Assembly (NCBI GenBank): GCA_001887945.1
Contig: LDOQ01000261.1
Coordinates: 20,008-84,007, forward strand
Direction: 5' to 3'
Length of the DNA: 64,000 bases
From: Spraguea lophii
Lineage: Eukaryota > Microsporidia > Spragueidae
Below are positions 1 to 64,000 of the stretch, piece after piece. Position numbers and translations under genes: made by a program. Below the pieces are notes generated by a model. It had not been told where the DNA came from and searched no databases. It saw only the letters and a program-made list of their open reading frames with translations. The first letter of the stretch is position 1. Every line of letters starts with the position of its first letter.

Positions 1-41
1 AAAACCCCATCCTTTTTTCCTTCTATCATAATATAAATACC

Positions 42-1024
42 GGTAAGGTGTGCAAATAAAGACCTTATAAAGAGACAATCTCAGATGTTTACAGTAAACA
101 AAATATATATAAAAATATATTAACTATCAAAAAAATCGTATGAACGTTTTGTTGGCTTCGGAATCATGAACTAATTTCATCCAGAAGGTTATATCCAAAA
201 TATAAAAAGATTATGCAAATGAATGTGGCGAACGGATAGAACTATTTAGATGGAGATGTTCTATCTTAGAATGCAAGAGAAAACCCATACCAATAAGAAA
301 AAACTTTTTTTTGATGGTTTTAAAATTTCTATTTACGAAATACTTCAAGTATTATTAGAAATATGTAAAAAATCTACACATAAACGTATTATAAAAGAAA
401 CGAAATTAAGTTATAGGTAATTTCCATAATAAATAAATTTAAACATGTGGCAATCAAAATAAAAAAAATAAAATAGGTGGATATGATGACACAGTAGAAA
501 TTGATGAGATAGAAGTCTCAAAAACAAATATAATATTGGAAAATCCTAAAATAACTTTGGGTCATTGATGGCATTTTAGGAACACGAAAGAAGTATTTAC
601 CATGTTGAAAATAAAAGAAATGCAAAGGTCATTGAAAAAATAATCAAAAGTAATGTCAACGTAGGAATAAGAATAATAACAGATGGCTAGAAAGTCTATT
701 CAAGATTATCTAACCTGGGTTATACATACGAAACGATTAATCACGTAAAAAACTTTATACACCCACAAACTAAAGAAATACATACTCAAAATATTGAAAT
801 TGTGTGGAGATATTTAAAAAAATATCTAAAAAACCAACTTATACAGAACAAAAGTGGATTAATAATTCGAATTTTAATCTATTTTTAATCACTACCACAA
901 AATCTTCTTTCTCGGGAACTCTTAAACGATTTAAAGTGTATTAAATGATGTATCTGTTTGTTTTATTCTTTTCGTTTCTTTTTTAACCTCTTCTTTATAG
1001 GGTCTTTATTTTGCACGCCTTACT
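42..1024 (+). mobile_element. Merlin-family DNA transposon, degenerate copy 1
   Basis: The element is bounded by inverted repeats: the left end reads GGTAAGGTGTGCAAATAAAG and the right end is its near-perfect reverse complement around 1000-1024. Inside, the plus strand reads as a broken ISXO2-like (IS1016/Merlin) transposase. A GG-DDTVEIDE stretch lies near 477-515, an IITDGWKVYSRLSNLGYTYE-like block near 675-740, and a HTQNIEIVWRYLKKYL-like block near 780-830. These match the DDE core of the family. In-frame stops and frameshifts make it non-coding. I see no clear target-site duplication at this copy. The same TIRs and layout recur at 16855-17823. Confidence 0.85.
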
Positions 1025-2638
1025 AATTTATTTTTTTAAAATATTTTTTCAATATTATGGAAAATGGTGATTATAAAAGTGTAGATAGAGAAAATTTTAT
1101 AAATTTAAAGAAGTTGAATATAAAGGAAATGATTATATTGGAAAATGATGATTTTCATAGTTTAATTATAATAATAAATGAAATGAATTATAGGAGATTG
1201 ATTTGCAAAAAAAATATTATATTTATATTTATAATATTATATAATTATATTATTTATCTATATTTTGTTGTTAGAATTAGTTTTTATTAAAATTATAATA
1301 GTTATTGATATAAAATAAGAAATGAAAAATTCTATAAAAAGTATGCTCGAATAACGATAAATATGGATTTAACGATAAAATAAACACATTAATTTTTTAA
1401 AATATATAAATACATATTTATTAACATCTTTATTGGCTAATAAAATTGATAATTTATGAATAGAATTTTATTTAATAATAATATCAATTAAATTTACATT
1501 TGATATTGACGAATAACTCTAAAAACCATTTAAAGCAATATATAATCTTATTACATTTGTTACTGCTACATCTTTATTTTTAGAAATATTTTTTTTATTT
1601 ATAATTTTTCTAGGATAGATATAATTTATTCATATTTTATATAAAAACAAGATCAATATTGTAAATCAAAATATTTCCATTAACTGCCGAATTATTTCTC
1701 ATTCGCGAATATGTGAAATTTATTTTTTTTATACACTGTTATTTTCGTTTGAAAAACAAATTTTTGATATCAGTTTCATACTTTAACTATGTTTCCAATA
1801 TAATATATTAGCACTCAACTTAATACATATTATAATTATAATTGTTTTATAATAATCTTTTTCTATATTATTACGATATCAAAAATAAAACATGCATTAT
1901 TAAAATTTTGATAACCTTAATAGGATTTTTCATAAATACAGAAAATTGATTTTTTATGGAAATAGAATTTAGTCGTTTCACTTTTAATTTATTATAAAAA
2001 TCGATTGTAATAATTATTTAACACACGTTGTAAAATTTCTAAAGAATATTTCTATTTTTAAATTTAGTTACTGTACTTAAAATGTTTATTCTAAACACGT
2101 TTCTATTAAACGTTTTTGATCTTATATTTTCTATTTTATTTTCAACATACTAAAAACATTCTCTATTGGTTTGAGTCTGAAAAACAAATAGGCAAAAAAA
2201 CATATTGTATATCGTAATTATTCAAAAAAGTTAAAATTGTATTAAATTTATGAAATATAACCTTATCGAATATCAGAACAGAATATAGTATGGATATTGG
2301 TTCTGTTATAACCTTACAAGAAAGACACATCTAATTCTATGTTATATCCACCATTAACAATTTATGTTTTTTGATTCCATCATTAAGAAAAATGCATATA
2401 ATTAAATATTTTAATTTTTAAATCCAACATATGTGTTATAATATCGTGGTTATCAGGATTATACCGATGTGCTGTACAAGTATGGGGGTTAAAGATAGAA
2501 TTGACAAGAAAAAATAATGTTTTATTTGTGTACCCAAATCATACAGAACAATAACAGATTATAAATTTTTTATGTTTTCCTGGGGAACAACAGATGATTT
2601 CTTTTTTATTTCTTTTCTAATGAAATCACTAGACTTAA
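1025..2638. other. Gene-poor AT-rich stretch
   Basis: I see no supportable gene. A 77-codon frame at 1057-1290 starts just outside the Merlin end, but its last third is low-complexity hydrophobic sequence and it lacks the upstream CCC signal. The stretch may contain further decayed transposon sequence that I cannot name. Confidence 0.5.
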
Positions 2639-2990
2639 TTATCCCATCCGAGATGGGACCGAATCCCACTCCATTCCATTATTAAAATTTAACAGTACAT
2701 CTTTGTGTTGATCATTATTAGTTGCGAATATTTTACGGATAATATTACTACCTTCGGTTTTATCAACTTTTTTATCCCTCTTTTTTTGTGAATAATCACT
2801 AAATGAGTTTTTTAAATCTTTCAATAAAAACTCAAAGACTCTACAAATAATATTTTCCTTAGTTCATTCAGGGACATAAATTTAGAAGGAGATTTTGTTC
2901 CACCGAAATATTTTATTAAATTAAATCCGAGTTCTGCCATGATATCCAGCTTTTTGTTGGTTATTCTTATTTTCCATCAGTTTTTTTTAA
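2639..2990 (-). pseudogene. Decayed protein-coding remnant, unknown
   Basis: On the minus strand a coding-like frame can be followed from about 2990 (ITNKKLDIMAELGFNLIKYF...) into a second frame that ends at 2639 (...NNGMEWDSVPSRMG). A frameshift is needed near 2840. The amino acid composition is balanced and unlike random AT-rich sequence, which supports a former gene. I do not recognise the family. It abuts the Ginger-like element at 3035, so it could be part of an older mobile element. Confidence 0.35.
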
Positions 2991-3034
2991 AAAATATTTA
3001 ATTCTTATTTAGCGGAAATAGTTTTTATATTTAA

Positions 3035-4002
3035 TGTCGCGCGCACAGCGCGCGAAGCGTGCGGTGCGTGCGACCGTGTTCGAATCCTCGTGTAACCAAA
3101 ATTTTTTTACTAAATAACAAATATAATTTACTTAACAATTTTTATCCTAATCGTTAAAACCTTTTTAACTCTTTGACACTTAGTGTTTTTTATTTCAACA
3201 AAATGTTTACAAGAATCTTATTACTTCATATATATCATCTTCATACAAACAATCTAGTTTTTTCTTTTTGGGTATTTTTATTTCATACGTTGATTTTTGT
3301 GGATTACAACACCTATCTATTCGTTTCTCATAAAAATAAATTCATTGGAAGACGGTTCGGAATTTTCATTGTTATTAGGTTAGGTTAGGTTATTATTTTC
3401 TGATTGTCGTTTATAAAATGGTTCAAGCAGATTCTTAATGTTACGGAATGAATAATTTTGTTATAATTAAATGGAATTTTAGAAATATATGTAAACTATT
3501 TGTTTTTATTATCTTTAAATTTTTCTTTATTTATCATTCTTGTTAATGTTTGATTAAAATACCCACCCGTTCTTGTGCTTGAGGATGTCTTGATTTGCCA
3601 AATATATGCATAAGTTTCTGGTTTTTGTATAATTGCTTCATATGTTGGCCTTTAAATTCCAAGTCATTATCATTTCGTATTATTTGTTATGATTCCTTTA
3701 AATAAAATAAATTTTCTAATGCTTCAGTAACAAATTCAGCTTTTTTATTTTTTAATGGATAACAAAAGGTAAGTTTTGTGCAAATATCAACAATTGATAA
3801 AATCCATTTGTATTCTTCCTTTTATGCATATAGATAAAATTATTATTTTTCATAATATAAACTGAAAAAGTAACAATTTTAATGTTTTTAGCTCAGAAAA
3901 TTTCAAATTATCAAAGTTCGAATCCCTTTGAACACAATAATTTGTAAATGAAAAATCTGAGCTTCGCGGGCAGGGCACGGGTAGTGGCCTCTGCGCGCGA
4001 CA
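3035..4002 (-). mobile_element. Ginger-like DNA transposon with GC-rich TIRs and TTTAA duplication
   Basis: The ends are TGTCGCGCGCA (3035-3045) and TGCGCGCGACA (3992-4002), a perfect inverted pair in otherwise very AT-rich DNA. Both sides are flanked by TTTAA (3030-3034 and 4003-4007), which looks like a target-site duplication. Inside, on the minus strand, is a relic of a retrovirus-type (rve) integrase. A cut-and-paste element with TGT...ACA ends, TIRs and an rve integrase fits the Ginger class. At 968 bp it is short, so this is probably a deleted, non-autonomous copy. GTTCGAATCC (tRNA B-box-like) occurs near both ends, at about 3073 and 3918. Confidence 0.65.
3550..3825 (-). pseudogene. 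Integrase core (rve) relic inside the Ginger-like element
   Basis: Read on the minus strand, the sequence gives EEYKWILSIVDICTKL, then LKNKKAEFVTEALENLF, then RNDNDLEFKGQHMKQLY, then HIFGKSRHPQAQERVGIL. These correspond to the first catalytic Asp region, the second Asp region (the D-N-x-x-E-F pattern) and the HPQxQ segment near the catalytic Glu of retroviral-type integrases. One stop interrupts the frame between the first two Asp regions. Flanking parts of the gene are missing or unreadable, so it cannot encode an active enzyme. Confidence 0.7.
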
Positions 4003-4589
4003 TTTAATATAAGAATTTTCCTTTTTATGTTTATGAAAACTCTTGTAACATACTAGGATTTATTTTTTTCTTGCTTTTCCATTTATATTAAGGAAAGATC
4101 ATATGAATGAAGGTTTCTTAATATTCAATTTTTTCATAAATCAAATCTTGTGTATAAAAAATTTTGGATTAGGAGAATCATGATTGTCAATTTTGAAAAT
4201 ATATGAAAATTTATCCCTATTTTTTAAAATACAAAACAAAATAACAATGGATAATTTTATTAAATTATTTTATGAATTTAAACAAATAAAGGAATTATGA
4301 TTTTTAATATTTGATGGGAGATTACGTACATAAATGATGAGAAAATAATGCTAAATATCCCAAAAATAAATGTAGATGTACTGACAATTTAAATAAAAAT
4401 ATTTTTAATTTTAAGATATCTTTGATTAGAATAATACATCCAATATTTTCTGTATATTAGGAATGAAAATAAAAATAATTCAAAATATTATAATACAGAT
4501 AAAAAACCATCAAACAAAACATTAAAAGTTTTTGTTATAATTGTTCAAAACTATAATAAACAGTTGGCTAAGAAAACCGGCATAGGAAA

Positions 4590-4760
4590 ATAATAGTAAA
4601 CCTCGATGATTCCAAATTTGGTAAGCGAAAGTTCAATAGAAATGGAAGAGTTAACGGCATAGAAAGAATTACTTCAAAATTTATATTCTTAGAAGTAGTA
4701 AAAAAAAAGAATTCGAAAAATCGACATAAAATAATAGAGAATAATGACATATAAACGAAA
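4590..4760 (+). pseudogene. Merlin/ISXO2 transposase fragment (second lineage)
   Basis: The plus strand reads as NLDDSKFGKRKFNRNGRVNG followed by IERITSKFIFLEVVKK. This matches the start of the ISXO2 DDE domain, whose usual pattern is VEIDESKFGKRKYNRG...GVERxTGRxFLVPV. Stops lie just upstream and downstream, and the WVFG block is deleted. It differs clearly from the 42-1024 copy (DSKFGKRKFN here, EIEVSKTN there), so it belongs to another lineage. No TIRs could be assigned. Confidence 0.7.
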
Positions 4761-5789
4761 AATATTATTTTCACTGGTTCTAGATAAGGTTATAATGGAA
4801 TTAAAGAAACAGAATATTAAAAACAAATTATAAACCATAGATCGGATTTATTAGTTAAGATAACAATGTTTATATCAACATCGATAAGATATACAGTCTA
4901 GAATTAAAAAAATCATTCCTAAGAGTTATCGAAGTAAAAAAATATATTTTTAGACCATAAACATATATACAATTTTTTTAGGAGTTATGATGATTGTCCA
5001 ATGGGCTTTTATCATGAATATGTTTGAATTAAATTATACGTTGTTTTATTATTATTTTTTGTTCGCGTTTTAAAGATAAAAGTAAAAATTTTTTATGTAT
5101 CTTCAAATATGTTGATTAAATCACCTTAAGCAAATAGATTTGTTATATTTATGCAATTTTGCAAAGGAGAACATTAATTATATGTATGTTATATGTGATG
5201 GCAGCACTTGTGAAATTTATCTTTCATTAATTTATACATCTGTTAATTATACATGGGAATTTATAGAGAAACACTATTCATTTGCGTTTATTATTATATT
5301 ATCTAAAACCAATAAATCATATAAAGAAGTATTCCCCAAAATTTGGAACTTATATTATATTGCTTTTGAAACCGAAATGTGCATAAAAAGAATTAAAATA
5401 AATCCTCAATAAATTACAGAAAAAGGAATATGAATGATTTAGGAAATAAAAATTATAAAATTTATAACAATTTAATTGATTAACTATCTATTTTTACGTA
5501 TTTCATTCACATTAAGTTCTTATTCGAGATATACTATAATACGTTCCCACCAAAAAATAATTAATATTGGGTATAAAAGATATCTTTAAACAAATTTCTT
5601 TTATGATTATTATTTTAACCTCGGTCAAGTGATTCGGCTTAGAAAATAAAAAAACAAGCACCCGATTATAGATGATATTAGATAAAATTTTTATAGTTTA
5701 TTTTAAGTACCTATTTTTTATATCCACTTCCAAGATCGGACTGTTGCTTAAAAACATCTAGGGAAATTAAAAAAAAGAAGTTTTATTCA
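4761..5789. other. No gene seen; probable continuation of transposon debris
   Basis: No frame with convincing composition or start signal was found. A 90-codon frame at 5140-5412 has no CCC signal and no recognisable motif. Short coding-like patches near 4840-4930 on the plus strand may be the decayed tail of the preceding transposase. Confidence 0.4.
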
Positions 5790-5880
5790 GCCCGCTTAGC
5801 TAAATGGTCATAAAGTAGTAATCAAATCCCAAACATAGTGAATTCTAATTTCCCATCCGAAAAATTTTCAAAAAAAAATA
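5790..5880 (+). mobile_element. SINE fragment (tRNA-like head only)
   Basis: CCCGCTTAGCTAAATGGTCA, the following GTAGTAATCAAATCCCAAAC and the later CCATCCGAAAAATTTTCAA match the tRNA-derived head and the A-rich joint of the intact SINE at 46716. The body and tail are absent. The fragment runs directly into a Merlin transposase relic on the other strand. Confidence 0.7.
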
Positions 5881-5888
5881 GAGAAAAA

Positions 5889-6085
5889 GCATATTATTCT
5901 ATCAATTTGATTAATATTTCTTCTTTTGTGTCATTAACTTCAACTAAAAATATGTCTCCCGTTTCACGACAAACTCCATTCAACATCCATTTTGTTTTTA
6001 TAATTCATTTTTTATTATATTTTCTTTGGGAAATTACAGTTTCACAGATTTTCACCCTTCTCCCATGTCTCCGATTTTGTTATTA
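5889..6085 (-). pseudogene. Merlin/ISXO2 transposase fragment (third lineage)
   Basis: On the minus strand the sequence reads ICETVISQRKYNKK, then TKWMLNGVCRETGDIFLVEV, then KKEILIKLIEYNM. This is the ISXO2 pattern EIDETxISxRKYNRG...WVxGGVxRETGxxFLVxV. The first catalytic Asp region is damaged (ICET where IDET is expected) and flanking parts are lost. It is a third, distinct sequence type of this transposase in the window. Confidence 0.75.
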
Positions 6086-7334
6086 TATTTTTGTATTTTT
6101 AAAATATAGGTTTTTCTTGAAATTCTGTAAAACTTAAATACGAATCTTTTAAATATCTTTGTATCTATGACTATATTCGAAACAAATTGATACACGATCA
6201 TTCACATCATATCAGCGCATCTTCAAAGTTTATTTTAAAATTTTTCAAAAATTGTGTTTTTTCTAAAACTTATGGATTTTTATTACATTTTTTTGTTTAT
6301 GGTCTAATAATAATTAAATTATATTACTTATATTCCAATTTAAAATACATTTTACGTTTTTACAAACAATTTTTTAGGTAAAAATTTAATATTCTGAATG
6401 AGCGAAATAAAATCATCTATATAACGAATAAATTCATAAAAAATTACTTATTATCCCATATTTTCCAATATCTTCTGATATATTAAGCAGAAATAAAATT
6501 CCGTAAAAGAGAAAATGGATTGTAAATAAAAAAAAATCATTTACTTGGAATGATATAATTTTATATAATACTTTGTAATAAACCTCTGGTGTTAAAATAT
6601 TTTAATTCGTAAGAATGGCAAAGATTTGTTTTAAAATTCGATCTCGAACCATTTATTAAATTATCGCAAAATCCTCAAAATATCACCGGTTTATTTTTTA
6701 TCATGTTATACAAAAGTTTGTAGAACATTGCTATATTCGGATGTATAATTTTTACCGATAATTTAAAAAACTTCGTGATAAATCTTACAATATTTTTAAT
6801 CCATATATTATTGTCCAAAAACACGATCAAAAAACAGTAGAATAAATATGACCACATTCCCAATCTACTTCTCGATATTTTTAATAACCTTTCTTTCAAA
6901 ATATATTAAGAAAGAGTGAAAGTTTGTATTATTACAATTTATAACAGTCAATAATATTTATCACATTTTTCAATAATACAGCCGAAGGAATAAATGTAAG
7001 GTGAAAGCATCGTTTTAAACTCGTTTTTGCGTATTTGATTTATAAAGGAATGCCAATCATTCTAATTTTGTCATACGTTAAATCATTATTCATCAAATCG
7101 GGCATTACATCTATATACCGATACAGTAACAAGTATATTTTCAGTTGCATTTTCAAACCTGATTATGATATTTGAGGAATATAATCAATAAGTTACAAGA
7201 CTTTCGGGAATACAAATTTATATGCATATATAATTTTATTATACATTATAATAAAAATTATAGGATGGTGTCTTCCAACAAATTTATCATGATATGATTA
7301 TTAATTGAATGAACTGCTTGACACACGTTTAATT
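6086..7334. other. Decayed region without an intact gene
   Basis: No intact gene was seen. On the minus strand, coding-like patches can be read (for example YRYIDVMPDLMNNDLTYDKI around 7060-7130, and a 74-codon frame at 6675-6899). They are interrupted by stops and frame changes. The patches may belong to the same decayed gene as 7335-7742. I cannot name the family. Confidence 0.35.
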
Positions 7335-7742
7335 ATACCATCAGTGCACTATATTTGAATTTAACAATCGTTTCTTTTTAAATAATTTTAATAAAAATAC
7401 AGAATCAACCTGGATATGTTGTTTCAGCTTATAAAGGTCAAATAACATAATATCCTTTGGAATATCAAATAATGAAAATACAAAATTAGGTATGTGTTCC
7501 TTTCTCTGTTAAATATCTGTTTTTACTGGCTGAAACGAGGTAACACGGGTTATTATCCGTTTAGACTGTTCACCGATAACTGTGTCAGCTCTATTATTCT
7601 TTTTTATAAGGTTATTATACATACCTGCATCAATAATATCATAATTTACATTTGTTACACATTTTATATTGCAGACCCTAATTTTATACTTTCACTTCCC
7701 TCCCCCTTTTTCTAACACAGGATTGAAATTACAGTATGCCAT
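7335..7742 (-). pseudogene. Decayed reading frame, unknown family
   Basis: On the minus strand one frame stays coding-like from 7742 (MAYCNFNPVLEKGG) to about 7335 and is broken by only two internal stops. Readable patches include DIIDAGMYNNLIKKNNRADT, EQSKRIITRVTSFQPVKTDI and SLFDIPKDIMLFDLYKLKQH. The balanced composition argues for a former protein gene, probably of a mobile element given its surroundings. No diagnostic motif was recognised. Confidence 0.4.
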
Positions 7743-7966
7743 TCATATTCTTCCATATCTCCTTCTCTTATATAAAAGTTTAAAATGTTGATACGGGAAC
7801 TAAAACTTCCTTTTTTCAAACTTTAACTATCCTTTTTTTTTAAGTTGGATTATGAAAATAATCAATATTTTCCGTATATACTGTATTTCTTAAAGAAATA
7901 ATTTATTTAAATATTTGTATAAAAATATCAATGCTTTTTTAGGGATCTGTCTTTGGTTAGATAGGG

Positions 7967-8299
7967 TTATGAAATGGGGAAAACATATCCGTGTTCCGGT
8001 TTTGGAGAAATGTGAAGGAATTGTTTGTTCTTTATTGTAGATAGTTTAAATTCACATTTGTCACAAATTATTGACTTTTTTAGCATTTTACATTTTACCG
8101 CGCATAAAATGCAGTTTTCACTCGCATTAATATATAAATGTATATTTTCCTCAGATAAATTTAAATTAAAAATACTTTCATCTTTATTAAATCTATTATT
8201 GTCAATTTGGTAATAGTTAATACATCTACTCATTACTATGATATAATGATCTTTTAACAAGTTTAAAATACTGCTTTTTAAGAAAATTTTTATAACCAA
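7967..8299 (-). CDS. Hypothetical 110-aa protein with a Cys-rich patch (doubtful)
   Basis: This uninterrupted frame ends GYVFPIS. Its central patch reads CILCAVKCKMLKKSIICDKC, two CxxC pairs separated by 13 residues, a spacing compatible with a small zinc-binding unit. The upstream sequence lacks the CCC signal of housekeeping genes here. It sits in a transposon graveyard and could be the zinc-finger part of a mobile-element protein. No family was recognised. Confidence 0.3.
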   Translation of the reverse strand: MVIKIFLKSSILNLLKDHYIIVMSRCINYYQIDNNRFNKDESIFNLNLSEENIHLYINASENCILCAVKCKMLKKSIICDKCEFKLSTIKNKQFLHISPKPEHGYVFPIS

Positions 8300-8559
8300 T
8301 TTCCAATTTGAATTTAATGTCTTTTATTCGTTTTATAAAACCACCATATTATTATAAAAATACTTTAAAATGATATTTTAATATTTACAGAACTATTTTA
8401 AATGAAAATAGACTTCTTATTTTTACCATATTTAAGCATAAATATAATATTTTCGATTAAATTCGTACAATCAAAAATTATAAATTATGTTAAAGAAATG
8501 TAACTTATAAAATAATATATATCCCTTTATTAGAATAAATAGTTTATTAAAATATATTT

Positions 8560-9470
8560 TTTATTTCTGTATTTTGGTAAATACCCCAACATTTTTCATA
8601 AGAGTCTGGCCAAATCGTTTGATATTATGCGATTAAAACTTTCATTAATATGTTTAAAAAGTCCCCTCGCAGGTTTATTTTCATTCTTTCGATTATATTT
8701 TAAAATGGAGAATATGGTGGAAGATATAGAATTAAAGCGTAAATTCTGGGATTAAATCAACAATATTACTATAAGGTTCATCTAGAATTGCCGAGAATAT
8801 ATATTAAAATTGTAAATTCCTTTGCCACTGTAATATTATGTAAACATTTTAAAACTCTCTAAAGTCAATATCATCTACAGTATTTATATCATTTTTATAG
8901 GGTATTGCAATATTCTTGTTTACACCCTGTATAAAATTATAACTTTTTGTTCATACATATTTAACCTTCACATATATAAATTTGCCAATAATTGCTGCCA
9001 TAGTCGATTCTAATTGCAAGAGAAATTTATACTTCACCTATAAATATGAATGATTAAGATGAATTTTTATACGGTAAACATGTAAAATTTTTTTCATATT
9101 CTCACGTTTCTTGATTGACGATCATGGGTTTCCATTCATTGGAACAGTGTTAATGATTTTAATGAAAAACATAGATTTTTACGTTTTCAAAATTTATGGA
9201 CGTAGAAACACATGTTAAGACCTATTCACTCCTTTTCTGTTGTTTTTTAATAGTAACTATTGAATTATTATCAATAAGGTTGGATATAAATGTCTTATGG
9301 ACATCTCCGAATTTGAATCTTTTATTTCCACCTCTTCTTTAAACTGATAAGACAACCTTATTATTAAATTTTCTAACAATAAACTGGGCATTAAATTTAA
9401 TCAATTTTAGTTCATCTTCTATTTTATTATATGACATACCTCTATTATGTAAAAACAAGTATTTTTCCTT
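8560..9470 (-). mobile_element. Tc1/mariner-IS630 transposase relic
   Basis: Minus-strand patches in the correct order fit a Tc1/mariner-IS630 transposase. Near 9240-9470 an N-terminal helix-turn-helix region reads HNRGMSYNKIEDELKLI, then RRGGNKRFKFGDVHKTF and ISNLIDNNSIVTIKKQQ. Near 9110-9170 comes VPMNGNP, and near 8690-8760 the hallmark YLPPYSPF is followed by IIERMK (family pattern PPYSPxLNPIE). Stops and frameshifts are scattered throughout, so the copy is dead. TIRs could not be identified by eye. Confidence 0.75.
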
Positions 9471-9769
9471 TTTTTTTCTTTGGTTCAATTTTTTATATTT
9501 TTTTAGAACGGAAAATACGTTATTTCTACGTGTTTTGAAATAATTATAAGAGTCATTATTTCAAACTAAAAATTTTTGAATCATATATATTAAACTTATA
9601 TTCTCTTATTATGTTTGATATCGAGTTAATATCATATATATGATTGAATGAATTTATCTTCTATTATTCCTAAATTACTTGTCTTGTTTCTTATTATACT
9701 TGTAGGGTTTAACTAAAAGTATACCCCGCGGTAAAAATTAATTTTAAAAATGTGGAAAATCTTTTGCAA

Positions 9770-11480
9770 TTAAAGGTTACCCTTAAAATATTTTAATAAG
9801 ATTAAATGAAAGTTGTTATTTATCATTAATTGTATTATATCCATGAGACAAAGTTAAATATTTTAACTTTTTATCATAACAACCATTTAGATAATCTGTT
9901 GTAAAATATTTAAAGCTTTTATCGATTACATTAAAAAGGACAGTGGGTGGTTTATATTTATCATATCCAATTGTAAATAATATTCAAAATGGCGAATATC
10001 GTGATAAATAAAAAACATTTAGATTATCTTTTTTTCTCAATAAATTTTTTTTACGAGAAAACGGGGGATACTTTCGTTACCTAAAGCAAAAATTCGATTT
10101 CTATTTCTTTATTATGCCAAGTTCATTTAATGTTTTGAATGCTCTTTGGTATTTAACCGTTTGAGCTATATATTATTTTTTACATGTTATATTTCATTTT
10201 TATAAATAACCACGATAAATTATGGTTTTTTGTTCATGTATCACCCACTTTATACATTGTAACTGTCCAATTGGATGTTCTCGTATTTTACTCGGTATAT
10301 AATGAAAACTACCTCATCTATAAAAACAAAATTTTAACAGATATTTAGTAGGATTTTCTAATAATGTGTTCTTCGTATCTATATCTCTTTTTGCGATAAT
10401 CTGATTGCTTCTATTCACAGGAATTGGGGTTGTTGCCTTAAGAGGGTACTGCTATTTTTGAGACTTTTGGATCGGTAAAGGTAGATATAGAAATAACATT
10501 TTCCTCAAAAAACTTTCTCTGTTTCGTATTTACTAATGTTATAAAAAACCAAAATTAACCTGCCCATTACAACATCGTTATGTTTTGTGTCGCCTATTGA
10601 TTTTTTATTATTATCTCCCTTTTATAGATGACTATGTTATTAAATTTTCGGTAATAATGAATATTATGTCCGACGTAAAATAGTTTTAAATATAAAACAC
10701 GTTGAGATATAATTTAGAAAACAACTTTTTTGATTTGAGTTTCCGATCTTTAAATAACCCTTTAATCATCGCCAATATGTTTCTATTGTTTGAGTATTTA
10801 ATTCCTCGTTTTGAGCTTATATAAAATTTTTAGAGTAATTTGTTTTATAATCCTATAATTTATATTTTAAATGTTTTTATATCATTTTTAACAGCTTGTT
10901 AATATATCTGAATTTTCTTTTACGTGTTTTTTATCGTATATCACATTACATTCCTTGAAATTATTACATCAAAACATTTCTTTGATTATTCTATTATTAC
11001 ATAAAACAACCGTCGCCTATTATTTCACCGATATTATATTTTCTAATGGAATAATAGACTCGTTTATTTCAATTCATTTATTTATATCCCCTATTTTTTT
11101 GTTTTTTTAATATATGATCTAAAAATCGGCATTATGTATTTTAATCTTTTGAAAAACATTTCAACTTCTTTTATTATATCTTTTAATCCCAGTTCACTGC
11201 CCATTTATATATTACATGTATAGTGGTGTTTAAAAGGATTTTATTTTACTCGATACCTTACCAATTCTGATTAAAACCGTATAAAATTATATTTTTATAT
11301 GTAACTTTTTAACATAAACCAGTCGCCAATTTCTTCAACATTCTTTACGCCTGTATATTTTTGATTTTTTTAACAAACACCTAAACACATAAAAAAAACA
11401 TTATCCTATATGGTGAATCTGTTTTATTATATAATTCTTTTCTGTTGTTTATTACTATATTCATGAGTTGGTTGTTTTAA
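9770..11480 (-). pseudogene. Long decayed coding region, unknown family
   Basis: Coding-like minus-strand patches follow one another over about 1.7 kb. They include MGSELGLKDIIKEVEMFFKR near 11130-11200, IPSKIREHPIGQLQCIKWVI near 10240-10310, KYQRAFKTLNELGIIKK near 10110-10170, and GYDKYKPPTVLFNVIDKSFK near 9900-9980. Stops and frame changes separate them. The order suggests one large former gene or mobile-element polyprotein of several hundred residues. No catalytic motif was recognised, so no function is assigned. Confidence 0.4.
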
Positions 11481-12370
11481 GGGATATAATATTTATTATT
11501 GCCTAAATTTATTATGACTATTTGAACATTAGTTTTTTAAAAACTTTACTTGCCGATATTTTTGTATAAAAACTTTCATTTTAATATAAAAATTTATTTT
11601 AGACTTTTTTTATGTTTATAAATGTATATTTATGAGTATTTATCAGAAGTATACTTTCAAGTTAAGAATCTCTATATGTATTTTATCAATTAATAATATA
11701 TAAAAAATATACTAATCAAATATTTTAATTGATGTTTGATAACTTTTTTATTATTTTATCTGAACGGTTTAAAAGTCTTTATCATCATTCAAAATTAACA
11801 TACAAATTTGGTTATAATAAAAGTAGACACATTTGATATATAATGTTTATATAAATAGTATAAATTTTGATATTCGTTATTATTGTTCTGGTTTGATTTT
11901 TACAGTTGCAGGTTTCTTTATATAGGATTTTTTATTAACTCTGGATGTTTTCGAATTTCTAAACATAATCATCACATCGGATAAAAAAGATTATTAATTC
12001 ATGTACGATAGCATTGAATATTTTCTTGTATTATTCCGATAAGAAATTCTTCATATTTCAAACCTTTTTATTGAATAAGACTATCTATAATATAATTGTT
12101 TCTAATCAAAACGAAAAAAAATATTTATCATCATGTCTCTTCTTTCTGATTTTACTATATATGATAAAATTTTTTTGATAGAAAGTGCATATGAGTATCA
12201 TTAAAATATTTAAATGTGATAAATTGATAAAATGTACTTTAAATTATTATGTTTAAAAAGATTTAATGGTGTGGGAGATAGTTTTTTTTTATTTTGAAAA
12301 TACATATATTCCTTAAATAAATTTTCTTATTAACTTATGTTTACCATCTCTTTTGTTTTAAAAAATAATT
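11481..12370. other. No gene seen
   Basis: AT-rich sequence without a convincing frame, start signal or repeat match. Confidence 0.5.
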
Positions 12371-12660
12371 TTAAGTGTTTTGTGTATAAATCTCTTCATT
12401 ATTAGGATTAACGAAGTTTTTACTACGATTAATTTTTAAATGTTTATAATTAATATTTTTTAAAAAATTATATCCTTTCCGCGTATGTATTATAATAACT
12501 ATTTTGTTTTTTACATTTCTTTTTATTGTTTGTATTAATTTATCAATGTTGTGCATCTTAATACATACATAAAACTGATCTTGATCTCTCTATAATATCC
12601 CTAACACGCCATAATTTTTCGTTTGCCTTTAAGATATTTTTTTCAGAAACCAATTTTTAT
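12371..12660 (-). pseudogene. Merlin/ISXO2 transposase fragment (fourth relic)
   Basis: The minus strand contains an open stretch ending KGYNFLKNINYKHLKINRSK, then NFVNPNNEEIYTQNT at 12371. It matches the second half of the ISXO2 DDE domain (IIxDxWKAYxxLxxxxYxHxxINHSxxFVxPxxxxIHTQxIE). The Asp expected before WKAY is replaced (IIHTRKGY), so even this patch lacks a catalytic residue. Upstream patches (RKIMAC, IIERSRSVLCMY) extend the match to about 12660 with a frame change. Confidence 0.75.
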
Positions 12661-13004
12661 TAATTTCACTTGTTTGACTCTGCTTTGTAAGTTATATGTA
12701 AAATTATGTTGTTTTTTTAAAAATAATATAAAGATATTATTATTTTATTTAACGAAGAGGAAATATCATTAAATAAAAATTTTTTTCATAGTGAATAACT
12801 TCTTTTAAAATATTTTTTTGTACGAAATCCTATAAGAATCTTCTAAAATGGTTTTAATTGCAATATTAATATGGTTCTTGGATTTATAACATTTTATTTT
12901 TTTAACAAAGATTATGTCTATTGAAATTTTATGGAATAAATGAACGTTTCTGGTTCGTTTTTCTATTTTTCCAAACTTTCATGCTATTCAATTTTTTTAT
13001 AAAG

Positions 13005-13503
13005 ACTTCTATTTTTTTTTATTAATGAAACTTTTATTTATCAAAGTTCCCTGGCCGGTTTCGCCTACCATGGTCTGTGACCTTCGGTTCCTCAAGCAAA
13101 TCTAAGTTTGTACTAACCGGTTTCGCTACGATATGCATTAATCTCGTCTTACCTTATGCTCTAGCATGTTCGGATTTTGCGTATGGTGCGCGTCGCCGCC
13201 CCTCCCAGCTTTTAAGGAATTCCTAACCTCTTTCGTTGCATAGCACTGGCTGGGTTATAAATCAATACAGGGATTGCAACTAAATCAACTAAACATTATT
13301 TCAATTGATCAGTGGGCCGTCATACAAGGCACAGCTATGCTGCGCTATCGAAACCTCACCCACTCAACAACCTTTTTCTTCTCTTCTACGTTTATTATTA
13401 TTTTTTTTTGTTTATATTTTGAAAATTCTTCGAGATGAGGGATTCGAACTCGCCAGGCTTGGGGTTTGGTTACCACCCCACGACCACCAGACCAAGCGGG
13501 ACT
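13005..13503 (-). mobile_element. SINE, near full-length copy
   Basis: This copy is oriented on the minus strand. The tRNA-like head with a B-box-like sequence lies at about 13430-13503 and the poly-A tail (poly-T on the plus strand) at 13010-13020. It aligns along its length to the copy at 46716-47212, including the conserved segments around GCGCGTCGCCGCC and ATATGCATTAATCTCGTCTT. Possible imperfect target duplications are CTTCTATTTT at the tail and CTCCTATTTT at the head, with one mismatch. A 71-codon plus-strand frame inside it is antisense noise. Confidence 0.85.
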
Positions 13504-13761
13504 CTCCTATTTTGAGTTAAAAAATAAAATTGATTTATAATACAAGCAAAACATATTTGAAAAATATACAAATTTACTTGAAACAAATAAAAATATTTTG
13601 AAATTTTATATTTCATAAAAAATGTTAAATATTGTTAATATAGATAGATATAAATTATTTATAAATTATTGCAAGCAAAAACTTTTTAAAAAAAATATGA
13701 TATAATTAAATATAAATATTTTATATGCAAAAATAACAAAGTTTTAATAAACTTTTAAAAT

Positions 13762-14204
13762 TTAATTTCGATCATCCCTAAGCAATCCGTGTCTTCTATA
13801 ATATGCAGTAAGATTTGCTTCATTATCTAATGGATACTCACTTGGTAATGGTGGTGGTAAAGGGCTACTATCACTATCAAAAATACTGTCTGTATCATCG
13901 AAATTTATATCAGCTACATCGAAATCGCTCTCTTCAACGGGGCCACTGCTATCATCACTATATTGAAATCTTCATCATCATCACTAGATTCTTTTTCTTC
14001 AGGTTCATTCCTTCTTCTCCTTCTGTTCCTCCACCACCTCACAAATTTATAAACACAATGAATAATAAAAGATATAACAAGAGTAATAAAACCCCCGATA
14101 CATATAACATAAGTTACAACCGAGTGGCGTTCTTCTTTCTTCTTTTCTTTCTTTGATTCTTCACGATCTTTCGTATTCAAGTCATCTAGATTTGCATTCA
14201 ACAT
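13762..14204 (-). pseudogene. Membrane anchor and acidic tail of the secreted protein gene at 14182-15201, out of frame
   Basis: The stretch overlaps the end of the 339-aa frame by 23 bases and is shifted by one base. It encodes a Lys/Glu-rich linker, a single transmembrane segment (VVTYVICIGGFITLVISFII), a basic stop-transfer run (RWWRNRRRRR) and an acidic tail. That frame closes at 13914. The original frame is open again to a stop at 13762 and gives an acidic, proline-containing tail (SSPLPPLPSEYPL...YYRRHGLLRDDRN). Two compensating single-base shifts would join everything into one type I membrane protein of roughly 480 residues. I read it as one gene broken by mutation or by assembly indels in A-rich runs. 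Confidence 0.6.
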
Positions 14205-15201
14205 TCTTTTGACAACATTGACATTTATTTATTAAATCAAGATTAGGGTTTTCGATTTCATCTGTTTGTGTATTATACGATATTATAGTTGTTTTTAATA
14301 TATTTTCTGATATACTTTGATTTTTAAAATTATTTTCATTTTGTATTATATTGTTATTATTATCACTTTGCGGTTTATTTGTTTTTGTACAAAAAAATAA
14401 TATTTTTTCATTTATGTTACATTGGTTTGTATTTTTTCCAATATGTCCTTCGACTAATCCATAATCGCTTGTCTTATAATAAATTTTAGTATATACTTCT
14501 GAATAAACATGATCAAATCTAAAATAGTTGATATTATATGCTTTTAAAGTTTTATCAATTGTTAAACTATTAAAACGATATCTTATTTTTTCAGCCTTTG
14601 AAACATCTACAATATATATGTTTTGGTTTTTTGAGCATCCCGAGTTATAATGTGCAGTATTATCAAAATGATCTAATGGGAGCATTATGTGTTGATAACC
14701 GTATTTCGATTCAAGATGATGAAATGATTTGTGGACTTGATCGTGTAATGAGGTAGAAATCTTTATTGGATCTGGGAAACAATCATACCACAAGGTTGTA
14801 TAAAAACACCTTTCTTCAATAAATGCGGTTACTTTAAAAACAACTGAGATGATTCTAAAATAATAATCACAATCATTTGACTTTAAATCCCCAGTCATTA
14901 TTCTATAAAATTCCGATTCTTTTATATTAATAAGGGAATAATTTTCGTCCCTAAATTCAATCTCAATACCATCATATTCTATTTCTGTGATTTTCACATG
15001 TTTTTCTTGAACTGGAGAACACCCTGAAAAGAATAAAATCGTACCATTGATTTCGTATTTTTTCTCTTTAATCTTTTCTAATGTGAATATATCTGTTATT
15101 TTTCTCTTCTCAATATTATTATTTGTTGCCTTAATCTTATGTAGAAAACCTTCATAATTTAAAATTATAAATATTATAAATAAATTTAAAAAATTAGTCA
15201 T
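14182..15201 (-). CDS. Secreted/type I membrane protein, EYDG family (ectodomain part)
   Basis: This 339-aa frame starts with a hydrophobic signal-peptide-like segment (MTNFLNLFIIFIILNYEGFL) and continues into a Cys-containing ectodomain. It is a paralogue of the 245-aa protein at 48426-49163. Shared landmarks are a TEIEYDGIEIEF-like strand (NVEYDGFKIDI in the paralogue), a CDYYFRIISVVFKV-like strand (HYRIFICEIRFRCIV), and the following CFYTTLWYDCFPDP segment. The frame ends just before a membrane segment that lies one base out of frame, so the intact protein was probably anchored. No CCC signal precedes the ATG. Function is unknown; a surface or secreted role is inferred from topology only. 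Confidence 0.7.
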   Translation of the reverse strand: MTNFLNLFIIFIILNYEGFLHKIKATNNNIEKRKITDIFTLEKIKEKKYEINGTILFFSGCSPVQEKHVKITEIEYDGIEIEFRDENYSLINIKESEFYRIMTGDLKSNDCDYYFRIISVVFKVTAFIEERCFYTTLWYDCFPDPIKISTSLHDQVHKSFHHLESKYGYQHIMLPLDHFDNTAHYNSGCSKNQNIYIVDVSKAEKIRYRFNSLTIDKTLKAYNINYFRFDHVYSEVYTKIYYKTSDYGLVEGHIGKNTNQCNINEKILFFCTKTNKPQSDNNNNIIQNENNFKNQSISENILKTTIISYNTQTDEIENPNLDLINKCQCCQKNVECKSR

Positions 15202-15564
15202 GCATTTCTTTGCATATTATTATTATTTAAAATAAAAAGATCAATATTCTTGACATTTTTTAATAGAAGATCTACCATACATAATTATATATTTAAAATT
15301 TAGGATATATACTGTTTTTTGTTTAATTTTAAATAATATCTTATTTTATTTGGTAATTTTCAAAAAAATAAATTTTCTAAGATTTATTTTTTATTTTGAA
15401 AAAAAAATTTATTTAATTTTATTATTTTTATAAATTTTTTTAAAATTTCAAAATTAATTGTCATAAAAATTTTCAACTAATTATAATTCATTGTAGTTTG
15501 AAGTTATTGATTTTCTAAATTATAAGCAATTAATCATAATGGTTTAGTTATATATATTACTTTC
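15202..15564. other. AT-rich intergenic stretch
   Basis: Upstream region of the secreted protein gene. No CCC signal and no other feature was seen. Confidence 0.5.
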
Positions 15565-15895
15565 ATTTCCTATATGCTTCAGAAAATTGATATTTTACGT
15601 ATGGTAAAATCATCATTTTTTTCAATTTTAATATAATTTTGAATTTGACATAGTATTATCCAAGTCAATAATCAATACAGGGGTAGTAACATCATTAACC
15701 AATCACTGCTTTAATTTAATATTGGCGACCTCTCGTACAGATTGATATATTCAAGGTTATAACCCATTCATTTAATCACGTTTTGTTAAATACTTTTTAT
15801 TTTTTTGTTTTAAAAATTTTTCAATGTAAAGATTCAAACCTATCAGATCGGAATTTGGATATAACTCCGCGGTCATTGAGGTAATCGAATCTAGC
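15565..15895 (-). mobile_element. SINE, old fragment
   Basis: Segments such as TATATGCTTCAGAAAATTGA, ATTTTACGTATGG, AATCAATACAGGG and CATCATTAACCAATCACTGC align in order with the antisense of the 46716 SINE. The head side ends in a decayed B-box region near 15835-15885. The 3' tail is missing. Confidence 0.65.
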
Positions 15896-16049
15896 AATTA
15901 TTTAATTTTAATAAACTGAATTCAATAATAATTGTAATTATAGGAATAATAGAACCAAAATATACAGTCTCAAAAAATTTATATCAACATTTCACTGGAA
16001 TTTTATAGAGTTAATTTTAATACGTGACACGTTAATAATATAAGTTATG

Positions 16050-16430
16050 ATGTTATCCCATTCTTTGTTCTTTTTTTGTTCTTGCTGATATAGAAAAACC
16101 ATCTTCATCATGAAATATAAAATTGATACATGCTATATATTGTTCATATATTCAAAAACTTTGCGAACATGAACATTTTTTCTTAATAATTGTTTATATG
16201 TTTTTACTCTCAGAATCTTAAATGCTCTTCTAATGTATAATGTAAATTTATTACACATATGTCAATTTTAATATGACTAACTCTATTTTGATGTTTCGTT
16301 AAACAGGCTGTAAAATGTCACGGACATCCCTTTCATGAAGAAATACTGTTGAAGAACCAATATGATTGCTAATACACTGGATTAGAATTTGATCGGTTAA
16401 GATAAAAAAGAAATTGATATAAAATAAGAT
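16050..16430 (-). pseudogene. Decayed coding-like remnant
   Basis: Minus-strand patches read DQILIQCISNHIGSSTVFLH near 16330-16400 and FTLYIRRAFKILRVKTYKQL, then LRKNVHVRKVFEYMNNI near 16130-16250, with frame changes between them. It lies between a SINE fragment and a Merlin copy, so a mobile-element origin is likely. The family was not recognised. Confidence 0.35.
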
Positions 16431-16854
16431 AATTTAAATAAATATTATCTCCATAGATAGAGAAATGTATTTGAAAAGGAAGAAACATGATTGACTTCGA
16501 GAAAATCTAGGAAAGCATTTTTAATTCGTTTAAAATATCTCTGTAACCCTTATTTGACATTTCAATAATATTTTGTTTTTTATCACTCACTTTTTCTTCA
16601 TAATAAAAATTTTTGTTATTCGATATTTCTTTAAGATTCTTGTTACAATAAATTGTTTAATTTTCAAATTGTGATTATTGTCTTAAAAATAGATCTGTTT
16701 CATACATTCTTATTAGACTTCCTCTTTAAGATCAATTATAATATACATAACAATAGAAAATTATTATTTATATCTTGAACTTACCTTGCTTTTTAAATAC
16801 TGTTTTTTTAATGAAATAAAATTGTATTTTTATTCTCTTTAATTGAAAAGAAAC

Positions 16855-17823
16855 GGTATGGTGTACAAATAAAGACTCGATAAAGAAGACGTTAAAAAAG
16901 AAACGAAAAGAATAAAACAAATAAATAAATAAATCATTTAATACACCTTAAATCGGTTAAGAACCCATGAAAATTTTTTTTTGATTTTAAATAAAAATAG
17001 AATGAAATTTGAGTTATTAATCCGTTTATATTCTGTATAGGTTATTTTTTAGCTATTTTTTTAAATATCTCCACACAATTTCAATGGCTTGAGTGTGTAT
17101 TTTTTTATTTTGTGGGTATACAAAGTTCTCTGCTGGTTAATTATTTCATGTATATAGCCCAGGGTTGATAATCTTGAATAGACTTTCCAGCCATCTGTTA
17201 TTGTTCTGTTCCTACGTTAACATTATTTTTGATTATTTTTTCAATGACTTCTGCATTTCTTTTATTTTCATCATGATAAAATACTTCTTTCGTATTCCTA
17301 GAAATGCCACCAATAATCTAAAATTATTTCAGAGATATTTAAGTATTATATTTAGTTTTTGAGACTGCTGTCTCATTGATTTCTATTATGTTATCATATC
17401 CAGCTATTTATTTTTTTTATTTTTGATTACCCCGGTTCTTAATTTATTTATTATTGAATTTATTATTCTATAACTCAATTTCATTTCTTCTATAATATTT
17501 TTATAGTAGATTGTTTATATATTTCTAATAATACTTGGAGTATTTCGTAGATAGAAATTTTAAAACCAATAAAAAAACTGTTTTTTCTTATTGGTATAGG
17601 TTTTTCTTGCGTTTTAGAGTAGAACATCTCCATCTAAATGGTTCTATCCGCCATCGCATTCAATTGGCATGATCTTTTTACACTTTGGACATAACCTTTT
17701 GGATGAAATTGGTTCATGATTCTGAAGCTTCCAAAAAAAGCGCATACGGTTTTTTAGATAGCCGTATAATTCTATGGATATTTTGGATGTTTTTTTATCG
17801 GGTCTTTATTTGCATATCTTACC
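16855..17823 (-). mobile_element. Merlin-family DNA transposon, copy 2, with TIRs and 8-bp TSD
   Basis: The left end (GGTATGGTGTACAAATAAAG) and right end (reverse complement GGTAAGATATGCAAATAAAG) form TIRs matching the 42-1024 copy. Both sides are flanked by AAAGAAAC (16847-16854 and 17824-17831), a perfect 8-bp duplication of the size expected for Merlin. The minus strand carries a degenerate transposase. An N-terminal zinc-ribbon-like patch (RLCPKCKKIMPIECDGG) and the RWRCS...KKTYTNKKK segment are followed by a DDE core with DGWKVYSRLSTLGYIHE-like and EIVWRYLKK-like blocks. Stops and frameshifts inactivate it. Confidence 0.9.
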
Positions 17824-18564
17824 AAAGAAACTATTAATCTTTTTAATCTTAAAATAATTAAATATTTCATAGATTATGAAATAGATAAGATGTACTCTTG
17901 ATAAATTTATTTAAGATTTTAAAATGATATATCTGCTGGCAAAGTTAACTTGAATTTCAATATAATTATACCCGTTTATTTAATTTTGATTCAAAATGTT
18001 TTTTAGGTCTCGTTTTATTTAAATAAAAATTATTATCTAAAATAAAACTTTACATTTATTAAAAATTTCATGATGGTTATAATTATTATAATCTAAATTA
18101 CTGATTTCTTAAAATCTATAATATATTTATATTAAATCGTTTTATTAAATATATATATCAACTTTATCTTAATACTACACCAGAAGATTAGGAATTTTCA
18201 TATCATCTTTTTTATATATTCACTTGTTTTTAATAGAATTACAACTTTTATATTTGATTTATATTAAGTGTAACTAACATGACATATGTATGATTGCAGG
18301 TATATTTACCAACTATCTTTTTAAATTAACATATTATTTCAAACAATATAACCAATATTTACTTGCAAACATTAACTTATTCATCACTAATTAAACCAAA
18401 TTAATAATATTTTTATGAAAATTCATTTGAATGAAAAAAAAAACTTACAAATTACACGAAATAAATTGAGATAATTGAAATATACACGATTGTGTAAGTA
18501 TTATATCTTATAATATATCCTATCTGTAGATTAAAATATTTGCTTAACTACAGTAAATTCCCCA
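17824..18564. other. No gene seen
   Basis: AT-rich sequence between the Merlin copy and a SINE fragment, with no convincing frame. Confidence 0.5.
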
Positions 18565-18790
18565 TATTGATTGGTAATTTAGTTAATGTTATGTCAAGGA
18601 AGGAAGTAAAACTATAATAAGAAAGGATATACCGGTAATATATATCATCTCTATAGTTCTTATTTGATGGAGTATAAGATAAGATGAGATTAATAAATAT
18701 ATGTGTTAGAATAATTAGTACAAATTATTTGTATTTAAAGAAATCAAAATCCCAAATATTTTAAACAAGTCCAACTCAAACGCTTTAATT
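18565..18790 (+). mobile_element. SINE, decayed 3' fragment
   Basis: ATAAGATAAGATGAGATTAA and TTAGTACAAATTATTTGTAT align in order with the 3' half of the SINE at 46716. Upstream, TTGATTGGTAATTTAGTTAA matches its TTGATTTGTGACTCGGCCAA segment. The head and tail are not recognisable. Confidence 0.6.
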
Positions 18791-18916
18791 ATATAAAAAG
18801 TTGTTTTAAAAATATATAAATTATCATCATCATGAACGTAATAAATTATATCAAATAAATATTATATTTCATAAATCCTCAATATTTAAATAATATAACT
18901 ATTTAAAAACATTTAT

Positions 18917-19105
18917 TTATTTTTTGTTCTTTTTTTTATATATTTTTTTATTTTCACTGTTTTCCGCCTTCTCCTTCAACTGTGTTAATATATTCTTATT
19001 TATTTTTTTTGTTAATGCTTGTTGTATTGTTGTTACTTTCTTAATTTTTTTATATTTTGTAACTTTATATTGAATATTTATTTTCTTATGAATCTTTTGT
19101 GACAT
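18917..19105 (-). CDS. Small lysine-rich conserved-type protein, 62 aa
   Basis: The gene encodes a very basic 62-residue protein with no membrane segment. A CCC motif (19109-19111 on the minus strand) lies three bases before the ATG, as in the housekeeping genes of this window, which argues for a real gene. The segment KVTTIQQALTKKINKNILTQ, then LKEKAEN, vaguely resembles the UPF0390/DUF2462 small nucleolar-type proteins. That assignment is tentative. The high Lys content suggests a nuclear or RNA-binding protein. Confidence 0.6.
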   Translation of the reverse strand: MSQKIHKKINIQYKVTKYKKIKKVTTIQQALTKKINKNILTQLKEKAENSENKKIYKKKNKK

Positions 19106-19326
19106 TATGGGTTAGCAAAGATTTATAAGATAATAAAAAATATATAATTATTATTTATTATATCTGTTAAATTTTATATTGATGTGAATAAAGAATCCTT
19201 TATATGTTAATTAAAATATTTTATATGTAAATGTAATATGCTAATTAAATAATTGTAAGATATTATTATTATATTTCTTAGCTATGACAAAAACATAAAA
19301 ATTATTTTTTTTCAACTTTATTAAAA

Positions 19327-19795
19327 ACCCATTTTGAATGGTTATGGGATGGTAACCAAATTTTAATCCTAGCAGATTTGAATCTTTTATCTAGTGAATT
19401 TCAAAAAACGAATACATGGTAGGAAAGAAGAGAAAGGTTGTTGAATGGATGAGGGTTTGATAACTTAACATTGGTTATACCTTGTATAACGACTTTATTA
19501 CCAAATTAAAGTAGTGCTTAACTGATGTAATTGCAATCCTTGTATTGATTTGTGATTCGATCAATATTATACCAAAAACGAGGTTAGGAATTTATAAAAC
19601 ATTAGGAGGGAATAGTGACACGCATCATACATAAAATCCTAACATTCTGGACCACTAAAAAAATAATACTAATAATAAATATCCATAGAAAACCCAATTA
19701 GTACAAGTTTAAATGTACTTTAGGAACCAAAGATCATAGACTACAATAGACTGACCAGGAAATTTCATTAAAAGTTCCATTAATAAAAATCTTTT
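19327..19795 (+). mobile_element. SINE, near full-length degenerate copy
   Basis: From GGTTATGGGATGGTAACCAA (head) to CCAGGAAATTTCATTAAAAG (tail), the segment aligns along its length with the 46716 copy. The GC-rich positions have mostly drifted to A or T. The B-box is decayed (AGATTTGAATC), so pol III activity is unlikely. Confidence 0.8.
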
Positions 19796-19936
19796 TAGGG
19801 GTATAAAATTCTTCACTTTAATTAAATTATAAATATCATTAATAAAAAATACAATTAATAACAATTAACCAGATTAATTAAAATATCATTAATAGAAAAA
19901 TATTATTATAAAATATATCAATAACCTTACATAACC

Positions 19937-20320
19937 TCATTCGTTTAATTTAAATGTATTTTCCCTATTATAATACTGCCTACCCTTCTGCTCCAACTGT
20001 TGTACATACTTATTTGGCAAAACACCATCTACAGTAATTGCATACAACCCATTATCAAAACCATTAATCCTCTGCCACTTAGCCACCCAAGATTTCCTAC
20101 CACGACTTCTACCCGTTTTACTAGAATCATCATTTTTTATCATAGCAATCATACCAGAGAAATTACCCAAACAATTATTCACAAACTCATCAGATCTACG
20201 TAAACTAATATACTTTGAACAATTAGGACACCCGTGCGCCTTAAACTCACCAGCCCTCTGTATTATAGAACAACCCATACACGCTCGTAGTTTTATACGT
20301 GTCTTCTTCTTATCTGCCAT
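19937..20320 (-). CDS. SPT4: Transcription elongation factor Spt4
   Basis: This 127-aa protein has the Spt4 zinc finger, CMGC near residues 14-17 and CPNC near 31-34. It also has the family signatures FSGMIAMI, SWVAKWQRI and GLYAITVDGVLP. Spt4 pairs with the NGN domain of Spt5 and keeps RNA polymerase II processive on chromatin. A short basic insertion (KTGRSRGRKS) precedes SWVAKWQ. A CCC motif (20327-20329 on the minus strand) lies seven bases before the ATG. The next gene upstream on the same strand ends 162 bp away. Confidence 0.95.
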   Translation of the reverse strand: MADKKKTRIKLRACMGCSIIQRAGEFKAHGCPNCSKYISLRRSDEFVNNCLGNFSGMIAMIKNDDSSKTGRSRGRKSWVAKWQRINGFDNGLYAITVDGVLPNKYVQQLEQKGRQYYNRENTFKLNE

Positions 20321-20482
20321 ATAAATGGGTTAAAACTATTAAATAAAATAATTTAATAGTGATAATGTGGTATGGTATTGTGATAGTGATAGTGTGATAT
20401 GGTATGATAGAAGTAATTATGATATCATCATTATACTATTATAATACTATCATCTATTATCTATAACATTATAATATTACCA
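20321..20482 (-). promoter_or_regulatory. SPT4 upstream region with CCC motif and ACTATCA-type repeats
   Basis: Read on the coding (minus) strand, this region has many CTATCACTATCAC-like units, almost free of G, followed by AACCC seven bases before the ATG. The same polar pattern appears upstream of several other housekeeping genes here. A role in transcription initiation is inferred. Confidence 0.45.
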
Positions 20483-21253
20483 TTATAATATTATCTCTTC
20501 AATATAAAATATATTATAATATTCTTTTATAATTATTTTTTCTATGCTTATATAATTTATAATTCTTTCTAAGATCTTAGATATAAATATCATATAATGT
20601 TTATTTATCTTATTAATATTGTTATTAGTAGTAATAGTATTAGTGGTATTATTATTATTATTAGTAATAGTATTAGTAATAGTATTGTTAGTAGTATCAG
20701 TATTACTATCATTACCATTAATATCATTACTATAATCATTATTATAATATAATATATTTTTTATTATAATTTTATTTCCTTCTATTTTCACTTCTTCATT
20801 AAAATAAATAATAAAAAATCTATAAATTATTTTTCTTATTTCTTTGCTTAATTCATTGTTATTCGTATGATTGTTAGTAGTTAGGTTGTTAGTAATGGTG
20901 GTATGGTTAATAGTATGATTGTCGATTGTGATATTAGTGTTATCATTATCTATCTTATCATTACTATAATTATTATTATCATTATTAACAATCATATCAT
21001 TATCACTATTATTACTATCACCATTACTATCTTTCTCTATCTTATTACCATCATTATACATCTTACAATTACCATCATCAAACCTATCACACCTATCATC
21101 ACACCTATTATTAAATATATTTATTTTATATTTTATCTTTATCTTTTGTAAGAAATTATCACTTACTCTTCTACTGATATTATTTATTATTTTATTATTG
21201 GTAGAATATTTCTTTATAAAATAACTATACGTATAATTAAATAATATATTCAT
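20483..21253 (-). CDS. Hypothetical Asn-rich protein, 256 aa
   Basis: Two long Asn/Thr/Asp-rich tracts (about residues 65-135 and 170-215) come from ATC/ATT-type microsatellite expansion. They separate three ordinary segments: an N-terminal one (NNISRRVSDNFLQKIKIKYK), a middle one (ELSKEIRKIIYRFFIIYFNE) and a C-terminal one (HYMIFISKILERIINYISIE). The conserved-looking segments suggest a small helical nuclear protein interrupted by expansions. No family was recognised. A CCC motif (21257-21259, minus strand) sits three bases before the ATG, supporting the start and the reality of the gene. Confidence 0.65.
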   Translation of the reverse strand: MNILFNYTYSYFIKKYSTNNKIINNISRRVSDNFLQKIKIKYKINIFNNRCDDRCDRFDDGNCKMYNDGNKIEKDSNGDSNNSDNDMIVNNDNNNYSNDKIDNDNTNITIDNHTINHTTITNNLTTNNHTNNNELSKEIRKIIYRFFIIYFNEEVKIEGNKIIIKNILYYNNDYSNDINGNDSNTDTTNNTITNTITNNNNNTTNTITTNNNINKINKHYMIFISKILERIINYISIEKIIIKEYYNIFYIEEIIL

Positions 21254-21536
21254 TAAGGGTATTATATTTATGTTTATATATGATGGTATGGTGATGGTAA
21301 TGATAGGAGATGGTATGATGATAGTTATATGGTTGTATGGTATAAAAACTATTATTATATGTTATTTATTATTGTTTGTAATAATCATATAATAATATTA
21401 TTACTATCATTATCTCATCTATAACCATCATCATCACATATCACTATTTATTACTATCACTTCTCTTTCTTTGTATCTTCCAATCCATTTTCATTCTCCT
21501 TTTTCTTACTTCATTCTTTTCTACTATTATAACCCC
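21254..21536. promoter_or_regulatory. Divergent promoter between the Asn-rich gene and the Sec9-like gene
   Basis: Only 283 bp separate the two divergent starts. CCC motifs abut both: 21257-21259 (minus) and CCCC at 21533-21536 (plus). The left half is rich in GGTATGATGATAG-type units and the right half in ATCACTATTTATTACTATCAC-type units. C-rich, G-poor repeats therefore point towards each gene on its own coding strand. Confidence 0.5.
21533..21536 (+). promoter_or_regulatory. CCC motif deciding the Sec9-like start
   Basis: CCCC directly abuts the ATG at 21537, while the ATG at 21471 has no such motif. This favours the shorter protein, whose N-terminus also loses a hydrophobic run untypical of SNAP-25 proteins. 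Confidence 0.6.
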
Positions 21537-22205
21537 ATGAAAGATGATATCTATTCCAACATTTACACACAAAAGAACAAACAATCTTCTCACGACACCA
21601 TTTCTGATGAAATACTTCAAGAAGCATCCAAATTAGAATCACAAAACTACTCTATGGCACATTCTGCTCGTAAGAATCTTCAATCAGCACAACAAACACA
21701 AAAAGAGACTGGTAAGGAGCTTATAAGTCAAGGAGAACAATTAAAAAATATAGAAGGAGATGCGAAAGATACGCATGAAAATGTAAAAAAGAGTGAGCAA
21801 TTGACAAAAGATATAAAAAAAGAAGGTAAGTTAATACATTTTGGAAATCCGTTTTCTTTTGTTAAAAAAATGTTTAAGAAAGACGATAAAAATGAAAGAG
21901 AATTAAAAACAACGTTAAATAAAAAGGATGAATCTAAGCATAATACGTATAAGAGTGATAAAAATAATAGTAAGAATGATAAAAATTTAATTACAACGGA
22001 TAAAGAGGATGTGCCAGGTGAGGCAAAAACAAATAAAGAATTAAATATGATATATAGTACATTGAAGGATATGAAGAAAGATGCATCAACACAGCAACAG
22101 GAAATAAAAAAACAGAAATTAACAACAGAGAGAATAGGTGCTTATAGTAAAGCATCAGAAGCTAAAATGAAAAAAACAGAAGAGGAATTAAAAAAGATAG
22201 AATAA
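21537..22205 (+). CDS. Sec9/SNAP-25-type Qbc-SNARE
   Basis: This 222-aa protein has two SNARE-like coiled coils. The first spans about residues 30-95 and includes ARKNLQSAQQTQKETGKELI and SQGEQLKNIEGDAKDTHENV, with a Gln at the expected central layer. The second spans about 162-222, including NMIYSTLKDMKKDASTQQQE, then IKKQKLTTERI. A basic linker containing FGNPFSFVKKMFKK joins them. Qbc SNAREs drive fusion of vesicles with the plasma membrane. There is no transmembrane segment and no Cys for palmitoylation, as in fungal Sec9. An upstream ATG at 21471 is open, but CCCC directly before 21537 fixes the start there. Confidence 0.8.
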   Translation: MKDDIYSNIYTQKNKQSSHDTISDEILQEASKLESQNYSMAHSARKNLQSAQQTQKETGKELISQGEQLKNIEGDAKDTHENVKKSEQLTKDIKKEGKLIHFGNPFSFVKKMFKKDDKNERELKTTLNKKDESKHNTYKSDKNNSKNDKNLITTDKEDVPGEAKTNKELNMIYSTLKDMKKDASTQQQEIKKQKLTTERIGAYSKASEAKMKKTEEELKKIE

Positions 22206-22759
22206 CGTAACATGTGATATAATGTAATTATAAATAGCTATAATTATAAATAGCTATGATAGAATGTGATTGTAAATAATATAATGTTATATAAACTATT
22301 AAAATAACTGTTAAACTATTAAACTGTTGGAAATAAGTATAAAATATTATAAATACGAATTATTAAAATAAAGTATATTTTTTATATTAACTGTTATTGG
22401 GTGTATAATAATCATAATGACCTCATAAAATTAAAAATATTTCTTGAAAAATATCTTTTTATTCCCTGGTATTTAATCTCTGAGAACAGTTGTGTTTGTT
22501 TAATTCAATTTTATATAATATTTAATTGAGATGTCCTTTTAATGTTATATTAGAAATTATTAGGAATTTAATATATTTTAGAAATTATGATTCGAAAATA
22601 AACATATTTAATATTATTTGAGAGGGATTGGGGATTTAAAAAATATGTCGAATAAGTAAATATTCGGGGTTTTCCAATGATTGTAAATATTCATATAAAG
22701 ATGTAAATATCATTGTAAATTTATAATTTATGTTAACACGACAAATCGTATTATTTAAG
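22206..22759. other. No gene seen
   Basis: AT-rich downstream region of the Sec9-like gene, with a short TAGCTATAATTATAAATAGC near-repeat just after the stop. Confidence 0.45.
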
Positions 22760-23110
22760 GGATATTATAATTGATGATATAAAATTACTATATACCGAAA
22801 CCCTTGAAATACTTTATCAATTTAATTTTAAAATAATAGTAGCTAATAATGAAGAGACTCTTAATCACCTTAAAAGATTATTATGAATTATTTAAATATA
22901 GTCTCCCCTTTTTTCTTGTAAATATTCCTGAGAGATTGGATGGCGATGGAATAATAATCAATTTCGATGAAATACTTATTACCATAAGATATAGAGATAT
23001 TTGAAGTATTATACCACCAAACATTGTTTGTATAGTATATAAACATAATAAGAAACAATTCATGTTATCTCTATCATTTATATTAAGATATGATTTATTC
23101 AGAATCCATA
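22760..23110 (+). pseudogene. Decayed coding-like remnant, unknown
   Basis: The plus strand reads IDDIKLLYTETLEILYQFNF, then IVANNEETLNHLKRLL, in one frame. After a shift it continues LVNIPERLDGDGIIINFDEI, then IPPNIVCIVYKHNKKQFML. The pieces are interrupted by a frameshift and stops. Composition suggests a former gene. A 96-codon antisense frame at 22881-23171 is less convincing. Confidence 0.35.
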
Positions 23111-23542
23111 ATACATAATTATTATCATAAATCATATTTAACATTATATTCTTTAAGATATACCATTTCACAATTAATCATTTAAGATAATTAATGCCAA
23201 AGACAAGAATCAATATTAATTGAATTGAAAGTATTTTTGACGTATTTAAAAAATTATGAAAAAAATATAATTCCAATTGGTTAGATGTGTGAATAATTTA
23301 AATAATTTTGTTTTAAATATACGTATAATAGAGATAGAAATAATGTAAAAATTCTTATACGTCTTGAAATATATTAAAAATGAATGTAATAAAAAATTAT
23401 TTTTTTCTGAGGGTCATCATTATAATATCATCAATCCTATAAATGTATTATCTTTAAATTAAAATATAACTTTTAAAATATAACAATACATAGATTAAAA
23501 TATGATAATAAAAATATAACTTTTAAAACATTTTATTTTTTC
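23111..23542. other. 3' flank of HSP90; no gene seen
   Basis: AT-rich, without a coding frame or obvious structured RNA. Confidence 0.45.
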
Positions 23543-25603
23543 TTATGCAATCTCCTCTACTTCTTCTACTTTATGATTTTCTTCTTTACCTTTCATAAAT
23601 TTAAATATACTTCTAGCATATGCTGCACTATCATCTAACCTATATCCACATTCTATCAATGCAGTATTGTATATCATATGTATATACTCATTAAGATCTT
23701 TGTCTTCATTTTCTACCATAACCTTCATTTTCTTAACAACTGGATGATCTAAATTTAATTCAACAATCTTTTTAGAAAGACCCATCATTTGCATAAATGG
23801 ATTATTTTCTGCACCTGGTTGTGATCTAATAATATTTTCCATAGCACTACTATGTGAATATTTGGTAGTACAGATAACACATGGAGAATCCATATTAACT
23901 TTTGCACTAACAACCTTTTCTACCTTAGAATCTAAGATTTCTTTTATTTTATTCATAAATGCTTCATTTTCTTTTACTTTTTTTTCATCTACTTTATTTT
24001 CTACTGGTAATTCTATACCCTCTGCATTAATTCTTTGGAATTCTAAACCATCATAAGTTTTTACATTCTGGAGCATTATTTCATCCATAACCTCATACAT
24101 AAATAATATTTCATAATCTTTAAATCCAGCTAAGAATGGAGAATTAAATACTTCATCCTTTGAAGAACCGGTAAGAATATAAATCTGTTTCTGATTTTCT
24201 ACCATATTTTTCTTATATTCGTCTAAGCTTATCATTTTATCGTTACTCTTGGTACTGTAGTATCTTAATACTTTCATCATTTTCTCTCTGTTAACATCAT
24301 CATCTCTTATTCCTAATTTAAGATTACTACTAAATTCTTTGTAGAATATTTCAAATTTAGCATCATCCTTAGAAATATCATCCATCATTTCTGTAACCTT
24401 TCTTAAAATAGTTTTTTTGATTAATTTCATAGTATTCTTACCTTGTAATATTTCTCTTGAGATATTTACTGGAAGATCATTAGAAGCTATTACACCTTGA
24501 ACAAAGTTACACCATTCAGGTAATTCTTCTATGTTATCTGTTACCAATACATTTTTGTTATACAATTTTATACCACTGTGTACTTTTTCAAACATTTTAT
24601 TAGGTGCTCTCTTTGGACAAAAGATCAATACATCGAAATTAATAAGACCTTCAAGCTTAGAGTGTTTGACAGCAAGATAATCTTCCCAATCATTGCTTAT
24701 TGCTTTGTAAAAACTTGAATATTCTTCAGTTGTACAATCAGAAGGTTTTCTGTTCCAAAGTGGTTTTTCTTTGTTAATGTGTTCTACTTCAGTGACTTTT
24801 ATTTTCTTTTTCTCTTTTATTTCTTCTACTACTGGTTCATCTGTTTCTTTTTCTTCTGTAACTTTGGTTTCTTCTTTCTTTTCTTCTACTTCTTCTTCCT
24901 TCTCTTTTTCTACGTGCAAATAAATTGGATATGCTACGAATGATGAATATTTCTTTACCAATTTTTTCAATTTACTTTCTCTTAAAAATTCTTTATCTCC
25001 TTCTTTTACATGCAAAATAATTGTAGTTCCATGTAATTCTGTTCCTTCCATTTCTTCAATTGTATAATCTCCTAATCCTGTACTAACCCATCTATGTTGA
25101 CTATCCAATGGATGTTTACTTATTACTTCTACTTTATCTGCAATAAGAAAAGCAGAATAAAATCCCAAACCAAACTGTCCTATTAATTGATCAACATTTT
25201 TATCTCCACCTTCTTTTTTGTAAGCCTCTTTAAACTTTTTAGTACCAGAACTAGAAATTGTACCTAAGAAATTAATCATATCACTTTTTGTCATACCTAC
25301 ACCATTATCTTTTATCACGAGTGTATTATTTACTTCATTTGGAATTATATCTATTCTCAACTCTGATGGAAGATGTAATTTACATCCCTTCTGCTTATAT
25401 TCATTGTACAAAGCAACTAATTTATCATTAGCATCACTACAATTACTTATAAGTTCTCTTAAAAAATAATCTTTAGCACTATAAACAGAATTAATGATAG
25501 TAGACATCAAAGATTCTACTTCTACATCATATTTATGTTTTTCTGTGTTTATGTTATCATTGTGAACATTTTCTTGTTGTGTTGTGTTTTTGACTTCAGT
25601 CAT
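23543..25603 (-). CDS. HSP90: Heat shock protein HSP90 (cytosolic type)
   Basis: The 686-aa protein has the full HSP90 layout. The GHKL ATPase domain carries YFLRELISN (47-54), DNGVGM (99-104), GTISSSGT and IGQFGLGFYSAF (141-152). It is followed by a Glu/Lys-rich charged linker near 235-275, the middle domain with KPLWNRKP and NLPVNISREILQ, and a C-terminal dimerisation domain. HSP90 is the ATP-dependent cytosolic chaperone for kinases and other clients. The C-terminus reads VEEVEEIA and lacks the exact terminal MEEVD that TPR co-chaperones bind. Only CC precedes the ATG. Confidence 0.97.
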   Translation of the reverse strand: MTEVKNTTQQENVHNDNINTEKHKYDVEVESLMSTIINSVYSAKDYFLRELISNCSDANDKLVALYNEYKQKGCKLHLPSELRIDIIPNEVNNTLVIKDNGVGMTKSDMINFLGTISSSGTKKFKEAYKKEGGDKNVDQLIGQFGLGFYSAFLIADKVEVISKHPLDSQHRWVSTGLGDYTIEEMEGTELHGTTIILHVKEGDKEFLRESKLKKLVKKYSSFVAYPIYLHVEKEKEEEVEEKKEETKVTEEKETDEPVVEEIKEKKKIKVTEVEHINKEKPLWNRKPSDCTTEEYSSFYKAISNDWEDYLAVKHSKLEGLINFDVLIFCPKRAPNKMFEKVHSGIKLYNKNVLVTDNIEELPEWCNFVQGVIASNDLPVNISREILQGKNTMKLIKKTILRKVTEMMDDISKDDAKFEIFYKEFSSNLKLGIRDDDVNREKMMKVLRYYSTKSNDKMISLDEYKKNMVENQKQIYILTGSSKDEVFNSPFLAGFKDYEILFMYEVMDEIMLQNVKTYDGLEFQRINAEGIELPVENKVDEKKVKENEAFMNKIKEILDSKVEKVVSAKVNMDSPCVICTTKYSHSSAMENIIRSQPGAENNPFMQMMGLSKKIVELNLDHPVVKKMKVMVENEDKDLNEYIHMIYNTALIECGYRLDDSAAYARSIFKFMKGKEENHKVEEVEEIA

Positions 25604-26464
25604 GGTAATGAAAAAATATTTTTATATAAACAAATAAATTTCTAGAAAAAATAAAAAATTTTCTAGAAGAAATAAAATTATGTATAAACAGATAAAAAAT
25701 GAAATTATGTATAAATAGATAAACAAATAACAAAATATTTTTTATAAAATAACAAATTTTATTAATAATAAATCAAGCAATAAAATAAATATTAGCAATA
25801 ATTATTATATTTATATATTATAAATGAAATATTTTCTTCTATATAATCCAACTAATAAAACGACACTGATAATCCATCTTAAAAATATTAAATTAATATA
25901 AAATGAGTTTTAAAAAAATCTTCTCAACTTATTTTGTATTTTAAAAAACAATAGAAGTCTAATAATGTAAAAATATAAACTTTTAGAAATTTAACTTAAC
26001 AATACAAACCTAATTATTCTATAAAATATCGTGAATATCCTTTAATAAGAAAGGAGAATAAAAAATCAATCCCAAAAACCTGACCGATTAAAATATAAAA
26101 TATATTATAGAATATAAAATAAATGTTAAATCTTTAGATAAAAGAAATATAATCAAAAAGAATAAAATTCAACCATATTCAGAAAAGTCCAGAGATCATA
26201 TTAATTCCTCTATTATAATTAACCATTAATTATCTTAATGATATTTTATTATTCAATATTATAATTAACTATTTATTATATCAATAATACTATCATACAT
26301 AAAATAAATATTATCGTATATACATAATAAAATATTATAATATAATAATTGGTTTAATTTTAACCAATAAATAATAATTTTATAAATTAAAACATAATCT
26401 TACCACCAACAGATAAATACAATCATATTTTTATTTATAAATTAAAATAATTATTTATTATTAC
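25604..26464. other. HSP90 upstream region; no gene seen
   Basis: Extremely AT-rich. I could not identify a heat-shock element with confidence, although GAA and TTC triplets are common (for example TTTCTAGAAAA and TTTTCTAGAAGAAA near 25635-25670). The region also has tandem-like AATAAATA tracts. Confidence 0.4.
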
Positions 26465-26670
26465 ATGCCAGATAAAGAAAATGAAAAAGGTTTTATTAAA
26501 GATATTTATATAAAATAAAAGAAAAACTTTTAACAAGAAAAGAAGATTTAAAATCCGTAGAAAAACAAACAGAAGAATTAAAAGATACAAGCAAAGAATT
26601 TAGAAATGAAACAAAAAATTTAAAAGAAAGATTAAAAAAGAAAGCAGAGGAAAGTAAATTTAATTTCTAA
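26465..26670 (+). pseudogene. Truncated R-SNARE (VAMP/longin-type) relic
   Basis: From about 26512 to the stop at 26670 the plus strand encodes IKEKLLTRKEDLKSVEKQTE, then ELKDTSKEFRNETKNLKERL. This fits the R-SNARE motif, with Arg at the zero layer followed by the KTxxL...SxxF pattern. The upstream ATG frame (MPDKENEKGFIKDIYIK) is in another frame and ends in a stop. No transmembrane anchor follows. It could be a frameshifted pseudogene, or an intact gene with an intron or sequence error. Confidence 0.55.
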
Positions 26671-27181
26671 TAAAATAAAATTTTTTATTCCATTAAAGAA
26701 GGATTTTATTCGTCTATTACTAAGATTTTAATATCAATATATTCTACAAACAATAAACCAATAAATAATTTAATAGAATAAATTTATTATAGATTTAAGG
26801 TATCTGTTAATTATAAATCAGAATTGGTTAAAAAGGAAAAGGAGACATTGATATTGAAAGGGAAATTTCAACATAAAATAAACATTAATCCAATACGAAA
26901 AAAAGCTCTGCTAATAATACTCTACCTAACCTCTAAACATACGAATAAATGTATAAATAAATAATAATTTTAATTGTAGAAATATGAATATAAAATAAAA
27001 CGTATTACAATTATTTATTTCCTAATTATAAAATTATTATACAAATAAATAAATATATTATTTAACAGAAAAATAATTATACAAATAAATAAATATATTA
27101 GATTTATTATCTTATCTCTTTGTATAATTTAAACGTTGTAAAAATAAAAAAAATTACCAAAAAAATATTTATGTTCTAAAA
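26671..27181. other. No gene seen
   Basis: 3' flank of the helicase gene. A plus-strand coding-like patch (FYSIKEGFYSSITKILISIY, near 26690-26750) follows the SNARE relic but has no anchor-like hydrophobicity. Confidence 0.4.
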
Positions 27182-29527
27182 TTATTTTTTTTCTGTTTCA
27201 TTTGATTTACTTAATTTTTCTATGTACGATGATCTATCAGATTCCTTTATTCTTTTTATTCCTTCTTTAATATTCGTATCAAGAATATTATTTTTTATTT
27301 TTACATTATAATTTTTATTATAAACCCTCTCTTCTTTATTTTCATTCTTTTCTGTTATATTTTCTATAGAAATATATTTTTCTATTATACTTTTTTTAAC
27401 ATTCTTTTTTTCTATTTTATTTTTTTTCATTTGTTCTACAAAACATTTATATTCTTCTTTACATTGCTCATACGATCTAACAGATATTAAATTATTCTTT
27501 ACCCAGGAACTAAGAAAATTCTTAACCCTATTTTCAGTATATCTACTATCTATTAAAAATACTGCACCATAATCATCTTTATGTCTTATCACTCTTCCCA
27601 ATGCTTGATTTATTGCTCTAAATGAATTTATTTCATACCATAAATTTCCTGTACCATTCTTTTTATCATTATATATTTTTTTTGACATAACACTAAAATC
27701 TCTTGTATTACTATACGGTAATCCTATCGCTATAACATTTCTACAATATTCATCACTAAAATCTATACCCTCACTAACCTTACCTCGGTATACAGCCAAA
27801 AGAAGTGGATTATGTTTTATATTACTTCTGTAAAGTTTTAATACGCCATCTAATGAATTTTTATCATTTCTATCTTTTATATCAAAATTATTCGTAGAAT
27901 CATTATTCCCTGATTTATTAGGCTCTGTATAAATTCTTCCATTGTTTAATGCTTGCAATTTATTTTTTATATTTTCCAAATAATGATACGATGGTACGAA
28001 TACTATTGTACCTCCATTTGTATTTTTATGTATTTGCTGTACTGTATGTGCTACACTTTTAATGTAATTAGGATTATTATTATTTTGATATGTATTTTTT
28101 AACTGTGTATTTCCATCATAAGATATCGACCGGATAAATATATTTTTATTATTTACAATGGATGGTGCTATGACTGTTCTAAATTTTGTATCTAATTCGT
28201 CTCCAATGATATTAAATGGTGATAATGTTCCTGATAGTAAAATTACAGTCTTAGTATTATCTACCAACGGCTTAAATATTATAGATGAGTCTAAAAGTAT
28301 GAAATTTAGTTTGTAATTATATTTCGATTTTCTATTATAACTGTTTTCATTTACAAATTCATATGCATATTCTTTGTCTTTTCCTTTGTTGAGAATCAAT
28401 TTGAATACAAATGCTACAGCTTCTATAAGATGGAGAGTGTGGTTGGATAAAACTTCTTTGGAACGTAAAATTTTTATAGCTTTTGAAATTCTTGTTACAA
28501 CATCAGAATCTATACACATTTTTAACAATTCTTTTTTTACGTCATCCGATGATTTATTATCCTCTTTTGTATCTTTTATGCTATTTTCTATATCTTTAAC
28601 ATCATTTGTTACATTTTTAACATCATTTGTTATATTTTTAACATTATTCTCATTTGTTATAGCAAAAATATCATCTTTATTTTCTTCTGTCCCATTGATT
28701 TTATTTTCTGCATATTTTCTTATTCTTTGCATAAAATTAATAATTATCAACGCCTCATCTTTCCCTTCATCCTTTAATTTTCTTTTATAAAGAAAAAGTA
28801 TTTCATTCATGCTAATTTCCAATTGCAAACTACTAATTTCCAAAGAACCCGTAGCCCTACACACATCCTCTATATTATGTGCTTCATCAATAATAACAAT
28901 AGCATCCTTAATATTTATACCCGTTGCAGTACGTATAGATGGATCCAACAAATAATTATAAGGTGCAAACGTAACAACAGATTTTTCAGAAATACTCCTA
29001 CTCGCATAATATGGACATGCTAACATTTTTTTACCCAAAGATTTAAATTCCTCGATATCAGTAATACCAACACCACCACTTTTACACCCACCATCTAAAA
29101 CACTTTTAACTAATTTTTCCCTATAATTATAATACACGCACTTATTCTCCCTCACCAAATTTTTACACCCAACATTTTTATCCCCCGTATTTTTACTATT
29201 CACACAATACAAATTTCTACTCGCCAACACAGAAATAGTAGGTCTATAAACAGTCATTTTCAACTGCGACACTAACTGATCCAACTGCTTATGCGTCCTA
29301 CTACAAATAAATATTTTTAATGGTTTACCATTATTCTGCACAGAATTAGCATATGCTAAAGATGAACATAATATGGAAAATGATTTACCAGTACCAGTAG
29401 GACTCTCAATAGCAGCAGGCGTGTTTGTTTGAATACTCGTTAATATAGAAGACATGGCCATTATCTGGGGTGCGTAGGGTGCATAGGGAAGTGTTATTTC
29501 TATGGAATTTATCTTTAATTTGTGCAT
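27182..29527 (-). CDS. Fe-S superfamily 2 DNA helicase of the FANCJ/RTEL1/Chl1 group
   Basis: The 781-aa protein has a Q-motif-like PYAPYAPQ, Walker A SPTGTGKS (42-49), and four Cys spaced as an iron-sulphur domain (about 108, 121, 130, 171). A DEAH box VIIDEAHNIEDVCR lies near 211-224, followed by SGTLSP, IVFVPSYHYLE, GKVSEGIDFSDEYCRNVIAI and QALGRVIRHKDDYG. These define XPD-like 5'-3' helicases. The DEAH surroundings and SGTLSP context look closest to FANCJ/BRIP1 or RTEL1 rather than XPD itself. Such enzymes unwind G-quadruplexes and recombination intermediates. A Lys/Asn-rich insert and tail look lineage-specific. GGG at 29528-29530 (CCC on the minus strand) abuts the ATG. Confidence 0.85.
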   Translation of the reverse strand: MHKLKINSIEITLPYAPYAPQIMAMSSILTSIQTNTPAAIESPTGTGKSFSILCSSLAYANSVQNNGKPLKIFICSRTHKQLDQLVSQLKMTVYRPTISVLASRNLYCVNSKNTGDKNVGCKNLVRENKCVYYNYREKLVKSVLDGGCKSGGVGITDIEEFKSLGKKMLACPYYASRSISEKSVVTFAPYNYLLDPSIRTATGINIKDAIVIIDEAHNIEDVCRATGSLEISSLQLEISMNEILFLYKRKLKDEGKDEALIIINFMQRIRKYAENKINGTEENKDDIFAITNENNVKNITNDVKNVTNDVKDIENSIKDTKEDNKSSDDVKKELLKMCIDSDVVTRISKAIKILRSKEVLSNHTLHLIEAVAFVFKLILNKGKDKEYAYEFVNENSYNRKSKYNYKLNFILLDSSIIFKPLVDNTKTVILLSGTLSPFNIIGDELDTKFRTVIAPSIVNNKNIFIRSISYDGNTQLKNTYQNNNNPNYIKSVAHTVQQIHKNTNGGTIVFVPSYHYLENIKNKLQALNNGRIYTEPNKSGNNDSTNNFDIKDRNDKNSLDGVLKLYRSNIKHNPLLLAVYRGKVSEGIDFSDEYCRNVIAIGLPYSNTRDFSVMSKKIYNDKKNGTGNLWYEINSFRAINQALGRVIRHKDDYGAVFLIDSRYTENRVKNFLSSWVKNNLISVRSYEQCKEEYKCFVEQMKKNKIEKKNVKKSIIEKYISIENITEKNENKEERVYNKNYNVKIKNNILDTNIKEGIKRIKESDRSSYIEKLSKSNETEKK

Positions 29528-29776
29528 GGGTGAAGATACAAAGAAGAAAATATTTTAATAGAAATACAATAATAATAATAAACGATTATATAGATGATTA
29601 TAGATTATTATAGATATGGTTATAGATATAGTGGATATAGACGGTGATAGATATAGATATATGGTAAGATATAGTTATAAAGGATTATATATATAGAGAG
29701 ATAATATTATAAATGTATAATAATCATTATGGTTAAATAATCTTCTATTTCTTCAAAGAAATATTATAAATTATAT
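29528..29776 (-). promoter_or_regulatory. Helicase upstream region
   Basis: On the coding (minus) strand the region is made of CTATATCTATCACC-like units ending in CACCC directly before the ATG. This is the same C-containing, G-poor polarity seen upstream of other conserved genes. Confidence 0.4.
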
Positions 29777-29878
29777 ATCAGTTAATACAAGTTTAAATAT
29801 ATTTTAGGAACCAAAGGTTATACCATAATAGACTACAGTCAATCAGAAAACTTCGATAACTAAAAGTTTCATTGTATT
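29777..29878 (+). mobile_element. SINE, 3' end fragment
   Basis: CAGTTAATACAAGTTTAAAT, TTTTAGGAACCAAAGGTTAT and CAGTCAATCAGAAAACTTCG align with the last 110 bp of the SINE at 46716 up to its tail. Confidence 0.7.
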
Positions 29879-29957
29879 ATAAAACATCATTTCATTATCA
29901 TAATATCAAAGATTATTACAATGATATTATGATATAAAGGTTCTAGAATGATGTTAT

Positions 29958-30196
29958 GATAGTAATGATAATAGTTTAAAGTATAATGGTATAATAATGA
30001 TAATAATTTAAAGTATAGTGGTATAATAATACAATAATGTAATAATATTGTAATGATAATAGTGTAATATACCATTACATCGTTATACTTCAGATTGTTA
30101 TTACAATATTATTGCATTATTGTATTATTATACCACTATACTTTAAATTATTATCATTATTATACCATTATACTTTAAACTATTATCATTACTATC
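29958..30196. repeat. 96-bp near-perfect inverted repeat (long hairpin)
   Basis: The left arm 29958-30053 and right arm 30100-30196 are reverse complements with only one or two differences, separated by about 46 bases. The arms consist of GATAGTAATGATAATAG and TTTAAAGTATAATGGTATAA style units. The hairpin lies between the divergently transcribed helicase and proteasome genes. Confidence 0.85.
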
Positions 30197-30366
30197 ACTA
30201 CTATAAATTATCATAACACTACCACCATCACATTATCATTACAAAAATAATATCATTTATAAAACATTATTATTTTTGTAACAAATAAATTGTTTCATAT
30301 TTTATTTTTATTCACCTATCTTTTTTATATTTTATGTATATTTATATTTTATTATGTTTTCTAAGA

Positions 30367-30477
30367 ATGAATATATCTCAGAATGTAGAAATAGATAATG
30401 AGACAAGAAGTAAATTAGTAAATATATTTAATAAAATAGCAAAAGAATATGATGATAGAGAGATGGAGATTGAATAA
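30367..30477 (+). CDS. Possible 36-aa micro-ORF or gene fragment
   Basis: A short frame encodes MNISQNVEIDNETRSKLVNI, then FNKIAKEYDDREMEIE. Its composition is balanced and helical, unlike its microsatellite surroundings. There is no CCC signal close upstream. It may be a fragment of a longer gene or a very small protein. No family was recognised. Confidence 0.3.
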   Translation: MNISQNVEIDNETRSKLVNIFNKIAKEYDDREMEIE

Positions 30478-30850
30478 TATAATTAAATATAATAATATAA
30501 AATATAGTAATGATAGTATATAAGTGATAGGAATTATATTATTATATTTAATTATTTTAATTAAAAATATTTTTAGTTTTAGCATCAGAATGATAAATAA
30601 TTATTTTTTATTTATTGTGTTTGGTTATTATTCTTTTATATTTATTTTATAATATTTTATTATATTAGTGATAGTAGTAATAATATATTTATTATTTCTT
30701 TATAATAACCATTACTCATATAAACTACCATTATACCATTACTCATATAAACTATCACTCTTATTATCACTCTTTCTTATTACCACACATATAAATCGTA
30801 TCACAGATATACAATTAATTATTTAATTTAATTTAATAACAATTACCCTT
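30478..30850 (+). promoter_or_regulatory. Proteasome subunit upstream region
   Basis: It contains a tandem pair of CCATTACTCATATAAACTA units near 30708-30758, then ATCACTCTTATTATCACTC, and ends with CCC at 30846-30848, two bases before the ATG. The coding strand is rich in C and poor in G. Confidence 0.45.
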
Positions 30851-31501
30851 ATGGTTTACGATAGATCATTAGCATTATTTTCTCCTGACGGTAGATTGAT
30901 ACAAGTAGAATATGCACAGAAGAGTTGTGAACAAGGAAGTAGTGTAATATATAATATTAATACAAATATTATCAGGGTGTGTATGGAGAGTAGGAATCAG
31001 AATTTATTATTAATTGAAGATAAAAATAAAAGATTAGCGTGTTTAGATCCTGATCTTAATTTTTATGCATCGTATTCTGGTATTAGTTCTGATTCTGATC
31101 ATATTATTAGATTGGGTAGAATTATTATAAGAAATTATAAATTGCAATGTGGAGAAGATATTCTATTGGATCAATTGGCGGAAATGTTGAGTGATAGTAT
31201 ACAGAAAAATACTATTAGTAGGGGAAATAGACCTTTTGGTGCAAAAATAGTATTGTTTGGATTTCAGGAGGGTGTGGCTAGAATATATGTTTTGGAGCCT
31301 GATGGTAATTATATAGAATATGAAAGAGGTGCGATAGGACAGAAAAGTGATGATGTTTTAGAAGCAATGGAAAAAAAAGATAATGGAGTATATGTGTGTT
31401 TGGAGGTTATGAAGGAGGTGGTGCAAAATGATAGTAATAGGATTATTATGGCGGAGATTGGACAGCATGGTGTTAGATGGTTGGATGTAGAAGAAATATG
31501 A
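30851..31501 (+). CDS. 20S proteasome alpha subunit (alpha4/PSMA7-Pre6-like)
   Basis: The 216-aa protein opens with the alpha-subunit signature YDRSLALFSPDGRLIQVEYA. It also has SRGNRPFGAKIVLFGF and VYVLEPDGNYIEYERGAIGQ-like segments typical of the outer ring of the 20S proteasome. YDR plus FSPDG at the N-terminus points to alpha4 among the seven subunits, but the isoform call is moderate. Alpha subunits are non-catalytic and gate substrate entry. Length is slightly below the usual 230-260 residues, as is common in reduced genomes. The next gene starts about 400 bp downstream. Confidence 0.9.
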   Translation: MVYDRSLALFSPDGRLIQVEYAQKSCEQGSSVIYNINTNIIRVCMESRNQNLLLIEDKNKRLACLDPDLNFYASYSGISSDSDHIIRLGRIIIRNYKLQCGEDILLDQLAEMLSDSIQKNTISRGNRPFGAKIVLFGFQEGVARIYVLEPDGNYIEYERGAIGQKSDDVLEAMEKKDNGVYVCLEVMKEVVQNDSNRIIMAEIGQHGVRWLDVEEI

Positions 31502-32362
<861 letters not shown>

Positions 32363-32683
32363 TAAAAGTTATTCTTAAAAATATTTTGTTTATAATAATT
32401 TTAAAATTTATTTTTGTGTGAATAATGTGATAGTGATGAATAAAATATTATATTTCGTATAATATATTATATTCATCATTGAATTAACTATTTCTGAATA
32501 TCTATGAATATTTAATAGTTTTGATAAAAATTAACTATTTCTGAATATTTCTTTTTAAAAATATTAACCTTTAAATTATATTTTAAAAATTAATATAAAC
32601 ATTTATGAATATTTATAAATAGTTTTGAAATATTGTTAACCTCATTATAAACTTCATTTTTCTCATTTTCACTTTTTTATTTT

Positions 32684-32850
32684 TATATGTTAATAACACT
32701 CTGGAAGATAAAATAAAATGAGATTAATGCATATCTGTAATAAAATCAATCAGTATAAATTTAAATGTATCTTAATAACCAAAGATTATAAACCATGGTA
32801 AAACGCATCCGACCAAAAAATTTCTATAAATAAAAGTTCTATTAAAAAAA
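32684..32850 (+). mobile_element. SINE, 3' fragment
   Basis: AACACTCTGGAAGATAAAAT, AAAATGAGATTAATGCATAT, CAATCAGTATAAATTTAAAT and CTATAAATAAAAGTTCTATT follow the 3' third and tail of the SINE at 46716. The head and body are missing. Confidence 0.75.
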
Positions 32851-33346
32851 CTTATAAATTATATTTTTTATATTAACGAGATAACCGTTAACAGATATTA
32901 CTCTCAATAACATTAATTTTTCATTTATATTAAGAGGTTTTCATATTTATCTACATTTTATGTTGTATAAATTTCTTAATTTTATTCTTGTATTTATTAT
33001 ATTTTCTGTTGTGTTATATTTTCTATATTTATCTTTTATTTTAATTTATTACGAATAATATCTTCTTTTGAATTAATTATTCTGATTTGTAATTTTTATC
33101 ATTTTCTTATATTGACATTAAGATATATATTATTAAATTATTATTTATAATTTTATAAGAACATTTAAAATTTAAAAAGATATTGAATTTAAGTTATATA
33201 AATTTGAGGTTTTAAAAGATATTGAATTTAATTATATATGTGTCTTATATGTTTATCAATCATAAATTCTAAAAATATTGATTATTTTTAGAAAGGATAA
33301 CATAGATTTATAAAATAAATTTTATAAACCATACCCCTCTTATACG
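32851..33346. other. Intergenic; upstream of the small membrane protein pair
   Basis: No gene seen. Near 33180-33235 two copies of AAAAGATATTGAATTTAA occur, and GGATAACATAGATTTATAAA (33296-33315) recurs before the second paralogue. Confidence 0.45.
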
Positions 33347-33700
33347 ATGCAATTTTCATTAAAAAATGCTCTTCTCGCAATTTCACTATCTATAGGAACT
33401 ATATATTTATTTATATATTTTATATATGATAGACCTCGTAGAAAAGAAGAAGAACGACGTATAAATAATTTTTTTGATGATCAGGAAAAATGTGGTTTTT
33501 TAGTAAAAAATAAAAAAGATCTTATTGATGTGCTTTTTTTTACTAATAGTCAATTAAGGGGGGAAATTTTGGAAGCAGAAAAAAAAGGAGAGAGATTAAG
33601 TGATGAGTGTATTAAGAAATTAAAAGAATTGGATGAAAAAGCGTCTGATATATTACGGCAAATGAGGTGGCGGGATTTACATCGGCGTCGTGGAATTTAA
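33347..33700 (+). CDS. Small single-pass membrane protein, tandem paralogue A
   Basis: This 117-aa protein has an N-terminal hydrophobic segment (about residues 6-27, ALLAISLSIGTIYLFIYFIY), followed by a charged domain with FDDQEKCGFLVKNKK and EILEAEKKGERLSDECIKKL. It is a tandem duplicate of the next gene, with the EKCG and EAEKKGERL blocks nearly identical. The N-terminal segment may be a signal anchor. CCCC (33334-33337) lies upstream of the ATG. No known family; probably lineage-specific. Confidence 0.75.
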   Translation: MQFSLKNALLAISLSIGTIYLFIYFIYDRPRRKEEERRINNFFDDQEKCGFLVKNKKDLIDVLFFTNSQLRGEILEAEKKGERLSDECIKKLKELDEKASDILRQMRWRDLHRRRGI

Positions 33701-33839
33701 AAATATATAAAATATTTTACAAAGGGATAATATAGATTTTTAAAATATAAAATATCTAAAAAAAGATAACATAGATTTTTTAAAATATAAATTTTATTTT
33801 AGAAAATAAATTTTGTGAATTTTACCCATTTTTTAAAAA

Positions 33840-34190
33840 ATGCGATTTTCATTAAGAAATGTTTTATTGATAATTGTAGGATCTACTGTAATTTTAACAT
33901 TGTTTGCTGTTTTATTTATATATATTAGAGATGGTGGATTTGATGGAAAAGAACAAAAACGGCGTTTAAGTAGATTTCTTGACGATCAGGAAAAATGTGG
34001 TGTTTTACTAAAGAATAAAAAATATGTTGTTAAAATACTTATGAGTTTTTATAGTAGAGCGTTAAAGAATGAGATTTTGGAAGCAGAAAAAAAAGGAGAG
34101 AGATTAAATGATGAGTGTATAAAGAAATTAAAAAATTTAGATATAGCAGCAGTTAATATAAATATGTTAATGAAAAGAAGACATTGGTAA
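33840..34190 (+). CDS. Small single-pass membrane protein, tandem paralogue B
   Basis: The 116-aa protein is homologous to the preceding gene along its whole length: MRFSLRNVLLIIVGS at the start, a transmembrane segment at about 7-28, LDDQEKCGVLLKNKK, and EILEAEKKGERLNDECIKKL. The 140-bp spacer carries two copies of a GATAA(C/T)ATAGATTT-type block also found before paralogue A, so promoter and gene were duplicated together. CCC is at 33825-33827. Function unknown. Confidence 0.75.
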   Translation: MRFSLRNVLLIIVGSTVILTLFAVLFIYIRDGGFDGKEQKRRLSRFLDDQEKCGVLLKNKKYVVKILMSFYSRALKNEILEAEKKGERLNDECIKKLKNLDIAAVNINMLMKRRHW

Positions 34191-34444
34191 ATTTTAAAAT
34201 ATTTTTTATTAATATATATTTTAAAGAAAATATCAATAAAAAGTTCTTTATTTTTATTATTGAATTATTTTTTTAATTATGCTCTATCATTGGATTATCA
34301 TAATAATAATATTTTTTAATATTAATTATTCTTCAGATTAAAAAAATGTAAAATAAAAAATATTTTATTTAATTGTTTAACTTCTTACTTTTTATTTTGT
34401 AATTGATTTCAAGTCTTTAAAATACTTGAAAATTCAATTTCTAA
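34191..34444. other. Convergent intergenic region
   Basis: 3' flanks of paralogue B and the Cys-tRNA synthetase gene. AT-rich; no other feature was seen. Confidence 0.45.
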
Positions 34445-35887
34445 TCAAACTATTTTTCGTATCCTAGAATCTTTTCCATTATCTTCAATTATGTAACCTT
34501 TCTCTTTTAATTTCTCTCTAAGTTTATCACTCTCTGCAAAGAATTCAGAATGATCTTTCTTTTTTGCTGCTAATTTTCTTATTGCATTTCTATATTCACC
34601 TAAAATATCCAATACATCATTATCTTCTGTTTTATTTACTTCTTCTGTTATCACCCCCAATATTCTAAGTATTTTTTCTATAAAATTTTTAACTGCTAGA
34701 ATGGTACTGTTCGTTAAAGTGTCAATTTTTTGATTCATTACTGAAATTAGATTTAAAATAGCTGTCATGGTTTTAAATGTGTTGAAATTATCTTCAAATG
34801 AATCTCTTACTTCTTTTTGTGCTTTTATAAGCATGTTAACCACCATTCTATCCTCCATTGTCATTATTTTAAAAATATTTTTATTATCTTTTATTTTACT
34901 TTCTGCTACACTTAAAAAATTAAATATTCTGGCTTCTTGAACTTTTGCATATTCCATAGATTCAATTTTATAAGTCATTGGTGCATTGTAAGGAGTATTT
35001 AAAAATAAAATTCTTAATTGTCTTGAAGTATATTTTTTTAAACTTTCTTCTATCGTTATAAAATTTTTTAAACTCTTAGACATTTTCAATCCATCAATAT
35101 GTAAATGCCCAGAATGCATAAAATATCTTACCCATGGTTCTTTATCAAAATAAGCTTGACATTGATGTATTTCATTTTCATGGTGTGGGAATTTTAAATC
35201 CACCGCACCCGTGTGAATATCCAATTCATCACCAAAAATATCTGCTGCCATAGCAGAACATTCAATATGCCATCCAGGTCTTCCCTCTCCCCATTTTGAT
35301 TCATAAAATATCTCACCTTCCTTAGCCTTCTTCCACAATACAAAATCTATTTTATTTTTCTTTTCATTACTTTCTCCTTCTTCTTCCACAGCAGAATCAG
35401 GAACAAATATAGGTGCATGTCGTTTTTCTTTATATTTTACCATATCAAAATAAACACTTCCATTAGATTCATACGCTATGCCTTTATTTTCCAATTCTTC
35501 TATAAATTCTATTATCTTACCTACATAATCCGTAACATGTGTAACAAAAGTAGGTAATTTTACATTTAATTTCTCCAACCCATCAAAAAATTCCTTCTCG
35601 TATTTTGTATACACAATTTCAACTGCTTTATTCATATCACCCATTTTTAATTCCTTAGCCTTATTAATTATCTTATCATCTATATTTGTTATATTCATTA
35701 CATAAATTACATCATAACCATAATAATCTTCAAATATTCTTCTAATAACATCAAACATGATATACGTTCTTGCATGACCTAAATGTGGAGAATCATAAAC
35801 TGTAGGCCCACAATTATACCATTTAATGGTATTGTCTTTTATTATAAGGTCTTCTTCACGTTTGGTAATTGTGTTAAAAATCTTCAT
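34445..35887 (-). CDS. CARS: Cysteinyl-tRNA synthetase (cytosolic)
   Basis: Class I synthetase of 480 aa. Residues CGPTVYD (26-32) with HLGH (35-38) form the HIGH motif. GWHIECSAMA and FPHHENEIHQC supply the zinc ligands (C26, C210, H235 and E239 by family pattern), and KMSKS is at 268-272. It charges tRNA-Cys. A short acidic insert (VEEEGESNEKKNK) precedes the WKKAKEGE segment. The frame is open to an ATG 11 codons upstream, but CCC (35889-35891 on the minus strand) one base before 35887 and the alignment of the family N-terminus support this start. Confidence 0.95.
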   Translation of the reverse strand: MKIFNTITKREEDLIIKDNTIKWYNCGPTVYDSPHLGHARTYIMFDVIRRIFEDYYGYDVIYVMNITNIDDKIINKAKELKMGDMNKAVEIVYTKYEKEFFDGLEKLNVKLPTFVTHVTDYVGKIIEFIEELENKGIAYESNGSVYFDMVKYKEKRHAPIFVPDSAVEEEGESNEKKNKIDFVLWKKAKEGEIFYESKWGEGRPGWHIECSAMAADIFGDELDIHTGAVDLKFPHHENEIHQCQAYFDKEPWVRYFMHSGHLHIDGLKMSKSLKNFITIEESLKKYTSRQLRILFLNTPYNAPMTYKIESMEYAKVQEARIFNFLSVAESKIKDNKNIFKIMTMEDRMVVNMLIKAQKEVRDSFEDNFNTFKTMTAILNLISVMNQKIDTLTNSTILAVKNFIEKILRILGVITEEVNKTEDNDVLDILGEYRNAIRKLAAKKKDHSEFFAESDKLREKLKEKGYIIEDNGKDSRIRKIV

Positions 35888-36958
35888 AGGGCATAAAATT
35901 AAAATATTATTAAAATACAAAATAGAGTATTTTAAAAAGGTTAATTTATATAAAAAAATTTAATTAAAGTAAAATAATTTATCTGTTATATTATTTTATA
36001 TTGTTTTATATTTACAAATATACATTTTCGTTGGTTGAAGAATATAGAATTAAATGTTATAGAAAATATTTTAATTAAAGTATCTTTATTTTAAATATAT
36101 TTAATGTTGTATTTACTTTACTAAAATAGTATTTCTATATGTAGTAATTTACTATATTTAAAATAATAAAGTATATTTTTATTGAAATCTATAAACTAAG
36201 ATTTAAAAATATTATTAAACAATTAAATATTATTATTTTATATTTGAAGAAATTTTATTTATTAGTTATGTTATTGTATTTTAAAAAAGATAATATGAAA
36301 TGTAAACCTTTTAATCGTATTTTAATTATTATTTCAAATTATACATATGAATTATACATTCATTTTAAATATTACATCGTAAATATTACATCGTTTTTTT
36401 CAGTAGTTTATAGAATTACAAACTAATCCAACATTTATAGTTAACTCTTATTGGTTTTTATTAAGTGTATTATATTTTTATTAGAAACGATGTGGACTCT
36501 ATAATTCCTCTCTTAATATGATTATTTAAAGGTCATGTCTTTTGTTCGTTAACCTTGTTTTTATCAATATGTTTTTTATCGATTTCACACGATCTATTTC
36601 ATAATATAAAACATTTCAGTCGTTTATCAATATATTTAAAATTCACTTAACTTTTATGTTATGTCAATCAAAAATATTATTAAACTAATAAACTCATATG
36701 AAATATATAATATATTTTTATTTGAAAGTTTTTAGAATACTTTTTATATAAGTATTTAATAAACAGAGGTATAATTGTTATAAGATTTATTAAAAAATAA
36801 AAACATATAAAAATTTAATATAATATTTTAAACACATTTTATTTTTATAAAATCTGATTATTTAATTTATACACAATGAATAAATGAATACACGGAAATA
36901 AATAAATAAGATTAATATAATTATATAAATGTATAAAACGAGTTATTATAAATTTATT
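35888..36958. other. About 1.1 kb without a gene
   Basis: AT-rich. A 60-codon plus frame at 36244-36426 has neither a start signal nor ordinary composition. No repeat family was recognised. Confidence 0.5.
35889..35891 (-). promoter_or_regulatory. CCC motif deciding the CysRS start
   Basis: GGG on the plus strand is CCC on the coding strand, one base before the ATG at 35887. Confidence 0.6.
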
Positions 36959-37918
36959 TTAACGATATTTTGATTTTTTTAAATTATCTTTATATTCTTT
37001 TGTTTTCTTTATTATCCATTCATAAGAATATTTATATCCATTTTCAACAATATTTTTAGATGACTTTCCTTCTATGAATGCATCTAAAACCCCGGCACAA
37101 AATGCATCTCCTGCACCACACGTAAAAATATCCTTTTCATTTATTTTTTTAGGTTTTAAATAATAAATATTATTGTTATCGGTGTACATAATATCTTTAT
37201 CGCCATCTGTACATATAAGAAATGTTGTTTTTGAATTCACTTGAAAATATTCTTCCAGTATATTATCCGTATAATTATTTTCTTCTACTTTAAAAAATAA
37301 TTTGGATAATTTTTTAAATTCTTCTCTATTCCCTACAATAATTTTCGATCTTTCGATAATAAGCTGAATTTCATCAAATAATTTATAATTTTCTATTATC
37401 GGTGCCAAATTCAATACAAGCATATGATGATTTAATTTCAAAATAAAATCTATGATTTCTTTATTACTAAAATACATGAATAAAGATAAATAAAAGATAT
37501 TATATTTTAAAATATCATTTATACGTTCTTGTATAAAATCGATAGATAATTTTAAAGGCTGTGTTGTAGCCATAGATCTAAAACAATCTTTTATCATTAT
37601 ATAACACGTCATAGTTTTTTTATATCTTTTTTCCAAAAAATATTTTTTATCTATTTTTTCTAAGGCATTTTCTATAAATGTACAATTTTTACCTACTGCA
37701 CCTATAAAAATACCATTAGATTTTATCATACTAAAAGTATTTAAAGACGTACCACCTATATTTTTACCTATTTCCAAACATTTATCAAATTCAGAATAAT
37801 CATTAATAAATATAAATCCATTTACAGACATATTGTATTTTTTCATAAGCTTGTCATTATATTTTATAAAAATATCTATTATAGGTTCACATACAAATAA
37901 AACAGAATATTTAGACAT
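36959..37918 (-). CDS. PfkB-family kinase, adenosine-kinase-like
   Basis: This 319-aa protein has the PfkB signatures. GGTSLNTF near residues 54-61 belongs to the first signature, and DIFTCGAGDAFCAGVLDAF near the C-terminus carries the GAGD anion hole and catalytic Asp. The spacing and N-terminal VCEPIIDIFIKY resemble adenosine kinases, which convert adenosine to AMP. Sugar kinases of the same family remain possible. Microsporidia cannot make purines de novo, so a nucleoside kinase is plausible. CCC (37922-37924, minus) precedes the second in-frame ATG at 37918, chosen over the ATG five codons upstream. Confidence 0.85.
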   Translation of the reverse strand: MSKYSVLFVCEPIIDIFIKYNDKLMKKYNMSVNGFIFINDYSEFDKCLEIGKNIGGTSLNTFSMIKSNGIFIGAVGKNCTFIENALEKIDKKYFLEKRYKKTMTCYIMIKDCFRSMATTQPLKLSIDFIQERINDILKYNIFYLSLFMYFSNKEIIDFILKLNHHMLVLNLAPIIENYKLFDEIQLIIERSKIIVGNREEFKKLSKLFFKVEENNYTDNILEEYFQVNSKTTFLICTDGDKDIMYTDNNNIYYLKPKKINEKDIFTCGAGDAFCAGVLDAFIEGKSSKNIVENGYKYSYEWIIKKTKEYKDNLKKSKYR

Positions 37919-38678
37919 AGTGGGTGTATACATTAATATGTTATTTAAAAAAAGTATTATCAGATAATATATCGAGAATGATATATTGTTTCAAAAAAAT
38001 TGATATATGTTTATGATATTTTAATTATATTTAAAAATCTATTAAAGTCATTGTGATATAAGATTAATAAATCTTTTAATTATACATATAACTTTTAAAT
38101 ATTATTTATTTCTAGAATTTATTATAATTAATTATGATATATAATTTAGATATATTTATAGATGTAATAATAAATGTAATAATAAATATTTATTTCATAT
38201 TGATTCTAAAGATTTTTTATCTTTTTATATTTTATATAATAAATATTCTTTAAAAGGAAATATTAGATATTGAAAATATTCTTTAAAAAGTTATATAATA
38301 AGATGAATTTTTATTTTAATTGATTATGATATTTTATTCTTTTTTATTTGTAATTCTATTTTATTTATTTGTAATTTATTATAATAAAATAAATAAAAAT
38401 TGATTTATTTTTTTTGTTATTTATCAGAAGAAAAGAAAGGAAGACTTTCTCGTTTATTATTAATATCTTATAATAAAATATTTATTGATATTTATTTTAT
38501 TATAATAGAATAAAAATTTTAAAATGATATAAAATGGTGATTCTAAATATATATTAAGTAATTGTATATTAAGTAAATTGCTTATATATCTATTTTTTAT
38601 ATTTAAATTATAAATTTTTTTTAAAGCCGTTAAAAGTGTTGTTATCAACTATTTAATACATTTTTCAAAACAAATAAT
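37919..38678. other. AT-rich intergenic region
   Basis: No supportable gene. A 62-codon minus frame at 38460-38648 is low complexity. Confidence 0.5.
37922..37924 (-). promoter_or_regulatory. CCC motif deciding the PfkB kinase start
   Basis: CCC on the coding strand lies three bases before the ATG at 37918 and downstream of the alternative ATG at 37933. Confidence 0.6.
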
Positions 38679-38909
38679 TTAATTCCTATTTTCATCTTTA
38701 TTCATATTATTTTCAATTTCATATAAAAGTTGATTGTATTTTCCCGAATTTTCTTTGGATAGTGGTGTGATTTTAATATCATTTAATTCTATATCTCTCT
38801 TCATATATAATATTTCTTTATGAATAACACGTCCATTTTTTTGTTTTTTTGGCATAGTATATAATTTTTCTTCTCTCTTCATTTCTAATGCAGAATTTAC
38901 ATTGCCCAT
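38679..38909 (-). CDS. Small acidic/basic protein with possible N-myristoylation site, 76 aa
   Basis: CCC (38910-38912 on the minus strand) directly abuts the ATG, strong support for a real gene. The N-terminus MGNVNSALEMK fits the myristoylation consensus (Gly at 2, Ser at 6), so membrane attachment is possible. The rest is hydrophilic (GRVIHKEILYMKRDIELNDI, then ITPLSKENSGKYNQLLYEI). No family was recognised. Confidence 0.65.
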   Translation of the reverse strand: MGNVNSALEMKREEKLYTMPKKQKNGRVIHKEILYMKRDIELNDIKITPLSKENSGKYNQLLYEIENNMNKDENRN

Positions 38910-39070
38910 GGGTATTTTGTTTGTAAATTATGAAAATATCTTTGAGATAAATTAAATATTTGTGATAAAACAAATAGTCGTAGATGTTTATTTTGGTAGA
39001 AAATTGATGTTGGTGTGTTTTATCAATTTTTTTCTATCTTTTTTAAAATTTTTATTGTTGTGGTATTTTA

Positions 39071-39525
39071 ACCCCGCTTTGTTTTCTGTGGTTGTAGAAT
39101 GGTGAACAAATCTCAAGCTTGATATGTTTGAATTTTGTCACACAAAAGAATTTTCAAAAAAAAGAATGAAAAGAAGAAGATGAAATGAGGAGTTGTTGAG
39201 TGGATGTGGATTTGATAGTGTAACACTGGCTATGTGTACGATAGCTATATTACTATATTAAAATTGTGTTTAATTGGTGTAAATACAATTCTTGTATTGA
39301 TTTGTGATAAGTGAATATTATATCAAGAAAGAGAATAAGAATCTCATTAATGATGATAAAGCGATGATTGTATCATACGCAAAATTCTAACACTCTAGGA
39401 CATAAGGATATATATTGCGAAATTGATTAAACATGTTTATATGTGTTTTAGCAACTAAAGATCACAAACCACAATAATGTATGAAATTTCTATAAATAAA
39501 GTTTTAGTTAAGAGAATAAAAACTG
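39071..39525 (+). mobile_element. SINE, near full-length degenerate copy
   Basis: It begins with CCCCGCTTTGTTTTCTGTGG and GAATGGTGAACAAATCTCAA (head), continues through GAGTGGATGTGGATTTGATA and ACAATTCTTGTATTGATTTG, and ends at CTATAAATAAAGTTTTAG. This follows the order of the 46716 copy. The B-box has decayed (GTTTGAATTTT). Confidence 0.8.
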
Positions 39526-39820
39526 AGAAAAAACAAGAGCCTTTATTATTTTCTAATATTTTATATATATTTGGGAGATTTTGAAATACAGAAGAAGATT
39601 TACATTAATAAAATTTATAATTAACCAATCATAAATCTTAATGTAGTAATTTATTCTTTTACTTTTTGTAATATTTCCCATTTCCCATTTATGTTATTTA
39701 TTTATCTAACATATTTTATATTTTTGAATAACCTCGTGATATCAACAAAATATTAAATCGTAATTGAAATAATTTTAATTTTATTATTAAAAAAAATGAA
39801 ATTAATAAAATAATACTTTA

Positions 39821-40516
39821 TTAGTCTCGTAAATTTTTCTTTGATTCTTTGCCATGTGCCTTTCTCTTCATATCTATCGTATAACCTTTTTTTCTTAATT
39901 GTTCATTATTTTTTATTATTTCATCTATACTTTCAATCATAGTAAATTCTATCAAGACATTTTCATTATCTGGTTCTATTGCCACTATTTCACCAAATTT
40001 CATAAAATCGTCTATAATTTTTTGAGAATCGAAATTTTTTGCATTCAAAAGAACAATGGTTTTTCTATTACTTTTCACATATCGATTAATCTTTAATCTT
40101 CCCTCATTCCAATTTTTAAGATGTTTTATTTCTTCTACTTTCTCATATAAAATTTCTTCATCCAAAATTCTACATATTTCATTTTTTATGATGAAGCTTT
40201 TATTCTCAAGCACGAATACATGTGAAAATCTTTTTACGGATTTATCTTCATAAATAAACTGTCCTATTACTGTTAATAATATATTTTCATTACATTCCTG
40301 AATATCAAATGAAGATACAAAAACTTTGAGTAATGTTTTTTTGTGTACTAATTTTAATTTTTGATCATAGTCTTCAGTCACAATGTCAGGAATTCCGTTT
40401 TCTACTGCAATACTTAATTTTGTTCGTGAGTAAAAAGGAAGAACTGTGGCAAAGGATGTACACAATGCGCCATAGTAGCTGTTAAGAAAAGTAATTATTT
40501 CTTTTCTGCTATTCAT
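39821..40516 (-). CDS. G3BP-like protein: NTF2-like domain plus RNA-binding C-terminus
   Basis: This 231-aa protein has an N-terminal NTF2-like fold of about 125 residues (FLNSYYGALCTSFATVLPFY, VFVSSFDIQ, LLTVIGQFIY, then FSHVFVLENKSFIIKNEICR and ILDEE). The pattern is that of the G3BP/Bre5 group. The C-terminal part looks like an RRM: KTIVLLNAK, KFGEIVAIEPDNENVLIEF and an EQLRKKGYTIDM segment. G3BP proteins act in mRNP/stress-granule assembly or ubiquitin protease regulation. CCC (40518-40520, minus) one base before 40516 selects this ATG over one 29 codons upstream. Confidence 0.75.
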   Translation of the reverse strand: MNSRKEIITFLNSYYGALCTSFATVLPFYSRTKLSIAVENGIPDIVTEDYDQKLKLVHKKTLLKVFVSSFDIQECNENILLTVIGQFIYEDKSVKRFSHVFVLENKSFIIKNEICRILDEEILYEKVEEIKHLKNWNEGRLKINRYVKSNRKTIVLLNAKNFDSQKIIDDFMKFGEIVAIEPDNENVLIEFTMIESIDEIIKNNEQLRKKGYTIDMKRKAHGKESKKNLRD

Positions 40517-40677
40517 AGGGTTAAAAAAATATTTTTTAAAAAACATGATCTTGAACAAAATATTTTTAAAATAATATTTTAAATATTTTAATCGAATTTC
40601 CAAGTTTAACTTTTTGATTTTATCATAAAAATTCCGCGTATTTTATTTTATATATTTTTTTTGTTTTTTTCATGCCC
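40517..40677. promoter_or_regulatory. Bidirectional promoter, G3BP-like gene and MCM4
   Basis: Only 161 bp separate the two start codons. CCC motifs sit at 40518-40520 (minus) and 40675-40677 (plus), each within two bases of its ATG. Between them lies AT-rich sequence with T-runs towards MCM4. Confidence 0.55.
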
Positions 40678-42942
40678 ATGGATAATCCTTCTTCAGCACT
40701 TTCATATGATGAAGCTAGTAATAGTATACCAACCATAAACATAACACCATCTCAAACAGAATATAGTTCAACATATACATATCCTCCTATAATAGAAACT
40801 GAAAGAGTAAAATTTATATGGGGAACAAACATCAACATAGAAGAGAGTATAGAAGCATTTAAAGAATTTATAAGAAATGAAGACAAATATGCAAACTTAA
40901 TAGATCATCTTTATTTGATTCAAGATAATACATTCAATCTTTCTTGTCAAGATTTACCAGAATTAATGTATAATCAAATATTAAATTTCCCTACAGAAAT
41001 TCTACCAATCCTAGAACAATCCATTCTCGAAATAATAACAGAAAAATATCCTTCTTATAATTTTTCACAGATTAAAATAAGAGTATCGGATATAGGTAAT
41101 CTTTTGAAAATAAGAAATATTGATGTTAAAGTAATCGATAAAATAGTAGAAGTAAGGGGAATGGTTGTAAGAAGCAGTACTGTTATTCCGGAAGTCGTTA
41201 AAGCTTCATATCGATGTATAAAATGTTATAAAAAAGTTAAAATCGAATCAGTAAAGAACATTATTCTCGAACCTTCGCAATGCGACTGTGGTTCTAAATT
41301 TACATATGAATTAGTACACAGTGATGGAGAATACATTGATAAACAGATAATAAAAATCCAAGAATTATCTGAATACATACCTGATGGTACAGCGCCAATG
41401 TCTCTTACGCTAATAGCTACAGAAGACATGATAGATAAGTTAATACCTGGTGATAGAATTAAAGTTGCAGGAATTTTGAAAGCAGTTCCAGTAAGACTTA
41501 ATTTGAATTCAAAGAAAGTAAAAAGTATTTTCAGAACATATTTAGAAGTACATTCACATTCAGTAATAGACGTAGAAAATAGAAAATATATTGAAAAAGG
41601 AAAAAATATAACCACAGAAGAAAATAAGGTACAAGAAAATAACATCGAAAAACAATCTGAGAAAAATAATACTGAAGATGATGTAGAAATAAAAGATATA
41701 TCACAACAAAACGAATTAAAGAAAATAGAACAATCTATAGAAGAACTAAAGAAAAAAGAAAATATTTATGAATTATTATCATCTTCTATAGCTCCAAATA
41801 TCTGTGGAATGGAAGATGTAAAAAAAGCTATATTACTACAATTAGTAGGAGGGGTGGATAAAGAATTAGAAAATAGTAGATTAAGAGGAAGTATAAATAT
41901 TTTATTGGCAGGTGATCCTGGTGTCGCTAAATCCCAATTATTAGATTTTGTCCATAGAATCTGTGATAGAGGAATGTATACTAGTGGTAGAGGTTCGAGT
42001 GCAGTAGGTTTAACGGCAAATGTTCTTAAAGATGTAGATTCCAAACAATTTGTTCTAGAACCCGGTGCACTGGTTTTAAGCGATAATGGAATTTGTTGCA
42101 TAGATGAATTTGACAAAATGAATGACAGTACTAGAAGTGTTCTCCATGAAGCTATGGAACAACAAACTATTTCCGTAGCCAAGGCTGGTATTATAACCAC
42201 GCTTAATGCTAGATGTTCTATATTAGCTAGTTGTAATCCTCTTGAGAGTAAATATAATTTAAAAAAGAATATTCTACAAAATATAAATCTCCCACCTACA
42301 CTTTTAAGTAGATTTGATATAATAGCCTTACTAATTGATAAGAATGATGAAGAAGAAGATAGAAGAATAGGAGAGCATATAATAGATATGTATGACGTAG
42401 AAGTAGAAAATAAAATAGAAATCAATATTCTTAAAAAATATATTGAAGAAGCAAAAATATTAAAACCAAAACTTTCATCAGAAGGAGTAGAAGCACTTAA
42501 AATCCATTATTGTAATTTAAGACAACTTAACAACGGAAAAACAATAACAGCCACCACCAGACAATTAGAATCCCTGATACGCCTAAGTGAAGCCCATGCA
42601 AAAATCAGATTTAGTCCTACTATAGAATTACAAGACGTAGAAGAAGCGGTTAGACTTATTAAAGAATCACTACTCCACTATGCTATAGATCCAATAACAG
42701 GTAAAATAGATATGGATATGATAATCAGTGGTAAATCTAAAAGTAGAAGAGATAGAGTAGATAAAATAAAGACTGAAATAATAGAAATGTTAAAAAATAA
42801 TAAAAACAAGATAAGAAAAGAACAGTTAATACAAAAATTACAAAATGAACGATATATTGTTGATGAAGGATTAAATGGATTGGAAGAAGAAGGAATAATA
42901 TATGTTGATAAGATAAGAGGGACAGTAGAGAAAATAGTGTAA
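40678..42942 (+). CDS. MCM4: MCM4, replicative helicase subunit
   Basis: The 754-aa protein has the MCM N-terminal domain with a zinc finger (CIKC...CDCG) and the MCM4-type opening VKFIWGTNINIEE. The AAA+ core has Walker A GDPGVAKS (about 412-419), SSAVGLTA, Walker B CIDEFDKM (Asp and Glu about 476-477) and the LLSRFD arginine finger (about 543-546). A winged-helix tail ends the protein. MCM2-7 is the replicative helicase loaded at origins. A Lys/Glu-rich insert separates the two main domains. An ATG two codons upstream is open, but CCC ends exactly at 40677, favouring this start. Confidence 0.93.
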   Translation: MDNPSSALSYDEASNSIPTINITPSQTEYSSTYTYPPIIETERVKFIWGTNINIEESIEAFKEFIRNEDKYANLIDHLYLIQDNTFNLSCQDLPELMYNQILNFPTEILPILEQSILEIITEKYPSYNFSQIKIRVSDIGNLLKIRNIDVKVIDKIVEVRGMVVRSSTVIPEVVKASYRCIKCYKKVKIESVKNIILEPSQCDCGSKFTYELVHSDGEYIDKQIIKIQELSEYIPDGTAPMSLTLIATEDMIDKLIPGDRIKVAGILKAVPVRLNLNSKKVKSIFRTYLEVHSHSVIDVENRKYIEKGKNITTEENKVQENNIEKQSEKNNTEDDVEIKDISQQNELKKIEQSIEELKKKENIYELLSSSIAPNICGMEDVKKAILLQLVGGVDKELENSRLRGSINILLAGDPGVAKSQLLDFVHRICDRGMYTSGRGSSAVGLTANVLKDVDSKQFVLEPGALVLSDNGICCIDEFDKMNDSTRSVLHEAMEQQTISVAKAGIITTLNARCSILASCNPLESKYNLKKNILQNINLPPTLLSRFDIIALLIDKNDEEEDRRIGEHIIDMYDVEVENKIEINILKKYIEEAKILKPKLSSEGVEALKIHYCNLRQLNNGKTITATTRQLESLIRLSEAHAKIRFSPTIELQDVEEAVRLIKESLLHYAIDPITGKIDMDMIISGKSKSRRDRVDKIKTEIIEMLKNNKNKIRKEQLIQKLQNERYIVDEGLNGLEEEGIIYVDKIRGTVEKIV

Positions 42943-43509
42943 TAAGAAAAAATTAAAAATTATTTAAACATTAAGTTTTATTATAAAGATATAAAAATAT
43001 ATTTTACAAAGATATAATAACAATACATTGTAATGATTATATATTAATATATTTATTTTATAATTATATAATATTAGTAAACTAAATGTATTATTATCTC
43101 TAACTCAACCAAAAATAAAATTTAAACATTAGTAATAAAATAATTTTATATATTTTTTATAATGATAATCTAATCTCTTGTCATATGAAATTCATGAGAC
43201 AATCAAACATAAAAATATTTTATAAACCAAATAAATACAAAAATTCATACACAAAACATAAAAAACAAATGAAAATAAATAAAATATTAAAAATATATAT
43301 TTAAACAAAAAAGAATATAAATAAACAATATTCATCTATTTTATTCAACAAAAAATGAAATTTCAAAAATATTTATAATGAATAAGATATTAATAACAAT
43401 AAAATAAATATCTCTACCATATTTATTTTCCTATGCTGTTATACTACTTTTACTAATATATTCTATAACACATATATTTTTACCAATATATTTTATAATT
43501 CTACCCATA
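42943..43509. other. MCM4-ORC1 intergenic region
   Basis: AT-rich, no gene. The last 100 bases are pyrimidine-rich on the plus strand and end with CCC at 43504-43506, three bases before the ORC1-like ATG. Confidence 0.5.
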
Positions 43510-44907
43510 ATGAAAATAATCTATGGTAGAGAAGAAGAACAAAAGATATTACTAACATATATAAATAATTTTATAAAAGACAATCAATCTTTATCTTTAT
43601 ATATCTGTGGAGTACCAGGTTCTGGTAAAACATATACTCTATTAAATACTTTAGAGGAATATACCAATAACAATAATGACTGTGATAATAAAAATAATTG
43701 TAATAAAGGTAAAAACAAATCTGCTAAACGTAATCTCAATAAATCTAATAAGAATAAATCCGCTAAAAATAAATGTAATAGTAATGATAATAATATAAAT
43801 GTAACATATATAAACTGCACATCACTTAGAAGTAAAAAATTAATATTTAAAAAAATATATTATGAAATAACAAAATGTAATATTAAAGATAATCAATATG
43901 AAGGTATAATAGAACATATAGAAAAATGTAATAATAAACATATAATAGTAATAGATGAAGTAGATTTATTAATAAATAAGAATTATGAAATATTGTATAA
44001 TTTATTTGATATTCCTTTGATAGTAAATAATAAAGATAATGAAAATAATGAAAATGGTGATTGTGTGAGTGATAAAAATGTTAGTAGTAGCAATAAAGGT
44101 AATAAAACTGTTAAAAGAAAAAACAATAAAACTATTAACAACAAAAGTAATACTACTAACAATAAAACTATTAATAAAATAAATATCAATAAAAATATAA
44201 TGTTAATAGTAATAGCTAATAATCTACCAGAAAAAGACGGTAAGGTTAGTAGTAGATTGGGTACTAATAGAATATATTTTAAACCATATTCTGTACAACA
44301 ATTAGTAAAAATATTTAATCTTCAATCAGATGATCCATTTATTTTAGCATGTAAAAGAATAAGTGCAATTAATGGAGATATAAGAAAATTATTACATTTA
44401 AAAGAAATAATGAAAAATAATACAACTTTACAACAACACAATGATAAAGGTGATAACAGAGATAGTAAAGATGATAATAAATATAAAATGATAGATAAGA
44501 AGATGAAAGATATTTATACACCATTATATTTATTTTTTCTTAAAAGTTTAACATTTAATCAAAAGAATATAATAAAAATATTATGTAATCATAGAAGGAT
44601 AAGTCAATTGAAGTTATTTGATGAATATAAGATTATCCTAAGAATTAATAATAATGGTAATAATTATGATGATGGTAATACTAATGATAATACTAACGAT
44701 GATATTAATATCGCTACTAATAACACTACACCCATTACTAACAATATTACTACTACTGTTATTGTAGATAAAAAATTATCTGATATCTATAATATTTTTA
44801 TTATGAATCTTAGAATGTTAGAAGAATATAAAATTATAAAATATTCTCATAATAATACAATTATTAATTTTATGTTAATGAATGAAGAGGTTATAGATTA
44901 TTTGTAA
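43510..44907 (+). CDS. ORC1: ORC1/CDC6-type AAA+ origin-binding protein (ORC1-like)
   Basis: The 465-aa protein begins near GREEEQKILL and has Walker A GVPGSGKT (34-41), Walker B VIDEVD (about 147-152) and LYNLFDIP. The sensor region is VIANNLPEKDGKVSSRLGTN, then RIYFKPYS, which is characteristic of ORC1. ORC1 is the ATPase subunit of the origin recognition complex and loads MCM2-7. It lacks the N-terminal BAH domain and is half the usual length. Three Asn/Lys/Asp-rich inserts (about residues 50-95, 175-230 and 385-425) come from low-complexity expansion. CCC lies three bases upstream of the ATG. Confidence 0.85.
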   Translation: MKIIYGREEEQKILLTYINNFIKDNQSLSLYICGVPGSGKTYTLLNTLEEYTNNNNDCDNKNNCNKGKNKSAKRNLNKSNKNKSAKNKCNSNDNNINVTYINCTSLRSKKLIFKKIYYEITKCNIKDNQYEGIIEHIEKCNNKHIIVIDEVDLLINKNYEILYNLFDIPLIVNNKDNENNENGDCVSDKNVSSSNKGNKTVKRKNNKTINNKSNTTNNKTINKININKNIMLIVIANNLPEKDGKVSSRLGTNRIYFKPYSVQQLVKIFNLQSDDPFILACKRISAINGDIRKLLHLKEIMKNNTTLQQHNDKGDNRDSKDDNKYKMIDKKMKDIYTPLYLFFLKSLTFNQKNIIKILCNHRRISQLKLFDEYKIILRINNNGNNYDDGNTNDNTNDDINIATNNTTPITNNITTTVIVDKKLSDIYNIFIMNLRMLEEYKIIKYSHNNTIINFMLMNEEVIDYL

Positions 44908-45235
44908 TAAAGATATTATTAATACTATAACAATAAAATATAATTAAATTATAAGTATTATATATGTATTTTCTTTAGATAATATTTTATACTCATTTTT
45001 TATCATAAGTAAACTTTAGATCAAAGATATTTAACACAATAGAAATGTAATTAATATTATAATATTGTAACAATAATAGAAATATTCTTAGATTAAGTGT
45101 ATTTATCTTTCCTAGTGATATGTGATAAAACTGTTCGTTGGTTACTTGAAATATTATTAAAGTTGTATTAACTATTTATAAATACATTAACTTTATCTTT
45201 TATTGGATAATGTTAAAGATTTTACATATGGTGTA
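44908..45235. other. Intergenic, no gene seen
   Basis: AT-rich 3' flank of the ORC1-like gene. Confidence 0.45.
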
Positions 45236-45350
45236 ATCATCATTCTATCATCCTTAATAAGATTCTAACATTCTTCTTGATATAATAATAATCAAAACAC
45301 AAATAAATACAGGGATTGCAATTACATCAGCTAAATACTACTTTAATCTA
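45236..45350 (-). mobile_element. SINE, internal fragment
   Basis: AATAAATACAGGGATTGCAA and TTACATCAGCTAAATACTAC, followed by TTTAATCTA, match the antisense of the SINE body near 46905-46945. Confidence 0.65.
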
Positions 45351-45514
45351 AGATACTGGGATAGTATTATCTATTGTTATTTATAATAATTATTTTATAA
45401 CTATTAATAACTCTTATACTATTTATTATTATTTTTAATAATTATTTCATAACCCCCTTAATTTTTATAGTATTTAATATTTTTAATAATTTAATTTTAC
45501 CCTTATTAAGCTAA

Positions 45515-45754
45515 ATGTTTTTTATTTTCAGATTGTTATATTTTATTATATTTTTTCTTAATGGTTTAGTAATACTTAATAATGATAGATTTTTAAAAAG
45601 AGTGGGTTTTTCTTTGGATGGAAAGGATAGAGAACATTTGACTGTTAATAAACAGAAAATTACAGATATACTTAGATTAGTAAGGACAGTTGGAAGAATA
45701 CCAATATTAACAGTAAATATATTATGTATAATATACGAATTGTTATTAGGATAA
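45515..45754 (+). CDS. YOS1: Yos1/IER3IP1-like ER membrane protein
   Basis: The 79-aa protein starts MFFIFRLLYFIIFFLNGLVI and continues LNNDRFLKRVGF, then IRSVRT-like LRLVRTVGRIPILTVNILCI. This is the Yos1 layout of two membrane segments around a short loop with the conserved RFLKxxG and VRTVxRIPxxxVN motifs. Yos1 works with Yip1 and Yif1 in ER-to-Golgi vesicle formation. Length is typical. CCC at 45500-45502 lies 12 bases upstream of the ATG. Confidence 0.85.
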   Translation: MFFIFRLLYFIIFFLNGLVILNNDRFLKRVGFSLDGKDREHLTVNKQKITDILRLVRTVGRIPILTVNILCIIYELLLG

Positions 45755-46715
45755 TATAATTTAAATAAATCATAGGTTATATATAATTTGTGTTAGGTTT
45801 ATTTGTAATTATTTATATTGAATTATATACGACTTGTGTTAAGTTTATCTGTATTATTGTTGAAAGTTAAGGATTTAGGAAAAAACTTTATTTAAATTTA
45901 TTAGTTATATAACTTTTATGATTTAGAAAACTTTATTCTAATTTTTCCGTAATTAAAATGATCATTTTGGTTGTGTTAATATTAAATTTTATATTGTTTT
46001 TTATTTGTAAAAAATTTGAATTTTTAATTTTCAATAAATATATTTGTATTATATTTATAATACAGTTGGTAAAACTGTTACCTTAACGAGAATGATAAGT
46101 GAGAGCTTATAATGAATGTCTATATATTTTTAGGAAAATTTTCGAAATGATCAAGCATGTGTTAAATGATATTATAATTAATTTAAAAAAGATTGAAAAT
46201 AACCAGCGGGGATGTATTTTATACATTTTCAATTTATAATTGTAATTGATATTTTGTATGTTGTTATTCAATAGGAAGGACTGGCTTCTGTATATAATGT
46301 AAATACTAGTGATATGAAAATTATAAGAAGATATTTTTAGTCAGAAAATGTTAATGAAGTTTTTATTATATAAAAATTTAATTATAAATATATTGTTATT
46401 AAAAATTAATATACACTTCATATTTTTTACTCGATATAATTCCTATAAATATTCTCTGTATAAGCTCTTAAAATTCTCTTATTGTCAATTGTGACCTTTA
46501 CTTTTTGGTTTTTAAATATTAATGAATAATTTCAAAAATTATTAATAAAAACTCGGGAATTGGACATTGAAAGAATTATAATTATCAAGTACACGTATTT
46601 ATTGTATTTAGATTCTTTTATATTAATGTAAATATTATAAAATATATATTATACTAATAAAAATATCAAATTAGTTTAAATGTACTTTTATTAAAAACAG
46701 TAATGAAAATATTAT
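45755..46715. other. About 960 bp without a gene
   Basis: AT-rich. I looked for snRNA- or tRNA-like structures around 46190-46320, where base composition is more balanced, but found nothing I can support. Confidence 0.4.
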
Positions 46716-47212
46716 AGTCCCGCCTGGCCCAGTGGTCATGGAGTGGTAACCAAACCCCAAGCCTGGCGGGTTCGAATCCCTCATCCAGAAAAAATTTTCA
46801 AAAAAAAAATAATAATAAATGTAGAAGAGAAGAAAAAGGTTGTTGAGTGGGTGAGGTTTCGATAGTGCAGCATAGCTGTGCCTTGTATGACGGCCCCGCT
46901 ACTAGATTAAAGTAGTGTTCAGCTGATGTAGTTGCAATCCCTGTATTGATTTGTGACTCGGCCAATACTATGCAACGAAAGAGGCTGGGAATTCCTTAAG
47001 AGCTGGAAGTGGGGGCGGCGACGCGCACCATACGCAAAATCCTAACACTCTGGAGCATAAGGTAAGATGAGATTAATGCATATCTGTAGCGAAACCAGTT
47101 AGTACAAGTTTAATGTCGCTCGAGGAACCGAAGGTCACAGACCATGGTAGGCCGCAACCGGCCAGGAAGCTTTGATAAATAAAAGTTTCATTCGTAAAAA
47201 AAAATAAAAAAA
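46716..47212 (+). mobile_element. tRNA-derived SINE, full-length copy with 14-bp TSD
   Basis: The head reads as a tRNA-like unit with a canonical pol III A box (TGGCCCAGTGG, 46725-46735) and B box (GGTTCGAATCC, 46769-46779). A body of about 400 bp follows and ends in an A-rich tail. The exact 14-mer AATGAAAATATTAT flanks both sides (46702-46715 and 47213-47226), as expected for target-primed insertion by LINE machinery. The element is GC-richer than its host DNA. It contains no coding frame. This is the best preserved of about fourteen copies in the window. Confidence 0.92.
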
Positions 47213-47489
47213 AATGAAAATATTATTGGCTGAGATTATATATATTCTTCATCATTTGGCCTTGTCATAGGTAGGTTTATTTTTATTGTTACAAGACTTA
47301 TCAATAGGATAAAAGCATACCATATAACTCTTAACAACCATATTAAACTAACGTATTCCAATGTAATATGATCCTATTTATGATTTTAATGATATTATTA
47401 GAGTTGATATTTTAAAGATATTAAATGGTAATTATTTAGATTTATATGAATTCAGAAGATAAAAAGGAAAGAAGTTTATGTAAAATTAT
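47213..47489. other. Spacer between two inverted SINE copies
   Basis: About 280 bp of AT-rich sequence between tail-to-tail SINEs; nothing else seen. Confidence 0.5.
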
Positions 47490-47970
47490 TTTTTTTATTA
47501 ATAAGACTTTTATTTGTTATAAGTCTCCTGGCCGATTGAGGTATACTATGATCAGAGACTTTTAGTTCTTAGAGCACACTTAAACTTGCACTAATTAATT
47601 TCACCACAGATATGCATTAATCTCATCTTGCCTTATGTATAAAGTGTTAGAAGTTTGTATATAACGCATTTTCCCCTCACAGTTTTCAGAGATTGCTAAC
47701 CTCTTTATTGGCATAGTATTGGCTGAGTCACAAATCAATACAGTGATTGCAACTACATCAGCTGAACACTACTTTAATCTAGTAGCGGGGCCGTCATACA
47801 AGGCACAGCTATGCTGCACTATCGAAACCTCACCCACTCAACAACCTTTTTCTTCTCTTCTACATTTATTATTATTATTTTTTTTTGAAAATTTTTTCTG
47901 GATGAGGGATTCGAACCCGCCAGGCTTGGGGTTTGGTTACCACCCCACGACCACTGGGCCAGGCGGGCTT
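47490..47970 (-). mobile_element. tRNA-derived SINE, full-length copy, inverted
   Basis: Head with intact A box (TGGCCCAGTGG on the minus strand, near 47953-47963) and B box (GGTTCGAATCC near 47909-47919), body, and A-rich tail at 47486-47497. The head half is almost identical to the 46716 copy; the tail half has more A/T changes. An 87-codon plus frame within it is antisense noise. Confidence 0.88.
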
Positions 47971-48049
47971 TACCCAAATTAATAAACTTAAACGACTAAC
48001 TATAAAACTTTTAGAATAAATTAATAGAATAAATTATTTATGAAACTGA

Positions 48050-48160
48050 ATCATGGGGGAGGTTTAATAGTTTATCTTGGTTATGCTTTATATATAAATT
48101 AAATTACTAAATCAATGCGATAATAAGTTGATATGATTATAATTCAGGTATTTTTGGGCG
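48050..48160 (+). mobile_element. SINE, internal fragment
   Basis: GGGGGAGGTTTAATAGTTTA and CTTGGTTATGCTTTATATAT follow the SINE body segment GGGTGAGGTTTCGATAGTGC...TGTGCCTTGTATGA. Strongly decayed. Confidence 0.5.
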
Positions 48161-48425
48161 ATCGGGAAATACTGCGTTAAAAACTGGATTGTAATATTTT
48201 AATACTGAGAATGAGTGAGAACATGTATCGTATTAGATATCTTAATTTTGCTGAACATATTATAAAATAAGATATTATAACTTTTATAACATTCAGCAAC
48301 TACAATCAAAATGTTTCAACAATTAATAGGGAAGATAACGGTAAATCACGATCTATTAGAAACTTTAATGAATTAAATTTTTATGAAAAATCAAAATTTA
48401 TTGAAATCTTTTCTTGTTATTGTTT

Positions 48426-49163
48426 TTAACTAGTTTCAAATGTTTTATTAAAAGCGCGTTCTTTTGGTTTTGAATCCGAAACACCTGTGGTTACGTCGCA
48501 ATAAACAATACTGTTAGTCGCCGTTATGCCGCGGACACCAATTTTAGCAATGGAACTAAAAAAAATTTTATAGCTTTCTAAATAGTTATCGGTTATATTT
48601 TCTGAGAAAAAATCTTTGGGTAATTCAATATTGCATTGGGCAAAATCAAGAACCAAAAATTCATCAAGTTCTGGTATTTGTCCATTGTTTTTATATTCAA
48701 TAAGGTTTTCAGGTGGGAGAATGCATTGGATATAACGGGTTTCTTGAATACCTTTATTGATAACAATACATCTAAAACGAATTTCACAGATAAAAATTCT
48801 GTAATGTGATGTTCTCTGCGTAATTGTTCCCAAAACTTCTATATCATTAGATTTGTTAATATTAATATGATCAATACCAGTTATTTTTATATTGGAGTTA
48901 TGGTCAACTATATCTATTTTAAATCCATCATATTCAACGTTATAAATTGTTAACGGTCGTGCCTCTAAAATTGCGTCAACTTTATAAACTGCAGTCAAAA
49001 TTTTATCTTTCATTTGTATTACATCTTCAGTATAATCATAATTTTTTAATATAAGTTTGGGAGTTTTATCCTTTTTTACTTCTTCTTCTTCTTTTGTGTT
49101 CTGAAATCCTAACACATTTATGAAAAAAACAGAATACATTATTATATCGCATACGAAAAACAT
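48426..49163 (-). CDS. Secreted protein, EYDG family (soluble member)
   Basis: The 245-aa protein begins with a hydrophobic leader (about residues 1-20, MFFVCDIIMYSVFFINVLGF), followed by an acidic/Lys-rich stretch and a beta-rich domain. It is a paralogue of the broken gene at 14182-15201: both share a Y-D-V/I..K..L leader, the V/IEYDG core, the HYRIFICEIRFRCIV-type strand and a terminal C-containing strand (NSIVYCDV). Unlike its paralogue it ends without a membrane anchor. No CCC precedes the ATG. Function unknown; secretion is inferred. Confidence 0.7.
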   Translation of the reverse strand: MFFVCDIIMYSVFFINVLGFQNTKEEEEVKKDKTPKLILKNYDYTEDVIQMKDKILTAVYKVDAILEARPLTIYNVEYDGFKIDIVDHNSNIKITGIDHININKSNDIEVLGTITQRTSHYRIFICEIRFRCIVINKGIQETRYIQCILPPENLIEYKNNGQIPELDEFLVLDFAQCNIELPKDFFSENITDNYLESYKIFFSSIAKIGVRGITATNSIVYCDVTTGVSDSKPKERAFNKTFETS

Positions 49164-50412
49164 GGATCTTAAGAAAATAAAAATCTATATTTAAATTTGA
49201 TAAGAAATATATTTTTTTCATATTTTCATATCAAAAAATATTTTTTTAAATATAAAACCTAGAAAATATGAAATAACCCATAAATAATTAATATTATAAT
49301 GTTCTTTTTAAATATTAAAATCAAGAAAAAAGTAATAAGGGGATTTTCCCCTGATTTTAGAAAAACCATTTTTTTTAAATTCAGTAGTCTTAAATGGTAA
49401 ACAAACTTCAACCCTTTTCTTGTACTTGCCTTTCAAAAGTTTAAAATGTAAATAGGAGTTATTTGAAAAAGGATAAATTTAGAAGATATTATATTTCTAT
49501 TTCATATAGTACATCCTTCATATTAATTCCCGAGCTAACCTATATTTTTAATTAGTGACTTGATCTATAGTCTGTCAAAGTCGAGAATATATATCATTAA
49601 AGTTGAAAACAACAATTTATATCAAATATAAATGTTAACATAATAATACATAATAAAAGGTGGGAATGATCAAAACAATTACTTAAACCAACCAATATTA
49701 TTCTAATATATTCGTTAAATAACTAACAGTCTTCAAATCTGGATGAATTGTAAACAATGATAAAATTTTATTAATAAAAACCAAAAATTTTAACAATACT
49801 TATAAATGATTGTTTTAAAAAGTTATACCAGTCTTGGTTGCTATTTTCCTATTACATATATTTTTCTGTATATGTATTATAAAAACTATTTTTTCATGGG
49901 AGAATCTTATTAATAAGAACATTTATACAATTTCTTCATTTAATATATTAACCGTATTATTATAATATTATTTTTCTTAAAATTAATTGTAATCAATTTC
50001 CCATTTTCTTTATTTTTTTATTACATACAAATAAAAAAACAAAAAAACAACAATACCTTTTGTATTTAATGTTATAACAGTATTATAATGTTATAAAATT
50101 CTTATAAAGATATATAATCAATAAAAAGTATTCTGATTACAAATATCATTATGAGTATCTTAATGATATAATAAACAATAAGTAAAATCAACAAAGATTT
50201 TCTTTAAAACATCAAATTTATTATTTTATCGATATTTTTTTAAAATATAAAAGGAAATATTTAAATAAATTCATATTCTAAAGAAAATCTTTGTCAAAAT
50301 GAGGTACGATCCAAATTTGTTTATCGTAAAAACGTTTTTACAATATATCTAATAAGGAATATTGTAATTACAATATTTATATTTATAAATAAAATATTTT
50401 TATAAGCCTTAA
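49164..50412. other. About 1.2 kb without a gene
   Basis: AT-rich upstream region. AAATGGTAAACAAACTTCAA near 49393 faintly resembles a SINE head but cannot be extended. Confidence 0.45.
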
Positions 50413-50598
50413 ATGTCTTACGTTATAATCTTTAATATAATTTTTTATTTGTCTATATTTATCTATGTTTATAAAATAATAATGATAGATGTTAATCAAA
50501 ATATAAAATATACAAAATTATTGTCTAGTAATACATTGGATAGTGCATTTAATTTTTATGAAGATTATAATAATTCGACGAACCCTATAATTCGTTAA
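50413..50598 (+). CDS. Small single-pass membrane protein, 61 aa
   Basis: An N-terminal hydrophobic segment of about 24 residues (VIIFNIIFYLSIFIYVYKII) is followed by a hydrophilic tail (YTKLLSSNTLDSAFNFYEDY). It ends 14 bp before the E1-like gene on the same strand, and an extra CCC near its stop lies in the next gene's promoter. The upstream signal is weak (GCC nine bases before the ATG). It may be a small ER or secretory-pathway component; no family was recognised. Confidence 0.5.
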   Translation: MSYVIIFNIIFYLSIFIYVYKIIMIDVNQNIKYTKLLSSNTLDSAFNFYEDYNNSTNPIIR

Positions 50599-50612
50599 AT
50601 ATTTTTTACCCA

Positions 50613-51467
50613 ATGTTATCAATGTTAGAAAATAAAAATATTTTAGTTTGTGGGTGTGGTGGATTAGGTACTGAAATATTGAAAATATTAAAATTTTTTA
50701 AAGTAAAAGTAACTGTTATAGATAAAGATGATGTAAGTTTAAGTAATTTAAATAGACAATATTTTTATCGAAGGGAAGATATAGGTAAAAATAAGGTGGA
50801 ATGTATAAAAAAGAAATTTTGTAAAATGAAAAATTTTTATTTGGAAAATGCCATTCATAAAGATATATTTGATTTAAAAAAAGAAGATATAGAAAAATAT
50901 GATATTATAATATTATGTTTAGATAATGTAGAAAGTAGAATGCATGTAAATTATTTAATAAGTTTAATAGAAAAAAATATTATTTTATTGGATATAGGAG
51001 TAGAGGGTGTGGTAGGACATGTAAAGATATGTGATAAAAGCAAAAGTTGTTTATATTGTATAAAAGATCTTTATAGACAAGAAAAGACATATAATATATG
51101 TTCTTTGAAAACATTAAATCATAAGAAATATAATAGAGAGGATTATTTAGCCATGGAACTGAGTAATAACAAAAAGAAATGTAAAATTGATAATTGTAAA
51201 TGTTATATAGAAAAAACAATGATTAATTATAATTCTTTAAATGGGATTAAAGAAACTACTATCTTTGAATTAGAAGGTATAGATAAAAATATTATATCTA
51301 ATGTATGTTATATAAATTCTATTTTAGCATCATTAGCCATATTAAAATTATCTAAGTATTATGATAATAAAAAAGAAAAAGATTTTATAAATTATTCTGG
51401 AAAAAACATAGAAATTATTGAAATAGAAATATGTAAAGATACAGAATGTTTTTTATGTTATAAATAA
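50613..51467 (+). CDS. UBA3: UBA3-like E1 catalytic subunit (NEDD8-activating type)
   Basis: The 284-aa protein has the ThiF/E1 fold with GCGGLG (14-19), DxDxVxxSNLNRQ (IDKDDVSLSNLNRQYFYR), and IGKNK. The catalytic Cys region is YNICSL (Cys163), and paired zinc Cys occur (CLYC at 146-149, CFLC at 279-282). The segment YNSLNGIKETTIFELEGIDK, then NIISNVCYINSILASLAIL, resembles the UBA3 region that follows the cysteine. UBA3 activates NEDD8 with a second subunit. UBA2 is the main alternative. It is shorter than usual and lacks the C-terminal ubiquitin-fold domain. CCC (50609-50611) precedes the ATG. Confidence 0.75.
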   Translation: MLSMLENKNILVCGCGGLGTEILKILKFFKVKVTVIDKDDVSLSNLNRQYFYRREDIGKNKVECIKKKFCKMKNFYLENAIHKDIFDLKKEDIEKYDIIILCLDNVESRMHVNYLISLIEKNIILLDIGVEGVVGHVKICDKSKSCLYCIKDLYRQEKTYNICSLKTLNHKKYNREDYLAMELSNNKKKCKIDNCKCYIEKTMINYNSLNGIKETTIFELEGIDKNIISNVCYINSILASLAILKLSKYYDNKKEKDFINYSGKNIEIIEIEICKDTECFLCYK

Positions 51468-51494
51468 ATATATCTTTTATAATTTTAATTATCT

Positions 51495-52871
51495 TTACAA
51501 CAGACATGGGACATCTAAGGTTAAGCATGGTATGTATTGTTGAATAATAGAAGAATTTCTATTAAATATAGCAGTTGCAAGTGATTGTTTTTCAATTTTA
51601 GTAATCCTGTTAAAATCATTATCCATTGAGGTATTCATGGCTTCTACGACCTTAATAATTTCTCCTTGTAAATTATTGTTTGTATTCATCACAATATCTG
51701 AAATATTATCAATATTTATTTTTGTAATGAATTTTAATAATTTTTCTATTTCTACGAGTATCGTATCTCGACTGAGATTGAATGCTTTATCGATAAAATC
51801 TTTATCATTATCGTCCATAATAATTTTAATCCAATCCACTTCTGTTATAGTAGATTGATTTATAAGGTCGTTAATAGAATCACGAAGAGTGTCTGTTAAT
51901 TTTGCTATTTCATCATTCAAGTTATTGTTCGTTAAGTCTACGATATCTGTAAATACTGAAATCTTCGGATATACCAGTTGAGAATATATTGACTTGGTGT
52001 TTGTATGATCGTTTATTATTTTTTCTAATCTAATATAAAAGGCGTTGGTTTCATCGTTTATGGTTGTACTCAATTCGGATAATAGACTGGTAAACGATTT
52101 TTCTATGGCGATCTTCACATCAGATTCATAACTACTGAATAAATTTCTTATATCAAGAACGAGATCTGATAGAATATCAGAAAATTTAGATATTATTTTT
52201 GCAATAGTATTTGCCGTGACTTCGGCTTCTATAACTGTAACATCGTTCTTTGCCGTTTGAAATATAATTTCTAATCCTCGAACTATTTGATCGTTGTTAT
52301 TTATAATAACAGTTTCAAGCTCCATACATTCAGCCAGTGTAATTGTTTTTACGTTTTTCCAAATATTATCAATGGTTTTGTCGGATTGATCGTCTATAGT
52401 TTCATAAATTTGGATTGATGCATTCTTAATAGCTGTTACTATTTCATCAATAGGTGGAGATACTACGTTTATAAGAGCTTTGGGTGGGATAGATATATCA
52501 TCGTCTTGGATATTGTCAAAGAATTTAAAATTATCCGAAGGATTGACCAGTGGCGTAATACCTTTATTAGATGTAGATGGTTGATATTGTGGTTTAAAAG
52601 GAGTTGCGGTTTTGAGTGGTGAAGACTGATTTTTAAATTTATTAAATGCGGATTTAAAATTGTGAAGATATGAATTTGTTGTTGTGCCTAATGTATCTGA
52701 TGGTTTTAAATTAACATTGTTTTGTAATTTATATTGCGTTCCCGAATCATCTCTTTTAAATCCTATTCTTGGTCTGCTTTGTTTTGTTAAAGGATTATTG
52801 CCATTGTATTCTGAATTAAACCCAATACATTTGTAATATTTTAAATATAATATTAATAAAATCTGTAGCAT
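51495..52871 (-). CDS. Candidate secreted helical protein, 458 aa
   Basis: A hydrophobic N-terminus (MLQILLILYLKYYKCIG) looks like a signal peptide. A Ser/Pro/Asn-rich region to about residue 130 follows, then about 300 residues of amphipathic helices (for example AKIISKFSDILSDLVLDIRN). The C-terminus has two Cys (PCLTLDVPCLL). No enzyme motif was seen. Its style resembles the 342-aa protein at 55194. Its stop lies 27 bp from the end of the UBA3-like gene, in convergent orientation. No CCC precedes the ATG. Function unknown. Confidence 0.65.
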   Translation of the reverse strand: MLQILLILYLKYYKCIGFNSEYNGNNPLTKQSRPRIGFKRDDSGTQYKLQNNVNLKPSDTLGTTTNSYLHNFKSAFNKFKNQSSPLKTATPFKPQYQPSTSNKGITPLVNPSDNFKFFDNIQDDDISIPPKALINVVSPPIDEIVTAIKNASIQIYETIDDQSDKTIDNIWKNVKTITLAECMELETVIINNNDQIVRGLEIIFQTAKNDVTVIEAEVTANTIAKIISKFSDILSDLVLDIRNLFSSYESDVKIAIEKSFTSLLSELSTTINDETNAFYIRLEKIINDHTNTKSIYSQLVYPKISVFTDIVDLTNNNLNDEIAKLTDTLRDSINDLINQSTITEVDWIKIIMDDNDKDFIDKAFNLSRDTILVEIEKLLKFITKINIDNISDIVMNTNNNLQGEIIKVVEAMNTSMDNDFNRITKIEKQSLATAIFNRNSSIIQQYIPCLTLDVPCLL

Positions 52872-53737
52872 ATTTTGTATTTTTGTTGAGCTTTTATAGT
52901 TTTAAAAAGTTCTAGAATTAAATTCGAATTTACTTATATGGTAATTTAAAACAAACAAACAATATATTATTTGCTTTAAAATATACTTTATTAATCATTT
53001 TAATATAACTATTATATATTTATCTTTAATTTATATTTAATTTTAAAATATTCTAAATTCGAATCATGATATTATTATATTTTTTAGTTATACCATTTAA
53101 TTAAATTTCAGGTAAAATGTAAAGATATATTATATTCAGAATTATAAATTTATTTTTTTTAAACCACATTAAATATTTTTAACTTTGTTTGTTTGTTCTG
53201 TATTATTGTTTTGTATATACACTATATCTCTAATTCTTTTAAAATTTTTGATAATATTTAACATATAAGATAATAAAAATATTATGTACATACTTTATTT
53301 TAATCTACTAAAAAATAACATTCCTTTTAAACATATTATTAAGTATTTTGCTATTAAATAAATTTTTTGTTTTATTAAAATTTGAAAGTAAAAAGAATCT
53401 GAAAATTAATCTTATCTCTGATAATAGATATGAAAATTAAAAAGTATTTTTAACTATTTTTTTGTTGTTAAAATTTAAATATGTAAAATGTTGAATTTAT
53501 AAATATTAAAATATAAAAAATAAATATTTCAATATAATTTTAAAATCATTTTATTACAAATAACTATTCGTTAATTATAAGACAGTATTCTTTACAGATT
53601 TTTATTGTTTTTTACTTGTAATATTCTTTTAAATTATTTTAAAATTTCTTTTTTTAATTTTGCCCACGAAAGTTAGATTATTTGTTCTTTTGAAATATAT
53701 AATATTAATAAATATAGTTTAATTACATTTATATATT
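52872..53737. other. No gene seen
   Basis: AT-rich upstream region of the preceding gene. Confidence 0.45.
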
Positions 53738-53998
53738 AATACCATATTATCTTGTGCTCCAGAAGGTTGGGGTTTTACATACGCTACATGTCTTCACCGA
53801 CTCTAATTCCATAAATTTCTGGCATCTTTCATGATATAATATTAACCGGGTCAATAATAAATACAGAATTTTTAACGGAATTCAGCCAAGTATTATTATA
53901 ATTTAATAATGCGTTCACGTATAAGCATATAATATTATACTGTTGTCAGCTTATTAATTTTACACCCAGATGATTTGAATTCATAACTTTCAGTTATT
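53738..53998 (-). mobile_element. SINE, decayed copy
   Basis: TATTATCTTGTGCTCCAGAA, TACATACGCTACATGTCTTC and AATAATAAATACAGAATTTT, followed by a decayed head near 53960-53998 (CACCCAGATGATTTGAATTC), follow the antisense SINE order. Confidence 0.6.
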
Positions 53999-55193
53999 TT
54001 TGTAAAACAAATTTTAAAAGTACAAAAATAATAGAAAAATCGGTTTTTTAGCTATTACCTTATAAAAAACTTAATCTTAGAAAGCGTTAATAAAATCATA
54101 ATAATTTTGATATTGTTAATCTGCTAATATTTTGTTAAAAAGTATTATATTTAATTTTTCTTTTTTCTATATTTATTCTTATGTTAGACAGATTCTAAGA
54201 ATATATTTTTGTTATTCTGTACATAATTATTTATTTATTTACCACAAGGAAAATAATTAACAAATAATATTAAAGAAATTGAAAATAAAATAATATAGAA
54301 GATGCACTTATATATGACAGGGAATGAATAAATAAAGAAATTTACAAAAAGAATATAAATATAATACAATATATTAAAACAGTTAAGAAATTAGGTAACA
54401 GGTTTTAAAAAACGAAAAAAAATATTTTATGGATATTCTTGAAATTATAAAAAAATAGAAAATAATTTTGATACAAAAGAGGAAAAAAATATATTCAGAA
54501 TTTATTCAAAGACTGGTGATGATAAATGTGTATGTAAAGGAAAATGACACTTTTTATTTTATTTAATATCGGAAATGTAAAATTTAATTAATAAATCGAT
54601 AACGAAATTACTGGGAATAATGTTTAACAAAAATATAAATTTACGTTTGGGAAAAAAATATTTTTTGTATTTAAGAATAATTATTTATTAAGATTTCCTT
54701 TGAAGATGATTTTGTGTTTTTGAACAGAAAATGGATATTGCTAATATTACATTTAGAAATTTTGATGAAAAAACAATTTAATGCCAGCGGTAATATAAAT
54801 AAAAGAGAAAGTGGTATACATCTCTCTGAATAAATTATTACATATAGATTGGCAAAATTGTACGGTAATGATAATAACTATTTCACCGGTGACAACAAAC
54901 TATAAACCTTCCATGATTTTATATTATTTGGAGGTATTGAAGAATTGTTTTCTGCTTGTGTTATTTATGGTGACCACGAGAGAATATTTGAGGTTCGACA
55001 TTACAGCAATATTATTTTTTTTATTGAAATATCAAAAACGTATTTTTATTTGAAAAAGATTAATTTATTATGGAGATATAATTTGACTGTAAATTCATAA
55101 TTACAGTAAAATATATTATTTATATAAAATTTGTTTGTTTGTTTCCTTATATAGAAACTTAATATCTATAAATAGATTTGTATATTAGATTAT
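53999..55193. other. Intergenic with coding-like traces
   Basis: No intact gene. Around 54860-55060 the plus strand gives coding-like text in one frame (LAKLYGNDNNYFTGDNKL, TFHDFILFGGIEELFSACVI, YGDHERIFEVRHYSNIIFFI), with a stop after DNKL. An overlapping 80-codon frame at 54811-55053 seems less likely. It may be a decayed gene; no family was recognised. Confidence 0.35.
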
Positions 55194-56222
55194 ATGTTTA
55201 AATTAGTTTCTTTATTTTCTTCAATTTTTTTCATTTGTTATATAAAAGAAATAAAAAGTAATGAAAAGCAAAACGATCAAACGTATAAACAACTTCTTGG
55301 GGAAGAAGACCCAATGAAAATCAGAGGAATAGAATCTACAAGTACTCTTTTTAATAAAATAAATACATTAAAATCAGATTGCCAAAAAATCTTAAATACC
55401 ACCTTGCCAAATATTAATTCAGAAATACAAAAAGAATTTGCAGAAAAAACTGAAGAGATGCTCAATGATCTTAAAAATACATTAAAAACCATGGAGTTAG
55501 CATTAAAAAATGAAATGTCAGAGTATTTAGATAATGCTAATACTATGTTAGATAACAATTTAAGAACTGTCATTTCAACCCACTTAGCTGAAGCTATAGA
55601 TATAATTAAAAAAGCCAATATTGATGAGAAAAAATTATTTGAAAACATAGATGATGAGGATGGAACAATTCTAGAAAATATAAATAGGGAAGGTCAGGAT
55701 TTACTTAAAAGACTCTTGGAAATTATAAATTCTTTTTCGGAAAAAGAGAAGAAGTTTTTAGATGAAAAAATTAAAGATTCTGTTACAGAGACAGAAGATG
55801 AAATCAAAAAGATAGTACCAAATAAAAACGAAAAACTCTTTGAAGTGGATTCTGGCGATCTTACAGAAAACGTTGATGAATATCTAGAAAATAATAAAAA
55901 TGAATTATACTTCAATATAAAGAAAGAAGTGGCAGATACAATACCTAAAATAATCAAATTAATAAATGAAAGTGGTTTAAAAAACAGAGAAAATCTATTA
56001 AATGAGTTTAATGATCCGTCTAAAAATTATATAGCAAACCTAGATTCTATATTTAAAAATACTGTTAATGATATTAAAGACGGGGTAGATAAATATGCAA
56101 AAGAAAAAATAGAAAAAGTTAATGAGATAATCAAAAATAAAATGAATGAATATGAAAAATATGCTCAAAAGAAAATTGACGAATTAAATACTGAATGCAG
56201 TAGAATATTAGAAAAACCATAA
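55194..56222 (+). CDS. Candidate secreted coiled-coil protein, 342 aa
   Basis: A signal-peptide-like start (MFKLVSLFSSIFFICYIKEI) is followed by an entirely hydrophilic, almost all-helical protein with long amphipathic and coiled-coil stretches (EIQKEFAEKTEEMLNDLKNT, then IEKVNEIIKNKMNEYEKYAQ). It has few Cys (positions in SDCQKI and ELNTECSRI). No family was recognised. The architecture matches secreted helical proteins of parasites, but that is inference. No CCC precedes the ATG, as with the other candidate secreted genes. Confidence 0.7.
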   Translation: MFKLVSLFSSIFFICYIKEIKSNEKQNDQTYKQLLGEEDPMKIRGIESTSTLFNKINTLKSDCQKILNTTLPNINSEIQKEFAEKTEEMLNDLKNTLKTMELALKNEMSEYLDNANTMLDNNLRTVISTHLAEAIDIIKKANIDEKKLFENIDDEDGTILENINREGQDLLKRLLEIINSFSEKEKKFLDEKIKDSVTETEDEIKKIVPNKNEKLFEVDSGDLTENVDEYLENNKNELYFNIKKEVADTIPKIIKLINESGLKNRENLLNEFNDPSKNYIANLDSIFKNTVNDIKDGVDKYAKEKIEKVNEIIKNKMNEYEKYAQKKIDELNTECSRILEKP

Positions 56223-56324
56223 ATTATAAATAAATGATATAAAAGTAATTAACCTTTAAAAAATAATATTTAAAAATATTTTATTTTTATTTTTTATAAT
56301 ATTTTTTTTGGTTTATGCTTAACA

Positions 56325-56846
56325 ATGACTGAGTTAGATAATATTTTATCAACAATTAGAAAAGAAAATATTACTGAAGAAGAAATATCAGATATAGAAT
56401 ACACATCAGAAGAATTATCAACAGAAGTAAATGAATCACCTAAACCACCAATTATTTCAACAATAAAAGATGAAATAACATCATCATTTACAAACACACC
56501 AAAAATAACTGTAAAAGATATAGAAATTAACAAATTAAAAGAAATTAAAAGAAATAGAAATAATAATTACTCCATAAAAAACATATTAAAAGAATCTGAA
56601 CTAAAAATCAACAATAACCTTATAACTATAGTATCTAAAATATTACATACTACAAATACCATAACCATTCAATTAATAGATGAAAATGATGAAATAAATG
56701 CTTGTATACCCATACAATTACTTAAAGAAAAGAATATAAAAATAGGTATAATATTAGAAATAAATAATTTTAGTATATGGAATATAAAAGAAAAAGAAAT
56801 AAACATAGTAGAAGATAATATTATCACCATATATGAAGAACTATAA
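56325..56846 (+). CDS. OB-fold protein resembling the HROB C-terminal domain
   Basis: The 173-aa protein has an acidic N-terminal half. Its C-terminal OB-fold-like domain of about 75 residues includes IVSKILHTTNTITIQLIDEN, then EINACIPIQLLKEKNIKIGI, ILEINNFSIW and KEINIVEDNIITIY. The closing NIxxxNIxxxY pattern and the LxNxSxW strand resemble the OB fold of HROB, which recruits the MCM8-MCM9 helicase in vertebrates. The match is by eye only. A generic single-stranded-DNA or RNA-binding OB protein is the alternative. No CCC upstream; the ATG is the first in frame. Confidence 0.5.
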   Translation: MTELDNILSTIRKENITEEEISDIEYTSEELSTEVNESPKPPIISTIKDEITSSFTNTPKITVKDIEINKLKEIKRNRNNNYSIKNILKESELKINNNLITIVSKILHTTNTITIQLIDENDEINACIPIQLLKEKNIKIGIILEINNFSIWNIKEKEINIVEDNIITIYEEL

Positions 56847-58230
56847 CATAATAAGTAATAGGAAAAATGGTAGTAATAAAGATAATAATATAAGAATGAT
56901 AACACAAGGAATCAAGGTAATGATATAAATATATTAAGAATGATAATAAAAGAAATATAAATAATTTTACAAAATAATTATAATAAATAAATAACGTTAT
57001 AAAACACAGTCAACTCTTGTAATAATTAATGTACTCGGTTTTGAGAGGAAACTAAAAATATATATAAAACAAAAAAGATGAATTAAATAATTTTTTTTAT
57101 TTTTTATTACCCATATGAAATCTTTGTTCTTGGAAAGATGGTAAATAAATAAAAACTCGAAGAATAAGATTATCAGTTTGAAAATCAAGGAATATTATTT
57201 TTTATTGAAAAAAATTACAAATAAAATAAGAGGGTTAGGAAGACATTTTAAAATGTAATTCTGAATAAAATATTAAAACATAAAAAAAAATATTTACTGA
57301 CGAGGAAAGTGGAAATGGAGTTTATAATGAGGTTAACAATATTTTAATATTCACAGATATTCAGAAATAATTGATTTGTTTCGATAAAATTTAAAGGTTA
57401 ATTTTTAGAAAAGGATGTTCCACAACTATTAAGTGTTAATTTAACGATAAAACGTATCAAAACAAATTTGAAAATACAGAAATAAAATATTTGATTATTT
57501 TATTCCAATAATAAAAATTTATAATTTCTGTAATGCTTTGTTCATTATAACGAGTGTTGACTGTATTTGCAATGGTGTAATATATTTAAACCTTATTTAT
57601 AAAATATATTTAGAATAATAATAGGAAAAGAATAATATTTTATAAAATACGAAATACAAAAATCTATTACAAAAAAGACAAAATAAAAAATATCTTGAGT
57701 TAATTTATAAATAAAAAATAATACTTTTGAAAAAAACAACAAATTCTGATATTCATTTTGCTTTTTTAAAAAAATTAAATAAATATTAAAAATCATTATT
57801 TAAAGAATTAAAAATATATTCTGTATGTATTATGTTTAAAAATTTATCTTAAAATAGAAATATAATTTTTACATTGAATATTTATATATGAAAGATAATA
57901 TATAATTTTATTTTAAAGAATAATATATACAAGTTTATAATTAACCTTCATATAATAATATTTTTTTTATATAATTAATATATAATATTCATACCAATGA
58001 GGTTTAAATTAAATATTTAAATGTTTTTGTATCGATATATATGATGGGCATATGAACAATTAAAATATTTTAAATATTTCATATAAGAAAAAACTCTTTT
58101 ATTAATCAAACCTTTTTAAAGTGGAGCAAAATAAAATAACTTTTGGTTGCAAAATTTTTTTATAGAATATTTTAATTATACTATTATTGCTTATATAACA
58201 ATATAAATTATAAATAATTAATATATATAT
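56847..58230. other. About 1.4 kb without a gene
   Basis: AT-rich. A region of more balanced composition at 57290-57560 has no open frame longer than 60 codons and no structured RNA that I could recognise. Confidence 0.45.
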
Positions 58231-59832
58231 ATGTTTCCAATACTATTAAAACTTCTACTATTTTGTGTTTCTATCAAAAGTCCGGGTTTTGTATTTGAGA
58301 GAATATTAGATGAAAGAAATTTATTATCAATTGAAGAATTTGTATCTGATTATATGTGTCATATAGATTATATTGATAATCTAATTATAAAGTTAAATGT
58401 TATCAAATACGCATATGGGAGAAATTCACTTACTAATACTAAAATACCAAAAAATATTATAGGATTAGAAATATATACATTTGGAAATTATGATTCTGTA
58501 AAATTTTTATTTGTTCAAAAGAATAGCATTAAATATTTAAAACTTGTAAATTTTAATACTTATGGAGAGAGTACAGTTGGAAAGTTATTAAAATATTATC
58601 AAAACTTAGAAACATTAGAATTAAGTGATACTTATTTTTATTACATGGATGTAACATCTTTACACCAATTACGAGTTTTAAAAGGAAAAAACTGGCGCCT
58701 CCATAAATTTCCGGCTAATTTTTCAAGTTTAAAAATTAAGCATCTCAGTTTAATAGGATGTATTTATAATATTTTGGCATCGATAAGACATCTTGATAAC
58801 GAAGAAAGAAAAAAGACTGAAATACAGTCTGTATTTAAAGAGTTATTCAAAAACAAAACATTAAACAGCATAGATCTCCAATACAACATGATTGGACATT
58901 ATGACATTGATTTTAGTCAATTTTCTGGTTCTGTTTTAAACTTATCTTCTAATCTCATAGAAAAGATAAACAATTCTATTTGTACATTAAAAAAATTAGA
59001 AGTTTTAGATTTATCTGATAATTTTATTGAAGAAATACCACGTGAATTTTGTAATCTTATAGAATTGAAAGTTTTAAATTTAAGTGCTAATAAAAACTGT
59101 AAATCTATAATAAAATTACCTTGGGACAACATGAGATTATTAGATATATCAAGTAATAAAAAAAACATGGAGCGTATTTTACATTATCCTCTTGAAGAAA
59201 CCACTTTGGTTATCGAAGGTAATAATTTTTTACAAATTGCATTATCAAAATTTAAATACAGGATAACATCTTTATTTATAATTGATAGATACTATAATAC
59301 GTATTTGACTATGTACGATGAATCTGATACTATAATATCATATCAATTATCACACTTTCCCAATGTTAAAAATATAACAGTAAATATTAATAGTTTTTCT
59401 TTTTTTACAAGAGAATTTTTCACTCTAAAAAAATTACGATTTCTTCAAATATCTATTAAACCCAACAGAGGAATTGAGAATGCCGACGAAGAATTTTTAA
59501 ATTATTTTGTTATAAATACAAATTTATACTTGAATATAGAAACTTTAAGATATTCATCATATACTTTAACCAATTTTCCTCAATATCTATTCAATATTAA
59601 AACAATAAAACATTTCCATATTCATAACTGTATTATAGATTCAAAAATTAAAAATATCAGTAGAATGGTTTATTTGGAAAAGCTCGATTTTACATCATGT
59701 CATTTTCTAATTAACATTAAATATATGATATTAAAAGTTAAACGCTTGAAAAATATTAATTTTAAAAACAATAAAACACCTGATGATATGAACCAAAGAG
59801 ATATAAAAATAAGCGTGTTAAAAAAACTATAA
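58231..59832 (+). CDS. Secreted leucine-rich repeat protein, 533 aa
   Basis: A signal-peptide-like N-terminus (MFPILLKLLLFCVSIKSPGF) precedes a protein made of leucine-rich repeats. The clearest run is at about residues 210-310: IDLQYNMIG, VLNLSSNLIEKI, LEVLDLSDNFIEEIP, LKVLNLSANKN and LLDISSNKKN. More diverged repeats flank it on both sides. There is no C-terminal membrane segment, so it is probably secreted. LRR proteins are a common secreted class in microsporidia and may bind host or self proteins. No CCC signal was seen before the ATG. Confidence 0.8.
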   Translation: MFPILLKLLLFCVSIKSPGFVFERILDERNLLSIEEFVSDYMCHIDYIDNLIIKLNVIKYAYGRNSLTNTKIPKNIIGLEIYTFGNYDSVKFLFVQKNSIKYLKLVNFNTYGESTVGKLLKYYQNLETLELSDTYFYYMDVTSLHQLRVLKGKNWRLHKFPANFSSLKIKHLSLIGCIYNILASIRHLDNEERKKTEIQSVFKELFKNKTLNSIDLQYNMIGHYDIDFSQFSGSVLNLSSNLIEKINNSICTLKKLEVLDLSDNFIEEIPREFCNLIELKVLNLSANKNCKSIIKLPWDNMRLLDISSNKKNMERILHYPLEETTLVIEGNNFLQIALSKFKYRITSLFIIDRYYNTYLTMYDESDTIISYQLSHFPNVKNITVNINSFSFFTREFFTLKKLRFLQISIKPNRGIENADEEFLNYFVINTNLYLNIETLRYSSYTLTNFPQYLFNIKTIKHFHIHNCIIDSKIKNISRMVYLEKLDFTSCHFLINIKYMILKVKRLKNINFKNNKTPDDMNQRDIKISVLKKL

Positions 59833-60304
59833 AAATAAAATGATTATTTAGAAGAGTATACTGCCCTTAAGTTTACAATAAAACGTAAACAATATGACAC
59901 ACAAGCAGAAACAATAATAAAGTAATATTTAAACCAAAATACAATTAAAATTTACAATATATTTAAATTCATCTTTTCGAAGTAATGTGCCAAAACCACA
60001 ATCTCAGTGAAATAAATTAATCCTTAACATTTTAATTTTAATTTCTTTTTAATAGAAAAATAAGTCTTTTTTTATTATTAAAACTTTAATTATATATAAA
60101 CAATTCTACACGTGTAATTAATCATTATCTAAAAATACAATCTTCAAAACTTTAAAATATTTGAATAAGTAAAAAAATAATAAGCATATACATTTCTTTA
60201 ACATTCAAGAATGATAGAAATTGTAAGATAAAAATTATTATTAAAAGAATCTTTTAAAAATCTTAAAAGATATATCCATATATTAGAATAAAACGGAGTT
60301 AAAT
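59833..60304. other. No gene seen
   Basis: AT-rich 3' flank of the LRR gene. Confidence 0.45.
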
Positions 60305-60765
60305 TTTTAAATAAACTTTTATTTATAGAGGTTTCCTGGCCAACCGTGTCTAATCCACCATAACATTTGATTTCTAAAGGACACTTAAACGTGTGCTGAC
60401 TGGTTTGCTACAGATATGCATTAATCACATCCTACTTATGTTTCAGAGCGGCAGGATCTTGCATATGGTTCACATCGCTATCTTTCCCGGCCTTAAAAAA
60501 ATTCATAACTTTTTTTTTGGCTAATATTGGCTAAATCACAAATTAATACGGATATTGCAACCACATTAACTCAATATTACTTATTCTACAGTAAGATCAT
60601 CACACAAGACATATTTAATGTTACGTTATCAAACCTTTACCCTTCAACAACCTTTGTCTTCTGCCTTTTTTTATTAATTTTTTGAAAATCCTTCTAGGTG
60701 AGGATTCAAATTCGGTAGACTTGGGATTTGGTCACCATCTCATGGCCATTAGACCAAACAGGTTT
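60305..60765 (-). mobile_element. SINE, near full-length copy
   Basis: From the tail (TAAACTTTTATTTATAGAGG) through CAGATATGCATTAATCACAT, GATCTTGCATATGGTTCACA and AACAACCTTTGTCTTCTGCC to the head (GGTCACCATCTCATGGCCAT), it aligns along its length with the antisense of the 46716 copy. About a fifth of positions are changed, mostly G or C to A or T. Both pol III boxes are damaged. Confidence 0.82.
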
Positions 60766-63700
60766 ACGATGTATTATAGTTGAATATAATTAATTTTCCT
60801 ACACAAATTGATTTAATATGATTATGAATAGCTTGTGTTTATATGAATATTCGTGATTAAACAATTTTTAGAATATAAATGAATTTTTATTTACTTTAAA
60901 TATGATTACAACGAATAACTATTTTTTTTCTTTTTTTGAACCCCTTTTATATTTGTTATAATTTTAAATAATATGGTTTGGAACTGTTAGAATATTTTTT
61001 ATTTCAACGATTGTAAATTAAAAATAAGATGTATAGTTATTCGAAGAATTTATTAAATTAATAATAATAAAAAAACCAAGTTAGATACGTTGATGGAGAA
61101 ATATAATCCACGCAAAGTTTTTATTTTATAATCTACCATAAACAAAAACTAGTAAAATAGATAATAATTGAAAGACGGGAAGGGATTTTTAAAATAATAA
61201 GAAGTTTTTAAAAAGGATTATATAATATCAATGTAATCAATTTTTAATTAATTAATAATGTATCAATTAGTTTTATTTATACTTTATTAAAGATTTAACT
61301 ATATCCTATTATTTTAAAATAAGTATAAACGAATTATTTAAAAATGAAATATTATGCAAATACCACAAAAAGTATTAATATGGATAGTTAACTACATCAA
61401 ATCATTCTTATAGAAACGAGATAACATATTCAAAAAATATAAACATATTACCAACTCACCCATTCATAAAAGAACATATAATTTGTATGTTTTAAATAGG
61501 ATAAAAATCCCATAACAGAATATCTTTATTTATGTATATTATAATATAATAAATCAATAGACAATTTTAAAAAAAAGAAACAAAAGACATCAAATTAAAT
61601 AAAGTTAATCATTATACACTTCTTATTCCAAATCAAAAACTGTTTTATAACCTTTCTTATAGTATTATTATCAACACATTTTTATTATATTATCATATAT
61701 ATCTTTTATTCTTTTTATTAAATTTAAATTTGAACTCTCTTGCAGTAAAAGCATCTGTGATATTATATACAATTCCGTAATTCAATATCTCTTTCCTTAT
61801 ATAACCGTCATAACCTTGTTTTTGACCATGTGTATTAATATGTTATTAAGTGTAATATTAACATTACCATTTTCTATTTCAGTTTTTAAATTAAGGATAA
61901 CGAAAAATTCTTTTAAACATTAATTTCATAATAATATAATTTTAAGTTATTTTATTTTTTTATTATAGACATAATTTAAAATCTTTTTCATTGTGGATAA
62001 AATGATCATAAATATTCGTATTCTTTTAATATAATTCTATTTAATTTTTTATTTTATCATTTATAGATTAGTTTTATTGTTTTTCTTAAGCGCTAAAGTG
62101 ATATCTCTCAGATATATTAGACTTAATATAATACCCGGATTTTCCAGATAATAAATTATATATTTATAAAATATTCATATATTTTAATAGATAAAGAAAT
62201 CCGATCGGTTATAATTAGGGTTAATAGTTAGTAACAATTTTTTAAAATATTTACGCATATTATTTAGTCGTCGATTAAATATTTATATTTTATTGGTATT
62301 TTTTCATTCACACGCTTGATTATTCATTATATTATATTGGTTATATACTAAATTATTAGTATATATTTCTATCTTATATTTTTTATTTAAATATTTCTGT
62401 ATTGGAGCGAAACAATAAACATGTAAGTATAATAGATATAATATCACATTATTTATAAAACACTTACTTAAATTACTGTACTGCTCCAATCTAAAAATAT
62501 GCGAAAATCAAAGACTTTTGAAGTAAAATGGAACAATCAATGAAGCGAGTTTAATATATATAATTTACTTATCCATATAATCTTGGCACATCAATCTAGA
62601 AATTCAAGTTAATTTTATTTTTTTATTTGAAACTTTCTGAATTAAAAGTTAAGCAAGATATATATTGAATATAATAATATTACTATACAAATATATAATA
62701 AAGGTATTAATATACCTTGCAATTTAATCTGGTAATATGTTTAAATATGGTATTTTATAAGATTTAAACTTTGAGAATTTTAATTGAAATAAAAATACCT
62801 TAATAATAATTGGTGAATAATAGCATCATCAATGAACAAATAATATTAATTAAGTAACAAGAATTATAATAATATCATTTATAATAGAAGGAATATAAAA
62901 TAAATAAATATTGTCTCTAATACTTTTTTTAATTAAGCAATTTATAGAAAAACAAAATTTCAATCGTAAAACTTTACAATTAATATTTGATTTATATCCG
63001 AGAGCGTTTAAGGATTGTAAACGGAATATGAAATTTGATTAATTAATTTACTTTCACTAGACACAAAAGTAAAATACGAATATTTTAAAATATAAAAATG
63101 AAATAATATGAATATAAATGTAATATAATCATTGTCAGATTGATATATATAACTTTTTAATGAATAACCTTTAATGGAATTTAATTTTTATATAAATTAT
63201 ATAACAAGTATAAATTAACGATACTGGAACTCTATAAATAGTTATAATATAATTTTAAAACGAAATAAAAATATATAACTTAACCTAATTTACAGAAATA
63301 TTTAATTAAAAAATATATAATCAAATGTTATTCTCATTCTTACCAAGGGATAAAAAACAAAAAAAAAGTTCCGGGTATAAATCAGTCTATTTGTATTCTT
63401 ATCAAATAATATTTTATATTATATATTTTTTCTATATTGTTCATTTCATCAATATATATTACCTTATATAAAAAATTCGTTTATACATAATGTGTTAACC
63501 ATATTATACATATAAATAAAACGGATTCTCTTCCAACAATTAATGTATATGATTTTTCTATTATAATATTTATATTGATTTTTTATTCTCAAAAATAATA
63601 TTAGTAAAACAAAAATAATTTCGTAAATCAATAAAAAAATAAAAGAAAATTTTATAGTAAAAATTAAAATAACTTATAAAAAGTTATGATATCTTTTAAT

Positions 63701-64000
63701 ATATTTTATTTTTTTCCGAGGTTGTAATATAAATATATTTCTATATATTTTCAGACATATTTTATTGACCATTTTATAACTGTAATTACTTGTAACATTT
63801 TAAATACTGTAAAACTACCTGAAAAATTCTATTGATTTTATTTACTTTTTTTCTTATCTATTCTAAATTTATCTTACAAATATTACATATTTTGTGTGAA
63901 ATGATTGACAGTTTAAATCATTATTTCAGGTACTTCAAAACATTTTTTTATAATTTTGTTTTTCGAGTTATTTTTATGTAAATTTGAAACTATCCTAATT
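60766..64000. other. Gene-poor AT-rich end of the window
   Basis: No supportable gene. A 61-codon minus frame at 62304-62489 overlaps a small imperfect palindrome. Nothing else stands out. Confidence 0.5.
62401..62490. repeat. Small imperfect palindrome, possible MITE
   Basis: The ends ATTGGAGC and GCTCCAAT are perfect inverted repeats, with partial pairing further in (GTAAGTA against TACTTAC-like). Total length is about 90 bp. It could be a miniature inverted-repeat element or chance. Confidence 0.3.

Follow-up and report, generated by a model that had tools for sequence, protein, structure and literature searches.

Is the repeat at positions 46716-47212 of a Spraguea lophii contig (LDOQ01000261.1) a genuine retroposed element and, if so, what moves it? 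Microsporidia are a textbook case of genome reduction, and a first reading of the letters alone (hereafter the sequence-only reading) had described at this place a tRNA-derived SINE of 497 bp, framed by a perfect target-site duplication (TSD). We analyzed the whole stretch of 64,000 nucleotides in which it lies, hereafter named the window, and searched the complete assembly (5.27 Mb, 73 contigs). The microsporidian origin proposed for this DNA is supported by the window MCM4 gene, which in a 38-row tree forms a long branch among microsporidia, without close kin.

The repeat at 46716-47212 is a full-length member of a genuine microsporidian SINE family. Identical 14-mers on both sides, as well as the A and B boxes of the head, were found as first described. 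Its parts, all on the + strand, are the following.

46702..46715, +, 5' TSD AATGAAAATATTAT, a 14-mer (sequence, TSD test)
46716..47212, +, full-length SINE copy with A-rich tail (sequence, consensus, profile HMM)
46725..46735, +, A box TGGCCCAGTGG (at 10 in the consensus)
46769..46779, +, B box GGTTCGAATCC (at 54 in the consensus; 44 from A to B, the spacing of tRNA genes)
47119..47167, +, LINE-like tail block (consensus 44/49 identical to the LINE 3' UTR in locus L089; two predicted hairpins)
47166..47195, +, terminal part (resembles the last 34 nt of 5/7 scored LINE ends, beyond controls)
47196..47212, +, A-rich tail (sequence)
47213..47226, +, 3' TSD AATGAAAATATTAT, identical 14-mer (sequence)

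Copies in the window and in the genome

Window copies were sought by BLASTN with the 497-bp copy as query (E up to 1e-3), and by a profile HMM built from genome copies. Besides the copy described above, they are:

5791..5880, +, decayed SINE fragment (head); BLASTN, HMM
13007..13503, -, older full-length SINE, 86% identity to the query; BLASTN, HMM
15648..15880, -, decayed SINE fragment; BLASTN, HMM
18668..18726, +, short SINE fragment; BLASTN only, missed by the HMM
19339..19789, +, old SINE copy, 70% identity; BLASTN, HMM
29778..29873, +, SINE tail fragment; BLASTN, HMM
32694..32858, +, SINE tail fragment; BLASTN, HMM
39073..39472, +, old SINE copy; BLASTN, HMM
45298..45436, -, SINE fragments; BLASTN, HMM
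47489..47967, -, older near full-length SINE, 86% identity, TSD search negative; BLASTN, HMM, TSD test
53717..53893, -, SINE fragment; BLASTN, HMM
60304..60762, -, old SINE copy, 70% identity; BLASTN, HMM

Fourteen places had been proposed at the outset. BLASTN matched 13 of them, with starts at most about 100 bp off, but the one at 48050 had no match. For four copies the BLASTN starts, at 15649, 29779, 39088 and 53724, differ slightly from those tabulated. Short pieces at 92% apart, the identity of the other copies ranges from 66% to 86%. The HMM recovered 12 places, which make up 5.6% of the window, and gave 0 matches on 10 first-order Markov-simulated windows.

At the scale of the assembly, a search with the SINE, in which the best 40 of 462 candidates were scored, returned 43 matches. 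With at most 3 mismatches allowed, the head motif was matched 166 times, the middle motif 237 times and the tail motif 232 times, versus 0, 0 and 6 times for the respective reversed-pattern controls. Well-preserved copies may be estimated at roughly 170-240, and since contigs break at copies the true number is probably higher. The consensus is 494 bp long, with a GC content of 45.7% versus 22.9% in the window. Such a length, together with 166-237 motif matches, is that of the short, high-copy, dispersed repeat expected of a tRNA-derived SINE. The consensus set comprised 32 copies. Of these, 29 came from the 30 best matches fetched, from which L025, interrupted by a contig end, was removed, and the other three are L034, L058b and L077; L054a, L054b and two older copies of the window were not included. 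Copies of this set, which is biased towards window-like copies, diverge by 0.2-2.8% from the consensus, and relics near 70% identity are also found. The range from well-preserved to drifted copies noted at first is thereby confirmed, and SINE activity was both recent and long-standing.

Among the 32 aligned copies, shared variants were nearly unlinked, all four combinations being present in 49 of 66 site pairs. T was found for C at 3.9% in CpG sites versus 1.2% elsewhere, and the non-CpG sites 321 and 405 stayed largely linked. The unlinked variants could result from gene conversion, template switching, recurrent CpG decay or assembly phasing. In L014 (C10:73468-74447), a young SINE lies between two pieces of an older one, which suggests a nested insertion. 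In the window and 33 SINE-bearing loci, Rfam gave four matches at its gathering thresholds, to RNase P RNA, two tRNAs and 5S rRNA, none of which fell on a SINE. An RNase P RNA gene (L019:1180-1413) is located some 90 bp downstream of a young SINE, in the same orientation. Neither IMG/VR nor the GTDB genome set contained an exact match to the tail pattern; as both include few eukaryotes, this says little on distribution.

Promoter-like head and shared LINE tail

The consensus has its A box at position 10 and its B box at 54, a spacing typical of tRNA genes: among 30 fetched tRNA genes, the A-box motif is at position 8 in 23, and the B box at 51-53 in 24. The head also resembles tRNA genes beyond chance, its best alignment score being 43 (30 of the 57 tRNAs compared), when 500 simulated heads reached at most 36 and 8 body windows gave 19-26. 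No recognisable cloverleaf was found in it. The tRNA covariance model RF00005 gave no match on the head at E up to 10, ARAGORN predicted no tRNA in the window, and folding predicts a long hairpin, with shuffled sequences doing as well (z -0.58). The tRNA-like head of the sequence-only reading therefore holds for boxes, spacing and sequence similarity, but not for covariance-model match or cloverleaf. Many SINE heads are without a tRNA cloverleaf. We infer that the head is a tRNA-like internal promoter of the Pol III type. An internal TTTT at consensus position 80 could act as a weak Pol III stop and cause early termination; for comparison, in the 25 nt that follow each of the 57 tRNA genes, the longest T-run measures 4 for four genes and 5-9 for the remaining 53.

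The sequence-only reading also implied a partner LINE, to be sought by comparing the SINE 3' end with LINE 3' ends of the same genome. Such a LINE was found. A block of the SINE consensus is identical at 44 of 49 bp to the 3' UTR, in L089, of a LINE named here LINE-B and known from its C-terminal frame and 3' UTR. Seven of nine LINE 3' stretches were scored, leaving aside L097, which ends too early, and L091, whose end differs. Over the last part before the poly-A, five of the seven scored ends resemble the SINE end, with scores of 20-26; only 2 of 395 control sequences reach 20, and none goes higher. The remaining two score 14, a value that 11% of controls reach. About 110 bp of the LINE, between the two pieces that match the SINE tail, are missing from the SINE. 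The same two hairpins are predicted in the SINE tail (z -3.35) and in the LINE segment (z -2.70), and in each case 1 of 200 shuffles folds as well. A SINE 3' end coming from a LINE of the same genome and a shared 3' stem-loop, the latter by prediction only, are features of stringent LINE/SINE pairs.

With LINE-B as query, the best 40 of 112 candidate places comprised 16 LINE pieces (query included), 21 SINE-like tails and 3 short matches to the end of another element. Because the SINE tail matches its 3' UTR, LINE-B is the likely partner of the SINE. The five longest other LINE copies diverge by 6-10% from the LINE query and SINE copies by 2-5% from theirs, so that the element now driving the SINE may not be among the LINE copies seen. 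An intact RT of LINE-B was not encountered in this assembly. An open endonuclease-RT frame of 479 aa extends as far as the edge of contig C72; its residues 360-467 match L1 ORF2 structures (E ~1e-9), and its two Pfam matches, to an endonuclease and a partial RT, are both below cut-off. It is a candidate for the RT of the LINE-B family.

Nine RVT_1 matches were found in all: four of LTR type (L031, L032, L033 and L036), which we take to be Ty3/gypsy-like, two of LINE type (L034 and L039), two in telomerase RT parts (L035 and L038) and a decayed, unclassified one (L037). The LTR-type loci are pieces of elements, some with long open frames. L038, on contig C2, is a telomerase RT candidate, with Telomerase_RBD and RVT_1 in a 1239-aa frame carrying long asparagine-rich insertions. 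Another LINE 3' end, with a different UTR, is present at L081:1-675; C47:8169, C34:114168 and C20:61518 carry further copies of its last 35 bp.

Insertion and competing explanations

We then asked how copies are joined to their targets. Briefly, the 5' flank was compared with the 3' flank after the tail in 36 copies, older ones included, and the best match was counted as a TSD at a score of 11 or more. TSDs were found in 26 of the 36 copies, as against 0 of 216 mismatched flank pairs, whose maximum score was 10. In the 25 clean cases they are 12-17 bp long, with a mode of 14; variable TSDs adjoining an A-rich tail are characteristic of tRNA-derived SINEs. Ten copies fell below the threshold, and in one of them, L024, an offset match is visible by eye. 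Absence of TSDs at other full-length copies, named in the sequence-only reading as a reason to give it up, was not what we observed. A 5'-truncated copy in L057 (query 321-489), 100% identical, keeps a 13-bp TSD, its TTCATGCAAATAT repeats flanking the copy and lying next to its poly-A. This is the expected signature of target-primed reverse transcription. These duplications, and the truncated copy with its own, are read directly from the sequence. Just before the TSD, T seemed common and A rare; we do not claim a target-site consensus at the nick, because maximal-TSD calling beside a poly-A excludes A there.

All these observations lead us to consider, with high confidence, that the element is a composite SINE made of a tRNA-like head, a body of no recognised origin, a LINE 3' UTR tail and a poly-A. 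Pol III would transcribe it from the A and B boxes. The RT of the partner LINE would bind the tandem hairpins of the shared tail, as suggested by their conserved sequence and predicted fold, and the LINE endonuclease would nick AT-rich DNA. A new copy would then enter by target-primed reverse transcription, duplicating about 14 bp of the target. The tail, on this model, would be a shortened LINE UTR recognised by the LINE RT.

The main competitor is a relaxed, L1/Alu-like mobilisation through the poly-A alone, the tail homology recording only the origin of the element. The poly-A does adjoin the TSDs, the endonuclease-RT frame matches L1 ORF2, and the LINE with the shared tail ends in A-runs too. 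Against this, the shared block, the hairpins and the terminal 30 nt have been retained even though the 110 bp or so between them are gone, and we hold this route to be rather unlikely.

Far less probable is that a larger autonomous element exists, of which the SINE would be the 3' end or an internally deleted form. The tail is LINE-related, and middle (237) and tail (232) motifs outnumber head motifs (166), but 5' truncation and contig breaks fit this 3' excess. TSDs abut both ends of the repeat in 26 of 36 copies, and those at the 5' end already contradict a longer element. The repeat is thus not the terminal part of such an element, in agreement with the initial proposal.

The last two explanations have a negligible probability. 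A non-autonomous DNA transposon (MITE) would also be short, non-coding and present in many copies, but terminal inverted repeats are missing (0 inverted pairs of at least 10 bp in the copy, and only a 7-bp match between the consensus ends), the poly-A is at one end and TSD lengths vary, so this reading was dropped. An assembly or contamination artefact might be suspected from a GC content twice that of the window, and from six contigs (C15, C25, C54, C56, C58 and C60, in loci L070-L075) that start at SINE position 363-364; however, the flanks of the 30 fetched loci are mutually different, AT-rich and mostly provided with their own TSD, and old decayed copies are present in the same contigs. 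The six contig starts overlap the SINE by 126-131 bp, up to its end, as would be expected if a k=127 graph assembly broke at SINE copies. It was this near-constant overlap that led us to abandon another idea, in which position 363 marked a SINE/LINE junction.

Old copies at tRNA terminators and known systems

The 3' flanks of the 57 tRNA genes, all those found in the assembly, were inspected. In five, a SINE begins past the T-run, no more than 20 bp from the end of the tRNA and on its strand. These SINEs are in L046, L054 (without the first 9 bases of the element), L069, L128 (continued in L131) and the truncated L114 (continued in L132), and they diverge by 10-28% from the consensus. From SINE density, 0.05-0.12 cases were expected (Poisson P 2.5e-9 to 1.6e-7, for a 20-bp window chosen post hoc). 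The tRNA of L128 is the weakest of the 57 (41 bits). By eye, no convincing TSD was seen in L131, L132 and L069, and one of about 8 bp in L054. Young SINEs showed no such enrichment: 0 well-preserved heads directly followed a tRNA gene among the 100 listed of 166 counted. In L046 (1684-2994), a DNA transposon with a DDE_3 match, presumably Tc1/mariner-like, interrupts the SINE that follows the tRNA gene.

The old tRNA-adjacent copies could reflect a past target preference, or rare insertions retained at harmless sites. A more complete picture, which we advance as a tentative possibility, is a working LINE/SINE pair in which two hairpins and the terminal 30 nt make the SINE tail a shortened LINE recognition module, and in which older SINE generations were targeted to the T-runs of tRNA terminators. 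Well supported is the general conclusion that an element of a known kind lives in an unusual host, has a likely LINE partner and shows an unexpected link between its old copies and tRNA terminators. Since the family occupies 5.6% of the window, has recent copies and a recognisable LINE partner, it indicates that a genome of about 5 Mb can sustain a thriving two-element parasite system. It also supplies insertion markers with sharp boundaries, its copies mark the places where this assembly breaks, its tail would be a natural shortened version of the element recognised by the LINE RT, and it allows a test of whether insertion downstream of tRNA genes has arisen outside dictyostelids.

Among the matches listed in a search of open-access titles and abstracts, no description of a microsporidian SINE was found. 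The whole word SINE is absent from the main text, within the parts available, of PMC4202319, PMC12558613, PMC7313128, PMC13174016 and PMC12449221. The repeat table of Nosema bombycis does hold a SINE row (28,669 bp, 0.18% of the genome; PMC3614468), which in the passages of that paper used here stands as a table row only, without structure, TSDs or LINE partner. The impression given by the sequence-only reading, that a SINE of this kind had not been well described in microsporidia, agrees with these titles and abstracts, but has to be qualified by the Nosema entry.

Comparable SINEs are known in fungi. Excerpts of PMC5063351 describe SINEs of 140-493 bp in Aspergillus fumigatus, with TSDs of 4-14 bp and one family with a Tad1-type LINE-like tail. 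AfuSINE2 is, as here, a tRNA-related SINE with TSDs in a fungus; its copy number is given there as low, whereas copies of the microsporidian SINE number a few hundred, and many of them are almost identical. Foxy of Fusarium oxysporum (~160 copies) and the SINEs of Magnaporthe grisea, as described in the same excerpts, are fungal and of similar copy number.

As for the tRNA-adjacent copies, in Dictyostelium TRE3 inserts 40-150 bp and Skipper-2 8-23 bp downstream of tRNA genes, according to the consulted part of a 2018 review (PMC5911963), which gives this location for dictyostelids only. Both resemble the old SINEs in lying just downstream of tRNA genes, TRE3 also in tRNA orientation; they are autonomous, whereas here only 5 old SINE copies are concerned, at the terminator T-run.

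Finally, stringent LINE/SINE pairs are known with SmaI of salmon and the LINE UnaL2 of eel (excerpts of PMC3747384 and PMC5135761). With pairs of this type the microsporidian SINE shares Pol III boxes, an unrelated body, a LINE 3' UTR tail, predicted 3' stem-loops and TSDs. It differs from them in that its head has no cloverleaf, and its tail ends in poly-A and matches two separate pieces of the LINE UTR.
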